Positions 1-64,000 of a stretch of 64,000 bases of DNA are shown one piece after another. The translations under genes and the position numbers were made by a program. Position 1 is the first letter of the stretch, and every line of letters begins with the position of its first letter. Source of the DNA: Planctomyces sp. (GTDB lineage: Bacteria > Planctomycetota > Planctomycetia > Planctomycetales > Planctomycetaceae); NCBI GenBank assembly GCA_019636235.1, contig JAHBXW010000005.1, positions 62,001 through 126,000 of the forward strand, read 5' to 3'. The notes under the pieces were generated by a model that did not search any database, was not told the DNA's origin, and saw only the letters and a program-made list of their open reading frames with translations.

Positions 1-904
1 AAGAGGGAGAACCGAAGGTCCTGGGCCCCCTGTTGATGCCGCGCGCCGGGTCCCGCCAGTTCGACGCCGACCCCCAGGCGGGAATCGATTCCACCACGTC
101 CCCGGCCAGAATCGTCTGCGACGTGCCATCGGTGATGTCGCTCAGACGCAGGCCGCGATTGATGCCCAGCAGCCGTTCGTTCGCCGAATACGAGGCGGGC
201 GCGTAGCCACCCTGGGTTTTCGACTGCTGCGGCAAGGCGGGATTCATGAACCCCGGGACCGGGGTCTCAAACACGCTGCGATGCCGAGGCGACTTCCAGG
301 TCTCCTGCAGATCGATGCGGCGGAACAGGCTCGCCTGGTCGGTGTAGGGCAGAATCGACGTCAGCCAACCGTGCAGCGCCCGTCCGGACTCATCGTAGGT
401 TCCCCCGGCGGGAAGCCGACCTGCCTGGTCGATGAAATTGTGCATGCCGAGTCCAAGGTGTTTCTGGTTGTTTTTGTTCACCACGCGTCCCATGAACTCA
501 TAGGAATTCGAATAGATCAACCGTTCTTCCGAGGTTGCCAACCAGGCCGCCTGATGCGCGATCCCCACGATGGACACCGCGCCGGCGAACACCAGCGCGA
601 TCGCTCCCAGCAGCATCCAGGTCCAGCGCGTCGGCCAGCGATCGCGTATCCTGTGAAACTGACGCGATCGAAACGCCGCCCGACCGGAGACGTGAATCAT
701 CAGCCCGGTCAGCCCCAGCAGCGCCGCGAAACTCAAGACGCCCGCGCCGCTGATCGAGACATTCGGCAAGGTTCCCTCCGCATGCCGCATCCAGCCAAAC
801 AGAATCGCGAACACCGCCTGCAGCGGCGCGACGAGCCCGGCGCAAACCAGCAGCAGCGAGATTACGATCAGCGCCAGGCCGGAAGTGAGCGTGCGCCGGC
901 TCAT
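1..904 (-). CDS. DUF1559 (SBP_bac_10-like) protein, 3' end cut by window edge
   Basis: Reading the minus strand from ATG at 904-902 gives an open frame running off the window start (about 301 residues seen). The N-terminus has three hydrophobic segments (about residues 8-30, 48-68 and 93-113) in place of the usual single pilin-like FTLIEL helix. The DUF1559 signature follows: NNQKHLGLGMHNF, then LPAGGTYDESG, YADQ-like ILPYTDQ and LSDITDGTSQTILAGD. DUF1559 proteins are a planctomycete-expanded, pseudopilin-like family of unknown role. The start overlaps the stop of the upstream gene (ATGA), so the two are probably translationally coupled. The extra membrane segments are unusual for the family. 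The family call is firm; the function is unknown. Confidence 0.85.
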   Translation of the reverse strand, partial: MSRRTLTSGLALIVISLLLVCAGLVAPLQAVFAILFGWMRHAEGTLPNVSISGAGVLSFAALLGLTGLMIHVSGRAAFRSRQFHRIRDRWPTRWTWMLLGAIALVFAGAVSIVGIAHQAAWLATSEERLIYSNSYEFMGRVVNKNNQKHLGLGMHNFIDQAGRLPAGGTYDESGRALHGWLTSILPYTDQASLFRRIDLQETWKSPRHRSVFETPVPGFMNPALPQQSKTQGGYAPASYSANERLLGINRGLRLSDITDGTSQTILAGDVVESIPAWGSASNWRDPARGINRGPRTFGSPS

Positions 905-1701
905 GGTCCGGCCTCAGGCTCGTCCGCGGTCAGGTCCGCTGATGGCATCGCCTGTTCCATCTCGGGTGGAGAGGTCGGCTCGGGGCCGGGTTCAGGCTGG
1001 ACGATGTCGCGGCGGGCCGCCCTGTCAGACATCAACCGTGACAAAACTCCGATCCGACCGTCGGTCAGCAGCGCGAGCTGTTCGTCGTCGTAGACATCAT
1101 GCTCGATGACCAGCGGGCGGCCAGTCCGCTCGATGCGGTGTCCCCGGCGATACAGGTACGTCGCGCTGGTCACGCCGGGCTGCGTCCAGAACTCCCCGGC
1201 GAATTCCGCGGATTCCGTCGACTCCGGGAACGCGCCTGCATGGGACGCGGCGTGCGCCCACAGCAGGCTGCGCAATTGTTCGAGCGCCGCCCGCCGTTCG
1301 TCCTGCAGCCGGGCCTGCGCAGCGCGATCCATGTCGCCGGCGGCGTCCCCCGTCAACGCGAACGTCAGGCCCTGCTTGTTCCAGGCGCCGGGCGTCAGCA
1401 GCTCCCGGGCGCCGCTGATCATCGTCAGGACGACCAGCAACACCAGGCCGATCAGTACGGTCGCGGACAGGGCGCCGCGGAAGCTGAGCCTTGGAAGGGC
1501 GGGGATGTCCCGGCGCAGCGCGTTCCATAAGCCCCTCAGGCAGACCGCGCTGATGATCACGCCCAGCAGGAAGAACGACAGGGTGTCCAGTCGCAATTTG
1601 GCGACGTCGCTCAGCTCGATGGACGGCATGCCGGCCCAGGCGGCCGCCGGGGACAGCAGCAGGGCCGCAGCGCACAGCATGGGGGCGATTCGTGTCCGCA
1701 T
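901..1701 (-). CDS. Small membrane protein of unknown function
   Basis: 266 residues. It has a signal peptide (residues 1-23, ending AAAWA), then two hydrophobic segments at about 38-60 and 75-98, then a soluble C-terminal domain of about 165 residues ending in an acidic, proline-rich tail. I recognise no family. The stop overlaps the start of the DUF1559 gene by ATGA, so the two form a transcription unit. The soluble domain contains a YLYRRGHRIERTGRPLVIEHD segment that could be a small beta domain. A function cannot be given. Confidence 0.75.
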   Translation of the reverse strand: MRTRIAPMLCAAALLLSPAAAWAGMPSIELSDVAKLRLDTLSFFLLGVIISAVCLRGLWNALRRDIPALPRLSFRGALSATVLIGLVLLVVLTMISGARELLTPGAWNKQGLTFALTGDAAGDMDRAAQARLQDERRAALEQLRSLLWAHAASHAGAFPESTESAEFAGEFWTQPGVTSATYLYRRGHRIERTGRPLVIEHDVYDDEQLALLTDGRIGVLSRLMSDRAARRDIVQPEPGPEPTSPPEMEQAMPSADLTADEPEAGP

Positions 1702-1776
1702 ATCGGGACTTACGCGAACCGCCGCAAGAATGCCAAAAAAATGCGGTGACGAGACGCCCTGGCGACAGGGCGAAAC

Positions 1777-1817
1777 AAAAAAGGCCCCGGGGATGCGAGC
1801 TGCCGCGACCCCGGGGC
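1777..1817 (-). terminator. Rho-independent terminator after the DUF1501 gene
   Basis: A perfect 9-bp inverted repeat, GCCCCGGGG (1784-1792) against CCCCGGGGC (1809-1817), has a 16-nt loop. On the minus strand it is followed by a run of T (A at 1777-1782 on the plus strand). It lies just past the stop of the DUF1501 gene, oriented to end that minus-strand transcript, and separates it from the downstream membrane/DUF1559 pair. Confidence 0.85.
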
Positions 1818-1835
1818 TTCGATGATTGCGAGAGC

Positions 1836-3158
1836 TTACGCCAGCAGCTCTTCGACGACCTGTCCGCCGTCGACGATCTCGATCGGCCGGTCTCCGGGCG
1901 CCATCAGCTCCTTGTCCGCGACGATGCCCAGGCAGTGGTACACCGTCGTGAACAGATCTTCGATGCCCATCGCGTCCTCTTCCGGCTCGCTGGCCGTCGC
2001 GTTTGAGGTTCCGTACACGAAACCCTTCTTCACGCCGCCGCCGGCCAGCGCCACGCTGAACACCTTCGGCCAGTGGTCGCGGCCGGCCGTCCCGTTGATC
2101 TTCGGCGTCCGGCCGAACTCCGACGACACCATCACCAGCGTGCTGTCCAGCATGCCCCGCTCTTCGAGGTCCAGGATCAGCCGCGCGAAGGCCTGGTCGA
2201 ACGCCGGCATCTGGTTCCGGAACCCGGCCACGATGTTGTCGTGCATGTCCCAGCCGCCGTACGTCAGATTCACCAGCCGCACGCCCGATTCCACCAGCCG
2301 GCGGGCCAGCAGCATCCGCGCGCCGGCCGTGTTCCGGCCGTATTCGTCCCGCAGCTGGTCCGACTCCTTGCTGATGTCGAACGCCTGCTTGGCCTCGGGG
2401 GACGAGATCAGCCGGAACGCGCTCTCGTAGAAGCTGTCCATCGCGGTGATCTTGTCGGACTGCTCCTTCTTCTGGAAATGGGCGTTGACCGCCTCGAGCG
2501 CCGAACGACGGTTCGAGAACCGGCTCTCATCGATCCCATTGAACAGGTCCAGATCGCGGACGCGGAACCCGCCGTCCGCCGGGTCGCTGCCCAGGCTGAA
2601 CGGCGCGAAGGCCGAACTCAGATAGCCGCTGCCGGCGTACTCGTTCGGCATATTGGGGATGCACACGTAGGGGGGCAGATCCTTGCGGGAGCCCAACTCG
2701 TGGCTGATGACCGAACCGATCGAAGGGAACTGCAGCGCCGGGCTGGGCCGGTACCCGGTGAACATGTTGTGCGTGCCGCGTTCGTGGGCGGCCTCGCCGT
2801 GCGTCATCGAGCGGATGACGGTCAACCGGTCGGCGATCTGGGCCGTCTTCGGCAGCGTCTCGCCGAACAGGACGCCGGAGACGTTCGTCTGCACCTGCGG
2901 CATCTCGCCGCGGTACTCGATCGGCGCGTACGGCTTGGGGTCGAACGATTCCTGGTGCGCGATGCCGCCCGGCAGGAAGATGTGGATGATCGACTGCGCC
3001 GTGCCCTCGAAGTGCTCGAGGTTCTTCAGGTCCGCCCGGGCCGTCCGGCCGCGGAGCAGCATCGGCAGCGTCAGTCCAGTTCCAGCAAGGAAGCCGACCG
3101 ACAGGAATCCGCGGCGGGACAGACGGTCGAAGTGCAGGGGGCTGCAGCCGTGGCTCAT
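1836..3158 (-). CDS. DUF1501 domain protein, Tat-exported
   Basis: 440 residues from ATG at 3158. I chose this start because it begins MSHGCSPLHFDRLSRRGFL, a twin-arginine-like motif followed by a hydrophobic stretch. The frame stays open upstream but without plausible coding. DUF1501 is a sulfatase/alkaline-phosphatase-fold family abundant in planctomycetes, often paired with DUF1549/DUF1553 cytochrome proteins. Visible family marks are FLPGGIAHQESFDPK near the N-terminus, VIRSMTHGEAAHERGTH, and SSEFGRTPKINGTAGRDHWP near the C-terminus. No DUF1553 partner is adjacent, so the gene stands alone. A strong terminator follows it. The substrate is unknown. Confidence 0.92.
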   Translation of the reverse strand: MSHGCSPLHFDRLSRRGFLSVGFLAGTGLTLPMLLRGRTARADLKNLEHFEGTAQSIIHIFLPGGIAHQESFDPKPYAPIEYRGEMPQVQTNVSGVLFGETLPKTAQIADRLTVIRSMTHGEAAHERGTHNMFTGYRPSPALQFPSIGSVISHELGSRKDLPPYVCIPNMPNEYAGSGYLSSAFAPFSLGSDPADGGFRVRDLDLFNGIDESRFSNRRSALEAVNAHFQKKEQSDKITAMDSFYESAFRLISSPEAKQAFDISKESDQLRDEYGRNTAGARMLLARRLVESGVRLVNLTYGGWDMHDNIVAGFRNQMPAFDQAFARLILDLEERGMLDSTLVMVSSEFGRTPKINGTAGRDHWPKVFSVALAGGGVKKGFVYGTSNATASEPEEDAMGIEDLFTTVYHCLGIVADKELMAPGDRPIEIVDGGQVVEELLA

Positions 3159-3618
3159 CGTGCAGAACTCCGGCGCCCAAGGCAGCCGTCGTGGACGGCC
3201 CTGGGCGGGCGAGGGTGGGAGCCGGAGGCCCGTATTGGGTCCGACTTTGGGGCGGGGACGGCCGCTCGCGCGAACGCGGCGCGCGGAATCAGCCTGACAC
3301 ACGTGTCGAATCAACGCCTCTTGATCGATGAGCGTAATCGCACGCGCCGCCTGCTGCAAGAACTCACAGGACGTCTCAAGGCGGCTCGCGCAGACTGCAC
3401 AGTCAGGGCGGACTTTCCACTTGACAGTCCGTTCCGGCAGCGGCTGCCGGTTCCAACCCCATTTCGGCCGCCGCGGGCGTCGCGTCGGCCCGTCGGCGCG
3501 TTGTCGTCTGGCCTCCCGGATTTCAGCGGTGCTAAGTTCCGCGCGCGGGCCATCGCGCACAGCCGCCCGCCTGAGAGGCTGCGTTCGGACATTTCGCTCA
3601 TCGGTCAGGGATCGACCC
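3159..3618. other. 460-bp intergenic region between divergent genes
   Basis: This lies between the start of the DUF1501 gene (minus) and the lipoprotein gene (plus), so it should hold both promoters. No good -35/-10 pair was found. It contains a compact hairpin, CCGGCAG-CGG-CTGCCGG (3434-3450, 7-bp stem and 3-nt loop), without a T-run. No convincing small gene is seen. Confidence 0.4.
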
Positions 3619-4827
3619 ATGCGGCAGACGCTATTTCTGGTCGCCATTTCCTCGCTGTTGATGACCGGCCTGCCGGGCTGCAGCAAAGGCACGCAGAACG
3701 CGGGCCAGGAACAGGATCTGCCTGACTGGCTGGCCGACGAGCGCGGCGCCCGGGACGACCGGGATTTCGACCCCCTCGCCGAGGACGACCTCGATCTGGA
3801 GTACCCGGAGGACAAACCGGTCGAGACGCCCCGTCGTCGCCGCCCCCCCGCGGAAGATGCCCGCGCCAAACTCGCCCTTCAGCTGCAGTCCGGAGACCGG
3901 TTCCCGCTGCGCAAAGTCATCAGCACCGAACTCACGCAGGCATCGCTGAGCGGCCAGCCGGACGTCAGCCGCCGGCAGGTGGAACTCATGATGCTGATCC
4001 AGGTCGGCGAGCAGCTCGACGATCGAACCCGGCTGCAGGTCCGTTACGACCGCGTGCGCTACCAGCGCGACGTCGCCGGCGAGCACGTCGAGTACGACTC
4101 CCGGCAGCCCCCGGCGTCCATCCCGTTCGCCGTGCGGATGTATCACGACATGGTACAGGACGGCTTCTCGTTCTGGATCAACCAGGACAACCGCATCGAC
4201 CGCTCGGACGATTTCCGCACGTTCCTGTCCCGCTGCCTCCGCAACATCCCGGAGGACCGCCGTCAGCAGGTGCTGTTTGAGGCCGAGGCCAGCACCGGCG
4301 AGAACGGCATCACCGACTTCATCGACAGCTCGATCGGCCTGTTGCCCTCCGGCTATCTCCGCGCCGGCGACTCCTGGGAGCGCACGCGGCACGTCGGCCG
4401 GCCGGTGCCGATGGTCGTCCGCAACCGCTACACGCTGAAGGAACTTTCGGACGAGGTCGCCATCATCGCCATCGACGGCGTCATCACGCCCTCAACCACG
4501 CTCAGCGAACCGGACGCGGACAGCGAGATCCGCATCAGCGTCACGGGCGGGGAGACCTCGGGAACTTGCACGATCTTCCGCGACACGGGGTTGCCTCGCG
4601 AATCCCGCGTCCAGGCGCACGTCGAAATGCTGGTCCACGCGGGCGAGGTCGCGTTCACGCAGCAGCAGCGGACGGTGACGACGATTGAGTCGTACCCGGC
4701 GCAGACCGCTTCGCGGACGCCCGTGCTCAGCGCGTCGCATCGGGTCGATTCCGGCGACGAGGACGAGGAGGAGGATTCTCCGCCGCCGAAGCGGTCCCCG
4801 CGCCGCAACGCGCCCCGGTTGAAGTGA
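3619..4827 (+). CDS. Predicted lipoprotein of unknown function
   Basis: 402 residues from ATG at 3619. The N-terminus is a lipoprotein signal (hydrophobic residues 5-17, lipobox LPGC with Cys21). An acidic linker (DLPDWLADE...DPLAEDDLDLEYPED) follows, then a folded domain of about 270 residues. That domain includes FPLRKVISTELTQASLSGQ, a DDRTRLQVRYDRVRY strand, and a repeated beta-strand pattern. The last 30 residues are acidic then basic (DEDEEEDSPPPKRSPRR). I recognise the type, a planctomycete exported protein with strand-rich domains, but no family. It stands alone on the plus strand. Confidence 0.8.
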   Translation: MRQTLFLVAISSLLMTGLPGCSKGTQNAGQEQDLPDWLADERGARDDRDFDPLAEDDLDLEYPEDKPVETPRRRRPPAEDARAKLALQLQSGDRFPLRKVISTELTQASLSGQPDVSRRQVELMMLIQVGEQLDDRTRLQVRYDRVRYQRDVAGEHVEYDSRQPPASIPFAVRMYHDMVQDGFSFWINQDNRIDRSDDFRTFLSRCLRNIPEDRRQQVLFEAEASTGENGITDFIDSSIGLLPSGYLRAGDSWERTRHVGRPVPMVVRNRYTLKELSDEVAIIAIDGVITPSTTLSEPDADSEIRISVTGGETSGTCTIFRDTGLPRESRVQAHVEMLVHAGEVAFTQQQRTVTTIESYPAQTASRTPVLSASHRVDSGDEDEEEDSPPPKRSPRRNAPRLK

Positions 4828-5015
4828 GCCGGCCCGGCGTCGGATGCAAACCCGCGCGAGCTGGAACAGCCCGGCTGGCAGGACTCGTTTCGCGTGATCC
4901 GCGCGTCGGATTCACCCGTTCTCCCTGGCGGTCCATGCCCGACAGCGGCGGTCGATTGACGCCGCACCGTCGGGTCCGGACGATTGGATCGAGATCCAAC
5001 GGGAGATGGGACGGT

Positions 5016-5411
5016 ATGACTGCTCGCGACGACGTTTCGCGGAATCCGTGGGACGCTCCGACCTCCCTCGAGCCTGACCGGGGGCCGGACCAGAGCGTGC
5101 GACACCCCGCGGACCTGGTGTTCGTGGGCTTCAATTCTCGCGTGTGCGCGCTGGACCGGGACACGGGCGAACTGGTGTGGTCCTGGAAGGCGCCGCAGGG
5201 ATCCGGCTTTGTGGGCCTGCTGTTCGACACCGATCGGCTGATCGTCTCGGTCCAGGGGTATACGTACTGCCTGAACGCGTCGAGCGGCGAGCAGATGTGG
5301 AAGAATCCGCTGACGGGAATGGGCGTCGGCGTGCCGTGTCTGGCCTCGATCTCGGGCGCATCGCCGACGGGGATGATGCAGGAGGCGCAGACGCAGAAGC
5401 AATCGGGTTGA
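5016..5411 (+). CDS. Short PQQ-like repeat protein
   Basis: 131 residues from ATG at 5016, preceded by purine-rich GGGAGATGGGACGGT. Residues about 30-100 contain two PQQ/quinoprotein-type repeats: FVGFNSRVCALDRDTGELVWSW and TYCLNASSGEQMWKNPLTG. Two blades are too few for a full six- to eight-bladed propeller. The protein has no signal peptide, so it may act in the cytoplasm or oligomerise. A full-length PQQ-like propeller lies convergently downstream on the other strand. The function is unknown. Confidence 0.75.
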   Translation: MTARDDVSRNPWDAPTSLEPDRGPDQSVRHPADLVFVGFNSRVCALDRDTGELVWSWKAPQGSGFVGLLFDTDRLIVSVQGYTYCLNASSGEQMWKNPLTGMGVGVPCLASISGASPTGMMQEAQTQKQSG

Positions 5412-5528
5412 GGTTCGGCGACGACCCACCGCCCCAATCCGACGGCGCCGCCGTCGGCCGGCCGCCGCGCATTCCGGCGATGACCTGCCACGTCGACCCA
5501 GCCCCGGGCACACACTCGTTGACCGGCC

Positions 5529-6887
5529 TCACTCCGACCCGGAGTTCCCCGACATCGGCGATGCGATGCAGATCAGTCGGTCTCCGCCCCGCATGATCAA
5601 CCGTCCGTCAACCGCCGCGACGCCATACAACGTCGGCCCGCTGGACGGACCTCCCGGAGGCCCCTCGCTGGCTGCCTCCTCGATCGGCCAGCACGCCGAT
5701 TCGCCCAGCTTGCGGAACACCGGTTCGTCCGCGACGACCGTCGTCATGCCCCCCTTGCCGAACAGCAGAATCCGGTCGCCCGTCACCAGCGGCGTCGCCC
5801 ACACGCTGTCCGCCGTCCGCTCCGCGTACCGCTCCTCGCCCGTCTCAAGGTCCAGGGCATACAGCACGCCGACGCGATTGACGAAGTACGCGGCTGTCGC
5901 GGACGCGACGGGCGAACCGAACGAGCTTGTCGCGCGGCGGGCCCGCCACACGTAATCGGCCGTGAATCCGCCCGCGTCATCACGACGAATCTCGACCAGG
6001 CCGTTCGAGGCCGCGGAATTGCCGCCCCCCTCCTCGCCGCGGCCTGAAGTCGCGCCGATCAGGAACCGTCCATTTCCCACCGGAACGGGCGTCGGAGTCG
6101 AGTTGCCCTGCACGCCGGTCAGCGCCCACAGCTCGCGCCCCGTCGCGGGGTCCAGGCCGCGCAGGCTGCCGATGGCGCTCAGCACCAGATGCTCGCCCTC
6201 GCCGACAGGAACCAGCCGGGGGCTGGCCCAGCTCGTCGCGCCAACGCCGGGAATCTTCCACCGCGGTTCGCCCGTCGCTTTGTCGAGGGCCAGCACGTAG
6301 GGATCCTCCTGCCGCTCGACCCATACGAACGCGCAGTCAGCGTTCTGTTCGACCGAACTGCTGATCCCGTGCCGCGACACGATCGGCCCCTGTTCCTCGA
6401 CCAGGTTCCGCTGCCAGCGGACGTCGCCCGCGTGGTCCAGCGCAACGACCAGGCCGCCTTCGAAGAAAGCGATGACGCCCGCGGCGTCGACGGCCGGAGT
6501 CGGCGCCGCCACGCTGACGTACCCGCTGTTTTCCTGGGGCGTCGGATTCGGGAACTCCTTCCGCCATTTCAGCGAACCGTCCGCGACGTCCACCGCCACG
6601 ACCTGGCAGGTCTCTGATTCCGGACCGGACAGACACGTGGCATACACGATCCCGTTCCAAACCACCGGGCTGGACTGCCCGACGCCGGGAAGTTCCAACG
6701 TCCATGCGATTCCCGACGTCGGAGTCCATTCCACGGGCAGGTCTTCCGCGGGGTGCAGCAACCGGCCGCCGTTCTGGAACGAGCTCCAGCCATCGGCCGC
6801 AGGGAGCTGCGGCGCGACCGCCAGACCGATCGCCAACAGCCCGGCCCGCAGCCGGCCCCGCCCATTCCCCGCACCGTGACGCGTCAT
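5529..6887 (-). CDS. Exported PQQ-like beta-propeller repeat protein
   Basis: 452 residues from ATG at 6887. I chose this start because it gives a signal peptide (MTRHGAGNGRGRLRAGLLAI, cleavage near LPAADG). Upstream in-frame codons look non-coding. Repeated blade motifs are visible: DGSLKWRKEFPN, AGDVRWQRNL, TGEPRWKIPGVG, TGRELWALTGV and TGEERYAERT. Planctomycete propellers of this type usually lack dehydrogenase active-site residues and resemble BamB-like scaffolds, so no enzyme activity is claimed. It lies 115 nt downstream of the Kelch gene on the same strand and could be a distal operon member. Confidence 0.88.
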   Translation of the reverse strand: MTRHGAGNGRGRLRAGLLAIGLAVAPQLPAADGWSSFQNGGRLLHPAEDLPVEWTPTSGIAWTLELPGVGQSSPVVWNGIVYATCLSGPESETCQVVAVDVADGSLKWRKEFPNPTPQENSGYVSVAAPTPAVDAAGVIAFFEGGLVVALDHAGDVRWQRNLVEEQGPIVSRHGISSSVEQNADCAFVWVERQEDPYVLALDKATGEPRWKIPGVGATSWASPRLVPVGEGEHLVLSAIGSLRGLDPATGRELWALTGVQGNSTPTPVPVGNGRFLIGATSGRGEEGGGNSAASNGLVEIRRDDAGGFTADYVWRARRATSSFGSPVASATAAYFVNRVGVLYALDLETGEERYAERTADSVWATPLVTGDRILLFGKGGMTTVVADEPVFRKLGESACWPIEEAASEGPPGGPSSGPTLYGVAAVDGRLIMRGGDRLICIASPMSGNSGSE

Positions 6888-7002
6888 GTCCACGTTCCCT
6901 GTAAGCGGCGTCGCCCCCCTCTCCGTCATCGCCCCCAACGGGGCTGGGACGAACGGGAGGCTCGGCCAGGCTGGTCGACTCAAAACGATTCCGTCGCCGT
7001 CT

Positions 7003-8643
7003 TCACCGCACGGTGACGACGTCCACTTCCTCGAACTTGCCGCTCTGCATGCTCGCGCCGCCGACGATCACCACGCGATGATCGTCGATCGGCAGCATGC
7101 GGTGAAAGAAGCGGCCCGTCGGCAGCTCCTGAACAGTTTCCCAGCGCTGGCCGTCGGCGGACAGCCGCTGCAGCGTCGACTCGCTGGTGCTGACGAACAG
7201 GTCCCCGCCGACCGCGAAGGCCGAGCTGCCGAAGCCGGCCATCGGCTTGCCTTCAATGGAGGGGCCTTCCGACCAGGCGCCGGACCGCGGGTCGAAGATG
7301 CTGACCTTCGTGCAGGGGCCGCCTTCCTTCTGCATGCCGCCGATGACATACAGCCGGTCCTGATGGGCGGCGAGCGCCAACGCCCGCCGTTCAAATCCCG
7401 GCGCGGGGAGGGCCTTCCACTCGGGCGTCTCAGCCGTCAGGTCCATCGACCAGGCGGTCGTGTGCCAGGTGTTCTTCGATCCTTCCAGCGCCCAGCCGCC
7501 GACGACGTACAGCGTGTCGCCGACGATGGCCGCGTCATGCGACGAGCGGGCCTCCGGCAGGTCGGGCAGCGGCTGCCATTCGCCGGAATCGAGATCGAAC
7601 CGCGCGGCCGTGTTCTGCGACCACAGGTCGTGCTCCTCGCCTTCGGCGTTTTTCGCCGTGAACCCGCCGATGCGGTACAGATGGCGGCCGTGCGCGACCA
7701 GCGCCAGCCCCTGCAGGCCGGGGCCCTGGCTGATCGATTCCCATTGGCCGCTGCCGTCCAGACGCAACCGGAACAGGTCGCGTCCCTGGCCTTCGTTGGA
7801 GTAGGAGTGGGCGGAAGCGAGGTTGCCGCCGTAGACGTACAGCGCATCGCCGACAACCGCGCCTCCCAGGCTGGTGGCGGGGGGCGTCAGCGGGGCGAGC
7901 TGAGCCATGTCGGCGGGAATCTTCGCGGCGGTCACCGTTGTCGGCTCCGAAACCTGGAACGTCACGGTCGAATAATGCCGGATGCTGTCATATTGCTGGC
8001 CATTGTGCTCGCCGGAGGCCTCTTCCATCACGCGCGCCCGGACGGCGTGCAGCCCGGAGGCGTTAAGCGGGAAGCGGGCCTGTCCCTGCGCGTCGGCCGC
8101 GGACTTCACGTCGCCGACGTTCGGCAGCACGGCCGTCACTTCCGCGCCCTCGGCCGGCTTGCCGCGCCACTGCACAGTCACCAGCAACTGGCCGTCCGCA
8201 TCGATGGCGGGACGGACGTCGAGTTCCAACTCCTTGCCGGCGTCGAGGGACTGCCAGGCGGGATTGGTGATGGCCGGCCCCCCCTTGGCGTAGTACTTCA
8301 GCCGGAACTTCGCATCTCCGCGGGCGATCACGCCGAAGTCGCACACGCCCACGACAAAGTTGGCGTCGTCCGCCGGCAGCGGGGCCTGCAGCGAGTCCTC
8401 GCCCTTCGTCAGGGCCAGCTCCTCCACGGCGCGGGGGCTGATCCGCTTCGCCTTCAGGTCGGCGAGCCGGTTGAGGAGGGCCGGGTCATCGGCTTCGGCG
8501 TCCTCGCTGAAATACACATGAACTTCCGTCTGGCCGGATTCGGCCTTCTGGACGAACCACAGAAAGTGTGCGTGCGCGACGGACGGCAGAGCCAGACCGA
8601 CGCACGCAGCGGCGGACAGCAGCCAGTGCTTACAGGACATCAT
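7003..8643 (-). CDS. DUF4198 domain fused to a Kelch beta-propeller
   Basis: 546 residues. The signal peptide is residues 1-26 (LPSVAHA-HFLWF). Residues about 26-240 match the DUF4198 type, seen in periplasmic parts of cobalt/nickel uptake systems: the mature N-terminus begins HFLW and includes VHVYFSEDAE and TVQWRGKPAEGAEVTAVLP. Residues about 250-540 are Kelch repeats with paired glycines: DALYVYGGN, LYRIGGF, LYVVGGW, LYVIGGM and VVIVGGA. Two ATGs are available (8643 and 8640), and both overlap the lipoprotein stop (ATGA). It is the last gene of the DUF1559-lipoprotein-DUF4198/Kelch operon, whose promoter carries a Fur-box-like site. A role in metal handling at the cell surface is inferred from that site only. 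Confidence 0.85.
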   Translation of the reverse strand: MMSCKHWLLSAAACVGLALPSVAHAHFLWFVQKAESGQTEVHVYFSEDAEADDPALLNRLADLKAKRISPRAVEELALTKGEDSLQAPLPADDANFVVGVCDFGVIARGDAKFRLKYYAKGGPAITNPAWQSLDAGKELELDVRPAIDADGQLLVTVQWRGKPAEGAEVTAVLPNVGDVKSAADAQGQARFPLNASGLHAVRARVMEEASGEHNGQQYDSIRHYSTVTFQVSEPTTVTAAKIPADMAQLAPLTPPATSLGGAVVGDALYVYGGNLASAHSYSNEGQGRDLFRLRLDGSGQWESISQGPGLQGLALVAHGRHLYRIGGFTAKNAEGEEHDLWSQNTAARFDLDSGEWQPLPDLPEARSSHDAAIVGDTLYVVGGWALEGSKNTWHTTAWSMDLTAETPEWKALPAPGFERRALALAAHQDRLYVIGGMQKEGGPCTKVSIFDPRSGAWSEGPSIEGKPMAGFGSSAFAVGGDLFVSTSESTLQRLSADGQRWETVQELPTGRFFHRMLPIDDHRVVIVGGASMQSGKFEEVDVVTVR

Positions 8644-9080
8644 CGGGATTCCTTGGTCGTCAGGGGAAAGTGAAATTCATTCGGCTGGCCGGCGACGACA
8701 GTCGCCTCCAGCGGGGTGTCCCGGCGATACCGCTCGGGAACGGAGGGGGGCGGCAGGGGCTTTTTGGGACGATTCGCGAAAGCGATGTCGTCGTCCAGAG
8801 CGAATCCGAGTTCGACCTGCCCCTCGACTTCCACGCGGTAGTCGCCGGGAGGCAGTCCCGCGTCATCGGACAGGCGGTACTCGCCCGCGATGATCGCGGC
8901 ATACCCCTCGACGCCGCGGGACGCCGCCGGCACGAACCGGATGCGGCCAGCCTCCAGCGGCTCGCCGTCCAGAGTCACCTCTCCCTGGACGGGCAGCCGC
9001 AGGGGACCGGCTTCCCCGCAGGCCGATAGCGCCAGCGCCGCGACGATCGCCGCTGTCAGCAGCTTCTGCTGTGCGTTCAT
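8640..9080 (-). CDS. Small lipoprotein with carboxypeptidase-regulatory-like fold
   Basis: 146 residues with a lipoprotein signal and lipobox (LSAC, Cys21). The mature part reads as a transthyretin-like or carboxypeptidase regulatory-like domain: VQGEVTLDGEPLEAGRIRFVPA, YRLSDDAGLPPGDYRVEVEG. Planctomycetes often encode such a lipoprotein next to a DUF1559 gene. It sits between the DUF1559 gene (17-nt gap) and the DUF4198-Kelch gene (overlapping ATGA). Its function is unknown. Confidence 0.85.
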   Translation of the reverse strand: MNAQQKLLTAAIVAALALSACGEAGPLRLPVQGEVTLDGEPLEAGRIRFVPAASRGVEGYAAIIAGEYRLSDDAGLPPGDYRVEVEGQVELGFALDDDIAFANRPKKPLPPPSVPERYRRDTPLEATVVAGQPNEFHFPLTTKESR

Positions 9081-9097
9081 GAGTGGCGATCCCGTGT

Positions 9098-10009
9098 TCA
9101 GAACTCGCCGACGACTTCGCCGCCGGAGCGGGTGGCCGCGGCGTTCAGCGTCGCATGGTCGACGCTCTCGTTGACGAACCGCACCGAGCCATCCGCCATG
9201 CCCATGTGCACGCCCCCGATGTGATCGCTGCGGAAGCTGCCCAGCCGGTTGCTGTCGCCGTCCAGCCGCTTGGGATTGAACGGCCCCTGCGTGCTGAACA
9301 TCGTCGACAGCGGGTATGGCGAGGACCAGTAGGTGAAGCCCCAGCGGGTCTGTCCCGAGCAGGGTGTGGGGGGCGAGGCGCTCCAGACGTAATCCGGGAA
9401 GTTCCAGGCGGATTCGCCCGTCATGAAGGTGTTCGTCGTGCCGTCGGTGATGTCGCGGATTTTCGTGACCGCGCTGCCGTGGCTGGTGAACACGCCGTTG
9501 TTTGGCAGACCGCCCGGCATGGCCGTGCCCCAGCCGCTGGTCGAGCCGCTGCTGACGGCGTAGGTCCCGGGGGCGCGGTTGTTGGAATCGCAGCCGGGAG
9601 TGGGGACATTGCGGCGGATCACAGCTGACGGACAGAGGTAGGCGGGGATGGCCTGCGAGACGACCTGCATGTTGGCGGCGTTGGTATGGGGCAGGTTCCA
9701 GTCGTAGAGGTTGTAAAGCGGTCCCTGATCCATGAAGGACAGGATGGGGACGAAGGCGCTGGTCTTGCCAAACGTGCCGTCGAGGTCTCCGCGGGGGAAG
9801 ACGCTGAACGTGTCGTGGTAGTTGTGGATCGCGAGTCCGATCTGTTTGAGGTTGTTCTTGCACTGGGTCCGTCGGGCGGACTCGCGGGCCTGCTGGACGG
9901 CGGGGAGCAGCAGCGAGACGAGGATCGCGATGATGGCGATGACGACGAGGAGCTCGATGAGCGTGAAGGCGGGTCGCCGGGCGGGCGATGAGACGGGTGC
10001 TGGGCGCAT
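9098..10009 (-). CDS. DUF1559 pseudopilin-like protein
   Basis: 303 residues from ATG at 10009. I chose this start because it places the prepilin motif [17 protein letters not shown] about 15 residues from the N-terminus. The helix is followed by [33 protein letters not shown], the classic DUF1559 signature. The C-terminus ends [19 protein letters not shown], also typical. It is the first gene of a three-gene unit whose promoter overlaps a Fur-box-like palindrome. The family is firm; its biochemical role is not known. Confidence 0.93.
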
Positions 10010-10128
10010 GTGTGTGCGACGCTCCAATTGAGTGGGACGAAGAGAGGTCCCTTGCGTTGCGCGGCAGGGGACCGACGTCCGAGCGTGGCGGGCTGAGCGT
10101 AGCGGCTGTCGCTGGCTGGCCTCGGAGT
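10010..10128. other. Leader between the promoter and the DUF1559 gene
   Basis: About 120 nt separate the Fur-box-like site from the DUF1559 start on the minus strand. This would be the untranslated leader if transcription begins near 10151. No clear hairpin or riboswitch was recognised. Confidence 0.35.
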
Positions 10129-10149
10129 TGAAACTGAGATTCAGTCTCA
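10129..10149. promoter_or_regulatory. Fur-box-like operator
   Basis: Two overlapping 7-1-7 inverted repeats are offset by 6 bp. TGAAACTGAGATTCA lies at 10129-10143 and TGAGATTCAGTCTCA at 10135-10149. This is the arrangement described for Fur-family sites (TGATAAT-N-ATTATCA), and I count 15 of 21 matches to the extended consensus. It overlaps the predicted start of transcription of the DUF1559-lipoprotein-DUF4198/Kelch operon, where a repressor would block it. Zur or another Fur-family member is possible. Confidence 0.6.
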
Positions 10150-10158
10150 ACACGAGCG

Positions 10159-10186
10159 ATTGTACAGTCCCCCGCACGGCACGCAA
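10159..10186 (-). promoter_or_regulatory. Predicted promoter of the DUF1559-lipoprotein-Kelch operon
   Basis: On the minus strand, TTGCGT (10186-10181) and TACAAT (10164-10159) are 16 bp apart. The -10 matches 5 of 6 consensus bases and the -35 is weaker. The predicted start near 10151 falls at the edge of the Fur-box-like palindrome. Confidence 0.45.
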
Positions 10187-10304
10187 CCGAACAGCACAGA
10201 ATTTTCAAAGCCCGCACCGGACTGCCCTTCCGGCGGTTGCCTGGCTCTCAGTCGAACCCGCCCGCCAGGGCCGCCAGACGCTGAAACCCCGGGCTGTCAG
10301 CCCA

Positions 10305-12407
10305 TCACTGCAGCGCGCGGAACAGATTGCTGTGGTCGTCGGTCCACAGCACCCGCTTCGATTGCGGCGTTTGAGCCGCCTCGGCAATCCCCTCCGCTTC
10401 GAGGATCGACGGGTCCCGCGCCACGAGCGTCCAGACGCTGGTGGCATCCCCGGGATACACCGTGCCCCGGTCCTCGATCGTCGCGGTCGACAGGCCCCGC
10501 GTCTCCGCGATCGCGTCCACGACCGGCCGCAGATCGAAGTACAGGTTGGAAATGTGGAACGCGATGATCCCGTCCGGCGCCATGTGCTCGAGGTACACGC
10601 CGAGCGCCTCCTTCGTCAGCAGGTGGATCGGAATCGCATCCCCCGAGAAGGCGTCCACCACCAGCAGGTCAAAGCCCTGCGGCGATTCCCGCTCCAGCGA
10701 CAGCCGCGCATCCCCCAGCACCACGTCGACGTCCGCCAGCGTGTCCTTGAGATACGTGAAATGCTCGTTCGCCAGCGCCAGCACGTCCTCGTTGATTTCA
10801 TAGAACCGCAGAGCATCCCCGCCGTGGCCGTAGGCGGCCAGCGTCCCCGTGCCCAACCCCACCACGCCGATCCGCAGCTGCGCCTGCCGCTCCCGCAGCG
10901 CTGCGACAGCGCGGCCCGCTCCCGATCTCTCCGAGTAATACGTCGAGGGAACCATCCGCAGTTCCGGCTCGGCGTACTGCAGCCCATGCAGAATGTGCCC
11001 ATGCCGCAACACGATCGAGTTCGCCGGCCCCTCCCACGGAGGATTGCCGAGTTCGGCGTCCGGCGACTGGTCGGTCTGCAGCGCTTCCGCGACTTTCAGC
11101 ACGCCATAGAAGTTTCGCCGGATCGCGAGGACCTCGTCCCGGTCACGGGTCGTCTTGACGAGCATCGCGCCGACGGCGCCCAGCAGGCCCACCGCCGCCA
11201 GCTTCACGAACCAGGGCGTGGCGCTCTCGCCGAAGATTGAGCCGGTCGAATCGAATCCCACCGCGACCGTGATCAACGCGACCGCGCTCACCAGGACGTG
11301 AAACTCCCAGTAATCGTTGAACGTCAGCGGCGCCACGACCGCCACCAGCAGTCCGCCGGCCGCGCCGCCAGCGGACAGCGTCAGATAGAACGCCGTCAGA
11401 AACCGCGGACCCGGCCGCAGTCGCGCCAGCTCGCCGTGACACAGCATGCAGACCACGAACAGGCAACTGAAGTAGATGCCGGCCTGATTCGCCAGGGACA
11501 GCTTGCGACCGTGGAGAATCATCCAGCACAGGCCGAGCACCGCCGCCGCGCTGAGAAACGCGAACGCCGGACGCTGGTACCAGCGGTCGCTCTCGAAGCA
11601 CAGGATGAACGACAACAGGTACAGCGACAGCGGCAGAACCCACAGGAACGGAAACACGACGTCCTGGCTGACGTGATTCGTGAGGGCCATCAACATCGCG
11701 GAAGCGACCATCGCCAGGCCGAACCACACTCCGCGGCGGATCAGCGTGGGAGGGAGTTCAGGCGTCTGCACGGGCGAATCGTCGAGGTTCCCCGCACCGG
11801 GCAGCAACGCGACGCGCAGCGCGCAGGCGCCGCACAGCGCCGCGAACGCCCAGAAGCCGATCGACCACCCCGTCGCCTGCTGACGCAGCGTGAGATTCGG
11901 CTCGACGAGAAACGGAAAACTCAGCAGCGCGAGCAACGACCCGGCGTTCGACAGCGCGTACAGCCAGTATGGCGACCGCCCGGGCGCGAGCAGGCTGTAC
12001 CACCACTGCAGCAGCGGCCCCGTGGCCGACAGGACGACATAGGGCAGTCCCACGGTGACGGTCAGCACGGCCAGGATGCGGTGAATCGGAGCATCCCCGC
12101 CGGTCGGCTTCCAGGCGGCATCGGGCAGCACCTGCAGCAGAATGACGGCCGCGGCCAGCAGCGCGAGGTGCAGCAGCGCGTGCGCCTTGCGGGGCAGCCG
12201 CGCGGCGATCAGGTGCGCGTACAGGTAGCCCGCGAAAAGACCCGTCTGGAAGAACAGCAGGCAGACCGTCCAGACCGCCGAGGTGCCTCCGAACCAGGGC
12301 AGGATCGCCTTGCTGATCAGGGGCTGAATCTGAAACAGCAGGAACGCGCTCAAGAACACGGCGATCGGCAGGATCACGAGCGCGGGTTCGCGGCGGGGAG
12401 ACGTCAT
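10305..12407 (-). CDS. Fused multi-pass membrane / spermidine synthase-like protein
   Basis: 700 residues from ATG at 12407; a GTG three codons earlier is also possible. The N-terminal 430 residues hold about 10-12 hydrophobic helices, starting VILPIAVFLSAFLLFQIQP, typical of MFS/spermidine-synthase fusions. The C-terminal 250 residues carry a class I methyltransferase-like Rossmann motif (IGVVGLGTGTLAAYG), FYEINEDVLALA, and DVVLGDARLSLE...FDLLVVDAFSGDAIPIHLLT, the polyamine synthase signature region. Such fusions are widespread in environmental bacteria, and polyamine synthesis is not proven for them. The gene is monocistronic between the DUF1559 operon and the CDF exporter. Confidence 0.85.
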   Translation of the reverse strand: MTSPRREPALVILPIAVFLSAFLLFQIQPLISKAILPWFGGTSAVWTVCLLFFQTGLFAGYLYAHLIAARLPRKAHALLHLALLAAAVILLQVLPDAAWKPTGGDAPIHRILAVLTVTVGLPYVVLSATGPLLQWWYSLLAPGRSPYWLYALSNAGSLLALLSFPFLVEPNLTLRQQATGWSIGFWAFAALCGACALRVALLPGAGNLDDSPVQTPELPPTLIRRGVWFGLAMVASAMLMALTNHVSQDVVFPFLWVLPLSLYLLSFILCFESDRWYQRPAFAFLSAAAVLGLCWMILHGRKLSLANQAGIYFSCLFVVCMLCHGELARLRPGPRFLTAFYLTLSAGGAAGGLLVAVVAPLTFNDYWEFHVLVSAVALITVAVGFDSTGSIFGESATPWFVKLAAVGLLGAVGAMLVKTTRDRDEVLAIRRNFYGVLKVAEALQTDQSPDAELGNPPWEGPANSIVLRHGHILHGLQYAEPELRMVPSTYYSERSGAGRAVAALRERQAQLRIGVVGLGTGTLAAYGHGGDALRFYEINEDVLALANEHFTYLKDTLADVDVVLGDARLSLERESPQGFDLLVVDAFSGDAIPIHLLTKEALGVYLEHMAPDGIIAFHISNLYFDLRPVVDAIAETRGLSTATIEDRGTVYPGDATSVWTLVARDPSILEAEGIAEAAQTPQSKRVLWTDDHSNLFRALQ

Positions 12408-12526
12408 GTCGGGCACGCGGTGGCGGATGAAGTCGATCGTCGGGGGGCGGCGGATCGCGTCCCGGATTGGTTGGGCATCTTATCGAGGCCGGCGGCGGCA
12501 TGCGCCGGAGCGCCCCGGCCCGGCCA

Positions 12527-13429
12527 TCAACCGTGGCGATGCGGATAGGGTTCCAGATGAATCAGGACGTCGCGCAAGGCGGCGAACTCCGCCAGCAGAC
12601 GGTCCTTGACGTCGTGTCCGATCCGATGTCCCTCCGCGACCGTCATCGAGGAATCGACCTGCAGATGCAGATCGGCGAAATATTCGATCCCCGACTTGCG
12701 GACGAACAGCTTCTCGACGTCCCGCACCCCCTCGACCAGCAGCGCGGTTTCGCGGACCCGGCGGACGAGGTCGGGCTCCGCCTGGACGTCCATCAGCTCG
12801 CTGCCGCTGCGGCGGAACAGTTGCACGCCGGCCCAGATGATCGCGGCGACGACGAACAGGGACGCGGCCTCATCCGCCCACAGATAGTCCGGGCCGCCGA
12901 AGCGCACGACCGCGAGGCCGACCAGCACGGCCAACGCGCACAGCGCGTCGCTGCGGTGGTCCCAGGCGTTGGCGAGCATCGCCGAGGATCCGGTCTGGCG
13001 GGCGACGCGCCGCTTGTAGCGGTACAGCGCCTCCTTGATGACGACGTTGGCGGCGGCGATCCACAATGCGGCCGGGTGGGGCAGGTCGTGCCGGACGGGG
13101 AGCCGCTGCAGCGCCTCCCAGCCGATGAGCAGGGCCGAGATGATGATCAACAGCGCGACGTTGGAGGCGGCGATGCCCTCGGCCCGCGTGTGGCCATAGG
13201 GGTGTTCATCGTCCGGCGGCTTCTGGGCGACCTTCATCGCGAACAGGACGACGAGCGTGGCGACGACATCCCCCAGGGAATTCGCGGCATCGGCGATGAG
13301 TGCGAATGAAGACCAGGCCAGCCCTCCCACGAGCTTGACGACGCCGAGGAGGAGGTTCACCGCGAGGCCCAGCAGGGCGGCTCGGACGACATCTCGATAC
13401 AGCGGCGCGGGGGAGGCGGGAGCGGTCAC
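12527..13429 (-). CDS. Cation diffusion facilitator (CDF) metal efflux protein
   Basis: 300 residues from a GTG at 13429, a length normal for the family. The frame extends upstream to a TTG at 13666, but that extension is arginine/proline-rich and looks non-coding. Six membrane helices precede a cytoplasmic domain (residues about 215-300, GVRDVEKLFVRKSG...DLHLQVDSSMTV) typical of CDF dimerisation domains. The metal site in helix 2 reads N-S-L-G-D and that in helix 5 reads D-H-R-S-D. This NxxxD/DxxxD pair suggests Mn or Fe rather than the Zn-type HxxxD pairs. It exports divalent metal against protons. Confidence 0.88.
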   Translation of the reverse strand: MTAPASPAPLYRDVVRAALLGLAVNLLLGVVKLVGGLAWSSFALIADAANSLGDVVATLVVLFAMKVAQKPPDDEHPYGHTRAEGIAASNVALLIIISALLIGWEALQRLPVRHDLPHPAALWIAAANVVIKEALYRYKRRVARQTGSSAMLANAWDHRSDALCALAVLVGLAVVRFGGPDYLWADEAASLFVVAAIIWAGVQLFRRSGSELMDVQAEPDLVRRVRETALLVEGVRDVEKLFVRKSGIEYFADLHLQVDSSMTVAEGHRIGHDVKDRLLAEFAALRDVLIHLEPYPHRHG

Positions 13430-13746
13430 GGGCGGCGGTTGACGGCGGCGGAACGGGCGGCGACGGGCAGTGTAGATTCGCTGAGTGCGAAACGCGTCCT
13501 CGCGGGGGGGCGACGGGTTGGGCGGCCCCGTGCCCTTCCGGGTTGCCGGCGGATGTTCTTCAGCATCTGGGATTTGACTGCCGGGATTGCGCCTGATACG
13601 ATCCGCGCGTTGAAAAGCGTCACGACGGAGCCGACCGTCGCTGTGCCAAGACGGCTGGTTCCTCAACTCTGGAGAAGGAACTCAACGCTCGCCCGGGAGG
13701 CCCGTTGCGTACGACTCGCGCGGGCAGGCCCTCAGGAGGAACTCGC
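13430..13746. other. 317-bp intergenic region between divergent CDF and BON genes
   Basis: This holds the plus-strand promoter and ribosome-binding site of the BON gene (listed separately). No convincing minus-strand promoter for the CDF gene was found, and no small gene. Confidence 0.5.
13574..13602 (+). promoter_or_regulatory. Near-consensus sigma-70-type promoter of the BON gene
   Basis: TTGACT (13574-13579) and TACGAT (13597-13602) are separated by exactly 17 bp, matching 5 of 6 and 4 of 6 consensus bases. Transcription would start near 13609, giving a leader of about 138 nt. It is the best promoter match I found in the window. Confidence 0.65.
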
Positions 13747-13989
13747 ATGCTCGTGGAACCGAGCGATTCTTCCCTGTCCGTCGTCGACACCAGCGTGGTG
13801 GCCCGGATTGAACGCATCGTCCGTTGCCGAACCGGGGGACGCATTCGCGATCTCCGCGTCGACGTTCAGGGGGACGATGTGATTCTCACCGGCAGCGCGT
13901 CGACCTACTACGCGAAACAGCTGGCGACGCACGCCGTGCTCGACGAAGTTCCTGGCGGACAGCTGACGAATTCGATCGAAGTCCTGTAG
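13747..13989 (+). CDS. Small BON-domain protein
   Basis: 80 residues from ATG at 13747. The start is fixed by AGGAGG (13734-13739), 7 nt upstream. Residues about 18-78 match a BON domain: RIERIVRCRTGGRIRDLRVDV, DDVILTGSASTYYAKQLATHAV, then NSIEVL. BON domains occur in osmotic-shock and envelope proteins and bind phospholipid or other ligands. There is no signal peptide, so this one is probably cytoplasmic. It is monocistronic and convergent with rimO. Similar single-BON proteins are common in planctomycetes, and their role is unknown. Confidence 0.88.
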   Translation: MLVEPSDSSLSVVDTSVVARIERIVRCRTGGRIRDLRVDVQGDDVILTGSASTYYAKQLATHAVLDEVPGGQLTNSIEVL

Positions 13990-14037
13990 CGATCGAAGGT
14001 CACGCGTGCGGCGGCGTCCCGTCTCCGCTCGCGCGCC

Positions 14038-15468
14038 TCAGGCTCGGCCCACAAGGTCGTAGTCCTGCCGGCCGACGATCTCCACGGCCGCCAGCGAGCC
14101 GACTTCGAGTTCGTCCGCCTCAATGAGCACGGTCCCGTCGATTTCCGGGGCGTCGGCGAACGTCCGGCCAGCCCAGACCCCCTCTTCGACCTCGTCGTCG
14201 ATCAGGCAGTCCAGTTCGTAGCCGATCAGCGAATCGCCCCACGCGAATGCGATCGCCTGCTGATCCGCCATGAGCTGGTCCCGCCGCTGCTCCTTGACGG
14301 CCTCCGGCAGGTGCCCGTCGAGTCGATCGGCGGCCGTGCCCGGCTCGCGAGAAAAGGGGAACACCCCCATCCGCTCGAATCGCGTGTCGCGGACAAACGC
14401 GCGCAGCTCCTCGAACTGCTCGTCCGTTTCTCCCGGGAAGCCCACGACGAACGTCGTGCGCAGCACGAGATTGCTGATCCGCGCCCGCAGCTTCTCGACC
14501 AGCTCGATCGTCTTGTCCCGGTTCACGCGCCGCTGCATCCGCTTCAGAACCTGGCTGTTGATGTGCTGCAGCGGCATGTCCAGATAGGGGATGATCCGCT
14601 CCGACCCGGCGATGACGTCGATGAGTTCGTCGGTGAAATGGATCGGATACAGATACATCAGCCGGATCCAGTCGAGGCCGTCGACCTGTTCGAGCTGGCG
14701 GAGAAGTTCCACGAGCCGGACTTCGCCATACAGGTCCAGTCCGTAGTAGGTGGTGTCCTGGGCGACGAGGATGAGTTCGCGGCAGCCGTCGGCGGCGAGT
14801 TCGCGGGCCTCTTCGACGACCATCTCGATCGGCTTGGTGACGTGCTTGCCGCGCATCTTGGGGATCGAGCAGAACGTGCAGGTGCGGTCGCAGCCCTCGG
14901 AAATCTTGAGGTACGCGAAGTGCGAAGGGGTGAGCCGCAGCCGGGCGCGATCGTCGAGGGCGCGGACGGGCGCCGGACGGAACAGCTCGCGCTGTTCGCG
15001 GGCCAGTGCCGCCCGGGCGGGGGGCGCCGGATCCAGCGCGATGATTGGCAGTTCCAGGCCCGCAGCGGGCGACGGCAAAGCGGGGGCCTGACCCGCCATG
15101 AGCTGATCGGCGACGGCGGCGATCTCATCCCGGCCGAAGACGCCCACGACATGGTCGATCTCGGGCATTTCATCGAGGAGGCTGCCGCCCACGCGCTCCG
15201 GGAGGCAGCCGGCGACGATCACGCCTCGGGTGTCGCCGCGGCGTTTGAGGTCCAGCATCTCCTGGATGACGGCCCGGGACTCGGCGCGAGATTGCTCGAT
15301 GAACCCGCAGGTGTTGACGACGACGAAATCGGCGCCCTCGGGATCGGAAACGAGCGAATAGCCGTCGATGGCGAGGCTGCCGAGCATCTTCTCGCTGTCC
15401 ACGAGATTCTTCGGGCAGCCGAGGGAGACGAAAGCGTAAGTGCCTTTGGAGGGGGAGTCGTCACTCAC
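14038..15468 (-). CDS. rimO: Ribosomal protein uS12 methylthiotransferase RimO
   Basis: 476 residues from GTG at 15468; a TTG at 15480 is the alternative. RimO adds a methylthio group to a conserved aspartate of ribosomal protein uS12. The order of domains is correct. An N-terminal UPF0004 domain (FVSLGCPKNLVDSEKMLG, VVNTCGFIEQSR, VAGCLPER) is followed by a radical-SAM core with the CxxxCxxC motif (ISEGCDRTCTFCSIPKMRG). A C-terminal TRAM domain contains LIGYELDCLID. The CPKNLVDSE and DMPLQHI segments favour RimO over MiaB. It stands alone. Confidence 0.95.
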   Translation of the reverse strand: MSDDSPSKGTYAFVSLGCPKNLVDSEKMLGSLAIDGYSLVSDPEGADFVVVNTCGFIEQSRAESRAVIQEMLDLKRRGDTRGVIVAGCLPERVGGSLLDEMPEIDHVVGVFGRDEIAAVADQLMAGQAPALPSPAAGLELPIIALDPAPPARAALAREQRELFRPAPVRALDDRARLRLTPSHFAYLKISEGCDRTCTFCSIPKMRGKHVTKPIEMVVEEARELAADGCRELILVAQDTTYYGLDLYGEVRLVELLRQLEQVDGLDWIRLMYLYPIHFTDELIDVIAGSERIIPYLDMPLQHINSQVLKRMQRRVNRDKTIELVEKLRARISNLVLRTTFVVGFPGETDEQFEELRAFVRDTRFERMGVFPFSREPGTAADRLDGHLPEAVKEQRRDQLMADQQAIAFAWGDSLIGYELDCLIDDEVEEGVWAGRTFADAPEIDGTVLIEADELEVGSLAAVEIVGRQDYDLVGRA

Positions 15469-15647
15469 CAGGATGCTCAATTCCGAAAGCTGGTTGAAAT
15501 GATCCGCCGGATCGCGACATCGCCCGACGGGTAACTAGGGTTTGCCACAACCGCGAGGCAAGTTCCAAACGGCGCCGCGGCAGGCGGCGACCCGTCGCGA
15601 ATCTCGAACGACGGGACAAGGGAGCTTCTCGGCTGGAGCGGCGTTCC

Positions 15648-15911
15648 TCAGGAGGCGGTTGACTTGCCTGCGGCCGTCCTCGATTCGAGGGGTTCCAGAG
15701 ATTCAACCAGAATGACGGACACTTCGTGTTCGCGCTCGCGGGCCGTGTCGGGATCGTCGCTCAGGGCGGTGTAAATCGTCACTGTCGTCCGACCGATCTT
15801 CACCATCTCCGGATGACGAATGTCAAAGGTTCTCCCGCTGGCCATGCTGATTCGGAACGGCCGAAACGGTTCCGCGGCGACGTAATTCAGGATCTGCTGC
15901 GAAGTCATCAT
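15648..15911 (-). CDS. Small conserved-type hypothetical protein
   Basis: 87 residues starting at one of two adjacent ATGs (15911 or 15908). It begins TSQQILNYVAAEPFRPFRISMASGRTFDIRHPE, the pattern of a small planctomycete/cyanobacterial family whose members describe an effective range of 'FRPFRI...SGR.F.I.HPE'. No membrane segment or catalytic motif is visible. It lies between rimO and the divergent nuo cluster. I would not assign a function. Confidence 0.7.
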   Translation of the reverse strand: MMTSQQILNYVAAEPFRPFRISMASGRTFDIRHPEMVKIGRTTVTIYTALSDDPDTAREREHEVSVILVESLEPLESRTAAGKSTAS

Positions 15912-16046
15912 CGCCAGCGGCCCCTGTTCGTGGTGTTCCCGCCGTGGTGGAGGCGGTCCGCGCTACGCCAGTCCGCCCGCCGGCGCGGCGAACGGCCCCG
16001 TCATTCTATCCCCCGACAGGCCCCGTGCGAATCCGCCCGACGCCGG

Positions 16047-16075
16047 TTGTTCGACAATTCCCGATCGCCTACGAT
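16047..16075 (+). promoter_or_regulatory. Possible promoter of the nuo cluster
   Basis: TTGTTC (16047-16052) and TACGAT (16070-16075) are 17 bp apart, 65 nt before the nuoA start. The -10 is identical to that of the BON gene promoter. The -35 is weak (3 of 6). Confidence 0.35.
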
Positions 16076-16139
16076 CCGGCCGCCGACGCCGCGCCCGCAG
16101 CGTCCCCGCCGCCGGCCTGTTTCCGTTCGCCCGCATCGC

Positions 16140-16517
16140 ATGTCGTCGTTCGCCCCCATCCTCGTCTATATCCTCGTGCTGCTCGGGTTCGTCGCGACGA
16201 ACCTGATCCTGACGCACGTGATCGGTCCGCGCCGGAAAACGGCCGTGAAGGACATGCCGTATGAGTCCGGCATGGATCCGGTCGGCGACGCCCGGCAGCC
16301 GTTCGATGTGAAGTTCTATCTGGTCGCCATCCTGTTCCTCGTTTTCGACGTGGAACTGCTGTTCCTTTACCCTTGGGCGACAGCCGCTTACGTCGATTCC
16401 GGGGGCGTCCCCGCAGAACTCAAGAACCTGATGTTCGCGGTGATGCTCGTGTTCATGGGGACGCTGGCCATCGCCTACATCTACGCCTGGAAACACGGCG
16501 TGTTCAAATGGCGGTAA
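16140..16517 (+). CDS. nuoA: NADH-quinone oxidoreductase subunit A
   Basis: 125 residues from ATG at 16140, with three membrane helices at about 6-30, 60-82 and 92-115. The family marks are clear: KDMPYESGMDPVGDARQPFDVKFYLVAILFLVFDVE, including the acidic residues near the quinone-chamber rim. NuoA is a core membrane subunit of complex I beside the quinone-binding module. nuoB follows after 50 nt, so this is the head of the cluster. Confidence 0.95.
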   Translation: MSSFAPILVYILVLLGFVATNLILTHVIGPRRKTAVKDMPYESGMDPVGDARQPFDVKFYLVAILFLVFDVELLFLYPWATAAYVDSGGVPAELKNLMFAVMLVFMGTLAIAYIYAWKHGVFKWR

Positions 16518-16567
16518 GTCCGATCGCGGGTTGAATCCGTGTCGCGGCGCGCCAGAATGGAATTGTC

Positions 16568-17167
16568 ATGTCCAATCCCCTGTCCGACAACGTCTTTCTG
16601 ACGCAGCTCGACGCCGCGGCCAACTGGGCGCGGAAGAACAGCCTGTGGCCCATGCCGTTCGCCACCGCCTGCTGCGGCATCGAGCTGATGGCCACCGCGT
16701 CGTCGCGATTCGACCTGGCCCGGTTCGGCGCGGAGGTCATGCGGTTCAGCCCCCGGCAGTGCGATCTGATGATCGTCGCCGGCCGCGTCGTGATGAAGAT
16801 GCTGCCCGTCCTGCAGCGGATCTGGCTGCAGATGCCCGAGCCCAAGTGGTGCATTTCGATGGGGGCCTGCGCCTGCACGGGAGGCGTGTTCGACACGTAC
16901 GCCGTGGTGCAGGGCGTGGACCGCTTCATCCCGGTCGACCTCTACGTCCCGGGCTGTCCTCCTCGTCCCGAGCAGTTGATCGCCGCCCTGATCGAAATGC
17001 AGAAGATCGTGCAGACCACGGGCACCGTCACGGGCCGGGAATTCCGGGATCGCACCCGCGCCACCGGCCCCGTGCCGCTCGAACTCGACGAAATCCGCCG
17101 CTCCCGCGAAGCGACGTTTGTCGACCAGCTGGAAATCTTCCAGCCTCCCAAGATCGGCGCGAACTGA
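16568..17167 (+). CDS. nuoB: NADH-quinone oxidoreductase subunit B
   Basis: 199 residues. This subunit carries iron-sulfur cluster N2, which passes electrons to quinone. The ligands are present: the tandem cysteines in [11 protein letters not shown], Cys in [10 protein letters not shown], and Cys in VPGCPPRPE. The C-terminus extends about 40 residues past the conserved core. It sits between nuoA and nuoC. Confidence 0.96.
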
Positions 17168-17225
17168 GCCCCTCCGCCGAGGATCCGTCCGCCCTCGCGA
17201 CCGCACCCAAAGCCCCTCCCAGGCC

Positions 17226-17711
17226 ATGCTTGACCTCGCCGCAATTGCCATCCGTTTTCAGGGCTCGACATCCGAGTTCCGGTCCAACCGGCGGCTGATC
17301 GTCCCGGCCGAACGGCTGCTGGAAACATTGAAGGCGATGAAGAGCGAGTTCGGGTTCGACATGCTCGTGGACATCACGGCGGTCGACTACCTCGAATACG
17401 AGGGGGCCACGGACCGCTTCGGCGTTGTGTACTGCCTGCTGAACACCGGCAGCGGCGAGCGGGTGATCGTGAAGACGCACGTCAATGATCCGGACCCGTC
17501 GCTGCCCAGCGTCTATGAGCTGTGGTGGGGGGCCGACTGGATGGAGCGCGAAGTCTACGACATGTTCGGGATCCGGTTCCCCGGGCATCCCGACCTGCGG
17601 CGGATTCTGATGCCGGACGAATTCACCGCATACCCGCTGCGGAAGGATTACCCGCTGAAGGGGCGCGGGGAGCGGCACAACTTCCCGGTCATCACCCGCG
17701 CGGAAAGCTGA
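17226..17711 (+). CDS. nuoC: NADH-quinone oxidoreductase subunit C
   Basis: 161 residues from ATG at 17226. It contains [16 protein letters not shown], the complex I 30-kDa motif [27 protein letters not shown], and the C-terminal [15 protein letters not shown]. It forms the peripheral arm with NuoD and is separate here, not fused to it. nuoB ends 58 nt upstream. A transporter gene lies between it and nuoD. Confidence 0.95.
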
Positions 17712-17806
17712 CGGCCACGCCTGTCCGGCAATTCGCTGGAGTCGGACCGTCGTGAACCTGGGCGCTGCGGGTCGCTCCGCCAGCAGCCAGCGGCTACTCT
17801 CCGGCG

Positions 17807-18808
17807 ATGCAACGGCTTTTCGTCCGGTACTGGTTTCTGATCGGCCTCGTGGTGCTCATTCCCGGCGGGTTTCTGCTGGGCACTCAATTGGCGCCGGAGC
17901 GGATCGAGGCGTTCAACAACGTTGCGGGAAAGACTCTGAGCCGGGGCCTGACGGCCGCCGTGCTGTTTCTGATGTCGATCACGCTCGACACGCGCCGGCT
18001 GGCGGCCGCGCTGCGGGCTCCGCGACCGGTGCTGTGGGCCACGGCCGTCAATGCGCTGGCCATGCCGCTGTTTGCCTGGCCGCTATTGCCGCTGCAGCGG
18101 ATTCCCGATTTTTCCGTGGGGCTGATGGTGGCCGCGGCCGTGCCCTGCACGATGGCGGCGGCCTCCGTGTGGACGCGGTCGGCGGGAGGAAACGACGCCA
18201 TCTCCCTGCTGGTGACGACGCTGACCAACGGCCTGTGTTTCGTGATCACACCCTTCTGGCTGGGCCTGGCGTCGGCGACGACGGTGAACCTCGGCGCGGG
18301 AGAGATGGTGCTGCCGCTGATGCTGGGCGGATTCGTGCCGATCCTCGCGGGCCAGCTTGTGCGGATCCTGCGACCATTGGCGGACTTCGCGGACCGTCAC
18401 AAGGTCCTGCTGGGGTCGGTCGCCCAGGGCTGCATCCTGGGGCAGGTGCTGTGGGCCTGCACGCAGGCGGGTCCGACGATCCAGTCAGGGCTGGCGGCCG
18501 GCGATGGCTGGACGGCGGCGGGTATCGCCTGGGGGAGTTGCGTCCTGCTGCACATCGCGGGTTTGGCGCTGGCCTGGTACGGCGGTCGGGCGCTGGGTCT
18601 GAGCCACGGCGATCTGATCGGGGCGACGTTCGCCGGCAGCCAGAAGACGCTGCCGATCGGCGTGCTGATCGCGACCGATCCGCGTCTCCTGGGGGGCCTG
18701 GGGCTGCCGTTTGTGATCTTTCCGATGCTGATGTACCACGCGTCGCAACTGGTGATCGACACGGTGGTCGCGGCGCGGATCCGGAAGCCGGCTGAGCCGG
18801 CGTCTTGA
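17807..18808 (+). CDS. SBF-like (bile acid:sodium symporter family) transporter
   Basis: 333 residues with about nine to ten hydrophobic helices and no signal peptide. The sequence resembles the SBF-like branch (PF13593 type, as in YfeH): FLMSITLDTRRLAAAL, AAAVPCTMAAASVWTRSAGGNDAISLLVTTLTN, and GATFAGSQKTLPIGVLIA. The GGN and SQKTL motifs match the sodium- and substrate-binding crossover regions of the family. The substrate is unknown. It lies 95 nt after nuoC and 128 nt before nuoD on the same strand, an odd position inside a complex I cluster. Confidence 0.88.
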   Translation: MQRLFVRYWFLIGLVVLIPGGFLLGTQLAPERIEAFNNVAGKTLSRGLTAAVLFLMSITLDTRRLAAALRAPRPVLWATAVNALAMPLFAWPLLPLQRIPDFSVGLMVAAAVPCTMAAASVWTRSAGGNDAISLLVTTLTNGLCFVITPFWLGLASATTVNLGAGEMVLPLMLGGFVPILAGQLVRILRPLADFADRHKVLLGSVAQGCILGQVLWACTQAGPTIQSGLAAGDGWTAAGIAWGSCVLLHIAGLALAWYGGRALGLSHGDLIGATFAGSQKTLPIGVLIATDPRLLGGLGLPFVIFPMLMYHASQLVIDTVVAARIRKPAEPAS

Positions 18809-18936
18809 ACCGTGGCAGAGGCGGTTCTACGATCCCCGCTGGCGGATTCCGACCGGCGTTCCGGGGGGGCCGCCGCGCCTGCCTTATCGAGACGTCTCAC
18901 CCGCGGCCTGGCTTCGCCGGTCGCTGAAATTTCACA

Positions 18937-20157
18937 ATGCCTCTGACACTCGCCGACTCCTCGCCCGTCGACTCGCCGGACCGGGAATACCTGTGGACGC
19001 TGAATTTCGGTCCCCAGCACCCGGCCACCCACACGACGCTGCGGCTGGTGCTGACGCTCGACGGCGAGAATGTGGTCTCGGCCGTCCCGCACATCGGCTA
19101 TCTGCACAGCGGTTTCGAGAAGCTGGGGGAGCACCTCGACTTCAACCAGTACGTGACGATCGTCGACCGGATGAACTACATCTCGCCGCTGGCGAATGAG
19201 ATCAGCTGGCACCACGCGGTCGAGACGCTGCTGGGGATCGAGCTGACGCCGCGCTGCATCTACATCCGGACGATCTGCGCGGAGCTGATGCGTCTGCACG
19301 ACCATTTGCTGAACGTGGGGACGACGGCGCTGGACCTGGGCGCCTTCACGGCATTTCTGTACGCGTTCACGCAGCGCGAGAAGATTTACGACATTGTCGA
19401 GTACGCCTCGGGCCAGCGGTTCCACACCAGCTACACGCGCGTCGGCGGCGTGCTGTTCGACGTCAACAACGACTGGGTCAACAAGGTGCGTTCGTTCGTG
19501 AACGCGTTCGGCGAAACGCACGCGGAAATCCACAAGCTGCTGACGCGCAACCGCATCTTCATGGACCGCACGAAGGGCATCGGCGTCCTGACGAAGGAAG
19601 ATGCGATCCGGTTCAGCGCGACTGGTCCCTTGGCCCGCGCCAGCGGCGTCGTCCGCGACCTGCGCAAGGACGAACCTTATCTGGCCTACCGCGACTTCGA
19701 CTTCAAGGTCGTCTGCTCGCAGGGGGGCGACTGCTACGCCCGCTACCTGGTCCGCATGCAGGAGATGCTGGAAAGCGTCAAGATCCTCCAGCAGGCGATC
19801 GAGAACATCCCCGCGGGGCCGATCAACATCGCTCTCGAAACGGACGTCGTCCTCCCCGCCAAGCCGGCGGTGTACCGCAGCATCGAAGGGCTGATCCAGC
19901 ACTTCGAAGTCATCATGCCCAATCGGGGCTTTCCGGTTCCGCACGATGAAGTGTACGCGGCGACGGAATCGCCGAACGGCGAGCTGGGCTACTACATCGT
20001 CGGCGACGGCACGCCCCGGGCCTACCGCGCCCGCACGCGTCCGCCGTCGTACATTCATTTCGCCATGTTCCCGCACATGGTGAAGGGGCATCAGCTCAGC
20101 GACGTCGTGGCGATCCTCGGCTCGCTGAACATCATCGCCGCCGAACTCGATCGCTGA
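18937..20157 (+). CDS. nuoD: NADH-quinone oxidoreductase subunit D
   Basis: 406 residues. It has the 49-kDa subunit marks: LNFGPQHPATHTTLRLVL near the N-terminus with the quinone-site histidine region, then HIGYLHSGFEKLGEHLDFNQYVTIVDRMNY, and a C-terminus ending DVVAILGSLNIIAAELDR. With NuoB it forms the quinone-reducing site. No nuoE or later nuo gene follows, since the next gene is convergent mreD. The remaining subunits must be elsewhere. Confidence 0.95.
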   Translation: MPLTLADSSPVDSPDREYLWTLNFGPQHPATHTTLRLVLTLDGENVVSAVPHIGYLHSGFEKLGEHLDFNQYVTIVDRMNYISPLANEISWHHAVETLLGIELTPRCIYIRTICAELMRLHDHLLNVGTTALDLGAFTAFLYAFTQREKIYDIVEYASGQRFHTSYTRVGGVLFDVNNDWVNKVRSFVNAFGETHAEIHKLLTRNRIFMDRTKGIGVLTKEDAIRFSATGPLARASGVVRDLRKDEPYLAYRDFDFKVVCSQGGDCYARYLVRMQEMLESVKILQQAIENIPAGPINIALETDVVLPAKPAVYRSIEGLIQHFEVIMPNRGFPVPHDEVYAATESPNGELGYYIVGDGTPRAYRARTRPPSYIHFAMFPHMVKGHQLSDVVAILGSLNIIAAELDR

Positions 20158-20180
20158 CCGGTTCGCTCCCGCGCGAGCGT

Positions 20181-20687
20181 TCACGCCAGCGAGGCCAGCC
20201 GCAGCACGCGCCGCGCGATCGCCGCCGCCAGCAACGGCAGCGCCGCGCCGATGCCCGTCGCGATGCCCCGCGCCCCCGCCACCAGCGTCTCCAGCGGCGC
20301 ATCGAACGCCCGCCCCTCCAGCCACGCCTGTCCGAACGCACGGCCCAGCAGCAACCCGGCCGTCAACAGCGTCGCCAACCCCGCCAACGCCGCCGGCGAT
20401 TCCAGCCGCTGCCGCACGCGCACGCCGCTCGCCGCCAGCGTCATCAGCGTCGCCGACACGACGCCCGGCCCCATCGCGCCTTCGCCCGCCGCATCGCCCG
20501 CGAATCCCAGCATCGCCCCGCACAGCACCGCACACGCCGGGGACATCCCCCACACGCACCACGCCAGGCACAACCCGGTCGCCAGCGGCAGCACCGTCCG
20601 CGCCGGCAGCATGAGTTCTACCGCCAGGCCCAGGTAAGCGACCAGGACCATTGCCAGCAGCCAACCGGCGCGGGACAGGACCGTCAT
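20181..20687 (-). CDS. mreD: Rod shape-determining protein MreD (putative)
   Basis: 168 residues with four to five hydrophobic helices. It begins VLSRAGWLLAMVLVAYLGLAVELMLPARTVLPLATGL, which fits MreD's short polytopic layout. The sequence is divergent, so the call depends mainly on position. It is the third gene after mreB and mreC, overlapping the mreC stop by ATGA. MreD helps couple MreB filaments to cell-wall synthesis at the inner membrane. Confidence 0.78.
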   Translation of the reverse strand: MTVLSRAGWLLAMVLVAYLGLAVELMLPARTVLPLATGLCLAWCVWGMSPACAVLCGAMLGFAGDAAGEGAMGPGVVSATLMTLAASGVRVRQRLESPAALAGLATLLTAGLLLGRAFGQAWLEGRAFDAPLETLVAGARGIATGIGAALPLLAAAIARRVLRLASLA

Positions 20688-21715
20688 GGCGTCGCTCCGT
20701 CGGCAGGTTCAACCTCGATCGGAATCGGAATGACCCCGCTGCGCGACGCATCTCCCGGCTGCGTCGTCGCTGCGGCCGTGCGGACCGGGTTCAGGCCGGC
20801 TCGAACCACCTGCACCCGCTCCACGTCTCCGACTGCGACGCCCGGCCTGACGTCGATTGCCCAGTGCGCGCTGCCTGCGGGAATCTCCGCCCGCATCACA
20901 TCCCCCAGGTACAGCGATTCCCCGATCCCCGGCGCCGGCTCGGCCGTCAGCACCATGTCCCCCGGCTCGACTGGCAGCGTGGCCGGGATCAGCTCCAGGC
21001 GGCAGCGGCCATCTCCCAGTCCCACGAGAATCCCCTCCGCCCCCTGAACGAGTCCGTTCGGCGATTCCCGCACCAGCCTCGCATGCACGCGAAACCCCGC
21101 CTGTGACAGGTGCGTCACCTGACTCGTCCAGCGGCCCGTCGTGGCGATGCGTCCGAAGACGGCGCGGCCGGCCAGCACCGGATTGTCGGCCGCGATGTCG
21201 GCGGATTCCCCCTGGTCGATGACGAGTTCGTCCGCGGACAAGACCCACTGGTCCGTTCCGGCCGTGTGCTGCTGGCCCCGATCGATCGTCGCCGCCGCCT
21301 GGCCGAGATCGTCCACGACGCTGCGGACGAGGATGCGGGCGTCGATGATCTGCGGAACGAGCAGCGGCTGGCCGCGTTCGCCGATGTAGGGAGCGGGGCG
21401 TTCGCGAGTCATCTGGTCGAGGTCGCGCTGGAGTCGATCGGCGATGGCCAGCGCCTGCCGGGCCCGGCGGCGCCACTGCTCCAGTTCCTCGCGCGACCCG
21501 TCCGAGCCCCCATTGGAAGGCGCCGGCTGAGCGACCCGCGGGCGCGTCACTTGCTCGCGGGCGATCGCGCCCAGCACGAGGCCCGGGCGCAGCGCATCCC
21601 GGGCCAGGCCGCGAATGCTGTCCTGGACGACCTGCGGCGCGGCGCAGAGCACCCCGCCCCCGATGAGGCCGAGGGCGCCGACGATCCAGGCATTTCGAAA
21701 TCGCCGCCGGGGCAT
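20684..21715 (-). CDS. mreC: Rod shape-determining protein MreC
   Basis: 343 residues from ATG at 21715; a GTG at 21751 would add 12 residues and leave 8 nt to mreB. An N-terminal membrane helix (about 10-28) is followed by a coiled-coil-like region (EELEQWRRRARQALAIADRLQRDLDQM). Beta-rich periplasmic domains follow: LVPQIIDARILVRSVVDDLGQAAATIDRG, FGRIATTGRWTSQVTHLSQAGFRVHARL. The layout fits MreC, the periplasmic scaffold linking MreB to the elongasome. Confidence 0.85.
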   Translation of the reverse strand: MPRRRFRNAWIVGALGLIGGGVLCAAPQVVQDSIRGLARDALRPGLVLGAIAREQVTRPRVAQPAPSNGGSDGSREELEQWRRRARQALAIADRLQRDLDQMTRERPAPYIGERGQPLLVPQIIDARILVRSVVDDLGQAAATIDRGQQHTAGTDQWVLSADELVIDQGESADIAADNPVLAGRAVFGRIATTGRWTSQVTHLSQAGFRVHARLVRESPNGLVQGAEGILVGLGDGRCRLELIPATLPVEPGDMVLTAEPAPGIGESLYLGDVMRAEIPAGSAHWAIDVRPGVAVGDVERVQVVRAGLNPVRTAAATTQPGDASRSGVIPIPIEVEPADGATP

Positions 21716-21759
21716 GTCGATAAGAGATCGCGTGGGCGTCAGGGCATGCACGGACGCGG

Positions 21760-22809
21760 CTACGTCGCCGCATCGTCACCTTCGAGACTGTCTCGCCACT
21801 GTTCCAGATGCTCCAGACATACCGCCGTTCCGCGGGCCACTGACGTCAGCGGGTCGTCGTCGATCTGCACCGGAATGCCCAGCTGCTCGCGGAACAACTC
21901 GTCCATCCCGCGGATCAGCGCTCCGCCGCCGGTCAGCATCAGCCCGGTGTCGGCCAGGTCGGACACCAGTTCCGGATCGCAGCGCTCGATGACGGTCTTG
22001 CAGCACTGGATGATGGCCGACAGGGGCGTCGCCAGCGCCTCGCGGATCTCCTCGCTGGTGACCATCGCCTTGCGGGGAATGCCGCTGACGGTGTCCAGTC
22101 CCCGGACTTCCGCGGCGAGTTCCGTTTCCAAAGGCGCGGCGCTGCCGATCTCGATCTTCACCTGCTCAGCCATCTGCAGGCCGATCCGCAACGAGAACCG
22201 CTGCCGCAGGTAATCACAGACGGCCTCGTCCAGTTCATCGCCGGCGACGCGGATCGACTGCGCGGCGACGATTTCCCCCAGGCTGAACACGGCGACGTCC
22301 GTCGTGCCGCCGCCAATGTCGCAGACCATGCTGGCCAGCGGCTCGGAGATGGGCAGCCCGGCGCCGATCCCCGCGGCCTTGGATTCCTCGATGAGGTACA
22401 CGCGACCCGCGCCGGCCCGCTCCGCGCTGTTGAATACGGCCCGCTTCTCGACCGGCGTGATCGACCCCGGAACGGCGATCACCACTCGCGGCTTGAGGCC
22501 GAACCGCCCCCGTCCGGCCTTGCGAAGAAAGTAACGCAGCATCGCCTCGCAGAGCTCGAAGTCGGTGATCACGCCGTCCTTCATGGGCCGCACCGCGATG
22601 ATCGATTCCGGCGTCCGGCCCAGCATCTGCCTGGCCAGCTTGCCCACCGCCGCGCCCCGCCCCAGCACCTGCCGCGAGCCTTTCTCCAGAGCCACCACCG
22701 ACGGCTCGTCCAGCACGACGCCCTCGCCCTGCACGGCCACCAGCGTGTTGGCCGTGCCCAGGTCGATCCCCAGGTCGGGGCACAACCACGAGCGGAACAG
22801 ATGGAACAT
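21760..22809 (-). CDS. mreB: Rod shape-determining protein MreB
   Basis: 349 residues. This is an actin-fold ATPase that forms membrane-bound filaments directing lateral wall growth. Nucleotide-site motifs are visible: phosphate 1 GIDLGTANTLVAV, connect and phosphate 2 VCDIGGGTTDVAVFSLG, and the adenosine motif LMLTGGGALIRGMDEL. The N-terminal MFHLFRSWLCPDL helix could serve as a membrane anchor. It heads mreBCD. Several planctomycetes are near-spherical and some lack mre genes, so presence of an intact set is informative about the host. Confidence 0.96.
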   Translation of the reverse strand: MFHLFRSWLCPDLGIDLGTANTLVAVQGEGVVLDEPSVVALEKGSRQVLGRGAAVGKLARQMLGRTPESIIAVRPMKDGVITDFELCEAMLRYFLRKAGRGRFGLKPRVVIAVPGSITPVEKRAVFNSAERAGAGRVYLIEESKAAGIGAGLPISEPLASMVCDIGGGTTDVAVFSLGEIVAAQSIRVAGDELDEAVCDYLRQRFSLRIGLQMAEQVKIEIGSAAPLETELAAEVRGLDTVSGIPRKAMVTSEEIREALATPLSAIIQCCKTVIERCDPELVSDLADTGLMLTGGGALIRGMDELFREQLGIPVQIDDDPLTSVARGTAVCLEHLEQWRDSLEGDDAAT

Positions 22810-22890
22810 CCGGAGAGGGGCGTCGTCGCCGAGTCAAGACGGTCTCAGGATCCGGTCCTGGCCACCGGCGGAATGTGCATGTGGCCGCGG

Positions 22891-22920
22891 GTTTTACGAC
22901 GGAGCGAACCGTCGCGACAA
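22891..22920 (-). promoter_or_regulatory. Possible mreB promoter
   Basis: On the minus strand, TTGTCG (22920-22915) and TAAAAC (22896-22891) are separated by 18 bp, about 80 nt before mreB. Each hexamer is only a partial match, so this is a weak call. Confidence 0.3.
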
Positions 22921-22943
22921 GAGGAATCGGCCGCCGCGCAACG

Positions 22944-22970
22944 AAAACGCCCCGGCGCGAACCGGGGCGT
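22944..22970 (-). terminator. Terminator after the acidic 80-residue protein
   Basis: The inverted repeat ACGCCCCGG (22947-22955) and CCGGGGCGT (22962-22970) has a 6-nt loop. On the minus strand it is followed by TTTT (22947-22944). It lies 34 nt past the stop of the small acidic gene and would insulate it from mreB. Confidence 0.7.
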
Positions 22971-23003
22971 CGACGTTCGGATTCCGGAAACAGGAACGGC
23001 CCG

Positions 23004-23246
23004 TCAGGCGGCTTCGCCCAGCGGCGAGGCGTCCTCGGAAACCACGTCCGCGTCATCGCCGTAAACCAGCGCGAAAATCCGGTCCGCCGCCTCTTCGAGG
23101 CACGAGCGGATGTTCTCGCTCTCCGTCTGACTGATCAGCGTCTCCAATTGCTCCACGACGCGATCGACCTCCTCGCTCGTGATCTCTTCGTAGCCGTCCC
23201 CCGCCTGCTCGTCGTTGAGGACGTCGTCATTCATCTCGTGCGCCAT
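23004..23246 (-). CDS. Small acidic protein of unknown function
   Basis: 80 residues from ATG at 23246, with GGAGG (23257-23253) 6 nt upstream. The sequence is strongly acidic: MNDDVLNDEQAGDGYEEI, then a predicted helical segment EEVDRVVEQLETLISQ, and LEEAADRIFALVYGDDAD. It has no cysteine pair, membrane helix or known motif beyond a likely helical hairpin. A terminator follows. A protein-protein adaptor is possible, but nothing shows it. Confidence 0.72.
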   Translation of the reverse strand: MAHEMNDDVLNDEQAGDGYEEITSEEVDRVVEQLETLISQTESENIRSCLEEAADRIFALVYGDDADVVSEDASPLGEAA

Positions 23247-23372
23247 CGCCAGCCTCCATGCCGGACCCAGTCAATTTCCTCGCCGCCTCCGGCCGACGCC
23301 GGAGCACAGCCGCCTTGCGACCGCGCCGTTCCTCGTGAACCAGCGACGGTCGAACTCCCGCCCCCCGAAGGA

Positions 23373-23519
23373 CTACTTGCGACGCGACTTCTTCGTCGCC
23401 GTCTTCCCCGGGGACTTCGCCTTGGCCGGAGAACGTTTGCCGGCCGCCTTGCCGAACACCCGCTCCCAACCGTCCGCAAACTTCTTGTTCGTTCCCGTGT
23501 GAACCGTGTAACCCGTCAC
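23373..23519 (-). CDS. Very small basic protein with lysine-rich tail
   Basis: 48 residues from GTG at 23519. The start is supported by GGGGAG (23533-23528), 8 nt upstream. The N-terminal half reads TGYTVHTGTNKKFADGWERVFG, and the rest is a run of Ala, Lys, Ser and Pro (KAAGKRSPAKAKSPGK...KKSRRK). The charge pattern resembles histone-H1-like or ribosome-associated tails, so nucleic-acid binding is plausible. From memory, similar short TGYTVHTG proteins occur in planctomycetes, but I cannot verify this here. Confidence 0.65.
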   Translation of the reverse strand: MTGYTVHTGTNKKFADGWERVFGKAAGKRSPAKAKSPGKTATKKSRRK

Positions 23520-23622
23520 TGCGTGCTCTCCCCGAAACGATGACTCGACTCCGTCCCGGGAGGCGGCGAAAACTAGCACGCCTCCCCGAACGCTGCCAAC
23601 AGCATTTTCAGCGGGCGGCCAG

Positions 23623-24627
23623 TCAACCCGGAACCCGCCGGCTCGATCCCGCGAGCCAGGCCTGCACCTCCCGCCAGACTCCAAAGTAGACCGAATCGGA
23701 CAGCCCGTCGACGCTTGCCGCCGCGATTCGAGTCGCCCCATCCACCGCCGGGCCCCGCGCTGCCAGCATCTCCAGCAACGCGCGCTGCCGATCCTCCGTC
23801 CAAACAGTCGCCAACTCCGGATGTCCCCCGCGCAACGCCATTGCCGCCGCCAACGCCATCCCGCCCCAGTTGCTCACGCCCGCGACGATCAGCCAATCCG
23901 TCGCTACGCGGCACAGCGGCGACGTGGCCGAGCCGCCGTGGCGCAGCAGCAAATCCCACGGCAGGCGGCCCATTCCCAGCTCATTCCCGCCATCGCCAAT
24001 GCCGATCGTCGTCGGTCCGTGCGGCGACGCTGAAAACTGCTCGAACAGCCGGTGCAGCGGAGCTGTAATGTCGTCGATAATCTCGCCCCGCATGTTGCAG
24101 CACCGTCCGCGCTGCGGTTCAGGGGTCGATTCCAGGTATCGCGTCAGCGTTCCGGGCGCGTTGCTGTCCGCGGTTTCGGCCGTGTGGGCCGGGCCCACCC
24201 GTTCGATCGACACGAGGTGCGCGAGATCCCGATGCCCGCGGACGAAGGCCTCGCACCAGGCCTCCCCATCTCGGCCGTCGACCGGACAGGCCTCCACCGG
24301 CACGTCCGACAGACCGGCGATTTCTGCCGCTGCTGCGACGGCGCTCCGGCAGGGGATGTCCGTCACGAGCGTCACGGACCGGCCGAGCCGGCGCAACACG
24401 TCCGCCAGCATCACGGCTCCTGGCGGTCCGTCCGTTTCGGCGACCGGCCCGTGCGGCAGGGGAATCGCAAAGCCTGTCACGATGGCGACGGGGCCGTCTC
24501 GTTCGACCAGCGACTCGGCGGCTCCGCGGAGATGTCCCAGCGGATGGATGTCGCCCAGTGCGGCGAGGAGTCCGCGCTGACCGGGATCGCGGCGGATGAG
24601 CGATTCGAGAGAGTCCATGCCGTCCAT
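23623..24627 (-). CDS. DUF4392 (D-glutamate cyclase-like) protein
   Basis: 334 residues. It matches the DUF4392 / D-glutamate cyclase C-terminal family: AIVTGFAIPLPHGPVAETDGPPGAVMLADVL near the N-terminus, HLVSIERVGPAH in the middle, and TIGIGDGGNELGMG further on. The family converts D-glutamate to 5-oxo-D-proline in vertebrates, and bacterial roles are less certain. It is cytoplasmic with no signal peptide. An upstream TPR membrane gene on the same strand lies 145 nt away, so an operon is uncertain. Confidence 0.85.
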   Translation of the reverse strand: MDGMDSLESLIRRDPGQRGLLAALGDIHPLGHLRGAAESLVERDGPVAIVTGFAIPLPHGPVAETDGPPGAVMLADVLRRLGRSVTLVTDIPCRSAVAAAAEIAGLSDVPVEACPVDGRDGEAWCEAFVRGHRDLAHLVSIERVGPAHTAETADSNAPGTLTRYLESTPEPQRGRCCNMRGEIIDDITAPLHRLFEQFSASPHGPTTIGIGDGGNELGMGRLPWDLLLRHGGSATSPLCRVATDWLIVAGVSNWGGMALAAAMALRGGHPELATVWTEDRQRALLEMLAARGPAVDGATRIAAASVDGLSDSVYFGVWREVQAWLAGSSRRVPG

Positions 24628-24772
24628 TGCGTGTCATCGCCGGGCTGCGGCCGCGGTGCGGGGTTTGTTTCGCCGCGGCCGATCCGGCAGTCTGCCCGGA
24701 CGGCGCCGCGCGGCACGCGCCCGGGATCCGATGACCGCGGCCCCGGGGAGACAGGGGGGCTGGTGTGCGGCG

Positions 24773-25708
24773 TCAGTTCCCGGGGATGCGGCGCAACAGT
24801 CGCCGGGCCCGCCCCTTCCAAAAGTAAAACTTGCGCGCGATCGCGCGCGGACTGGCGTCGACATCCATGATCAATCCCTGCAGCAGCTCTCGCGCTCCCT
24901 GGGGATCCGACTGAGCCCGGATCTCGGCGAGTCGATACAGCGATTCCGGGTGCCGCCAGCGGCGGGTGTGCTGTTCAAGATGCTCGCGCGCCGCGTCATG
25001 TTCGTTGAGTTTGAGCAGCGTGTTCGCGTAGAGCAGCGACACATCGCCAAACTTGTAGGCCGGATCGATGGCCAGCACGTGGGACAGCTTTTCGCGCGCC
25101 TCGGCGAATCGTCCCCGCTGATAATCCACCGACGCCGCCCCCCACAGCGCCGCCAGATGCCGCGGATCCTTGGCAATGGCGTTCGCATACGCGGCGGAGG
25201 CCTCGTCCAGCTGGCCGAACTCGCGAAGCGCGTCCCCCAGCTCGACATGCTGATGCGCGTTGCCGATCTGCGACGCGGCGATCTGCTTGCGCTGCAGTTC
25301 CCGACTGCGGAAGAACCGTTGAATCCAGCGGGGCGGCTGCAGGGACGAACTCGGCGCCCAGCGGACGAAGAAGTAAATGATCGCGCCCAGCGGCTGAAAA
25401 ATCAGGATGATCCACATCCAGATGGACCGCTCCGGATCGTTTCGGATGCAGTACACGGCCATCCAGATGAGAAATACGACGTACAGCCAGCCGAAGGAAC
25501 CGAATTGTCCCGGGAGCCAGGAGAACAGCATTCCGACCGGTAGCCCGTCGTCGTCGAAGTTGCCGAACTCCCCCTGTCCGAGGGCCTGCGCCAGAACCAG
25601 AAGTGCCTTCGACGTGCACACAAGCCCGCTCCCCGCGTTGGGCGTTGATCTCGCTGACGGTCCCGGTTCCGAACCGGCCCATGATCCGATTCTGCGCTCC
25701 TTCAACAT
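24773..25708 (-). CDS. Membrane-anchored TPR protein
   Basis: 311 residues as drawn. The true start could be ATG at 25531 (252 residues), which begins MLFSWLPGQFGSFGWLYVV, because the first 59 residues are low-complexity. Two hydrophobic helices (FGWLYVVFLIWMAVYCI and IWMWIILIFQPLGAIIYFFV) resemble a PLDc_N-like membrane hairpin. A cytoplasmic TPR array follows (AHQHVELGDALREFGQLDEASAAYANAIAKDPRHLAALWGAA and more repeats). It lies just downstream of the GspE-like gene on the same strand (66 nt). Its TPRs probably hold partner proteins; none is identified. Confidence 0.8.
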   Translation of the reverse strand: MLKERRIGSWAGSEPGPSARSTPNAGSGLVCTSKALLVLAQALGQGEFGNFDDDGLPVGMLFSWLPGQFGSFGWLYVVFLIWMAVYCIRNDPERSIWMWIILIFQPLGAIIYFFVRWAPSSSLQPPRWIQRFFRSRELQRKQIAASQIGNAHQHVELGDALREFGQLDEASAAYANAIAKDPRHLAALWGAASVDYQRGRFAEAREKLSHVLAIDPAYKFGDVSLLYANTLLKLNEHDAAREHLEQHTRRWRHPESLYRLAEIRAQSDPQGARELLQGLIMDVDASPRAIARKFYFWKGRARRLLRRIPGN

Positions 25709-25774
25709 CCGCGGCAGCCCGGGCCGCGGGAGTGCGAGGGACTCGTCAAGTGCGGGCCGCCCGCGTTCCCTGCG

Positions 25775-27094
25775 TCACTTCCCCGACTGAAACACCCGCT
25801 GCAACTCCTCCAGCGACGTCTTGCCGGTGGCGACCAGACGCACGCCGTCGGATTGCAGCGACTGCATCTTTTCCTTTCGGGCCTGCGCCTTGATGGCCGC
25901 CGCGTCCCCTCCGGACTCAATTACGCTGCGCATTCCGTCCGTGGCCTCGATGCATTCAATCATCGCCGTCCGTCCGACGTATCCGACGCCGCCGCACTTC
26001 GCGCAGGGCTCCTCGTCGTCCTCGAGCTCGTCCGGATCGACTTCGGTGGCGCGATACAGAACCTTCGTCTCCGGCGGCAGGCCGACCTTGGCCAGCAACT
26101 TGGGGTGCGGACGATACGCCTGGCGGCAGCTCGGGCAGATCAGCCGGACCAGCTTCTGGCTGAACACCGCCGTCAGGTTGGCCGCGACGAGCTGCGGATC
26201 GCCGACGAGCTGCACCAGCCGGGCGATGGCGTCGCTGGCGTCGCGGGCCGCCATCTCGCTGACGATGCAGACGTCGTTGCATTCCGAGAGGATCAGCCTC
26301 GCGAAGTCCGCGTCGCGGAGGGGGTCGACGTACAGGATGTCCCCTTCGGCGCGCTTCGCGCGGCCGATCGTCTGCGGGAGGTCGTCGTCCTCGTTTCCTT
26401 CAAACCTGCGGATGTGCATCACCTCCCGGCCGGTCATGTCGGTCAGGGAGTAGATCGTGTAGATGTAGCCGTCGATGCCGCGAAGAATGGCGAACGCCGT
26501 CGTGGTCACGCCCGACATGGGCGGACCGGCGGCGAGGATCAGACCCTTCTTCCGTGCCGTCAGCTCGCGGATCTTGGCTTTCAGGTCGTCGCTGAAGCCC
26601 AGGTCGTCCGGCGTCTCCAGGCGATGGGCCTTGTTCTGGGCGCGGACGATCAGCCGTTCGCCCCCCGCGGGGAGGATCTGCGTGTCGACCCGGATCAGAT
26701 ATTTGACCTCGTTGTATTCGGCGTTCATCCCGCCGGACTGCGGCTTGCTGCGGACCTTGATGTCCAGTCCGGCCATCAGTTTGAGGACCTGCGTGACGGC
26801 CAGGGCCGCATTGGCCGGCATGCGCTGGCCCGGCACGGGGATGCCGTCGACGAAAAACGACGCGACGGCGGCGTTCCCCTTGGGTTCGAGGCGGATCATC
26901 TCGGCGCGCCGGGACAGCGCGTCGCTGACCAGCTCCTTGGCGCGGACCAGTCCGGCCTGCAGCAGTTTGGCGTTCTCCTTGAGATTCGGATCCTTCTCGT
27001 TCAACGCGCCCTGAAACAGGACGAGTTCGACTTCGTCCTCATCATCCTCGTCGTCGTCATCGACGTCGCCGCGTCTGCCGATCCCGAAAATCAC
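25775..27094 (-). CDS. GspE/PilB-family protein with degenerate ATP-binding motifs
   Basis: 439 residues from GTG at 27094. The start is supported by GGGGAG (27108-27103), 8 nt upstream; codons further up look non-coding. After an acidic N-terminus (DDDDEDDEDE), the family layout is visible, including DLGFSDDLKAKIRELTARKKGLILAAGP. The Walker A region reads GPPMSGVTTT (190-199), with Val196 where the catalytic Lys belongs. The Walker B region reads GDILYVDPLRD (251-261) where GEIRD is usual. The zinc tetracysteine is intact (Cys320, 323, 364, 367). It probably does not hydrolyse ATP in the normal way and may act as a structural or regulatory partner. No GspF or pilin gene is adjacent. Confidence 0.88.
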   Translation of the reverse strand: MIFGIGRRGDVDDDDEDDEDEVELVLFQGALNEKDPNLKENAKLLQAGLVRAKELVSDALSRRAEMIRLEPKGNAAVASFFVDGIPVPGQRMPANAALAVTQVLKLMAGLDIKVRSKPQSGGMNAEYNEVKYLIRVDTQILPAGGERLIVRAQNKAHRLETPDDLGFSDDLKAKIRELTARKKGLILAAGPPMSGVTTTAFAILRGIDGYIYTIYSLTDMTGREVMHIRRFEGNEDDDLPQTIGRAKRAEGDILYVDPLRDADFARLILSECNDVCIVSEMAARDASDAIARLVQLVGDPQLVAANLTAVFSQKLVRLICPSCRQAYRPHPKLLAKVGLPPETKVLYRATEVDPDELEDDEEPCAKCGGVGYVGRTAMIECIEATDGMRSVIESGGDAAAIKAQARKEKMQSLQSDGVRLVATGKTSLEELQRVFQSGK

Positions 27095-27109
27095 GTGTGC
27101 TTCTCCCCT
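27095..27109 (-). promoter_or_regulatory. Ribosome-binding site deciding the GTG start of the GspE-like gene
   Basis: On the minus strand, GGGGAGAA (27108-27101) precedes GTG at 27094-27092 with an 8-nt spacer from GGGGAG. It is a good purine-rich site and favours this GTG over the longer open frame starting at 27340. Confidence 0.6.
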
Positions 27110-27196
27110 GGCAGGGCGTTTCCCGAAGTGCGTTCGCCGGGCCGCCGTCCCGCGATTCTGACACGATAACAGGCCTCTGAAAAGCATGCTCCCGGT

Positions 27197-27226
27197 TTGG
27201 CGCGTCCCGGCCGGCGGAGCTAGCAT
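27197..27226 (+). promoter_or_regulatory. Possible metY promoter
   Basis: TTGGCG (27197-27202) and TAGCAT (27221-27226) are 18 bp apart, 43 nt before the metY start. Each hexamer matches 4 of 6 consensus bases. Confidence 0.35.
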
Positions 27227-27236
27227 CGCCCCCTGA

Positions 27237-28571
<1,335 letters not shown>

Positions 28572-28623
28572 GCGTCCGCTCGAACCGCGTTCGCCCCGGC
28601 GTTCGGCCTTTCCAGACGACCCG

Positions 28624-28651
28624 TTGTCCGACCCGCCCCGGCGCGTAGAAT
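28624..28651 (+). promoter_or_regulatory. Predicted promoter of the glycosyltransferase gene
   Basis: TTGTCC (28624-28629) and TAGAAT (28646-28651) are separated by 16 bp. TAGAAT matches 5 of 6 bases. The start codon is 66 nt downstream. Confidence 0.4.
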
Positions 28652-28716
28652 CAACCGGGCCAACCCGGCGGCGGCGCTCGCCGCGGCTGAACTGAGACGG
28701 CTGGAGCATTGGTGCG

Positions 28717-29460
28717 ATGACCCGACGCGTGCTGACGGCGCTGCCCGTATTCAACGAGGAGCGGCACCTGCTGGAGGTTCTGCCGCAGGTTCGCGCGCAC
28801 AGTCAGGACGTGCTCGTCGTGGACGACGGCTCGAGCGACCGCACGCCCCTGCTGCTGGCGGAGACGGACGGCATTCATGTCCTCCGGCATGAGACGAACC
28901 AGGGCTACGGGGCGGCGCTCCGCTCGGCGTTCCAGTTCGCCATCGACGGCGGCTACGACGCTCTGGTCACGATCGACTGCGACGGCCAGCACGAGCCGCT
29001 GCTCATCCCCCGGCTGGTCGAACGTCTGTACCCCGAAGACGGGGCGACGGTCGACATCGTCTCCGGCAGCCGGTACCTCGAAATCTTCCCCGGCGACTCC
29101 GCCCCGCCCGAGCAGCGCCGCCGCATCAACGCCCAAATCACCGCGGAGTTGAACCGCTGTTTCGGCCTGGCGCTCACCGACACGTTCTGCGGGTTCAAGG
29201 CGTACCGCACGAGCGCGCTGCGCAAGTTCGACATCACGGAGACGGGCTACGCGATGCCGCTGCAACTGTGGATTCAGGCGGTCTCGCAGCAGATGACGAT
29301 CGTCGAGTTCCCGGTGCCGCTGATTTATCTCGACGAGACCCGGTCGTTTGGCGGGTCGCTCGATGACGCGGCGCAGCGGCTGGCGTACTACCACGAGGTG
29401 CTGCAGCGGGAGATGCGTCTGCAGCAACTGGGGTGCGGAGGAGGCGAGTCGCGCGACTGA
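28717..29460 (+). CDS. Family 2 glycosyltransferase (polyprenol-phosphate type)
   Basis: 247 residues, without a C-terminal membrane pair. It has a GT-A fold nucleotide-binding N-terminus: VLTALPVFNEERHLLEVLPQV, VLVVDDGSSDRTPLLLAET, HETNQGYGAALRSAFQFA. The DxD-like LVTIDCDGQHEP follows, then SGSRYL and TDTFCGFKAYRTSALRKFDI. This is the DPM1/GtrB-like pattern, adding a sugar to a lipid carrier or glycan. Donor and acceptor are not determined. It is monocistronic and convergent with the hydrolase gene. Confidence 0.88.
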   Translation: MTRRVLTALPVFNEERHLLEVLPQVRAHSQDVLVVDDGSSDRTPLLLAETDGIHVLRHETNQGYGAALRSAFQFAIDGGYDALVTIDCDGQHEPLLIPRLVERLYPEDGATVDIVSGSRYLEIFPGDSAPPEQRRRINAQITAELNRCFGLALTDTFCGFKAYRTSALRKFDITETGYAMPLQLWIQAVSQQMTIVEFPVPLIYLDETRSFGGSLDDAAQRLAYYHEVLQREMRLQQLGCGGGESRD

Positions 29461-29543
29461 CTGCCGGCCGGCCGCGTCCTTATGGGGGTGGCCGTTCCCG
29501 TTTTCCGGCGGGGGGGACAGCGTGGCCGGTTCGCCGCGCCGGG

Positions 29544-30662
29544 TCAGGGCGACTGGAAGTACAGGTAGGGCGCGGCGGTCGCCATGATCTGTGGGCGCGA
29601 GTAGTACTCGGGCCAGTAGTGCTCGCGGCCCAGAAACGACGTCACATCGCAGTCCACCGCCTTGCACCCCGCGGGGCCGAGCTTTGTGCGGTCCCGCCAG
29701 GTCAGCCCGGTCCGCGCCATGGCACGATGCGCGAACGGTCGCGTCAACGGATAGAACAGCAGCGGCAGGTCGCGCCGGTTTTGAAGATTCAGCAGGGCCT
29801 CGACCCGCCACAATGCCCGATCGAAGCGCTGGCCCGGGTTCAGCCAGTGGTGATCGAACGCCGCGGCCGCCATCACCACTCGGATCCGCCGCTGCGGCCC
29901 GACGTTCCCCGCGAAGCGATAGCCCTCGACCGAACCGCCGGAGATCAGTTGCAGCGTCGACATCACGACCCGGCAGCCGTGGCTGTGGCCAAACAAGCAC
30001 ACGGGATGATGCTCGGGGATCTGCGCCAGCAGCCAGGCGACATGGAACCCGTTGTAGTCGGCGCGGTGCCCGCGGATGCCGATGTCGACAGGCGCGAGCC
30101 CCAGGTACGGGCCGTCGCTGGGCCAACTGTAAAAGATGACATGCAGCGGCAGGTGCGGCGCGGCGCCGCGGATCGCCTGAAACGCTTCGCTGGATTCGAC
30201 GAGGTTGTCCTCAACGGTCACGAAGCTGCCGTGCACGCAGATCAGAACTGGCGTTTCGGGGGTCAACTGCGACAGCATGTGCGGCAGGCTGCTCTGGTAG
30301 ATGCGGCCGTCGCCGGGACACCAGGTGACGTCCAGCGGACAGCCGTTCCAGTCCCGGGGGTGCTGGGCGGATTCGCGGCTGCTGACGAACCAGTACTGCG
30401 GCCGCCAGGCGGAGTCGCTGAGCGCGGGCTGAGCCGCGGACGGGATGGCCGCGGGGATCGCGGGCGTCGTCGGCAACGGCAGCGGGGGAGCGAGCAGCGT
30501 CTGCTGAGGCTCATCGTCCCCGGGGCGCGAGGTCGCGTAGTGCTCGGCGAATGTGACGAGCGGTTCGCCGCCCAGGGACTGGGGCGCGGTCAGGACCGAC
30601 CAGGCCAGCACCAGCCACAGGAACCGCCACAGTCGCTGCAAGTTCACACTGCTCCGAAGCAT
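29544..30662 (-). CDS. Exported alpha/beta hydrolase
   Basis: 372 residues with a signal peptide (residues 1-32, LWLVLAWSVLTAPQSLGG). A proline/alanine-rich spacer follows (ATSRPGDDEPQQTLL...PAAIPSA). The hydrolase core has VLICVHGSFVTVEDN (oxyanion-type loop), VIFYSWPSDG and the nucleophile elbow FGHSHGCRVVMSTLQLI. The overall pattern is like DUF900/lipase-like alpha/beta hydrolases with a catalytic serine. A His near the C-terminus (EHYWPEYYSRPQ) could complete the triad. The substrate is unknown. Confidence 0.82.
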   Translation of the reverse strand: MLRSSVNLQRLWRFLWLVLAWSVLTAPQSLGGEPLVTFAEHYATSRPGDDEPQQTLLAPPLPLPTTPAIPAAIPSAAQPALSDSAWRPQYWFVSSRESAQHPRDWNGCPLDVTWCPGDGRIYQSSLPHMLSQLTPETPVLICVHGSFVTVEDNLVESSEAFQAIRGAAPHLPLHVIFYSWPSDGPYLGLAPVDIGIRGHRADYNGFHVAWLLAQIPEHHPVCLFGHSHGCRVVMSTLQLISGGSVEGYRFAGNVGPQRRIRVVMAAAAFDHHWLNPGQRFDRALWRVEALLNLQNRRDLPLLFYPLTRPFAHRAMARTGLTWRDRTKLGPAGCKAVDCDVTSFLGREHYWPEYYSRPQIMATAAPYLYFQSP

Positions 30663-31083
30663 GGCGGACGGGGGTCCAGCGAACGGAGCACAATCCCTGT
30701 GCTGGAAGGACGCCGGACGACCTCATGCGTCAGCGGCAGACATTCAATCTGCAACGATATCGGCGATCCGGGATCAGGGGTCCAAGGGACGCCTCCCGAA
30801 CGGGTCCTGCAGACAATGTTCCCGCCGGTCAGGCCGGGTCGTTTCGTCCGCGCTTAGAAGTCGGAATCGGCGGAGTTTGCCGGTTGGCGGGCGCGCCGAC
30901 GCGGACCGGAGGGTCTGGGAAATTCCCCAAACCCGGAGCTCCTCATTGGTTCGGCGCGAAACGCCCCTCCGTTGCGGCGGCTTTCGCCGAGTCGCGAACG
31001 CATCAACGATCGCTGATTGCAATTCTGTCCCCGCGGCGCAGCAACCAATGCCGCTTTGCACGCAGCCGCCCCGGGCCCGGGCG
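30663..31083. other. 421-bp intergenic region
   Basis: This lies upstream of the hydrolase gene (minus) and downstream of the ZIP gene (minus). It contains a hairpin AGCACA-ATCCC-TGTGCT (30687-30703, 6-bp stem) without a T-run. No small gene or clear promoter is seen. Confidence 0.4.
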
Positions 31084-31941
31084 TCAGTGCAGGTGCGCCG
31101 GCTCGATCAGGCTGATCGCGTACGACAGCGCCACACCCAGGACGAGCGCCGTCGTCAGACCCAGACGGTTGTGCGCATGAAACTCGATCTCCGGCAACAG
31201 GTCGCTCAGCGAAATGCACAGGAACACTCCGGCGGCGAACGCCAATGTCCCCCCCGCGATCAAGCGCTGATCGAGCGGCAGCGAGCCGGCCCCCACGTGA
31301 TACATCGCCGCCCCCAGGGGACACATCAGCGAGAATGCCAGATTCACCAGCAACCGACCCCGCGGCGACCAACCACCCAGCGTCATCAGCGACGTGATCG
31401 AAACCGCGTCCAGCGGCTTGTGCAGCAGAATCGCCAGGAATGTCCCCAGGCAGGCCGCGGCGGAAGCGGTCCCCCGCCCCCCCGCGGACTGAGCCTGCGC
31501 GTCCAGGCAGGCGGCCAGTGCGATCCCGTCGATCAGCGTGTGGATCGCCAGGCCCACGAACACCCCCAGCCCGCTCATCCGGCTGGCGACGAAGTGCGGG
31601 CCGTGCGAATCACAGTCGTGGTCGTGATCATGCTGATGGGCAGGAGGTTCCCCCACCCCCGTCGTGTCGTGATGGTGGAAATGAAACATCCGCAGCAACA
31701 GGAACATCGTCGCCAGCCCGGCCATCACGCACAACCCGACCGCGTGGGCTCGCTCCGCCCCGAATTCCGCGATCGCGTGCGGCAGCATCTGGAACAGGGC
31801 GACGCCCAGCATCAACCCCCCCACGAAACTGATCACCGCCTGCAGCCGCAGGTGGGTCAGGCGGATGCGCGACGGCAGCCAGCCTCCGATCAGGGAGGCG
31901 GCCACAATCAGCGAACAATACAGGGCCAGCGCGGCGGACAT
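31084..31941 (-). CDS. ZIP-family metal transporter
   Basis: 285 residues from ATG at 31941. A continuous frame extends upstream into a different frame of the permease gene and is not a real fusion. About eight membrane helices are visible. A histidine-rich loop (FHFHHHD...HQHDHDHDCDSHGPH) lies between helices 3 and 4. The family metal sites read AIHTLIDGIALA and ILLHKPLDAVSI, near the HNxxDG and HExPHE patterns but with HKPLD in the second. ZIP proteins import Zn or other divalent metals. It lies 134 nt after the ABC permease gene on the same strand and may be transcribed separately. Confidence 0.88.
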   Translation of the reverse strand: MSAALALYCSLIVAASLIGGWLPSRIRLTHLRLQAVISFVGGLMLGVALFQMLPHAIAEFGAERAHAVGLCVMAGLATMFLLLRMFHFHHHDTTGVGEPPAHQHDHDHDCDSHGPHFVASRMSGLGVFVGLAIHTLIDGIALAACLDAQAQSAGGRGTASAAACLGTFLAILLHKPLDAVSITSLMTLGGWSPRGRLLVNLAFSLMCPLGAAMYHVGAGSLPLDQRLIAGGTLAFAAGVFLCISLSDLLPEIEFHAHNRLGLTTALVLGVALSYAISLIEPAHLH

Positions 31942-32075
31942 GGACGGGGCGGAGCTCTCGAAGCGAAGAACGCGGGAGTATCGCGAAGCCGGCCGTGAAG
32001 AGAAAGGGCCGCGGGATCGCGCTCGCGGGGGCGTGACGTATTCGGTCGAAATCCAGCCGCCATGCGGCGGTCCCG

Positions 32076-33650
32076 TCACTCCGCCGCCGCCATTCGGAAC
32101 CGAATCCCGATCGCTGCCTGCAGGCTGGTGCAGATCATCGTCGTCAGGTACAGCACCGGAATGGCCTGCGGGTTGTCCTCGCCCGTCGCGGCCGACGCGA
32201 ATGCGGTCGCCGCCGCCACGAACGGCGATACGCAGCCCCCCGCCACCAGCAGGATGCTGATGGCCAGCGGCAAGGCCCCCCACTTCATCGTCAGCGACAG
32301 GGCCGCCGTCAGATGGCACAGGATGCAGACGGCGCACACCGTCGCGATCCAACTGTTCCATGCCCACCAGACATCGGCTTCGGACCACAGCCGCCGGGGC
32401 GACAGGCTCTCCACCACGACGATCCAGAACACCGCCGGCAGAAACGCCAGCAGGCAGCCCGCGAGTTTGCCGTAGCACAGCGACAGCGTCGATCTCGGCA
32501 ACAGCGCCAGCGTGCACAACGTCCCGTAGAGATACTCCGTCCGGAAAATCTTCGAGGCGATGCTGACGGCCTCGATCACCGCGAACAGGATGATCGTGAG
32601 TCGCAGCATGTCCAGAAACGACCACTGGAAGCCGATGTAGAACAGTTCGTCGCACTGATACAGCAGAAAGCCCGTCGCCGGAATGGCCGCCGTCCGCAGC
32701 GCGAGCCCCCTGAGGCCCCCCGTCAGGAACTGGAAGTCCTTCCAGATCAGCGGAAACCATCGCGGGCGGCCCATCCCCAGCCGAAACCGGCGACGTTTCG
32801 AACCGGCCCGAAACCGCGCCACCAGCGACCGCGACGGCCCGCCCTCCGCGAGATACTCGCAGAACATCGGAAACACGATCCACGCCACGCAAAACAGCGC
32901 CGCTCCGATCGCCAGGCTCCCCAGCACCTGCCGGCTCCAGGGCGAATCCTCGAAGCCCGTTTCCGAGATCTTCGACAACTGCGTCAGCGGCGACAACGAA
33001 TCCGCGATCTCCCCCACGCTTGAGATCTGCGATGACGCCCACCCACCCGCTGGGATCCAGTTCGCCCCCAGCAACACCGTATTCAGTTGCGTCGCGGCCA
33101 GCGGCGCCGTCAGCAGACTCAACAGGCTCAGCGTCGTCAGCGATGCCGCCAGTCCCGTCGTGCGGCATGTCACTGACCACAGCACCGCCAGGTTCGCGAC
33201 CAGCACCAGGTACGCGGCCAGCGACAGCCATCCGCACCACACCTGGTACGCCGTCACCCCGCCCAGCGCCAGCGCCAACAGCGAGAACGGCAGGATGCCC
33301 GCGAACGTCAACAGCGCCGACACCAGTCGCGTCGTCGACTTGCCGACCAGCACCGCCATGGGACGCACGTCCGCCAGCAGCAGCAGCCCCAGCGTCCCCG
33401 CCTCCTTCTCCTCGGTGATCGCCGACGCGAACAGCCCCGCCCCGGCCACCGTGATCAGCCCCACGCACAGCATGCAGATCAACGAAAAGAACTGCAGTCC
33501 CGGCGCCCCCACGCCCCCCGTCCGCACATGCGCCGCCAGCAGCAGCCAGAATACGATCCCGATGCTGATCACCCGGAATGCATGCGCCCGCGGAGACCGC
33601 GCGTCCAGACGCATCGACCGCATCAGCAATGTCCAGGCGCCGCGAAACAT
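32076..33650 (-). CDS. ABC-2-type transporter permease
   Basis: 524 residues with 11-12 hydrophobic helices. The N-terminal half contains FASAITEEKEAGTLGLLLLADVRPMAVLVGKSTTRLV, a typical ABC-2 permease element (EKE...GTL.LLL..P). The start at 33650 has GAGGAAA upstream. No ATPase subunit gene is adjacent. The upstream gene, a DUF4350-like membrane protein 48 nt away, suggests the set resembles GldG-type or similar ABC export modules with the ATPase elsewhere. The substrate is unknown. Confidence 0.82.
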   Translation of the reverse strand: MFRGAWTLLMRSMRLDARSPRAHAFRVISIGIVFWLLLAAHVRTGGVGAPGLQFFSLICMLCVGLITVAGAGLFASAITEEKEAGTLGLLLLADVRPMAVLVGKSTTRLVSALLTFAGILPFSLLALALGGVTAYQVWCGWLSLAAYLVLVANLAVLWSVTCRTTGLAASLTTLSLLSLLTAPLAATQLNTVLLGANWIPAGGWASSQISSVGEIADSLSPLTQLSKISETGFEDSPWSRQVLGSLAIGAALFCVAWIVFPMFCEYLAEGGPSRSLVARFRAGSKRRRFRLGMGRPRWFPLIWKDFQFLTGGLRGLALRTAAIPATGFLLYQCDELFYIGFQWSFLDMLRLTIILFAVIEAVSIASKIFRTEYLYGTLCTLALLPRSTLSLCYGKLAGCLLAFLPAVFWIVVVESLSPRRLWSEADVWWAWNSWIATVCAVCILCHLTAALSLTMKWGALPLAISILLVAGGCVSPFVAAATAFASAATGEDNPQAIPVLYLTTMICTSLQAAIGIRFRMAAAE

Positions 33651-33698
33651 GCTGGAGGATTTCCTCGGGAGGCGTGAGACAAACGTGCGAAACGGCGG

Positions 33699-35492
33699 TC
33701 AGGAACCCGAGGCCAGCAGGTCGACGACATACAGCACGCATCCCCGCCGGTCCGGATACGCGTCCGACTGGGCCTGAAACCGCGAATCGTCGATGCAGAA
33801 CAGCAGCACGCGCACCGTGCCGGGCGGCGGTTCGCACGCCGACGCCGCTAACTTGCCGGACAGCCCAAACGCGTTGCCCGCCAGCCGCCGGTACAGGCCG
33901 CGCAGCGTGTCGTCCAGCGGCCCGGTCGCATCCTCATCGGCAACCCGGAATCGCGTCCGCTGAAATGCCGCGTCATCCAGCCCCGTGATGAACGTCAATG
34001 TCGTCAACGGACGATGCGTCCCGGCGACCAGCCGCCGGTCGCCGACGACGTCCAGCGGATACAGCCGCGGCCCCTGCGCGACGTGCCCCATCGTGATGCC
34101 CGGCGGCAACTGGCCGGTCAGGGACAGTCCCGACAGCCGCCCGTCCGTCAATTCGAAGGCGTCGAGCTGCAGCGCGATGGGCGGCCCCTCCGCGCGGAAC
34201 CGGCTGACGAAACCCCGCGTGCTTCCCGGGGGCAGATCGAGTTCCAGGCGGGCGTCGCCCCCCGTGCGTGCCACTCCCGGCACGGTTTCATACTCGGCTC
34301 CGGCGCCATAGCAGCGCCCGGAGGCGTCATGCGTCAGCGGCCGCCAGGCGCCGGGGATCTCCGCCAGCGCCGTCCACTGGGTCACGTCGAACGTCGATTC
34401 GCCGATCAGCCGGGCGACGCTCGCCGAGAGCATCCGGTTCTGTTCTCCCGCGCCGACCCGCGCCAGCTTCATGAAGGCCAGCGAGAACAGACCCGCGCCG
34501 GCCAGGAACATCGCGTAGAACCAGGCGGTGCGCTTCGCGTTCCGGCCCACGAGATAGCTGCCCGGAAAGATCCAGGCGACATACATCATCGCCAGCGGGT
34601 AAATCAGCCACCAGCGGCGATGGAACCGCGAGGCCCGTTCCAGATCGGACAGCACCGGCTGGTGCGGGTCCCATTGCACGCCCTCGGTGCTCTCGAACGG
34701 GGACTTCGCCGGGGCGTTGCGCTTCGACTCCGACTGCGGGGGCAGGCCCAGCATCGTGGTGCGGAGCGTCTCGGGATTGATCTCGCGAGCCGTCATCGCC
34801 AGACGCTGCACCCGCCCCAGGCCGACGCGGAAATCCGTCTGCGGCGTGTTGAGCAGCGCCAGACTGTCGGGGAACTGCGGGTGCCGGCCGGCGTCGTCCT
34901 GCAGCAGGAACACGCGCCCGCCGCGGCGCAGCCATTCCTGAAAGGCCTGCAGCCGCGCTCCCTGCAGGTCCGGAACCTCATCGAGCGCGACCGCGGCCAG
35001 CGCGTCCGTCCCTGTCACCGATGGCGGAAACAGATTCGTCGGAAACCGCTTGATCGTCCCGACCCGACGCGGCAGCCCTCCCGAGTTCAGCAACAGCACC
35101 ACCGCCGGGTTCGCCACCCGCGGCGCCGGCGCTTCCGCTTTCTCCGTCGGCGAATCGCCCCACCGCAGCTCCCAGATGTCCTGCCCCCGCCCCAACAGCG
35201 GCATCAGCTGAAACCACCGCGCCTCGTGCGGCGGAATCTCGTACTCCACCGCCAGCGGCACATCGATCGGCTTGGAGAACCCCAGGATCCGCACCAGCCG
35301 CAGCTCCCCGGTCGCGATCGACGCGCTGTTGTTGCGGAGCAGCACCGACAGCGGCACGAACGTGCCCGGGACGGCCGTCCCGTCAAAGCCCCACTGCGTC
35401 TCCTGAACGTCGACCTCCGACTGGCCGACGGCCGGACGGGCCGCCAGTCCCATCGTGCCAACCAGCGCCAGCGTTGCCGTGAGCCATCGCAT
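33699..35492 (-). CDS. Large membrane protein with DUF4350/GATase-like domain
   Basis: 597 residues from ATG at 35492, which gives a signal peptide (LTATLALVGTMGLAARPAVG). A beta-sandwich-like region (about 25-160) follows. Then comes a DUF4350/glutamine-amidotransferase-like region: DALAAVALDEVPDLQGARLQAFQEWLRRGGRVFLLQDDAGRHPQF. Two membrane helices follow around 325-375 (RRWWLIYPLAMMYVAWIF and TAWFYAMFLAGAGLFSLAF). The C-terminal 200 residues are beta-rich. It lies 67 nt after the DUF1559 gene and 48 nt before the permease. It could be the periplasmic part of an ABC export module; that is inference. Confidence 0.75.
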   Translation of the reverse strand: MRWLTATLALVGTMGLAARPAVGQSEVDVQETQWGFDGTAVPGTFVPLSVLLRNNSASIATGELRLVRILGFSKPIDVPLAVEYEIPPHEARWFQLMPLLGRGQDIWELRWGDSPTEKAEAPAPRVANPAVVLLLNSGGLPRRVGTIKRFPTNLFPPSVTGTDALAAVALDEVPDLQGARLQAFQEWLRRGGRVFLLQDDAGRHPQFPDSLALLNTPQTDFRVGLGRVQRLAMTAREINPETLRTTMLGLPPQSESKRNAPAKSPFESTEGVQWDPHQPVLSDLERASRFHRRWWLIYPLAMMYVAWIFPGSYLVGRNAKRTAWFYAMFLAGAGLFSLAFMKLARVGAGEQNRMLSASVARLIGESTFDVTQWTALAEIPGAWRPLTHDASGRCYGAGAEYETVPGVARTGGDARLELDLPPGSTRGFVSRFRAEGPPIALQLDAFELTDGRLSGLSLTGQLPPGITMGHVAQGPRLYPLDVVGDRRLVAGTHRPLTTLTFITGLDDAAFQRTRFRVADEDATGPLDDTLRGLYRRLAGNAFGLSGKLAASACEPPPGTVRVLLFCIDDSRFQAQSDAYPDRRGCVLYVVDLLASGS

Positions 35493-35559
35493 TTGCGGAA
35501 GCGCCTCTGAACCCAAATGCCGAAACGTCTGCCCTGCCGCCGCGCGGTCCGAGCCGCCA

Positions 35560-36435
35560 TCAGAAATCCCCGACCAGCTCGCCGTCGTCGCGATGCCCCA
35601 ACTTCCGAAACAGATCCCCGTCGATGTTCGTGGAGACGAAACGCACCGAGCCGTCCCCCATGGCGAAATGGCTGCCCAGCGAATGGCTGCTGGCGAATCC
35701 GCCGCACACAAGTCCCGCCTGCGCCGGATCGACATCCGCGCCCTCGCCGTCCGCCCCCCCGGACGGCGACTGCAGCGCCGCCGCATAGGGGGCGTATGTG
35801 GATTCAAAGACGACCGTCGCTCCCGTGTTCCGCAGCGTCCGGTTCGATCCATCGATCCAGGTCGGGCCGGACGGGACTTCTCCGAGAAACAACGTGTTCG
35901 CCAATCCATCACGAATGTCCGACAGCTCCAGCCAGCTGTTCAGGAAGAACACGCCGTGGTTGTCGTCGTCGATCGGCGCCTCGACGTCGTGGTGGCAGGC
36001 CCCGTAGGCGAAGCCCGGCGTCCCCCGCGACGGACAATACAGCGTCCGCAGGCTGTGCTGGCCCAGCGATCGGTTCGGCTCCTCGAACGCGGACTTCGCG
36101 AAATCGATCCGCCGGTACACGACGCCTTCATCGAAGTAGGGCAGACTGCGGGCGATCCAACTGATCCGATAGCCAGTTTCCAGGTCGTTGCGAATCGGCC
36201 CCTGATGGTCGACTGTCCCCGCGGGCAGCACGCCATGCGCCGCATGGTAATTGTGCACCGCCATCGTCAACTGCATCAGGTTGTTCCGGCACTGCATCCG
36301 TCGGGCCGTCTCGCGCGCCTGCTGCACCGCCGGCAGCAGCAGCGCGATCAGCACGGCGATGATCGCGATGACGACGAGCAGTTCGATGAGCGTGAAGCCG
36401 CGCCGGCGGCGCGGGGAGAGTGTCTGGATCGTCAC
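35560..36435 (-). CDS. DUF1559 pseudopilin-like protein in a secretion-like operon
   Basis: 291 residues from a GTG at 36435, which overlaps the upstream stop (GTGA) and puts the prepilin motif [17 protein letters not shown] near residue 14. [36 protein letters not shown] follows, and the C-terminus reads GSHFAMGDGSVRFVSTNIDGD. It is the seventh of seven tightly packed genes that include three GspF-like and three pseudopilin-like proteins, which places a DUF1559 protein where major or minor pseudopilins usually sit. Confidence 0.92.
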   Translation of the reverse strand: MTIQTLSPRRRRGFTLIELLVVIAIIAVLIALLLPAVQQARETARRMQCRNNLMQLTMAVHNYHAAHGVLPAGTVDHQGPIRNDLETGYRISWIARSLPYFDEGVVYRRIDFAKSAFEEPNRSLGQHSLRTLYCPSRGTPGFAYGACHHDVEAPIDDDNHGVFFLNSWLELSDIRDGLANTLFLGEVPSGPTWIDGSNRTLRNTGATVVFESTYAPYAAALQSPSGGADGEGADVDPAQAGLVCGGFASSHSLGSHFAMGDGSVRFVSTNIDGDLFRKLGHRDDGELVGDF

Positions 36436-36905
36436 GGCAGCGCTTCCGACTGGGACGCGGCAGGCGCGTCGGGCAAGGTCACGGAATGTTCCATACGAAA
36501 CCGAACGGGCGCCCCGTCCAGGGTCGCGACGACGATTTTCAACTCCCGTCCGCCGGGAGCGCGGGTCGTCGTCACCACCAGGGCGGACGATGCGACGCCC
36601 TGTCCCGGCAGCTCGGCGCGCCAGGTCTCCCCCGTCCATTCAGGGTCGCGGCGCAGCCGCTCGCGGGCCCGCAACAGCGCCGCGTCCACCAGCCGTTCGC
36701 GCTGCGCCGCCGCAGCGTCCCGTTGCAGCCGCCACTCTCGCTGGATGGCGATCGACGTCAGGCTGAAGCACAGCGCGGTGAAGATCGTGAGGGCGACAAT
36801 GACGGGCACGAGCGCGATGCCTCGCCGGGCGACGAACGCGGACCGACCGGTCCCGGCGGGGGACGCGTGCGGCCTCAGGAGCCGATGCGAGTCGCCGCGC
36901 TTCAT
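36432..36905 (-). CDS. Pseudopilin-like protein (GspK/PilX position)
   Basis: 157 residues. A basic N-terminus of about 27 residues leads into RRGIALVPVIVALTIFTALCFSLTSIAIQREWRLQ, a type-IV-pilin-like helix with no canonical FTLxE but a GIALVPVIVAL motif as in PilX/GspK-type minor pseudopilins. The soluble domain ends PVRFRMEHSVTLPDAP. It overlaps both neighbours (ATGA upstream, GTGA downstream). Confidence 0.7.
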   Translation of the reverse strand: MKRGDSHRLLRPHASPAGTGRSAFVARRGIALVPVIVALTIFTALCFSLTSIAIQREWRLQRDAAAAQRERLVDAALLRARERLRRDPEWTGETWRAELPGQGVASSALVVTTTRAPGGRELKIVVATLDGAPVRFRMEHSVTLPDAPAASQSEALP

Positions 36906-37489
36906 GGCCGCTCCTCCGCCTGGCTGATTGGTGCGACCGCGACCGCATCGCTCAACAGGCCGACCGCCGCATCGATCCGTTCGGCGCGACGCGACGCCGG
37001 GCTGTGCCCCTGGCTGACGCTGTCCTCCGGCGACAGCGCCGGGACGCGTGCCAGCCGGACGAGGCCGGGCGTGGACGTCTCAAACGACCAGCGGACGCCG
37101 GGAACCGTCCAGGCGTCCATTGCGATCCGCTGGCCGGACGTCCGCAGTTCGCGCACAAGCGTCGCGTCTCCCTCGCGGCGATAATGAATCTCTCCGACCT
37201 GCGGCAGGACGAACGTCAACCGGGGGTCGTCATCGGACGCGCGAACGCCAATCGCCTGATGCGCGTCCCGCCGGAACTGTGTCGCCAGCCTCGTCAGCGT
37301 CGCCTGATCCTGCAGCGCGCGGCCGGCGGTCGACTCGATCGCCATCATCCGGAACAGCACGCTGGCCGTCATGAACAGGATCATCGCCACCAGCGCGACG
37401 ACGGTCATCAGCTCGACGAGCTGCCAGCCCCGGCGACGAGTCCGGTCGCCTTCGCCGCTTCGCGATCGAAACGTGGAGGGACGCCTCAT
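36902..37489 (-). CDS. Pseudopilin-like protein (GspJ/PilW-like)
   Basis: 195 residues from ATG at 37489. After a basic leader comes RRGWQLVELMTVVALVAMILFMTASVLFRMM, with the +5 Glu of prepilin motifs in LVE. The soluble part contains TRLATQFRRDAHQAIGVRASDDDPRLTFVLP and EIHYRREGDATLVREL, which is the GspJ/PilW-like pattern. ATGA overlaps with the genes on both sides. The family call is inference from pattern and position. Confidence 0.75.
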   Translation of the reverse strand: MRRPSTFRSRSGEGDRTRRRGWQLVELMTVVALVAMILFMTASVLFRMMAIESTAGRALQDQATLTRLATQFRRDAHQAIGVRASDDDPRLTFVLPQVGEIHYRREGDATLVRELRTSGQRIAMDAWTVPGVRWSFETSTPGLVRLARVPALSPEDSVSQGHSPASRRAERIDAAVGLLSDAVAVAPISQAEERP

Positions 37490-37986
37490 GGGATCGCCTC
37501 CGTTTCGAGAGCGGCAGGCGCGTCGTCCGGCGATGACTGCGGCTCGACGGTCGCATCGGCGGGGGACTGCGCGGGAATCCACCCGGTCAGGCTCACCGGC
37601 CGAACCAGTTCGCCCTGCGGATTCCGCCAGGTCAGGGTGACCGTCCAGGACCGGAGGCCCAAGTCGTCGGCCTCTCCCGACGCGGACGTCAGGCGGGCGT
37701 CCCGCAGCGTCAGTCCGGGATCCGCGTCCCCCTCCGCAGCCGCTGGCGGTTCTCCGCGAAGCGCCGATGCCAGTGCCTCCTCCAGCCGATTTTCGACTTC
37801 GGCCAGCGCCCGCCGTCGCTCCTCCGCGGCCGTTTCCGTCGCCCGCACCCGGACAACGAACGACCCGACGCACGCCATCAGCAGACCCAGCAGCGATGCG
37901 GCAACGATCGACTCCAGCAGCGTGAACGCCCGTCGCCCACGGCCGCGGCGGATCCCCCGCCGATGGTTCGGCTGGCCAGGCGTCAT
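37486..37986 (-). CDS. Pseudopilin-like protein (GspI/PilV-like)
   Basis: 166 residues. A 20-residue arginine-rich leader precedes RRAFTLLESIVAASLLGLLMACVGSFVV, a good prepilin cleavage/methylation motif with Glu5 (FTLLE). The rest is short and includes EVENRLEEALASAL and a beta-strand SWTVTLTWRNPQGELV. It overlaps the third GspF gene (ATGA) and the GspJ-like gene (ATGA). GspI-type proteins help build the pseudopilus tip. Confidence 0.8.
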   Translation of the reverse strand: MTPGQPNHRRGIRRGRGRRAFTLLESIVAASLLGLLMACVGSFVVRVRATETAAEERRRALAEVENRLEEALASALRGEPPAAAEGDADPGLTLRDARLTSASGEADDLGLRSWTVTLTWRNPQGELVRPVSLTGWIPAQSPADATVEPQSSPDDAPAALETEAIP

Positions 37987-39482
37987 GTGACCTCCGACGT
38001 CAGATCATTCAGCAGCCGCACCAGCGGCAGGAACAACGCAATGCAGCAGAACCCGACCACCGAAGCGAATGCGATCAACAGCACGGGCCGCGTCCACTCC
38101 AGCCACCATCCCGTCCGCAGCTTCTGCTGCGACTCGATGACGTCTCCCAGCGAGCGCAGCGCCCAGGGCAGGTGTCCGGCGGCCGCGGACGCTTCGAGCG
38201 CCGCCTGTTCATCGGCCCTCACAATGCGCTCGCGCCGCAGCGCCGCCCAGGGGGACTCTCCCTGCTCGACGGAATCCACGATCCGGTGCAGCCGGCGCTG
38301 GAGATCCTGGCGATGATGATGCGCCGCGAGTTCCGACAGGACCAGCGGCAGCGGCTGCTCCGCCGCCACGCCGACAGAGAGCGTTCGCAACAGCTCCGGC
38401 GCATCCCGGCGGGGGAACCAGCGCATCAGCAGCGGAGCGTTCAGGTTCTCCCAGCCGATCGTCGCCACGAGGAACGGCAGGAACAGCAGCGCCATCGGAA
38501 TCAGGATCATCGGCAGCGACAGATACCACATCGCCCCCATGCCGTCTGAGAGGTGGATGAGCAGCATCGTCGAGCCGGGCAGCTCGACGCCGAAGTCGTT
38601 GAAGATGTTCTTGAACTTCGGAATGATCCAGTACATCAGGAACGAGATCACGCCCAGCAGGATGAACAGGACGCTGATCAGGTAGCTCTGCAGCGGCAGC
38701 AGGTCCCGGGGCCCGCCGACCTCCGTCAACGTCTGAATCGACGCGTCCGCCGCCTGCCTGAGGACGACGGGAAGCTGATCGGTGCCCTCGGCGGCGCGGA
38801 TCGCGAGGATCGTCGACCGGGGCACGAGAGGCGTCCCGACCGACAGCGCGTCCGACAGCGTCCGGCCGCTGCGCAGGCGATCGGCCAGGGACAGGAGCGG
38901 CACGGCTTTCGCCGATGGCAGGCCATACGCCGCCGCGTCGATTTCGTCGGCCAGCGGCAACGACGACTCCATCGCGATGGCCATCCGATGCAGCAGGTTC
39001 GATCGCTGCCCCGCCCGCATCGCGCTCAGGATCAGCACCATTGTCGTCAAGCACGCCGGAGCCACGATCACCAGCGGCGGAACGAATCCCGCCAGCGGCA
39101 GCAGCATCAGGCACCAGCAGGCCAATTGAAAGATCGCCTGGTTCCGATCGTGCCGCGCACGCTCGACGACCGTCGTCGGCTCTGGCTTCCGGGCGCACCA
39201 CTCCCCCAGAATTCCCCCCACGACCGCCAGCGAGGAATACAGCCCCACCACAATCGAGATCAGCAGATCCTCGATCCGCAGCAGCTCCAGCTCGGGGCGC
39301 TGGGCGATCAACAGCCCCAGGGCGGCCAGCCCCGCGCCAGCCAGCCCGGCCCCCAACCCCCGTCGCACCAGCCGCCACATCTCCTGCTCATCCGGCGCCG
39401 CATGCCGCTGCGCATGACGATCCACCACCAGAACCAGCAGGCTCAGGAGCGGGATCGACAGCAGCAGCAGCAGCAACACCAT
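37983..39482 (-). CDS. GspF-like inner-membrane protein, third of three, extended
   Basis: 499 residues, longer than the roughly 400 typical of GspF. An extra N-terminal region adds about four hydrophobic helices (LLLLLSIPLLSLLVLVV; AGLAGAGLAALGLLI; LISIVVGLYSSLAVVGGIL; LACWCLMLLPLAGFVPPLVIV). The rest is GspF-like: ILAIRAAEGTDQLPVVLRQAADA, then SYLISVLFILLGVISFLMYWIIPKFKNIFNDFGVELPGST, and a second T2SSF-like domain beginning FPRRDAPELLRTLSVGVAAEQPLPLVL. It follows the second GspF gene by 4 nt. GspF anchors the pilus/pseudopilus assembly ATPase. Confidence 0.88.
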   Translation of the reverse strand: MVLLLLLLSIPLLSLLVLVVDRHAQRHAAPDEQEMWRLVRRGLGAGLAGAGLAALGLLIAQRPELELLRIEDLLISIVVGLYSSLAVVGGILGEWCARKPEPTTVVERARHDRNQAIFQLACWCLMLLPLAGFVPPLVIVAPACLTTMVLILSAMRAGQRSNLLHRMAIAMESSLPLADEIDAAAYGLPSAKAVPLLSLADRLRSGRTLSDALSVGTPLVPRSTILAIRAAEGTDQLPVVLRQAADASIQTLTEVGGPRDLLPLQSYLISVLFILLGVISFLMYWIIPKFKNIFNDFGVELPGSTMLLIHLSDGMGAMWYLSLPMILIPMALLFLPFLVATIGWENLNAPLLMRWFPRRDAPELLRTLSVGVAAEQPLPLVLSELAAHHHRQDLQRRLHRIVDSVEQGESPWAALRRERIVRADEQAALEASAAAGHLPWALRSLGDVIESQQKLRTGWWLEWTRPVLLIAFASVVGFCCIALFLPLVRLLNDLTSEVT

Positions 39483-39486
39483 GTCG

Positions 39487-40500
39487 TCAGGCCAGTTCGT
39501 TCAGCAGTTTCACCAGCGGCAGGAACAGCGACAGCACAATGAATCCCACAACCAGGCCGATCAGCGCCAGCATCACGGGCTCGATCCACACGATCGCCAG
39601 GCGAGCCATCGCCTCCGCCTGCAGCGAAAACAGCTCCGCCTGCGTCCGCAGAATCCTTGCGAACGCCGTCGGCCGCTGCGAATGCCGCAACACCTGAACC
39701 ACAGCAGGCCGGAAGTTCGGCAGCAGCGCAGCGGCTTCCGCGGCCGGCTCGCCATGCTCCACCAGCCTCGACAGGTCGCCCACCCCGTCGCGCAGGTTCG
39801 AATCCGTCAGCGACTTGCCCGTCAGACGCAGCGCCTCCGGCAAGGGCTTCTGCGCGTCGACCAGTATCGCCAGCAGCGAAAAGAACTCCGCCGCCGCCGC
39901 CATCCACGACGCCGTTCCCAGCACCGGCACGCTCTGCAGCATCCGCCCCAGGGCCCCCCCCAGCGGCAGTCGCGGCAGCAGGATCAGCGCCAGCATCAGC
40001 CCCGCCGCGATGGCCATCCCCGCCGCCACCAGCGGCACGTGCTCCGTCAGGAACAGGCTCAGCCCGATCAGGCCCACCGTCATCGCCGGCAGTTCCATCC
40101 CGAAATCGTTGAACATCGACGCGAAGCCCGGCACCAGAAACAGCAGCATCCCGCCCAGCAGCGCCACCGTCAGCAGCAGCACGATGAACGGGTACATCAG
40201 GCTCAGCATCATCCGCCGCCGCGCCTGCCGGTTCCGCCGCATAACCTCGATGTACTCGCCCAGCACGTTCGGCAGCCGCCCGCTGGCCTGCGCGATCTCA
40301 AACGCGCCCGCCAGCACGGGAGGCAGGCGCCGCTGATGCGTCCTCAGCACTTCGCTCCAGTCGCTGCCGCGATCAAGGTCCGCGCTCATTGAACGCAGAG
40401 TGCGCGACAGCCGGAAATCCAGCGTCTCCTCGGCCAGCAGCGCCAGCGTCATGGACAGATTCGGATCGTTGCGGACCGGCACGGGAGCGGCGGGCGTCAC
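39487..40500 (-). CDS. GspF-like inner-membrane protein, second of three
   Basis: 337 residues from GTG at 40500, which overlaps the stop of the first GspF gene by GTGA. The first T2SSF domain is shortened: LALLAEETLDFRLSRTLRSMSADLDRGSDWSEVL. Then LSLMYPFIVLLLTVALLGGMLLFLVPGFASMFNDFGMELPAMT matches the family's helix and FNDFGxELPxxT motif. A second domain (AAEFFSLLAILVDAQKPLPEALRLTGKSL) and a C-terminal helix follow. The tandem second copy is unusual. Confidence 0.88.
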   Translation of the reverse strand: MTPAAPVPVRNDPNLSMTLALLAEETLDFRLSRTLRSMSADLDRGSDWSEVLRTHQRRLPPVLAGAFEIAQASGRLPNVLGEYIEVMRRNRQARRRMMLSLMYPFIVLLLTVALLGGMLLFLVPGFASMFNDFGMELPAMTVGLIGLSLFLTEHVPLVAAGMAIAAGLMLALILLPRLPLGGALGRMLQSVPVLGTASWMAAAAEFFSLLAILVDAQKPLPEALRLTGKSLTDSNLRDGVGDLSRLVEHGEPAAEAAALLPNFRPAVVQVLRHSQRPTAFARILRTQAELFSLQAEAMARLAIVWIEPVMLALIGLVVGFIVLSLFLPLVKLLNELA

Positions 40501-41519
40501 GGCTGCGGGCTCCCCAGCTGACGCCAGAGATCGGCCATCGGCACGAACACCGACGACGCATACAGGAACGCCGTTCCGCCGCCGACCACGCTGACCAGAA
40601 CCGTCGGCACGAGTCGTCCGGCAAACGCGGCTCGCGTCGCGGCCCGCCGGCGATACAGCTCGGCGGCGCTCCGCAGGCCTTCCGACAGCCGCTGACTGTC
40701 GCGGCCGCTGGCGACGAACAGCGATCGCCAGACCGGGGGAATCGTGGCCTCTCGGGCCAGCGCCGCGGCCGCATCGCCTCCCCGCGACAGGTGCTCCTCG
40801 ACCCGATTCAGCGCGGCGCGCAGCGCAGGGCTCGTCAGACACGAAGCCGTCAATCGCAGCGACAGGGGCAGCGGCGTCCGGCTGTCGATCAGCACCGCCA
40901 GCAGCTCGCTGGCGTTCGCCAACTGCAGTTGCCGCTGGATCCCGGCGATTCCCGGCAGATTCAGCAGCCGCGTCGGATCCGCGACCAGCCACGCTCCGAC
41001 CACCGCCGCCGCGAGCGGCAGGGTCCAGCCCCACAGGTGAATCGTCGCCGCGAGCGCCTCCGCCGGACCCAGCCAGGCCGGAGCCGTCAGCCGGAACGAC
41101 TCGAACGTCCCCGCCAGCGCCGGCAGCAGCACCAGCAACAGGCCGATGAACAGTCCGAAGCACAGCATCAGCAGAATCGCGGGGTACATCAGCGACCGCA
41201 ACAGCGTCTCGCGCAGCGACAGCAGCCTGCGCGTCGAATCCGAGAAGTCCGCCAGCACCTCGGCCGTCCGATCGGACTTCAGCCCGGCCGTCACGATCGC
41301 CGCGAACAGCGGCGGAATGTCCTCCTGATCCTGCAGCGCCTCCTCGAGCGGCACGCCGGAATCCAGCCGGGCGCCCAGCCGCTCCGCCGCGGCCCGCAGC
41401 CCGCCCCGCCAGTTCCGCGACGCCGACCGCAGCCCGCCGCCCAATGGAACCCCCGCCCGCATCAGCGCTTCCAGCTCGTCGGCGAGCAGCAGCAGATCGC
41501 GGGAGACGACTGCGGGCAC
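40497..41519 (-). CDS. GspF-like inner-membrane protein, first of three
   Basis: 340 residues from a GTG at 41519. The start is not certain: an in-frame TTG lies 9 nt upstream, and ATG near 41632 would extend the protein. Two T2SSF domains are visible, RDLLLLADELEALMRAGVPLGGGL with SLRETLLRSLMYPAILLMLCFGLFIGLLLVLLPAL, and ELLAVLIDSRTPLPLSLRLTASCL. A C-terminal helix follows (PTVLVSVVGGGTAFLYASSVFVP). It is the first gene of the run and divergent from the histidine kinase gene. Confidence 0.85.
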   Translation of the reverse strand: MPAVVSRDLLLLADELEALMRAGVPLGGGLRSASRNWRGGLRAAAERLGARLDSGVPLEEALQDQEDIPPLFAAIVTAGLKSDRTAEVLADFSDSTRRLLSLRETLLRSLMYPAILLMLCFGLFIGLLLVLLPALAGTFESFRLTAPAWLGPAEALAATIHLWGWTLPLAAAVVGAWLVADPTRLLNLPGIAGIQRQLQLANASELLAVLIDSRTPLPLSLRLTASCLTSPALRAALNRVEEHLSRGGDAAAALAREATIPPVWRSLFVASGRDSQRLSEGLRSAAELYRRRAATRAAFAGRLVPTVLVSVVGGGTAFLYASSVFVPMADLWRQLGSPQP

Positions 41520-41705
41520 GGGCGGCAACCTTTCGTCGAACTGTCCGGACGCGATGAATCGGGGAATCTTGATCGGAATCCCCGCGCAGGGCAATCGCCT
41601 GACAATCCGCGGGACGGAACCGACCACAGCCATCGCAACTACGAAGCCCGACCCCCCCGCGTTGGCGCGTTTCGGTTCATCTTCTCCCCGGATCGGCCCG
41701 CCGCG

Positions 41706-41711
41706 TAGAAT
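41706..41711 (+). promoter_or_regulatory. Possible -10 element immediately before the kinase start
   Basis: TAGAAT at 41706-41711 ends 9 nt before the ATG at 41721, so transcription would start near 41718 and leave almost no leader. No good -35 was found. It may be a leaderless mRNA or chance. Confidence 0.3.
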
Positions 41712-41720
41712 CCCCGCGGA

Positions 41721-43466
41721 ATGTCCTACCGCACCATCAAGCGACTGCTCGGGGAAACCAGCCTCGAACGAAAGTGCCGCTTCCTCTTCGGCGGGGCGCT
41801 GCTCCTGCTGATCACGGGCAGCTTCTACGTCTACGCGCAGCTCAACCTGCAGATCGTCCGGGACCAGTACCGCCAGCGGGCCCGGCTGCTGATCACCCAG
41901 AACCTGCTCTCGATCCACGCCGCCATCGATCCGGAAGCCCCGCCCGACGCGGCCCGCTCCGGCGCCGACCGCTCGCGGGATCTCAGCCGCCCGTTCGTCG
42001 CCGAGGAATTCCGCGCCAAGGGCTGGGACTTCATCTACAAGAACTGGCAGCTCCTCAGCAGCGAGGAACGACCCAGCGAAACGTTCGAGTTCGACGTCAT
42101 CGACCGCTTCGCCCCCCGCGCCCCCGAACGGCCCACCGAGGACCATTACGTCTACGAAGACCCCAAAACCGACAGCTACCACTACTTCGAACCGATCTAC
42201 GCCGGACCGACCAAGGAACTCATCGCCGGGCGGACCTGCTATGACTGCCATCAGCACCGCGTCGCCGGCCTGCAGGAAGGGGACTTGATGGGCGTCGCGA
42301 AGATCAGCTTCTCCCTGCAGAAAACCACCCGCGACATCGCCCGCAACCATGCCGTCCTGATCGCCATGGCGATCGTCGACGCCTTCCTGGCCATGCTCGC
42401 CTCTTACGCCATCGTCCGGTACGTGATCGTCAAGCCGGTCCAGCACCTCAAAGAGGTCAGCGACTCGGTCGCGCACGGCGACCTCGACAAACGGGCCGAT
42501 ATCCGCACCGGCGACGAATTCGAGGAGCTCAGCCACGCCTTCAACCGCATGCTGCGGCACCTGGTCAACGCCCAGGAAGAGCTGCGGCATGTGAACATCA
42601 ACCTCGACGCTAAGGTCGATGAGCTGGCGCGGGCCAACCTCAGCCTGCACCAGATGAACAAGCTTAAGAACGAGTTCCTGGCCACGATGAGCCACGAGCT
42701 CCGCACCCCGCTGAACAGCATCCTGGGCTTCAGCGACGTCCTCGCCGATTCGGACAACATCACCGACCGCCAGAAGAAGTATCTGACGAACATTCAGACG
42801 TCCGGCCGCAACCTGCTGTCGCTGATCAACGACATCCTCGATCTCGCCAAGATCGAGGCCGGCAAGATGGAGCGGCACATTGTCGACTTTTCGATCAGCG
42901 ACCTCGTCGAACGGGCGACGGCCGCGATGCTGCCCCTCGCCGAGCGCAAGAACATCGCCCTGCAGTGGCGGGTCGATCCGGCAATTCCCACGCTGCGGCA
43001 GGACTCGGGCAAGCTGCAGCAGGTGCTGTACAACCTGCTGTCGAACGCGGTCAAATTCACACCGGAAGGGGGCCGGGTGCAGGTCAGCATCGTTCCGGGG
43101 CCGGACAACACGCTGGACCTCGTCGTGGCCGATACGGGAGTCGGCATCCCCCTGGAAGATCAGGCCATGATCTTCGAGAAGTTCCGGCAGGGGCGGGCGC
43201 TGCCCGGCCAGCAGGACGCCCTGACCCGTGAGTACGAAGGAACCGGCCTGGGCCTGTCGATCGTCAAGGAGCTGACCCGGCTGCTGGGCGGCGAGGTCTC
43301 GCTGGAAAGTGAATTCGGGAAGGGCAGCACGTTCACCGTCCGAATTCCGATTCAGCTCGACTGTCCGCTGGACTTCGCGGCGGCCGGCGAGCCAGAGTTC
43401 GAGACGGACGGTTCGCCCCGCAGCCGGATGCTGGCTTTCGGAGGAAGCGCGGCCGGCGCTCCCTAG
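41721..43466 (+). CDS. Haem-binding-type sensor histidine kinase (DUF3365-HAMP-HisKA-HATPase)
   Basis: 581 residues. A membrane helix (about 19-40) leads to a periplasmic DUF3365 / Tll0287-like domain (about 40-210) with a covalent-haem motif CYDCH (Cys173, Cys176, His177). A second helix (about 211-235) is followed by HAMP (KPVQHLKEVSDSVAHGDLDKR), a coiled coil, and HisKA with the phospho-acceptor His315 in MSHELRTPLNSILGF. HATPase has N-box NLLSNAVKFTPEGG, G1 VADTGVGIP and EGTGLGLSIVKEL. It probably senses redox or a gas ligand. No response regulator is adjacent. Confidence 0.92.
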   Translation: MSYRTIKRLLGETSLERKCRFLFGGALLLLITGSFYVYAQLNLQIVRDQYRQRARLLITQNLLSIHAAIDPEAPPDAARSGADRSRDLSRPFVAEEFRAKGWDFIYKNWQLLSSEERPSETFEFDVIDRFAPRAPERPTEDHYVYEDPKTDSYHYFEPIYAGPTKELIAGRTCYDCHQHRVAGLQEGDLMGVAKISFSLQKTTRDIARNHAVLIAMAIVDAFLAMLASYAIVRYVIVKPVQHLKEVSDSVAHGDLDKRADIRTGDEFEELSHAFNRMLRHLVNAQEELRHVNINLDAKVDELARANLSLHQMNKLKNEFLATMSHELRTPLNSILGFSDVLADSDNITDRQKKYLTNIQTSGRNLLSLINDILDLAKIEAGKMERHIVDFSISDLVERATAAMLPLAERKNIALQWRVDPAIPTLRQDSGKLQQVLYNLLSNAVKFTPEGGRVQVSIVPGPDNTLDLVVADTGVGIPLEDQAMIFEKFRQGRALPGQQDALTREYEGTGLGLSIVKELTRLLGGEVSLESEFGKGSTFTVRIPIQLDCPLDFAAAGEPEFETDGSPRSRMLAFGGSAAGAP

Positions 43467-43723
43467 CCACGCTCGCAATTCCGCGGATCTCCGCAGTCCG
43501 GATCGGGCGTTTCCTTCGAATCGGGAGGGATCTCCGGCCGGCGGCCGGTAGAGTTTGCGCAGCCCGCAGCGTCGTTGCCAGTTCTCTGCGCCCGCCAGTT
43601 CGTGCGGCTCCTGCGAGCACGGCCCAGTCGAAGCGCGCCGACAGAATCGCTTTCAGCCGTGCGCACGGAACGCTCGATCTTCTTAGGGCGCGACGACGGA
43701 TCCTGCGGCGGAGGCTTTGGCAC

Positions 43724-45445
43724 GTGTACGAGCAGCACTTCGGACTCACCCGGCGGCCGTTCGGTCCGGCCCCGACGCTGGACGATCTCGTCGAGCATCG
43801 CGACTACGTCGCGGCCCGCGAGTCTCTCGAACGCTGCCTTCGCGACGGCGCCGGCATCGCCGTTCTGACCGCCGCGGCCGGTCTCGGAAAATCGCTGCTT
43901 TGCCAGGACCTGCAGCGCCGCCTGGGCGATTCGCTGACCGTCATCTGCCTGTGCACGGCGCAGTTCCCCAACCGCAAGGCCATGCTGCAGGCCATGCTGT
44001 TCGAACTGGGCGTCGATTACCTGGGCCTGACGGAAGAGGAGGCCCGCCTGGCCGTCCTGAACGCGATTCGTACGGCGGGCAGGGATGGCCGCGCGCTGTG
44101 CGTCATCATCGATGAAGCTCACCTCGTCTCGAATGAGCTTCTGGACGAACTTCGGACGCTCGCCGAACCGGCCGCCGGAATTCCCGCGCCGCTGCGGCTG
44201 CTGTTCGCCGGACAGCTCGAATTCGAGGAACGGCTGGCCGATCGGGAACTCGCATCGCTGAATCAGCGGATTGGCGTGCACGCCGTCATCGAACCGCTCA
44301 CGCGGGACGATTCGTTCGACTACCTGGAGACGCGGCTGCGACGGGCCGGGGCGGCATCCGACCTGTTTGATGCGGCCGCGAAGGATTTCATTATCAGCGC
44401 CAGCGACGGCCAGCCGCGCTGCGTCAACCAGCTCAGCGAGCATTGCCTGTTCTCGGCGTTCGCAGCGGGCGAACGGACCATCACGCTGGCGATGGCGCGA
44501 AACGCGCTGGAAGACCTGCGGTCGCTGCCGCTGCACTGGAATGACGTCGGACTGCTGGATGGCGTCGCTGAGGAATGTGAAGAACTGGAAGTCGCCGACG
44601 CTGACGCGGTCATCGACGCGGCCTTCACCGGCGGCGCGGCGACGCAGGAACCCGACTGGCTGGCCGGACAATCGGCGGAAGGAGTGGGAGTGTTTGAAAT
44701 GGGACCGCAGCGGGAAGTCCGGGGCGAGGAGTTGCTGTTTCAGTCCATCGATCCCTGGCCGGCGGCAAACGTGATTCGCGCCGATGCCGCCTCCCCCGCT
44801 CCGGCGCCGATCGAGTTCGTCCCGGACGACGACCTGCCCGACGTCGCCGCAGATGGAACCATTGATGACCGCTACGCACGCATTGATCGCGACTGGGAAA
44901 GCCAGCACGGCGCTGTGATTCCACAGCCGCCCGATCTTCTGAAGTTCCTGTCGCAGTTCACGCCGCCCGAACCGGCGCACGCGTCCGGCCATGCGGATGT
45001 TCCTGAACGCACCCCGACAACGGAGCCCCAGGACACGGTCGGCGAGTTGGACGACGAGGCGCTGTCCCTGCTGGAAACCGTCCGCGAACTGCAGGCCCAG
45101 TTGCGTCGGGCGGTCGCTGATCGGGGACTCGATTGCGCAACGGACTCCGGCATCGACTTCTCCCTGAGCGAGTTCGACGTCGTCTATCCGGACGACGCGC
45201 CGGCCGCGATCGACGCGCCCCCGGCGGCGACTCCGCCCGAGTCGGCTCGGACGCATGAGGTCGGGGCGGCCTCGGAATGGGCGTCGCCGACTCCCGCGCC
45301 GTCCGTCGGGGCGGATGCTGGGGCGACCGGCGGGTCCGACGACAGCCAGCAGTCCGGACTCCGATACTCGCAGTTGTTCACACGGCTCCGCCAGAAGCGG
45401 CGCGCCATGCAGCAGCAACTGGCCGCCGACGCGGACTGGATCTGA
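43724..45445 (+). CDS. ExeA/GspA-like AAA ATPase with long C-terminal tail
   Basis: 573 residues. The N-terminal 270 residues are an AAA module of the ExeA/GspA type: MYEQHFGLTRRPFGPAPTLDDL, Walker A TAAAGLGKS (49-57, Lys56), Walker B ALCVIIDEAHLV (Asp130, Glu131), and the FAGQLEFEERLADRELASLNQRI sensor region. GspA works with GspB on secretin assembly in some type II systems. The C-terminal 300 residues are not the usual peptidoglycan-binding domain. They are acidic and disordered-looking, ending LFTRLRQKRRAMQQQ. The gene lies near the GspF/pseudopilin run with only the kinase between. Confidence 0.85.
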   Translation: MYEQHFGLTRRPFGPAPTLDDLVEHRDYVAARESLERCLRDGAGIAVLTAAAGLGKSLLCQDLQRRLGDSLTVICLCTAQFPNRKAMLQAMLFELGVDYLGLTEEEARLAVLNAIRTAGRDGRALCVIIDEAHLVSNELLDELRTLAEPAAGIPAPLRLLFAGQLEFEERLADRELASLNQRIGVHAVIEPLTRDDSFDYLETRLRRAGAASDLFDAAAKDFIISASDGQPRCVNQLSEHCLFSAFAAGERTITLAMARNALEDLRSLPLHWNDVGLLDGVAEECEELEVADADAVIDAAFTGGAATQEPDWLAGQSAEGVGVFEMGPQREVRGEELLFQSIDPWPAANVIRADAASPAPAPIEFVPDDDLPDVAADGTIDDRYARIDRDWESQHGAVIPQPPDLLKFLSQFTPPEPAHASGHADVPERTPTTEPQDTVGELDDEALSLLETVRELQAQLRRAVADRGLDCATDSGIDFSLSEFDVVYPDDAPAAIDAPPAATPPESARTHEVGAASEWASPTPAPSVGADAGATGGSDDSQQSGLRYSQLFTRLRQKRRAMQQQLAADADWI

Positions 45446-45480
45446 CGGCGCCCCGGCCCCCGGGACCGCTCCAGCGAACA

Positions 45481-46323
45481 TCAGCCCTGGAGCGCCTCCG
45501 CATCACGGGCCGTCGCCGCCAGCAGCCGCAGCATCTCCCGAAACTGCAGCGCTTCGGCGAAGGCGGTCAGCGACGCATCGCGAGTCCGCGGGCAGTGCTC
45601 CGCCAGGTCGACGAACGCCAACGGATCGAGCTGCCCTGCCGAGACCAGCTCGCTGAGCGCCTCCCGGGGGACGGGCATAGACGCCGCCAGCGACTCGGCG
45701 TCCGCGGCCAGCTCGCGCAATACGGGATGCGGTCCGACACGGCGAAACCAGTACCTGGCGTTCCCGTAATCCGGTTCGCGGCGATGATGAACGGCGTGCC
45801 AGTAGTCCCCCGCCCGCCGCGCGCCGAGACCTTCGACGCCTTGTGACCGGGAATGGCTGTCCTCCAGCCGATCTGCGATCTGCAGCAGTCCGGCCTGCAG
45901 CGCGGCGACATCGTCGTCATGGCCAGCGGCGCACCGGGTCCCGATGTCATCGATCGCCCGGCGTTGCCACGCCGGAAGGGCTGGCGCCTCGCGGGGCGTC
46001 AGCGCAGGGAGCAGCAGCGTGCGCTCCCCGGCCTGCAGATCCGTTGCGACGGCCAGGCGTCCCGCGCACGCCAGGTCATACGCCGTCCGCCCCACGTCCG
46101 ACGGCGGGACCGGCTCCGCACGTCGCAGGACGATGGCGGCCGTCTGCTCGGGGGGCAGGGCCAGAGCGGCCAGCCAGGGGGGCAACAGACCCCATAGTCC
46201 GGTTCCCGTGGGATCGGCCGCCGGCACAACGAGGGCGTCGATGCCGTCCGCGGCGAATCGGCTCTCAAGAGCGGCCACGGACGTCGAATCGAGCGGACAA
46301 CCGAAAATCTGCAGGTCGGACAT
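45481..46323 (-). CDS. Hypothetical protein, no recognised family
   Basis: 280 residues, no signal peptide or membrane helix. It starts MSDLQIFGCPLDSTSVAALESRFAADGIDALVVPAADP and contains GDYWHAVHHRREPDYGNARYWFRRVG, a pattern I associate only vaguely with planctomycete hypothetical proteins. Histidines in WHAVHHRRE could bind metal, which is speculative. It is convergent with the ATPase gene. Confidence 0.7.
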   Translation of the reverse strand: MSDLQIFGCPLDSTSVAALESRFAADGIDALVVPAADPTGTGLWGLLPPWLAALALPPEQTAAIVLRRAEPVPPSDVGRTAYDLACAGRLAVATDLQAGERTLLLPALTPREAPALPAWQRRAIDDIGTRCAAGHDDDVAALQAGLLQIADRLEDSHSRSQGVEGLGARRAGDYWHAVHHRREPDYGNARYWFRRVGPHPVLRELAADAESLAASMPVPREALSELVSAGQLDPLAFVDLAEHCPRTRDASLTAFAEALQFREMLRLLAATARDAEALQG

Positions 46324-46460
46324 GGGTCAGGGAATTCCGCAGCGATGCTTGGAAGGGTTCGCGGGATGAAATCAAATTCGAGAGCGCGCGGCGCTCGCTT
46401 TCCCCGATCGCGCCCGGGGTCGAGGCAAGCCGCTGCTGTTCTCTGGTGCAACGCGACGTT

Positions 46461-46466
46461 TAGAAT
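46461..46466 (+). promoter_or_regulatory. Possible -10 element of the DUF1549/DUF1553 gene
   Basis: TAGAAT at 46461-46466, about 103 nt before the ATG at 46569. It has the same sequence as the -10 of the glycosyltransferase promoter. A matching -35 is not clear. Confidence 0.3.
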
Positions 46467-46568
46467 ATCGGGATGTGCGGCGGGGGCGGAATCGCCTGCC
46501 GTCGCCGACCGATCCTCCCGCCGCCGACGCCCGTCCGCGGCCTGACGTCCTGCCTCGCTGACCTCGCC

Positions 46569-49500
46569 ATGCCTCGTCGAATTCTGCGACTTGCGGCCTG
46601 CCTGTTTCCAGCCGTCGCCTGCTGGGCCTCGGGAGGCGCGACCGCCTCGGCCGCGACGCCGCTGTCGTTCAATCGCGACGTGCGGCCGATCCTGTCGGAA
46701 TCCTGCTTCAAGTGTCACGGGTTCGACGAGAAGCAGCGGCAGGCCGGGCTGCGGCTCGACACGGCCGACGGCGCGGCGGCGCTCCTCGATTCCGGACTGG
46801 CGGCCGTCGCGCCGGGACGACCCGATGAGAGCGAACTGCTGAAGCGGCTGACGACCGACGATCCGGATCTGGTCATGCCGCCTCCGGGATCCGGAAAGAC
46901 GATCACGCCCGCGCAGATTGAGACGCTGCGGCAGTGGATTGCCGAGGGCGCGCCCTATGAAGCGCATTGGTCGTTCGTGACGCCCGTCAAGCCGGAGCTG
47001 CCGCATGTCGCGGACGAGGACTGGCCGGCCAATCCGATCGACCGGTTCGTCCTGGCGCGGCTCGAACAGGCAGGCCTGACGCCGAATCCGCAGGCCGATC
47101 GCGAAACGCTGATCCGTCGTCTGACGCTCGACCTGACTGGCCTGCCGCCGACCCTCGAAGAAGTCGAGGCGTTCGTGTCGGATCCCAGCCCGATGGCCTA
47201 CGAACAAGCGGTCGACCGGTTGCTGGCGTCGCCGCGATACGGCGAACACATGGCTCGCCACTGGCTGGACCTCGCGCGCTATGGCGACACGCACGGCCTG
47301 CACCTCGACAACGAGCGGTCGATGTGGAAGTACCGCGACTGGGTCATTGACGCCTGGAATCGGAATCTGCCGTTTGACGACTTCACCATCGAACAGGTCG
47401 CCGGCGATCTGCTCCCCGAGCCGACTCTTGATCAGCGGATCGCCACAGGCTTCAACCGCTGCAACGTCACCACCAGCGAGGGGGGTGCCATCGATGAGGA
47501 GTGGCGGATTCGCTACGCCATCGACCGCACCGAGACGATCGGCACGGTGTTCCTGGGACTGACGCTGGGCTGCGCCGTCTGCCACGACCACAAATACGAC
47601 CCGATCCGGCAGGCCGATTTCTACAGCCTGCTGGCCTTCTACGGCAGCACGGCCGACCCTGCGATGGACGGCAACCGCATCGACACGCCCCCGATCATGA
47701 AGGTCCCCACCAGCGACGAGCAGCGACGGCTGGCCGGGCTCGACGCCCGGATCGCGGAGCTGCAGGCGCAAATCGCGCAGACCGTCGCCGCAACGGAGTA
47801 TCACGAACCGGAACAGTCCGCGGCCGTCGAGAACGAGCCGCAGGAGGTCGTGTGGATCGAAGACGAAGCGCCCGCCGGGGCGAAGCTCGAGGGCAACACC
47901 CCCTGGGAGTTCGTCTCCAGACCCGATCACCCCGTGCACTCCGGCGAGAAGTCGACTCGCCGCGAAGGGTCGGGAGTGACGCAGCACTTCTTCACGGGCG
48001 CGTCGTCGCCGCTGGTCATCAATGAAGGGGACCGGCTGTTCGCCTACGTCTATGTCGATCCTCAGAATCCCCCGAAGACGGTGATGCTGCAGTTCAATGA
48101 CGGTACGTGGGAGCATCGGGCGTTCTGGGGCGAAGATGCGATTCCGTTCGGCGCGGGGGATACGGACGGGCATCGACATCTTGGTCCGCTGCCGACCGCC
48201 GGCGAATGGGTCCGGCTCGAGGTGGAAGCGGCCCATGTGGGACTCAAGCCGGGCGCGGCGCTCAACGGCTGGGCCTTCACGCAGTACGACGGCCTCTGCT
48301 ACTGGGACCAGGCGGGCGTCGTCACCCGGAAGTCGACGGCGTTCGAATCGCAAATCGCCTGGGAGTCTTACGAGAAGTCCCTGGAGACCTCTCCCGTCCC
48401 GCAGCCCGTGCGAGACGCCATCCGCATTGACGAGTCCCAGCGCACCGACGAGCAGCGGAAGCAGGTGCGAGATTACTTCGTCGAGCACGTGTGCGCGAGC
48501 ACGCGCCCTGTGTTCGCCCCGCTGCAGGCTTCGCTCGAAGCGGCCCGCAAGGAGCGAACCGACGCCGAGGCGGCGATTCCGGTGACGCTCATCATGGCCG
48601 AGCTGCCCCAGCCGCGAGACACCTTCATTCTGATGCGCGGCGAGTACGATCAGCCCACTGACAAGGTCGACCGCAGCGTGCCGCAGGTGTTGCCGCCGTT
48701 GCCCGAAGGCGCGCCCCAGGATCGCCTCGGACTCGCGCAGTGGCTGGTGCATCCCTCACAGCCGTTGACGTCCCGCGTCACCGTGAACCGGTTCTGGCAG
48801 CAGTTGTTCGGCCGGGGGCTCGTCAAGACGCCCGAGGACTTCGGTTCGCAGGGGGATTGGCCCAGCCATCCGGAGCTGCTGGACTGGCTGGCCGTCGACA
48901 TCCAGGAGCACGGCTGGGACGTTAAGCGGTTCCTGAAGCAGGTCGTCCTGTCGCAGACGTACCGGCAGTCGTCCGTCGTGACGCCCGAAAAGCTGGAGCG
49001 CGATCCCGAGAATCGGCTGCTCTCGCGCGGCCCGCGCTTCCGGGTCGATGCGGAGGTCGTCCGCGATTCAGCGCTGGCCGTCAGCGGGCTGCTGCAGCAC
49101 CGCCTGGGCGGCAAGAGCGTCAAACCCTATCAGCCGGACGGGCTGTGGGAGGCGGTCGCGTTCACCAGCAGCAACACGAACGCTTATCAGCGCGACACCG
49201 GCGAGGGCCTGTATCGCCGGTCGATGTACACCTTCTGGAAGCGGACCTCCCCGCCGGCGGCGCTGACGACGTTCGATGCGCCGTCCCGCGAAAACTGCAC
49301 GGCGCAGCGTCCGCGGACGAACACGCCGCTGCAGGCCCTGGCGCTGATGAACGACGAGCAGTACGTCGAGGCCTCGCGGTTCCTGGCCGAACGGATGATC
49401 CGCGAAGGGGGCGGGCGGGCTGGGGAGCGGCTGGAACTTGGATTCCGGCTGATCACCGCGCGGCGCCCCTGCGAGGCGGAGCGGGCCGTTCTGCAGGCGA

Positions 49501-49670
49501 CGCTGGACCGCGCGCTCGAAAAGTATCGCAGCGATCCGGAAGCGGCCGGCAAGCTGCTGGGGATTGGCGAGAAGCCGCGGGATGCGGCAATCGATGTCGC
49601 GGAGCACGCGGCCTACACGCTGGTCGCGAATCTGCTGCTGAACCTCGATGAAGCCGTGACGCGCGAGTGA
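46569..49670 (+). CDS. Cytochrome c / DUF1549 / DUF1553 protein
   Basis: 1033 residues from ATG at 46569, chosen because it gives a signal peptide (ILRLAACLFPAVACWASGG). The PSCyt1 haem motif CFKCHG lies around residue 47. DUF1549 follows at about 145-360 (NPIDRFVLARLEQAGLTPNPQADRETLIRRLTLDLTGLPPTL; WLDLARYGDTHG; CAVCHDHKYDPIRQADFYSLLAFY). A middle insert of about 200 residues is probably a LamG-like carbohydrate-binding region. DUF1553 lies at about 720-1010 (LAQWLVHPSQPLTSRVTVNRFWQQLFGRGLVKTPEDFG; PRTNTPLQALALMND). Such proteins usually sit beside a DUF1501 gene; here none is adjacent. Confidence 0.93.
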   Translation: MPRRILRLAACLFPAVACWASGGATASAATPLSFNRDVRPILSESCFKCHGFDEKQRQAGLRLDTADGAAALLDSGLAAVAPGRPDESELLKRLTTDDPDLVMPPPGSGKTITPAQIETLRQWIAEGAPYEAHWSFVTPVKPELPHVADEDWPANPIDRFVLARLEQAGLTPNPQADRETLIRRLTLDLTGLPPTLEEVEAFVSDPSPMAYEQAVDRLLASPRYGEHMARHWLDLARYGDTHGLHLDNERSMWKYRDWVIDAWNRNLPFDDFTIEQVAGDLLPEPTLDQRIATGFNRCNVTTSEGGAIDEEWRIRYAIDRTETIGTVFLGLTLGCAVCHDHKYDPIRQADFYSLLAFYGSTADPAMDGNRIDTPPIMKVPTSDEQRRLAGLDARIAELQAQIAQTVAATEYHEPEQSAAVENEPQEVVWIEDEAPAGAKLEGNTPWEFVSRPDHPVHSGEKSTRREGSGVTQHFFTGASSPLVINEGDRLFAYVYVDPQNPPKTVMLQFNDGTWEHRAFWGEDAIPFGAGDTDGHRHLGPLPTAGEWVRLEVEAAHVGLKPGAALNGWAFTQYDGLCYWDQAGVVTRKSTAFESQIAWESYEKSLETSPVPQPVRDAIRIDESQRTDEQRKQVRDYFVEHVCASTRPVFAPLQASLEAARKERTDAEAAIPVTLIMAELPQPRDTFILMRGEYDQPTDKVDRSVPQVLPPLPEGAPQDRLGLAQWLVHPSQPLTSRVTVNRFWQQLFGRGLVKTPEDFGSQGDWPSHPELLDWLAVDIQEHGWDVKRFLKQVVLSQTYRQSSVVTPEKLERDPENRLLSRGPRFRVDAEVVRDSALAVSGLLQHRLGGKSVKPYQPDGLWEAVAFTSSNTNAYQRDTGEGLYRRSMYTFWKRTSPPAALTTFDAPSRENCTAQRPRTNTPLQALALMNDEQYVEASRFLAERMIREGGGRAGERLELGFRLITARRPCEAERAVLQATLDRALEKYRSDPEAAGKLLGIGEKPRDAAIDVAEHAAYTLVANLLLNLDEAVTRE

Positions 49671-49680
49671 CGCCTGCCGT

Positions 49681-50538
49681 TCACTTGGGAGGCGCGGGCT
49701 GCGGCAGGATTTCCGGAGGGGCCACGCGCGTCCCAATGAACGCGAACGCCGCCAGCACCAGCGGCGCGCCGGGCAGCGCCGCCCGGACCAGAGTCTCCGG
49801 GTAGCCCTCCGGCCCGAAGGCCAACGTCCACATCGCTATTCGCGCCAGGCACCACGCCCCTGCCAGACAGGCCACGCTGCGGGATCGTGTCGCCGCCAGC
49901 AGGAGGGCGATGGCGATGTCCGCGCCCGCGAGCGCCCCCATCGCCAGGGGGATCTGCTCGGGCGTCCCGTCCGCCGCATGCGCCGCCGTCAGGCTCCGCG
50001 AAACGAGTTCCTCCAGCCGCGTCCGCTCGCCCAGCGACCACAACTGCTTGGCCCCCTGCGCCGCCAGCGACGTTGCGGCCGTCCAACGCAGCAACCCCAG
50101 CGCGAACACGAACCGCCCCAAGGTGAATTTGAGCTTCGGCGGCCACCAGTCGAGCATCGCCAGGCTGATCGGCGCAGCGATCCACACCGCATGTTCCAGC
50201 GCCACAAACGCCGCGCCCGGCTCGCCGCCGCGCGTCAGTGATGCCGCCGCCTCCGCCGCGAACCAGCCCGCCGCGGCGAACAGCGCCAGCCACATCGGCC
50301 GCACCAGCGACACCAGACCCGCGGCCAGCAGCCCCAGCGCCACGAACCGGTCAAACCGCAGAATCTCGGCAGCCCTGAAACTCGACTCGAGAAACAGCCA
50401 GCGGGCCACATCCGAAGGCGACTGTCCCCCCAGGCCCTGCGCCGCGGCGCCCCAGCACTGGATGGCCACAATGACCCGCATCAAAGCCTGGACGACCGCC
50501 AGCCCGCGCGGGTTCGGATGATCCCAGGGAGTCGCCAT
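49681..50538 (-). CDS. Multi-pass membrane protein, DoxX/HTTM-like
   Basis: 285 residues with about eight hydrophobic helices and no signal peptide. The N-terminus (NPRGLAVVQALMRVIVAIQCWGAAAQGLG) and the alternating short helices recall HTTM/DoxX-like planctomycete membrane proteins, but no motif is decisive. The stop is 11 nt from the convergent cytochrome gene. The function is unknown. Confidence 0.7.
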   Translation of the reverse strand: MATPWDHPNPRGLAVVQALMRVIVAIQCWGAAAQGLGGQSPSDVARWLFLESSFRAAEILRFDRFVALGLLAAGLVSLVRPMWLALFAAAGWFAAEAAASLTRGGEPGAAFVALEHAVWIAAPISLAMLDWWPPKLKFTLGRFVFALGLLRWTAATSLAAQGAKQLWSLGERTRLEELVSRSLTAAHAADGTPEQIPLAMGALAGADIAIALLLAATRSRSVACLAGAWCLARIAMWTLAFGPEGYPETLVRAALPGAPLVLAAFAFIGTRVAPPEILPQPAPPK

Positions 50539-50684
50539 CGTCCTCCGCCGTCCGTGGCGGCCCCGATACGCCGACGGAAGCCGTTGCCTCCGCCAATTCG
50601 CGCGGGATCATAGCGCAGCAGCCGGCGGGCGCGAACAGCGGAACGCCGGTGGAGCGTCAGTCGCCGCCAGCTCCAATCGCCGTT

Positions 50685-53651
50685 TCACCCGGCAGGCGCG
50701 ACCGCGCAGCGGCCGGATCGGGGCGACCCGTCCCGCCAGACGGTCAGCTCCGGCTGACCTTCGACGACCTCCACCAGGCAATCCGCGTCCAGATCCGCGA
50801 TCTCGGAAGTCGCCCCCGACGGCCAGCGGATGACGATCCGATCCGCCCGTTCGATGTCCCCGAGTCCGAAGTGCAGTCGGCGCTCGTTCGTCGCCTGATA
50901 GCCGTCGCCGGCGATCAACCGTTGCCAGCGGACGTCATCGCCCATTCGAACTTCGACCGTTGCGCCGATGGCGTCCCGCGCCGTCGTCCGGGCCCGGAGC
51001 CGGACTCCCAGCCAGCGGCCGCCCCCCTCGGTTTCATTCAAGGCCAGGGCCGCCGGCGCGGCGATCGACGACAGCACAAAGTCCATCCGGCCATCCCGGT
51101 TCGCGTCCAGAGTCGCGATTGTTCGCCCCAGGACGGGCGTCCCGAACAGCGGGCCGACCTCCGCCGGCGACGACTGTTGGAACCGCCCATCCCCCAGGTT
51201 CCGGAAGAACTGCGTCGGCATCTTATACTCGACGCCCGACTCGCCGAAGTCCGCGACGTGGCCGTTCGAGACGACCAGGTCCAATTCGCCGTTGTTGTCG
51301 GCGTCCAGGAACTGCGAGCCCCAGCCGACGTAGCTCACGCCGGGCGCCAGCAGCCCAGTGCCGACGATCGCATCCTCGAAGGAGCCATCGCTGCGCTGCA
51401 TGTACAGGTTGTTCGCCTCCCCTTCGAAGTTGGTCACGAACAGGTCCGTCTGCCGATCGTGATTCACATCTCCGGCGGCGACTCCCATGCAGGCCGTCGG
51501 CTTGCCGTCCATGTTGACCGCCAGACCGTACAGCAGCGCTTCGTCGACATATTTCCCGGGGATGTCCGTCGGCCGCAGGTAGAAGTTCGGCACCTGATCG
51601 TTGGCGATGAACAGGCTGGGACGCGAGTCGCTTTCGGAGTGCAGGGCCACGACGCCCAAACCCTTGGCGTGCCGCTGCGGCGTGGCGTCGGCGACGCTCT
51701 GAAACGTGCCGTCTCCCTGCGACAGCAGCACGCGATCCGGGGCTCCCTCGTAGTCCGACACCGAACAGCGGTTGGCGCTGCATTCGACGCGAAACACGCT
51801 TTCGCCCTGCAGATAGTTGACATCATACAGGTCGGGAATGCCGTCGGCGTTCAGATCCAGGATCAGGCAGCTCGTCGTCCACTCCGAAGCCGTCAGGCCG
51901 CTGTCGGGCGCGACGTCGGTGAACGTTCCGTCCCCGTTGTTGAGCAGCAGCTTGTTGACGCCGATGTTGGCGACGTAGATGTCCGGGAATCCGTCGTTGT
52001 TGAAGTCGCCGCAGGAACAGCCCTGCCCGTAAGCGAGATCGGCGGCCAGGCCGGCCGCCTCCGTGATGTCCGCGAACGTGCCTCCCGCGTTGCGAAACAA
52101 CCGGTCGCGATGTTCGCCGGTGGGGACGGGCGCGTCCTCTCCCAGCGGCCAGGCCTGCCCCTGCGTCAGGTACAGGTCGGGCATGCCGTCCTGGTCGAGA
52201 TCGATGACGCCCACTCCGCCGCCGGTCGATTCAAAGATTCGCACGCCGCGCGTCGACCGGTCGGCCCCCTGGAAATAGGTGAAGTCGATGCCCACGTCCG
52301 AGGCGCGATCGGCAAACCGGATCGCGGCCTTGGTCGAGGCCGCGGGGGACGTCGGCGCAGCAGCGCCCGGGGCGAGCGTCTCGATTCCGGGCCAGTCGGA
52401 GAGATCGTGAATCCGCGAAAGGTCGAGATCCGGGCGAAACCGGGGGCCGTCCTCCTCCGGAACGTGCGCCAGCGATTGAAGAATCGGTATCGGCCAGCCC
52501 GTGGGACCCAGGATGTTCGCCGCTTCCTTGGCCCACGCCCAGGCTTCCCATTCACGCCCCATCTCCAGCAGCAGCGCGATCATGCGTTCGAACTTCGTCC
52601 GGTCGGAGCCCTGCTCGATCAGCACGCGCTCCATCAGTTCGGAATACTCCTTGAGCTGGGCCGCGCGTTCCGTGATGGCCGCGCCGGCCTCGCGGTCGAT
52701 CGGCGTCATCACCTGTCCGAACTGAAACATGGCCTCCCGGGAGTGCGGCGCGCGGCGAACGGCTTCCCAGAAGCACTTCGCAGCGACGCGGCTCTCGTTC
52801 TCGCGGCGCGCCCAACGGCCCCGGACGTACCACACCCGCGGGTCGTCCTCGGCGGCGGCGGGGACTTGCGCGCTCCAGGCGGCAAGCTGGCTCGGATCGG
52901 CTTCCAGCAGCAGTTCACCCAGGAGACCTTGCGCCGCGCCGAGATCCGGCCGGGCCGCGACCACGAGCCGCGCCCGCTCGAGCGCCGCCTCCGTCTGCCC
53001 GGCGCGGGCTTCCTGAGTCGCCAGTCCGAGTTGCGCCAGCATGTCTTCCGGATGCCGCGCGACGCAGTCCGACAGCACCGCATACACGGGCAGCTTGCGG
53101 TCAGGCGCCGTCAGTTGAACCAGCTTGGAGAGGCCGATGCGCCCCGTCTTCAGAACCGCAAACAGATGTTGTTCCGCGAGGGTCCGCTGGCCAGTCTTGG
53201 TCATGATGTCGGCCGCCAGCCCGCGAGAGGTCGAGTCCTGGGGACGATGTTCGAGGCAATAGGCGTAGCACTCGGCGGCGCCGCTCAACCATTGTTCCTG
53301 GGTGTGGATGGCCGCGCAGGCGATGCAGGCGTCGATCGACTCCGGCGATCCGTCCCGGGGTATCCGCTCATAGTGCACCCGTCCCGCCTCGGCGCCGCGA
53401 TAAGCGGCATCCAGCTTCCCCAGCAGAAACTGGGCCTTCCCCCAATTTGGATCTTCGGGGGGAATCGCCTTCGCGATGTCGACGGCCCGCTGGTAGTCGC
53501 TCTTGTCCGCCGCGTCCATCGCCCGCTGCAGACGCGTCTCGGGACGGACGTCATTGCAGCCCGCGGCAGTCATGGCCAGCACCGCCACGGGCCAGAAGAC
53601 GAGTCGGACCACGGACCGGCGCTTCACCGGCAGAACAGCAGCTTGGGACAT
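50685..53651 (-). CDS. TPR / FG-GAP-VCBS / ASPIC-UnbV exported protein
   Basis: 988 residues. An N-terminal hydrophobic segment with a possible lipoprotein Cys (LAMTAAGCND) suggests export. Residues about 35-400 form TPR-like helices (RAMDAADKSDYQRAVDIAKAIPPEDPNWGKAQFLLGKLDAAYRG). Residues about 440-880 are FG-GAP/VCBS-like repeats (DLDQDGMPDLYLTQG; DFNNDGFPDIYVANIG; DLNADGIPDLYDVNY; DADNNGELDLVVSNG). The C-terminus matches ASPIC/UnbV (WLGVRLRARTTARDAIGATVEVRMGD). The family (CRTAC-like) is common in planctomycetes and its role is unknown. Confidence 0.88.
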   Translation of the reverse strand: MSQAAVLPVKRRSVVRLVFWPVAVLAMTAAGCNDVRPETRLQRAMDAADKSDYQRAVDIAKAIPPEDPNWGKAQFLLGKLDAAYRGAEAGRVHYERIPRDGSPESIDACIACAAIHTQEQWLSGAAECYAYCLEHRPQDSTSRGLAADIMTKTGQRTLAEQHLFAVLKTGRIGLSKLVQLTAPDRKLPVYAVLSDCVARHPEDMLAQLGLATQEARAGQTEAALERARLVVAARPDLGAAQGLLGELLLEADPSQLAAWSAQVPAAAEDDPRVWYVRGRWARRENESRVAAKCFWEAVRRAPHSREAMFQFGQVMTPIDREAGAAITERAAQLKEYSELMERVLIEQGSDRTKFERMIALLLEMGREWEAWAWAKEAANILGPTGWPIPILQSLAHVPEEDGPRFRPDLDLSRIHDLSDWPGIETLAPGAAAPTSPAASTKAAIRFADRASDVGIDFTYFQGADRSTRGVRIFESTGGGVGVIDLDQDGMPDLYLTQGQAWPLGEDAPVPTGEHRDRLFRNAGGTFADITEAAGLAADLAYGQGCSCGDFNNDGFPDIYVANIGVNKLLLNNGDGTFTDVAPDSGLTASEWTTSCLILDLNADGIPDLYDVNYLQGESVFRVECSANRCSVSDYEGAPDRVLLSQGDGTFQSVADATPQRHAKGLGVVALHSESDSRPSLFIANDQVPNFYLRPTDIPGKYVDEALLYGLAVNMDGKPTACMGVAAGDVNHDRQTDLFVTNFEGEANNLYMQRSDGSFEDAIVGTGLLAPGVSYVGWGSQFLDADNNGELDLVVSNGHVADFGESGVEYKMPTQFFRNLGDGRFQQSSPAEVGPLFGTPVLGRTIATLDANRDGRMDFVLSSIAAPAALALNETEGGGRWLGVRLRARTTARDAIGATVEVRMGDDVRWQRLIAGDGYQATNERRLHFGLGDIERADRIVIRWPSGATSEIADLDADCLVEVVEGQPELTVWRDGSPRSGRCAVAPAG

Positions 53652-53727
53652 GCGAGCACCAGAAGTCAGGACCGTCCTGAAAGCCTATCAATCCCCGCAG
53701 CCCGGCGAAATCCTTCCGCCGGGGGCT

Positions 53728-56700
53728 TTACCGCGAGCGCGGCAGCACGATCGGAATGGCGCTCGGATCGCCCCCCGTGGCGTCGTTGTCCCACGCGGCC
53801 ACCCAGTCGACCCAGCGGATGCCCGTCCGGCTGTAGAACACGTCGTTCGCCTCCAGCCGCGGCAACTGGTAACGCTCGGCGACTCGCGCCGGACGCGGGT
53901 TCAGCGTCCGCGCGTCCGAGAACGGATAGTGCACTTCGGTCTCGTACGAATCATCCGGCCAGACGACCAGCCCGCCATCGGCGATGTCGTACGACCAGAA
54001 GCGGCGATGCAGCGCCGAGGCCAGATGCTCCCGCACCAGGTCCACGCCGCTGATCGCGTAGAACCCCGCGAGCGCCCGGTCGCAGCACTGCCGGCGGTCC
54101 CGGTCCAGCCGGTCCAGCCAGCCGATCTGTTCCAGCCCAGCCACCAGGAAGCCCGACTGTTCCGCGTACAGCACCCGCAACGGCAGGTCCGCGTGCCGCG
54201 TCCACTCGAGTTCCCAACGAATGCTGTTGGCCGACAGCCGCTGCCGCGACAGGACGATTTCCCCAGGCTCGAAGCGGCACCCCTGGACGATGAGCTCGAC
54301 GAGTTCGCGACGGACGAAATTGGCGAAGGCGTGCTCGGTGTGATGCCGCTGCTCCTGCGCGCGGGCGATCGCCGTGCGACGCGCGGAGCCGGGGGGCCGG
54401 CGGCAGGCCTTCCGCAGCCGCGCGAACGCCTTGGGCAGAACGCCCGAATGGAATCCCGGACGCACGAGCCGCACGACCGTCTCCCCGTGGCTGCCGAACG
54501 GCGTCGGTCGCAGCGTCTGGCTGCGGTTCGCCGCGTACAACCGCCAGTTTTCCTTCAGCTCCCACACCAGGAACCCGAAGATGCCGGGAATCCCCCACAC
54601 GACCGTCGCGGCCACGCCGTTCGCCGTGCTGACCGACATCGGGAAGATCCGCATCAGCAGATACGCCAGCGGCGACGCCTCGACCGCCAGGTTCCGGGTG
54701 AACGCCAGCGGCAGCAGAATCTTGTGCGAGACGGTGACGACCGGGAAGTGTTTGATCGGGTTGATCTGCGGCTCGATCAGCAGCGTCACGCAGAATCGAA
54801 CGACGTATGCGACAACGGCCCACACCAGCACGAACGCCGCCTTGAACGCGAGCGTCAACTGCGTCTCGCCCGCCCGGAACCGCAGCCATTCGTCGACCGC
54901 GTACAGCACACGTTCGATCCACTCCATGACGCGTTTGAAGAAGTCCATGATGCCTTCAAACAGCGCCACGAAAATCCGCACCCGCACTGTGTACCAGGTG
55001 AACTCGAACCACTCGACGGTCCGCGCCTCGATCGACCGACCCACCCGCGAACTCAGCGCCACCAGCGTCGCCAGGAACAGCGTCACCGCGATCGGCGCCC
55101 GATACGACTCCGCCACCGACGACAACGGCAACAGCGGCCACACGACCGCCGTCACGAACATCGGGAACAGCAGGTGTCTGCGGAACAGCACCACCGGCAT
55201 GCTCCGCAGAAATCCGCGCACCGCCGGCTGGCGCATCAGTTTCGCCGGCAGATCGAACAGCAGCCCCTTCAGCACCGCGTAAAACGCGTTCAGCGTGCTG
55301 ACCACGACGCGCCGCAGCGACTGGCTGTGGATCAGGCCCAGAAAGGCCAGTCCGACCAGCCCCAGCAGCACGCCGGAACGCCAGGGCAGCTCCCGCGACA
55401 ACAGGTCGACATGCGGCAGCGGCGAAATCTTCTCCACCAGATGCAGCAGATGGTTCAGTCCATCCAGCACGACGTACCCGCCGCCGAACGGCAGAAACAC
55501 CCACAGCGTCAGCCAGCGTCCCACCGGCGTGCCGAACACCGCGCCGCTCAGCCGCTGCAGCCAGCGCAGGTAGAACTCGCCCCGCTGGTACACGCCGTCC
55601 AGCCGCCGCTCGCAGCCACGGTCGAGCAACAGCAGCGGCCCGCCCGTCACGAGATCGCTGCGCGTCAGATCCCGGAGCTTGAGCTGATTGCGGGAGATCG
55701 CGTCCCGGAGGTGTCCCAGATTCAGAAATCCGCGCTCGGCGATGACGTCCAGCGATTCCTCGACAACCTTCCGCCGGGCGACGCGTTCCGGCAGATTCCG
55801 GGGCTCCAGCCCGACCTCGTCGATCGCCTCTTCAAGCGTCGGACGCAGTCGATCATGCAGCCGGGCCTCCGCATGATCGGCCGCATGATGCAGCAGGTGC
55901 GACAGCCGCTCGCGCTCTGGCTCGGAAAGCGCCGAGACCATCAAACGGCGCAGCGCCGCCTTGAGCCGCCGGGATATCAGCACCTCCCGCTGGTACGGCA
56001 GGGGACGGCGGAGCGGCCGCTTGCCGAAGGATCGCAGCCAGGCCCAGGTGTCCACGACGAACACCTCGCGTTCCTGATCCAGTGCGACTTTCTGCAGGTC
56101 GTAGAGCAGTCGGGCGTCCGCATTCCAGAATCCCGGTCGGGCTTTCCCGAGCAGGGCCGTCAACAGCTCCACCCATTCGGGCAGCTCGGCGTCGTCGAAT
56201 CCGATGGCCGACTGCAGCCGACCCGCCAGCGTCTGCAGCTCGCGGCGCGCGGCGACGAGCGATTCGCCGCTGAGCAGTTCCGGGGCATGCTGGCCGGCCT
56301 GCAGCCAGATCCGCGCGGCGCGAACGTTGTTTCCATTCTGCGAGGCCCGCTGAGCCCGGGCCGCGAGCCGCTGGTAGACTTTCGGGTTCCGCCGGGCGGC
56401 GGACTCGCCCACCGCATCCCAGGCGCTGTCTTGAGCGGCGTCCGCCGCGTCATCGGTCGGCAGGCTGTCCGGCACGCCCTCCAGGCGGGTGTCCTCAAAC
56501 AGCTCCCCCGCGTTCACATAGACCGACAGCAGCTCGTCAACGATCGGCGAACGCCCCAGAGCCGGAAAATACGCCGGCAGCCATTTGGGGGAGAAGTGTC
56601 GCAGTTCCAGGTACACGGCCGCGAATTCGACGAAAATCATCGTCCGTGTGTCGTCGGGCGTCAGGTACTTCTCCCGCCGCAGGACGTCCGCCGCTTCGTC

Positions 56701-57159
56701 GAACTCGACCTGCCCCAGGCGTTCGATGTGCTGGCGGACGCTGGCATCGCTCAACTGCCGTCGGGCGAGGCAGTCGTCGAGGGCCCGGTGCACGCGGGCA
56801 TGAAACAGCATCCGCCAGTACCGGACGCGAAGCTCCACGGCCGACTGCCGTTCGAGCTCGTCGTCCTCCGGATGGGCGATCAGGATCAGATGCTCGGGGA
56901 GCCCCTCGAACGTCGACAGGCCGAGTTCGTCCGGCTCGAGCAACTGCAGCGCCCGACCCCCGGACAACAGCCACGTCTTGCGGTGCGGGACGTTCAACCC
57001 CAGCCCCGTGAGGCCCAGATCCTGGATAATGACGCGTTTGAGGACCCGCTGCGCGACGGCAAACGCCGTCGGATCGGCGGATCGCAGGGCGACATCGGCC
57101 TGCGCAAGCCTCGACGCGGCTTCGGCGGACCGCGGGCTGGGAGGTGACGCGACGTGCAC
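53728..57159 (-). CDS. 1143-residue membrane protein, unrecognised family
   Basis: Start is GTG at 57159. The first 400 residues look soluble and helical (for example KRVIIQDLGLTGLGLNVPHRKTWLL and VELRVRYWRMLFHARVHRAL). About five to seven hydrophobic helices occupy the centre (WRSGVLLGLVGLAFLGLIHS; RRHLLFPMFVTAVVWPLLPL; APIAVTLFLATLVAL; LTLAFKAAFVLVWAVVAYVVRF; GVAATVVWGIPGIFGFLVWEL). The C-terminal 300 residues are soluble again, with AIARAQEQRHHTEHAFANFVRRELVELI. It stands alone on the minus strand. I recognise no domain. A large intracellular-face module linked to an unknown membrane core is all that can be said. Confidence 0.75.
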   Translation of the reverse strand: MHVASPPSPRSAEAASRLAQADVALRSADPTAFAVAQRVLKRVIIQDLGLTGLGLNVPHRKTWLLSGGRALQLLEPDELGLSTFEGLPEHLILIAHPEDDELERQSAVELRVRYWRMLFHARVHRALDDCLARRQLSDASVRQHIERLGQVEFDEAADVLRREKYLTPDDTRTMIFVEFAAVYLELRHFSPKWLPAYFPALGRSPIVDELLSVYVNAGELFEDTRLEGVPDSLPTDDAADAAQDSAWDAVGESAARRNPKVYQRLAARAQRASQNGNNVRAARIWLQAGQHAPELLSGESLVAARRELQTLAGRLQSAIGFDDAELPEWVELLTALLGKARPGFWNADARLLYDLQKVALDQEREVFVVDTWAWLRSFGKRPLRRPLPYQREVLISRRLKAALRRLMVSALSEPERERLSHLLHHAADHAEARLHDRLRPTLEEAIDEVGLEPRNLPERVARRKVVEESLDVIAERGFLNLGHLRDAISRNQLKLRDLTRSDLVTGGPLLLLDRGCERRLDGVYQRGEFYLRWLQRLSGAVFGTPVGRWLTLWVFLPFGGGYVVLDGLNHLLHLVEKISPLPHVDLLSRELPWRSGVLLGLVGLAFLGLIHSQSLRRVVVSTLNAFYAVLKGLLFDLPAKLMRQPAVRGFLRSMPVVLFRRHLLFPMFVTAVVWPLLPLSSVAESYRAPIAVTLFLATLVALSSRVGRSIEARTVEWFEFTWYTVRVRIFVALFEGIMDFFKRVMEWIERVLYAVDEWLRFRAGETQLTLAFKAAFVLVWAVVAYVVRFCVTLLIEPQINPIKHFPVVTVSHKILLPLAFTRNLAVEASPLAYLLMRIFPMSVSTANGVAATVVWGIPGIFGFLVWELKENWRLYAANRSQTLRPTPFGSHGETVVRLVRPGFHSGVLPKAFARLRKACRRPPGSARRTAIARAQEQRHHTEHAFANFVRRELVELIVQGCRFEPGEIVLSRQRLSANSIRWELEWTRHADLPLRVLYAEQSGFLVAGLEQIGWLDRLDRDRRQCCDRALAGFYAISGVDLVREHLASALHRRFWSYDIADGGLVVWPDDSYETEVHYPFSDARTLNPRPARVAERYQLPRLEANDVFYSRTGIRWVDWVAAWDNDATGGDPSAIPIVLPRSR

Positions 57160-57572
57160 GGAGTTCGGGCAGGGGGGCCGGAGGCGACGGGACGGGTTCC
57201 CGCCGGATGTCTCCCGGAAAACCTCTCTTCTGGGGGACTGACGCGGAATGGTACTCTACGTGTCCCGCAATCGGCGACGGAGAATCCCCCGTTCCCGGAA
57301 AGCGCCGATCGATTCCGGCCCCCGGCCGATTTCCCTGAGGAGTTGTGCAGCCCCTGGCGGTCGAGTCCGCATCCCCCCGCCGCGCGGCGCACGCCGCGCC
57401 TGTCGCGACGATCCTGACTGGCCAACGCAACCGCTTCCCCCGGCGCCCGCGACTGACGCTCAACGCGGGCCCGCCGCCACTGGCCCTCCCCCGGTTCGCC
57501 GCGCCCGCCGTCCCGATCCCTCCGAGCTCAGAATCCCGGTCAATCCCCACCCGTTTTCGTGTCGATCAAACC
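57160..57572. other. 413-bp intergenic region between divergent genes
   Basis: This lies between the start of the 1143-residue protein (minus) and the DMT gene (plus), so it should carry both promoters. No good -35/-10 pair is visible. Open frames across it are proline/arginine-rich shadows. Confidence 0.4.
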
Positions 57573-57971
57573 ATGTGGACCACGATCGTCCTGCTGACTC
57601 TGTCGAACGTCTTCATGACGTTCGCGTGGTACGGCCATCTGAAACATAAAGCAATCCTCACACTTCCCGTCGCGATCCTTATTAGTTGGCTGATCGCTTT
57701 CGTAGAGTATTGTTTCCAGGTGCCTGCGAATCGGATCGGCTCGGATTCCGGGTTCTCGACTCCGCAACTGAAGATTCTGCAGGAGGTGATCACGCTGGCG
57801 GTGTTCAGCGTGTTCTCGGTGTGGTACCTGAACGAACGGCCACGTTGGAACGATGTGGTCGGTTTCCTATTCATTCTGGGAGCGGTGTACTTCGTATTCG
57901 CGTTCGATGCGCCGAAAACGTCGCCGGAACGTCCGGTGGCGGCTCGGGCGGCGGAGCTCCCCGGAGGGTGA
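57573..57971 (+). CDS. DUF486 / DMT-type small membrane protein
   Basis: 132 residues with four membrane helices and the family start MWTTIVLLTLSNVFMTFAWYGHLKHK. Further marks are LISWLIAFVEYCFQVPANRIGS and LKILQEVITLAVFSVFSVWYLNERPRWND. This matches COG3169 (DUF486), a four-helix branch of the drug/metabolite transporter superfamily. The C-terminal 20 residues are a non-conserved tail. The bestrophin gene follows 72 nt downstream. Confidence 0.92.
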   Translation: MWTTIVLLTLSNVFMTFAWYGHLKHKAILTLPVAILISWLIAFVEYCFQVPANRIGSDSGFSTPQLKILQEVITLAVFSVFSVWYLNERPRWNDVVGFLFILGAVYFVFAFDAPKTSPERPVAARAAELPGG

Positions 57972-58043
57972 GCGGCGGCCGGCGCGGCCTCGGCGCCGCC
58001 AGGTCGGACGATTGAGGGATGCAGTGGCGAAAGGCATGTCGAG

Positions 58044-59000
58044 ATGAGGTCTGATCGAAATCGGTTCTGGCGCGAGGCATTCTCGATTCACGGGTCCGTG
58101 ACCCCGTACGCGGCCCCGTACGTGCTCGCCTTCGGTCTGATCGGCGCTGCCGTGTGCGCGCTGGCCTGGCTGGTCGAACGCACGTTCGACGTCTGGATCG
58201 GCCTCGAAGTCGCGCCCTACGAAATCGCCGGCGCCGCGCTCGGCCTGCTGCTGATCCTGCGCACGAACGCCGGCTACGATCGCTGGTGGGAGGCCCGCAA
58301 ACTGTGGGGCGGGATCGTCAACCAGTCCCGCAACATGGCGATCAGCGCGCTGTCCTACGGCCCCGAAGACGCCCAGTGGCGCGAACAATTCGTCCGCTGG
58401 ACGGCCAGCTTCCCGCACATCGCCCGGTGCAGCCTCCGTGGCGAGCCCCCCGCGCCTGAAGTCCTGGCCCTCCTCGGCGGCCGCGAAGCCGCCGCCATCG
58501 CCACCTGCAACCACATGCCCAGCTACGTCGCCAGGCGGCTGGCCGAACTTCTCCGCGAAGCCCGCGAGTCCGGAGACCTCGACGGATTCGGTTTCATCCA
58601 GATCGACAAGGAACGCGCGCTGCTCATCGACCACATCGGCGCCTGCGAGCGAATCCTCAAGACGCCGCTGCCGCTTGTCTACTCGATCAAGATCCGCCGG
58701 TTCATCACCCTGTTCCTGCTGACGATCCCGTTCGCGCTCCTCCATCGTGTCGAAAGCGTCTGGTTGATTCCGTTCGTGACGATGCTCGTCGCGTATCCGC
58801 TGCTGTGCCTCGACCAGATCGGCGTCGAACTGCAGAACCCATTCTCGACGGCGAACCTGAGCCACCTGCCCCTCAAGCAGATCTGCGAGACGATCGAAGG
58901 CAACGTGACCAACCTGGAGCGCCGGGAAAAGCCTGTGGAGGCGCTCGCGTCGACCAACGCGACCGCGACCGCGCTCCCCGAACATCCGCAGGTTCACTGA
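58044..59000 (+). CDS. Bestrophin-family (UPF0187) membrane protein
   Basis: 318 residues with four membrane helices. It carries the bestrophin signature around NAGYDRWWEARKLWGGIVNQSRNMA, FIQIDKERALLIDHIGACERILKTPLP and RVESVWLIPFVTMLVAYPLLCLDQIGVELQNPF. Bacterial bestrophins are pentameric ion channels, with KpBest being cation-selective. AAAGG at about 58033 precedes the ATG. It may be co-transcribed with the DMT gene. Selectivity is not evident. Confidence 0.9.
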   Translation: MRSDRNRFWREAFSIHGSVTPYAAPYVLAFGLIGAAVCALAWLVERTFDVWIGLEVAPYEIAGAALGLLLILRTNAGYDRWWEARKLWGGIVNQSRNMAISALSYGPEDAQWREQFVRWTASFPHIARCSLRGEPPAPEVLALLGGREAAAIATCNHMPSYVARRLAELLREARESGDLDGFGFIQIDKERALLIDHIGACERILKTPLPLVYSIKIRRFITLFLLTIPFALLHRVESVWLIPFVTMLVAYPLLCLDQIGVELQNPFSTANLSHLPLKQICETIEGNVTNLERREKPVEALASTNATATALPEHPQVH

Positions 59001-59040
59001 CGCGCGGACATTCGCCGGTTTGACGCCGCCGGGCGCGGAC

Positions 59041-59727
59041 TCACGCTGCGCGGCGCGAACGGCCCAGGCGCGCACGCCGCGCGTACAGCACGCTGTTCTT
59101 CACCTTGCCCACCGAATCGATCGCCCCGCATCGCCGCAGGCAATACACCGCCTTCTGAGCCAGCCACCGCGGCACGCCCGCCGCCTCCGCCAGGTCCCGC
59201 GTGTGAAACGGCGACGCGAGCGCCGCAGGCAGCAGCGTGGCCAGATCCCCAGCCGTTCGAAAAGTCCTTCGCGACACGACGTTCAACAACAGCCGGTCCT
59301 CGACACGATGCTGCGGACCATTGAACCGCCGCCGCGCCCGCGAGATCCGTCGCTCTTCCTGCTCGACCAGCACCGCCTCAAGCCGCAGTCGCGGATGCGG
59401 AAACACCGTCCCGAAGAACACCAGTTCCTCGAACAAATGGAACAGCGATCGCTTCAACGGGCTGTACCGCTGGCTGACGACCGGCCCGTTGGGAACGTCC
59501 CGTCGGACGATCAGCGTGCGGACCGCGATCGGCTTGACCAGCGTGACCGGATGATTGGCGAGCAGCGCCGCGATCTTCGTGCGGATGGCCGCCAGCGATG
59601 CCCGCTGAACCTCGATCAGCCGGCCGCGGCTCACAGCATCAATGCGGAAGCCCTCGACGGTGACTTCACAGTCGCCGCGGGCTCCGCCGTAAAGCGCCTT
59701 CAACTGGCGATGCAGACTCGATTCCAT
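59041..59727 (-). CDS. Possible PD-(D/E)xK-like nuclease with winged-helix tail
   Basis: 228 residues from ATG at 59727; a longer frame to 59811 looks non-coding. N-terminal half: LHRQLKALYGGARGDCEVTVEGFRIDAVSRGRLIEVQRASLAAIRTKI contains a D...ExQ pattern (RIDAV, LIEVQ), as in CoiA-type branches of the PD-(D/E)xK nuclease fold where Lys is replaced by Gln. C-terminal half: FHTRDLAEAAGVPRWLAQKAVYCLRRCGAIDSVGK looks like a winged helix-turn-helix. Both are pattern calls; no known family matches exactly. It is convergent with the bestrophin gene. Confidence 0.65.
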   Translation of the reverse strand: MESSLHRQLKALYGGARGDCEVTVEGFRIDAVSRGRLIEVQRASLAAIRTKIAALLANHPVTLVKPIAVRTLIVRRDVPNGPVVSQRYSPLKRSLFHLFEELVFFGTVFPHPRLRLEAVLVEQEERRISRARRRFNGPQHRVEDRLLLNVVSRRTFRTAGDLATLLPAALASPFHTRDLAEAAGVPRWLAQKAVYCLRRCGAIDSVGKVKNSVLYARRARLGRSRRAA

Positions 59728-60021
59728 GAGTCGTCCCGGGCCGAAATCGGGCGGCCCATCCGCTGATTGCCGCCGCGGCGAATGTTCGCCAAACCGGGCC
59801 GGCGACGCCATCCGTCTTTCCGCGGCCCGGGCGACAGCGCCGAAATCGTGCCGGGCTGGCCCACGACGGTCCGTTTCGACACGCCGCCGGGCGCCGGTTC
59901 CTGCCCTGCTTTAACACTTCCTTCACGCGCGGGGACGGAGCTCCGTCGTATCCTGCCGCCGCTGTGCAACGCCTCGTCTCACGGCCACGACATCCCGGAA
60001 CCGCCCCGAAAGCCGTCCCCC

Positions 60022-61284
60022 ATGCCGCGCACTGTCCGTCCTCAATCCTGGCCCACGTTCCTCCGCCTGCAGGCCGCTGGTTTGGCGGCGGCGGTTGTCC
60101 TGACCGTCCCTGTGTTCCAGGCGACTGCGGGCGAGAGTTCCGATCGGATCGAGCTGATCGGCGTCGCGGACTTGTCCGGCGACATGCTCGACGCCACAGG
60201 GGAAACCGGGACGCTGGAGGATGGCAGCCCGGTGAACCGGTTGGGGGGCTTCTCGGCGCTGGATTACACGGGGGAAGGGAATCAGTATTTGGCGCTGGCC
60301 GATCGGGGCGCGGGCGACGGCGCCGTCTCGTATCAGTGCCGGTTTCATGAGGTCGAACTGGCGATCGGTTCGGGCGGTTCGCGGCGCGTCGAAGCGCGGC
60401 TCGTCGGAACACGTTTCCTGAACGGCCCGGCGGGCACGCGGTTCATCGGCTCGCTGCAGGCGTCGCCTGATTGGACGTCCGGCGGGGACGTGCGGCTCGA
60501 TCCGGAAGGTTTGCGGTTGACCGGCGACGGGCGACTGCTGGTGAGCGAGGAATATGGTCCGTGGCTGTTCGAGTTCGACCGGGACGGCACGTTTCTCCGC
60601 GGCTTTGAGACTCCGGCGAAACTGACCGTCAGGGCGCCGTCCGCTGATCCAAAGGCGGAACTGGAGCAGAACGCCGCCGGCCGGCAGCCGAACAAGGGCT
60701 TCGAGGGCGTGGCGGTGGCGCCGCAATCGCAACGGATTTACACGATCCTGCAGGGACCGCTGATTCAGGACACGCGGTCCGTCGAAGGGGATAAGCCGTT
60801 CGGCCGCTTTGCCCGGCTGGTGGAGTTCCATGCGGACGGCCGTCCGGCCCGCGAGTTCGCCTACCCGCTGTCGGACGGCACGGGGATCAGCGAAATCCTG
60901 GCGATCAACGAGACGCAGTTCCTGGTGCTGGAGCGGGATGGCAAAGGGGGCGATGCCGCGGCCTTCAAGCAGATCACGCGGTTCGACATTGCCAACGCGA
61001 CGGACATCTCCGGCCTGGACCGTCTGCCGGCCGACGAGCTGCCGCCGGGAACCAATGCCGGCGTCGTGGAGACGTTCCTGGACCTGCTCGATCCGGCGTA
61101 CGGGCTGGCCGCGATCGGCGTCCGCGAGAAGTACGAAGGACTGGCGTTCGGCCCGCGGCTGGATGATGGCCGGTTGACGCTGGTGATCTCGGTCGACAAC
61201 GACTTCAAGCCGGAGGCGTCGAACCAGTTCCTGGTGTTCGCGATTCCCGAGTCCGAACTGCCGGGCTTCGGCTGGGACCGCTGA
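60022..61284 (+). CDS. Exported phytase-like esterase-like protein
   Basis: 420 residues from ATG at 60022, giving a signal peptide (LRLQAAGLAAAVVLTVPVFQATAG). The body matches the 'esterase-like activity of phytase' family (PF13449): LGGFSALDYTGEGNQYLALADRGAGDG, DPEGLRLTGDGRLLVSEEYGPWLFEFDRDG, NKGFEGVAVAPQSQRIYTILQ and KYEGLAFGPRLDDGRLTLVISVDNDF. This is a beta-propeller with acidic metal-site residues (EG..., DND). It is convergent with the polyprenyl synthase. The substrate is unknown. Confidence 0.9.
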   Translation: MPRTVRPQSWPTFLRLQAAGLAAAVVLTVPVFQATAGESSDRIELIGVADLSGDMLDATGETGTLEDGSPVNRLGGFSALDYTGEGNQYLALADRGAGDGAVSYQCRFHEVELAIGSGGSRRVEARLVGTRFLNGPAGTRFIGSLQASPDWTSGGDVRLDPEGLRLTGDGRLLVSEEYGPWLFEFDRDGTFLRGFETPAKLTVRAPSADPKAELEQNAAGRQPNKGFEGVAVAPQSQRIYTILQGPLIQDTRSVEGDKPFGRFARLVEFHADGRPAREFAYPLSDGTGISEILAINETQFLVLERDGKGGDAAAFKQITRFDIANATDISGLDRLPADELPPGTNAGVVETFLDLLDPAYGLAAIGVREKYEGLAFGPRLDDGRLTLVISVDNDFKPEASNQFLVFAIPESELPGFGWDR

Positions 61285-61318
61285 ACGTGGTTCGCGGATC
61301 GACCGGCGGCGACCGGAT

Positions 61319-62230
61319 TCAGACGTCCCGTGCCACGACATATTCCGCCAGCGCCAGCAGCGGACGCGCCGGGGGGCCGAAGGCCTCCAGCGCCGCGCGG
61401 GCCTCATCAACCAGTCGCCGGGCGCGGCGCCGGCTTTCTTCGACCCCCAGCAGCGACGGATAGGTGAGCTTGTTCCTGGCGGCATCCTTCTGGACGCCCT
61501 TGCCGAGTTTCTCCGCGGTGCTTGTCAGGTCGAGGAGATCGTCCGCGATCTGAAACGCCAGGCCGATGCGCAGGCCGTAGTCGGTCAGCGCCCGAAGCTG
61601 CGATTCCCCGGCGCCGGCGACGCAGCCGCCCATCCGCAGCGCGGCGCAGATCAGTCGGCCCGTCTTGCGTCGGTGAATCGATTCGAGATGTTCGACCGAT
61701 GATACCCCGCCGGTCTCCGCTTCCAGATCGGCCTGCTGGCCGCCGACCATGCCCTCAGCCCCTGCGGCGCCGGCCAGTTCGCGACAGCAACTCGCGGCCG
61801 CGGCCGGCGCGATTCCGGCGGCGATGACTTCAAAGGCCAGCGTCAACAGGCCATCGCCCGCCAGGATTGCCGTCGCCTCGCCGAACTTGATGTGGCTCGT
61901 CGGCACGCCGCGGCGCAGGTCGTCGTCGTCCATCGCCGGCAGGTCGTCATGGATCAGCGAGTAGGTGTGCACGAACTCGATCGCGGCGGCGGCGGGGAGC
62001 GCCTCGGAAACGTCGCCGCCGCAGGCCTCACAGCCGAGCAGCACCAGCAGCGGCCGCAGCCGCTTGCCTCCCGCCAGCGTGCTGTACCGCATCGCGTCGG
62101 CCAGCAGCGCCGGGCAGTCGTCGGACAGCGTCAGCCGCCGCGCGAGTTCCTGTTCGACCTGCGCGCGGAGCGGCGGCAGCCGCTCGTCGAAGAGCCAGCG
62201 AATCTCGGCGGCGGAATTGGTGTTCGACAC
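61319..62230 (-). CDS. Polyprenyl (farnesyl/geranylgeranyl) diphosphate synthase
   Basis: 303 residues, typical for short-chain synthases such as IspA. It condenses isopentenyl diphosphate with an allylic diphosphate. Diagnostic motifs: LAGGKRLRPLLVLLGCEACGG, the first aspartate-rich motif HDDLPAMDDDDLRRG, KTGRLICAALRMG, and the second aspartate motif FQIADDLLDLTSTAEKLGK. The DDxxxxD spacing fits bacterial farnesyl- or geranylgeranyl-diphosphate synthases; chain length cannot be decided by eye. It is divergent from the DUF1501 gene. Confidence 0.92.
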   Translation of the reverse strand: MSNTNSAAEIRWLFDERLPPLRAQVEQELARRLTLSDDCPALLADAMRYSTLAGGKRLRPLLVLLGCEACGGDVSEALPAAAAIEFVHTYSLIHDDLPAMDDDDLRRGVPTSHIKFGEATAILAGDGLLTLAFEVIAAGIAPAAAASCCRELAGAAGAEGMVGGQQADLEAETGGVSSVEHLESIHRRKTGRLICAALRMGGCVAGAGESQLRALTDYGLRIGLAFQIADDLLDLTSTAEKLGKGVQKDAARNKLTYPSLLGVEESRRRARRLVDEARAALEAFGPPARPLLALAEYVVARDV

Positions 62231-62540
62231 GGGAAATCGCGACGGGCCGGCGGGTTCACCTCAGGGTCCGCAGTTCGCGATCAGAGTAGGGAGCGCCGCG
62301 CCCCTCGGGAAGCCTGCCGAACGCCCGTCGCACACCGGGCGGGGACCGGGAATCCGCAGCCGTCGTCAGCCGCACAACCGAGCCGGGGATCGGCCGGTTT
62401 TCGACATTCGCGCCGGGGTTTCGGGCTGCGGCCAACGCGCGCAGTCGATACACTCAGCAGAGTCGAATTGGGCGCGAGCGCCGGAATTCGTCCTTCCCGC
62501 CCAGGCCACCCCTTTCGCACTCGAGAGGTCCCACCCGGCC
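62231..62540. other. 310-bp intergenic region between divergent genes
   Basis: This lies between the polyprenyl synthase (minus) and the DUF1501 gene (plus). A GAGAGG (62523-62528) lies 12 nt before the DUF1501 start. No convincing promoter pair or small gene was seen. Confidence 0.4.
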
Positions 62541-63887
62541 ATGCTGACGATCAACGGCAAGTCCGACCAGTTTTGCAACGGCCTGTCGCGCCGCCGCTTC
62601 ATCGAAGTTGGCGGAATGAGCGTGTTTGGGCTGTCGCTTTCGAATCTGCTGAAGCGCGAAGCGCAGGCCGCCTCGTCGACCGGCCGCTCGCGGTCGAAAA
62701 AGTCGGTGATCCTGATCTGGCAGCACGGCGGCCCGTCGCAGCTCGACACGTTCGACATGAAGCCGCTGGCGCCGCTCGAATACCGGGGGCCGTATCAGTC
62801 GATCGACTCCTCGCTGCCCGGCCTGCCGGTGTGCGAGCTGATGCCGCATCACGCGAAGATCATGGACAAGTGCACCGTGATTCGCAGCTTCTCCCATGGC
62901 GACGGCGACCACTGGGCCGCCGCGCACTGGATGCTGACCGGCCGCAAGGGGGCGAACGGATCTGACCGTCCCCCGCGCCAGCCGTCGATGGGAGCGGTGG
63001 CGTCGAAGCTGCTCGGTCCGACTCGCGAGGGGTCGCTGGCGACGGTCAACATGAACGACGGCGGCTTCGGATATCACGGCGGATCGTGGCTGGGCGTCGC
63101 CCACAATCCGTTCCGCACGGGCGAATACTCCTACGGCGATGAGGCGGGTCGGCTGCCGTCGGGGGATGCCAAGAGCTTTTCGCTGGTCGATGGCATGTCG
63201 CTCGACCGCCTGAACGACCGCGTCGGCCTGTCCGACCGGTTTGATTCCCTGAAGCGGCGGATCGATTCGTCCAACGATTTCAGGAGTCTCGACGAAGTCG
63301 ACCAGCAGGCGGTCGACATCCTGCTGTCCGGCCGGACGCGGGATGCGTTCGACGTCTCGAAGGAGGATCAGTCGACTCGGGACGCCTACGGCGACGGCTG
63401 GGGCGAGCAGGCGCTGCTCGCGAGGCGGCTGATTGAAGCCGGGGCGAGGTTCGTCTCGCTGAACACCGGCTACTGGGACGATCACGGCCGGATCAAGCGG
63501 GCGCTGGACAACAAGCTGCCGCGGCACGACCGTGCGGTCGGCGTGCTGATTCAGGACCTTGCCGACCGCGGCATGCTGGACGACGTGCTGGTCGTCTCGG
63601 CGGGCGAGTTTGGTCGAACGCCGCGGATCAACAACGACGCCGGCCGCGACCACTGGCCGCAGGCGCAGAGCATTCTACTCGCCGGCGGCGGATACCGGCA
63701 TGGGCAGATCATCGGCGCCACCGACTCCAAGGCCGAGTTCCCGACCGAACGCAAGATCGGCGTCGAGGACTTCTGCGCGATCGTGTACCACGGGCTGGGC
63801 CTCAGCCGCGAGGAATCGCTGATCGACCACAGCGGCCGGCCGATGCACCTGCTGCCGTCCGGCGAAGTGCCGTTCGAACTGCTGTAA
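62541..63887 (+). CDS. DUF1501 domain protein, Tat-exported
   Basis: 448 residues from ATG at 62541. The N-terminus SRRRFIEVGGMSVFGLSLSNLL is a twin-arginine-like signal. Family marks are VILIWQHGGPSQLDTFDMKPLAPLEYRG, CTVIRSFSHGDGDHWAAAHWMLTG, SAGEFGRTPRINNDAGRDHWPQAQS and IIGATDSKAEFPTE. DUF1501 proteins have an alkaline-phosphatase-like fold. This one reads as a complete sulfatase-like core; the other copy at 1.8-3.2 kb shares the layout. No DUF1553 partner is adjacent inside the window. Confidence 0.94.
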   Translation: MLTINGKSDQFCNGLSRRRFIEVGGMSVFGLSLSNLLKREAQAASSTGRSRSKKSVILIWQHGGPSQLDTFDMKPLAPLEYRGPYQSIDSSLPGLPVCELMPHHAKIMDKCTVIRSFSHGDGDHWAAAHWMLTGRKGANGSDRPPRQPSMGAVASKLLGPTREGSLATVNMNDGGFGYHGGSWLGVAHNPFRTGEYSYGDEAGRLPSGDAKSFSLVDGMSLDRLNDRVGLSDRFDSLKRRIDSSNDFRSLDEVDQQAVDILLSGRTRDAFDVSKEDQSTRDAYGDGWGEQALLARRLIEAGARFVSLNTGYWDDHGRIKRALDNKLPRHDRAVGVLIQDLADRGMLDDVLVVSAGEFGRTPRINNDAGRDHWPQAQSILLAGGGYRHGQIIGATDSKAEFPTERKIGVEDFCAIVYHGLGLSREESLIDHSGRPMHLLPSGEVPFELL

Positions 63888-63997
63888 GCAGCGAGCTGGC
63901 AGCGCAGCTCCATCCCGCGCTGCATCCGCATCAGCCACGGCTGATCCCACCGGGAATCCTGATAGGATGAGCCGGTCGCGAGATCTCCCGAGGAGAC

Positions 63998-64000
63998 ATG
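63998..64000 (+). CDS. Possible start codon of the next gene, cut by window edge
   Basis: The window ends AGGAGACATG. The purine-rich AGGAG lies only 2 nt from the ATG, which is closer than usual, so it may not be a real start. It may open a gene continuing outside the window. Confidence 0.25.

Follow-up and report, generated by a model that had tools for sequence, protein, structure and literature searches.

A near-palindrome of 23 bp, TTGAAACTGAGATTCAGTCTCAA (plus-strand reading, positions 10128-10150), is predicted to be a Fur box that controls a planctomycete operon for exported proteins. The window in which it lies is the whole 64,000-nucleotide stretch analysed here, from contig JAHBXW010000005.1 of a Planctomyces sp. 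genome (GCA_019636235.1), and the box follows a predicted minus-strand promoter and then precedes genes for a DUF1559 protein, a small lipoprotein, a DUF4198-Kelch fusion and a PQQ-type propeller. The site very probably serves Fur, and iron rather than zinc, because it is conserved at orthologous operons, because the same motif stands at iron genes and because the genome holds one FUR-family gene; the genes behind it would probably be switched on under iron shortage. The fuller reading, in which the palindrome is an operator for Fur, the operon is repressed in an iron-dependent manner and its exported products help to capture metal, is advanced with considerable confidence.

Sequence and geometry of the palindrome

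The box comprises two overlapping 7-1-7 units (10129-10143 and 10135-10149), offset by 6 bp and each complementary at 6/7 positions, and 18 of the 23 positions match their own reverse complement. It begins 1 bp to the left of the interval first flagged, 10129-10186. The original prediction had drawn on this Fur-type geometry, and both units and their offset are indeed present, but geometry alone occurs at chance level: the window has three doubles of 7-1-7 units that reach 6/7 or better in both, and 30 first-order Markov simulations gave a mean of 0.97 and a maximum of 3. Bare geometry was rejected as evidence for this reason. Among the three doubles in the window, only that at 10129 starts with TGA.

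The palindrome sequence itself, in contrast, lies beyond chance, as revealed by genome-wide pattern counts for which the reversed control gave no match. No further match to TTGAAACTGAGATTCAGTCTCAA at up to 3 mismatches was found elsewhere in the window, nor in 100 shuffles. The symmetrised pattern, with up to 3 mismatches, occurs at three places in the 5.6-Mb genome and a slightly looser consensus at four, the extra box adjoining a known one, with zero matches of the reversed control in both cases. A still looser E. coli-type frame, TGANANTGANNNTCANTNTCA, is matched with 2 mismatches at 12 places, namely the four known sites and eight more, against 2 for the control.

The operon and its promoter

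The promoter elements read from the sequence are a predicted -10 hexamer, TACAAT (5/6; 10159-10164, minus strand), 8 nt upstream of the box, and a predicted weak -35 hexamer, TTGCGT (3/6; 10181-10186, minus strand), separated by a 16-bp spacer. Still on the minus strand, the first gene behind the box (9098-10009) encodes a 303-aa protein with a prepilin-type N-terminus and an SBP_bac_10/DUF1559 domain (PF07596, 177.5 bits; PF07963, 28.2 bits). It is followed by a gene for a small lipoprotein (8640-9080, minus), with the lipobox LALSAC recognised by eye and Pfam matches that are weak and below cut-off, whose stop codon overlaps the start codon of the DUF4198-Kelch gene (ATGA). The latter (7003-8643, minus) encodes a 546-aa fusion protein with a predicted signal peptide ending in AHA and His26 as mature N-terminus. 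Directly behind it lies a gene for a PQQ-type β-propeller (5529-6983, minus; PF13360), a probable further member of the operon. Among the 60 orthologous loci fetched, 19 have a homologue of this propeller gene downstream of the DUF1559 gene and on the strand of the operon, and one more (L088) has it ahead of the DUF1559 gene. The operon is often longer than the three-gene set first described, through the PQQ propeller in those 19 loci and through a TPR gene at the front in five.

On the other side of the promoter, positions 10305-12416 (minus) encode a 703-aa protein that by eye looks like a membrane protein whose C-terminal part resembles spermidine synthase. It has no Pfam match at 0.001 and no relative in the 60 fetched loci.

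Conservation at orthologous operons

Of 150 genomes of the family, 80, counting the present one, encode a DUF4198-Kelch homologue (E <= 1e-30), and the surroundings were fetched for 60 of the 79 others; the 19 omitted comprised partial or Kelch-only matches, matches near a contig edge and close relatives of genomes already taken. Four loci (L052, L079, L080, L101) are cut off before the operon start, leaving 56 that could be evaluated with a pattern that had been derived from the window site in advance of reading any ortholog locus. Absence of the palindrome upstream of orthologs had been named as a refuting result in the original prediction, and this check did not refute it: the site stands at the operon start in 49 of the 56 loci with up to 4 mismatches and in 53 with up to 5 (the 5-mismatch loci being L051, L072, L073 and L100), although these loci, which come from related genomes of one planctomycete family, are not independent. 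Three of the 56 (L063, L065, L075) have no site at the operon start. The family consensus of the site is TTGANANTGAGNCTCANTNTCAA. Across 751 kb of loci, window region included, 55 matches with up to 4 mismatches were found, compared to none for the reversed pattern and a total of one for 20 shuffled palindromes. That the palindrome arose by chance, a reading that the expectation of about one double 7-1-7 per window would allow, is therefore refuted for practical purposes by its retention in orthologous loci and by control patterns almost devoid of matches.

The site keeps its place when the leading gene differs. In L068, L077, L078, L084 and L097 a TPR gene leads the operon and the site precedes that gene, and in L051 (5 mismatches), L056 and L092 the DUF4198-Kelch gene itself is the first behind the site.

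Promoter-like hexamers accompany many of these sites at fixed distances. A TTGACA-like hexamer (at least 5/6) lies 29 or 30 bp before 12 of 54 sites, own included, and a TATAAT-like hexamer (at least 5/6) 7 or 4 bp before 10 of the 54; with the threshold relaxed to at least 4/6, promoter hexamers appear at those offsets for 26 of 54 sites, against 1 at control offsets. The window differs from the best orthologs in this respect, its -10 having an offset of 14 bp before the site and its -35 being weak. Where the promoter is visible in orthologs, the last part of the -10 and the likely transcription start fall within the site, which would place the box in a repressor position, as judged from predicted promoter elements.

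With enough iron, Fe(II)-Fur would bind the palindrome, probably as two overlapping dimers, and by covering the transcription start just downstream of the -10 would keep the DUF1559/lipoprotein/DUF4198-Kelch operon, with the PQQ propeller gene where present, switched off. When iron is short, Fur would leave and the operon would be expressed together with hemP and bfd, and in relatives also with feoAB and PepSY genes. Fur might instead activate this operon, or act without bound metal, modes described for a few other bacteria (PMC3751524). A protein bound at or just downstream of the -10, where the ortholog box lies, should however block polymerase, and DUF4198 operons are reported to be derepressed in a Caulobacter fur mutant (PMC3751524); a departure from classic repression accordingly appears very improbable.

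The same motif at iron genes

The four sites of the genome belong to three promoter regions, those of the DUF4198-Kelch operon, of hemP (two boxes) and of bfd. The two boxes of the hemP region, 79 bp apart from start to start, lie between a DUF1559 gene and the divergent hemP (PF10636, 1.8e-19); 48 bp separate the hemP start from the closer of the two. At bfd, 7 bp lie between the end of the box and the ATG of a gene for a BFD-type [2Fe-2S] ferredoxin (PF04324, 1.4e-8). In other bacteria, hemP, bfd and feoAB are established Fur targets. The genome contains a single FUR-family gene (PF01475, 1.3e-26), and the solved chains closest to its product are named ferric uptake regulation protein. No box was found near this gene at up to 5 mismatches in a 16-kb region (L011), nor at the feoB locus of the genome (L198). 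A DUF1559-type gene (6156-7166, minus, in L011) lies close behind the fur gene (7892-8503, minus) on the same strand.

A scan of ten family genomes using the consensus with up to 2 mismatches gave 40 sites, and none for the reversed control. All 40 were sorted by the first genes behind them; 32 loci were fetched, one or more proteins were Pfam-scanned in 23 of these, and DUF1559 genes were recognised by eye from the prepilin motif. Eight sites precede the DUF4198-Kelch operon, five bfd (one of them, L138, assigned by sequence only), four hemP (two divergent from a DUF1559 gene), two feoA and one a PepSY protein alone. Four others stand before DUF1559 sets with a PepSY protein, one of which is led by a TPR gene, two before DUF1559 genes with a further Kelch or DUF4198 protein and eight before other DUF1559 genes, with the remainder at TPR genes (four), an esterase (one) and a locus that bears no assignment (L131). 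Across the phylum, 79 genomes were scanned: 29 of them, 25 of these among the 75 that lie outside the family, have a match at up to 2 mismatches, and 3 have one for the reversed control.

Two recurrent protein types accompany these sites. A TPR gene is the first behind a Fur-type site in L068, L077, L078, L084, L097, L124, L139, L140, L141 and L144, and in L068, L078, L097 and L124 a small reading frame of 73-87 aa comes next. Long Kelch proteins occur in L123 (806 aa, the frame running off the end of the locus) and L141 (863 aa), the former with weak EF-hand matches as well.

In the relatives, an operon that contains a DUF1559 gene follows more than half of the 40 sites, and the palindrome might on this account be a general leader element, of DNA or RNA, of DUF1559 genes that is unrelated to any metal regulator. 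This is hard to reconcile with the genome under study, where 2 of 59 DUF1559 matches adjoin a site and where the window, with its further DUF1559 matches, has no second motif match at up to 5 mismatches; the site is moreover found before bfd, hemP and feoA, and before TPR or DUF4198-Kelch genes that lead the operon. Such a leader is given very little credence here, and a regulatory site for Fur is preferred.

The feoAB operons show a variant arrangement. One feoB was located in each of eleven genomes, the present one and the ten relatives. In G004 and G040 the long site precedes feoA; in the other nine (own genome and eight relatives) feoAB was compared with a single 17-bp unit like TTGAGACTNAGTCTCAA, which is found with up to 2 mismatches in five (L199, L200, L204, L205, L206) and with 3 in two (L201, L203), the remaining two loci being without any box (L198, the own genome, and L202, that of G048). 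The one unit at feoAB in those first five loci, compared to the double at DUF1559 operons, would perhaps permit graded repression.

The original prediction had linked the operon to iron or zinc. The iron half gains support from hemP, bfd and feoA, which carry this motif, together with the single FUR-family gene, but for zinc no target was recognised: no zinc gene was found among the recognised targets of 44 sites, L131 being without assignment and 23 of the 32 fetched loci Pfam-scanned. Another metal regulator, either a Zur- or PerR-like FUR paralog or a protein of the DtxR type, could nevertheless read the palindrome and confer a response to zinc, peroxide or manganese. The boxes of FUR-family proteins resemble one another, and the metals seen in solved DUF4198/Zcp proteins are Ni, Zn, Co or Cu. 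In every one of the ten relatives a single Fur scores high (89.8-102.4 bits), and nine of them have additional, weaker FUR-family matches, such that the regulator is not unique there. The present genome, however, has only one FUR-family gene, as does G042, which nonetheless keeps four sites, and the recognised targets are hemP, bfd, feoA and PepSY genes with no zinc or peroxide gene among them. A different metal regulator is consequently regarded as improbable, if somewhat less so than the leader element, and Fur remains the favoured reader of the site.

The DUF4198-Kelch protein

All 61 DUF4198-Kelch sequences, that of the window included, have HF where the mature protein is predicted to begin (AHF in 60, GHF in one), and this histidine is invariant in an alignment of 32 sequences. 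The DUF4198 profile (PF10670) matches 30 of these 32 members at E <= 1e-3, the best at 1.1e-14, and the window protein at 9.9e-8, with a score of 32.8 bits that is just below the cut-off of 34. A model of the whole mature protein (pLDDT 76.7) returned mainly Kelch-type propellers among the 50 structure matches listed, and the DUF4198 domain was for this reason modelled alone (pLDDT 85.7). The domain model aligns with Zcp structures (PDB 9mhi-9mhn; Z 18.0-19.0 over 197-203 residues), among which are Zn-, Co- or Cu-bound entries, and with the Ni-bound IsDUF4198 from Ideonella sakaiensis (PDB 9gcb; Z 17.2 over 186 residues), with the next fold far lower at Z 7.0. IsDUF4198 is reported to bind Ni with a Kd of 18 nM and to have an N-terminal histidine that is conserved in 79% of sequences (PMC12537917). 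As modelled, the planctomycete domain adopts the fold of these solved metal-binding relatives, and it may likewise bind metal.

The exported products would comprise a DUF1559 protein of pseudopilin type, a lipoprotein and a propeller fusion whose DUF4198 domain belongs to a metal-binding family. Together they would most likely help to capture metal at the surface of the cell or in its periplasm, with iron as the simplest candidate. The metals used in studies of the solved DUF4198-type proteins were Ni or Zn/Co/Cu and not iron, and control by iron need not therefore mean an iron cargo.

DUF1559 proteins and possible uptake without TonB-dependent receptors

DUF1559 proteins are abundant in planctomycetes, and in Planctopirus limnophila they are reported to form the largest paralog group, with 68 members (PMC10632474). 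The window gene resembles these paralogs in its prepilin-type N-terminus and DUF1559 (SBP_bac_10) domain, but differs in its control: of all the matches in its genome, it and the gene divergent from hemP are alone in adjoining a Fur-type site. Further DUF1559 matches in the window, at 35620-36324 (minus) and 95-475 (minus), have no such site. In the available excerpts of the DUF1559 literature that mention iron, no link between the two is drawn.

The genome has no match to the TonB-dependent receptor barrel (PF00593), nor have G028, G001 and G004; of the 21 genomes in this search, 9 have a match, which exceeds the cut-off in 8, and E. coli, as positive control, was detected. The T2SS/pilus platform family has 20 matches in the genome, making assembly of pseudopilins possible. 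Six matches to this family (PF00482) lie in the window at about 38025-41480 (minus), perhaps a pseudopilin assembly cluster.

A genome that is devoid of the receptor, in a group where many lack it, and that would place DUF1559 genes under Fur, accompanied in relatives by DUF4198, Kelch and PepSY proteins, suggests as a hypothesis an iron route independent of TonB, and DUF1559 sets might serve such a route. A bolder version holds that DUF1559 pseudopilin-like proteins, lipoproteins and DUF4198, Kelch or PepSY proteins assemble at the cell surface under the control of Fur, and that these assemblies take up iron or a complex of it and pass it inward in place of TonB-dependent receptors, the present operon being one version widespread in the family; this is offered as a tentative proposal that is more probably wrong than right. 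For a family of unassigned function such as DUF1559, a Fur box ahead of some of its genes, a conserved subset, points to a role that can be tested under iron limitation. The motif can also be used to map the planctomycete Fur regulon, and it offers a lead on possible iron uptake in cells without TonB receptors.

Comparison with known Fur systems

The consensus of the E. coli Fur box is likewise built of two overlapping 7-1-7 units, around the centre GATAATC. The planctomycete site shares with proteobacterial boxes the TGANANTGANNNTCANTNTCA frame, the 6-bp offset, the position at the promoter and targets such as feoAB, bfd and hemP, but its centre is GAG.CTC rather than GATAATC, and most of the planctomycete feoAB promoters examined have a single 17-bp unit like TTGAGACTNAGTCTCAA. 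No paper on a planctomycete Fur regulon, or on iron limitation together with pilin, was found in a literature search that left subscription journals mostly outside.

DUF4198 genes respond to iron elsewhere. Two in Caulobacter are reported as the most strongly derepressed genes of their own clusters, whether iron is low or fur is mutated (PMC3751524), a DUF4198 gene also belongs to an operon whose expression rises in Caulobacter mutants that have low iron (PMC11870441), and DUF4198 genes of Alteromonas are iron-responsive (PMC7190382). Among the closest known counterparts of the planctomycete operon are CC2193 and CC3059-3063 of Caulobacter crescentus, where DUF4198 is under Fur with strong derepression at low iron, one of the Fur-regulated DUF4198 operons also containing ApbE and PepSY-family partners (PMC3751524; PMC11870441). 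CC2193 adjoins a gene for a TonB receptor (PMC3751524; PMC11870441), whereas the planctomycete genome is without a PF00593 match, and the planctomycete DUF4198 domain, unlike those of the Caulobacter operons, is fused to Kelch and encoded behind a pseudopilin-like DUF1559 gene and a lipoprotein gene. With IsDUF4198 and Zcp, finally, the planctomycete protein shares the predicted fold and, with IsDUF4198, the histidine that follows the signal peptide, and is set apart from them by a sequence identity of 13-19% and by the Kelch propeller at its C-terminus.
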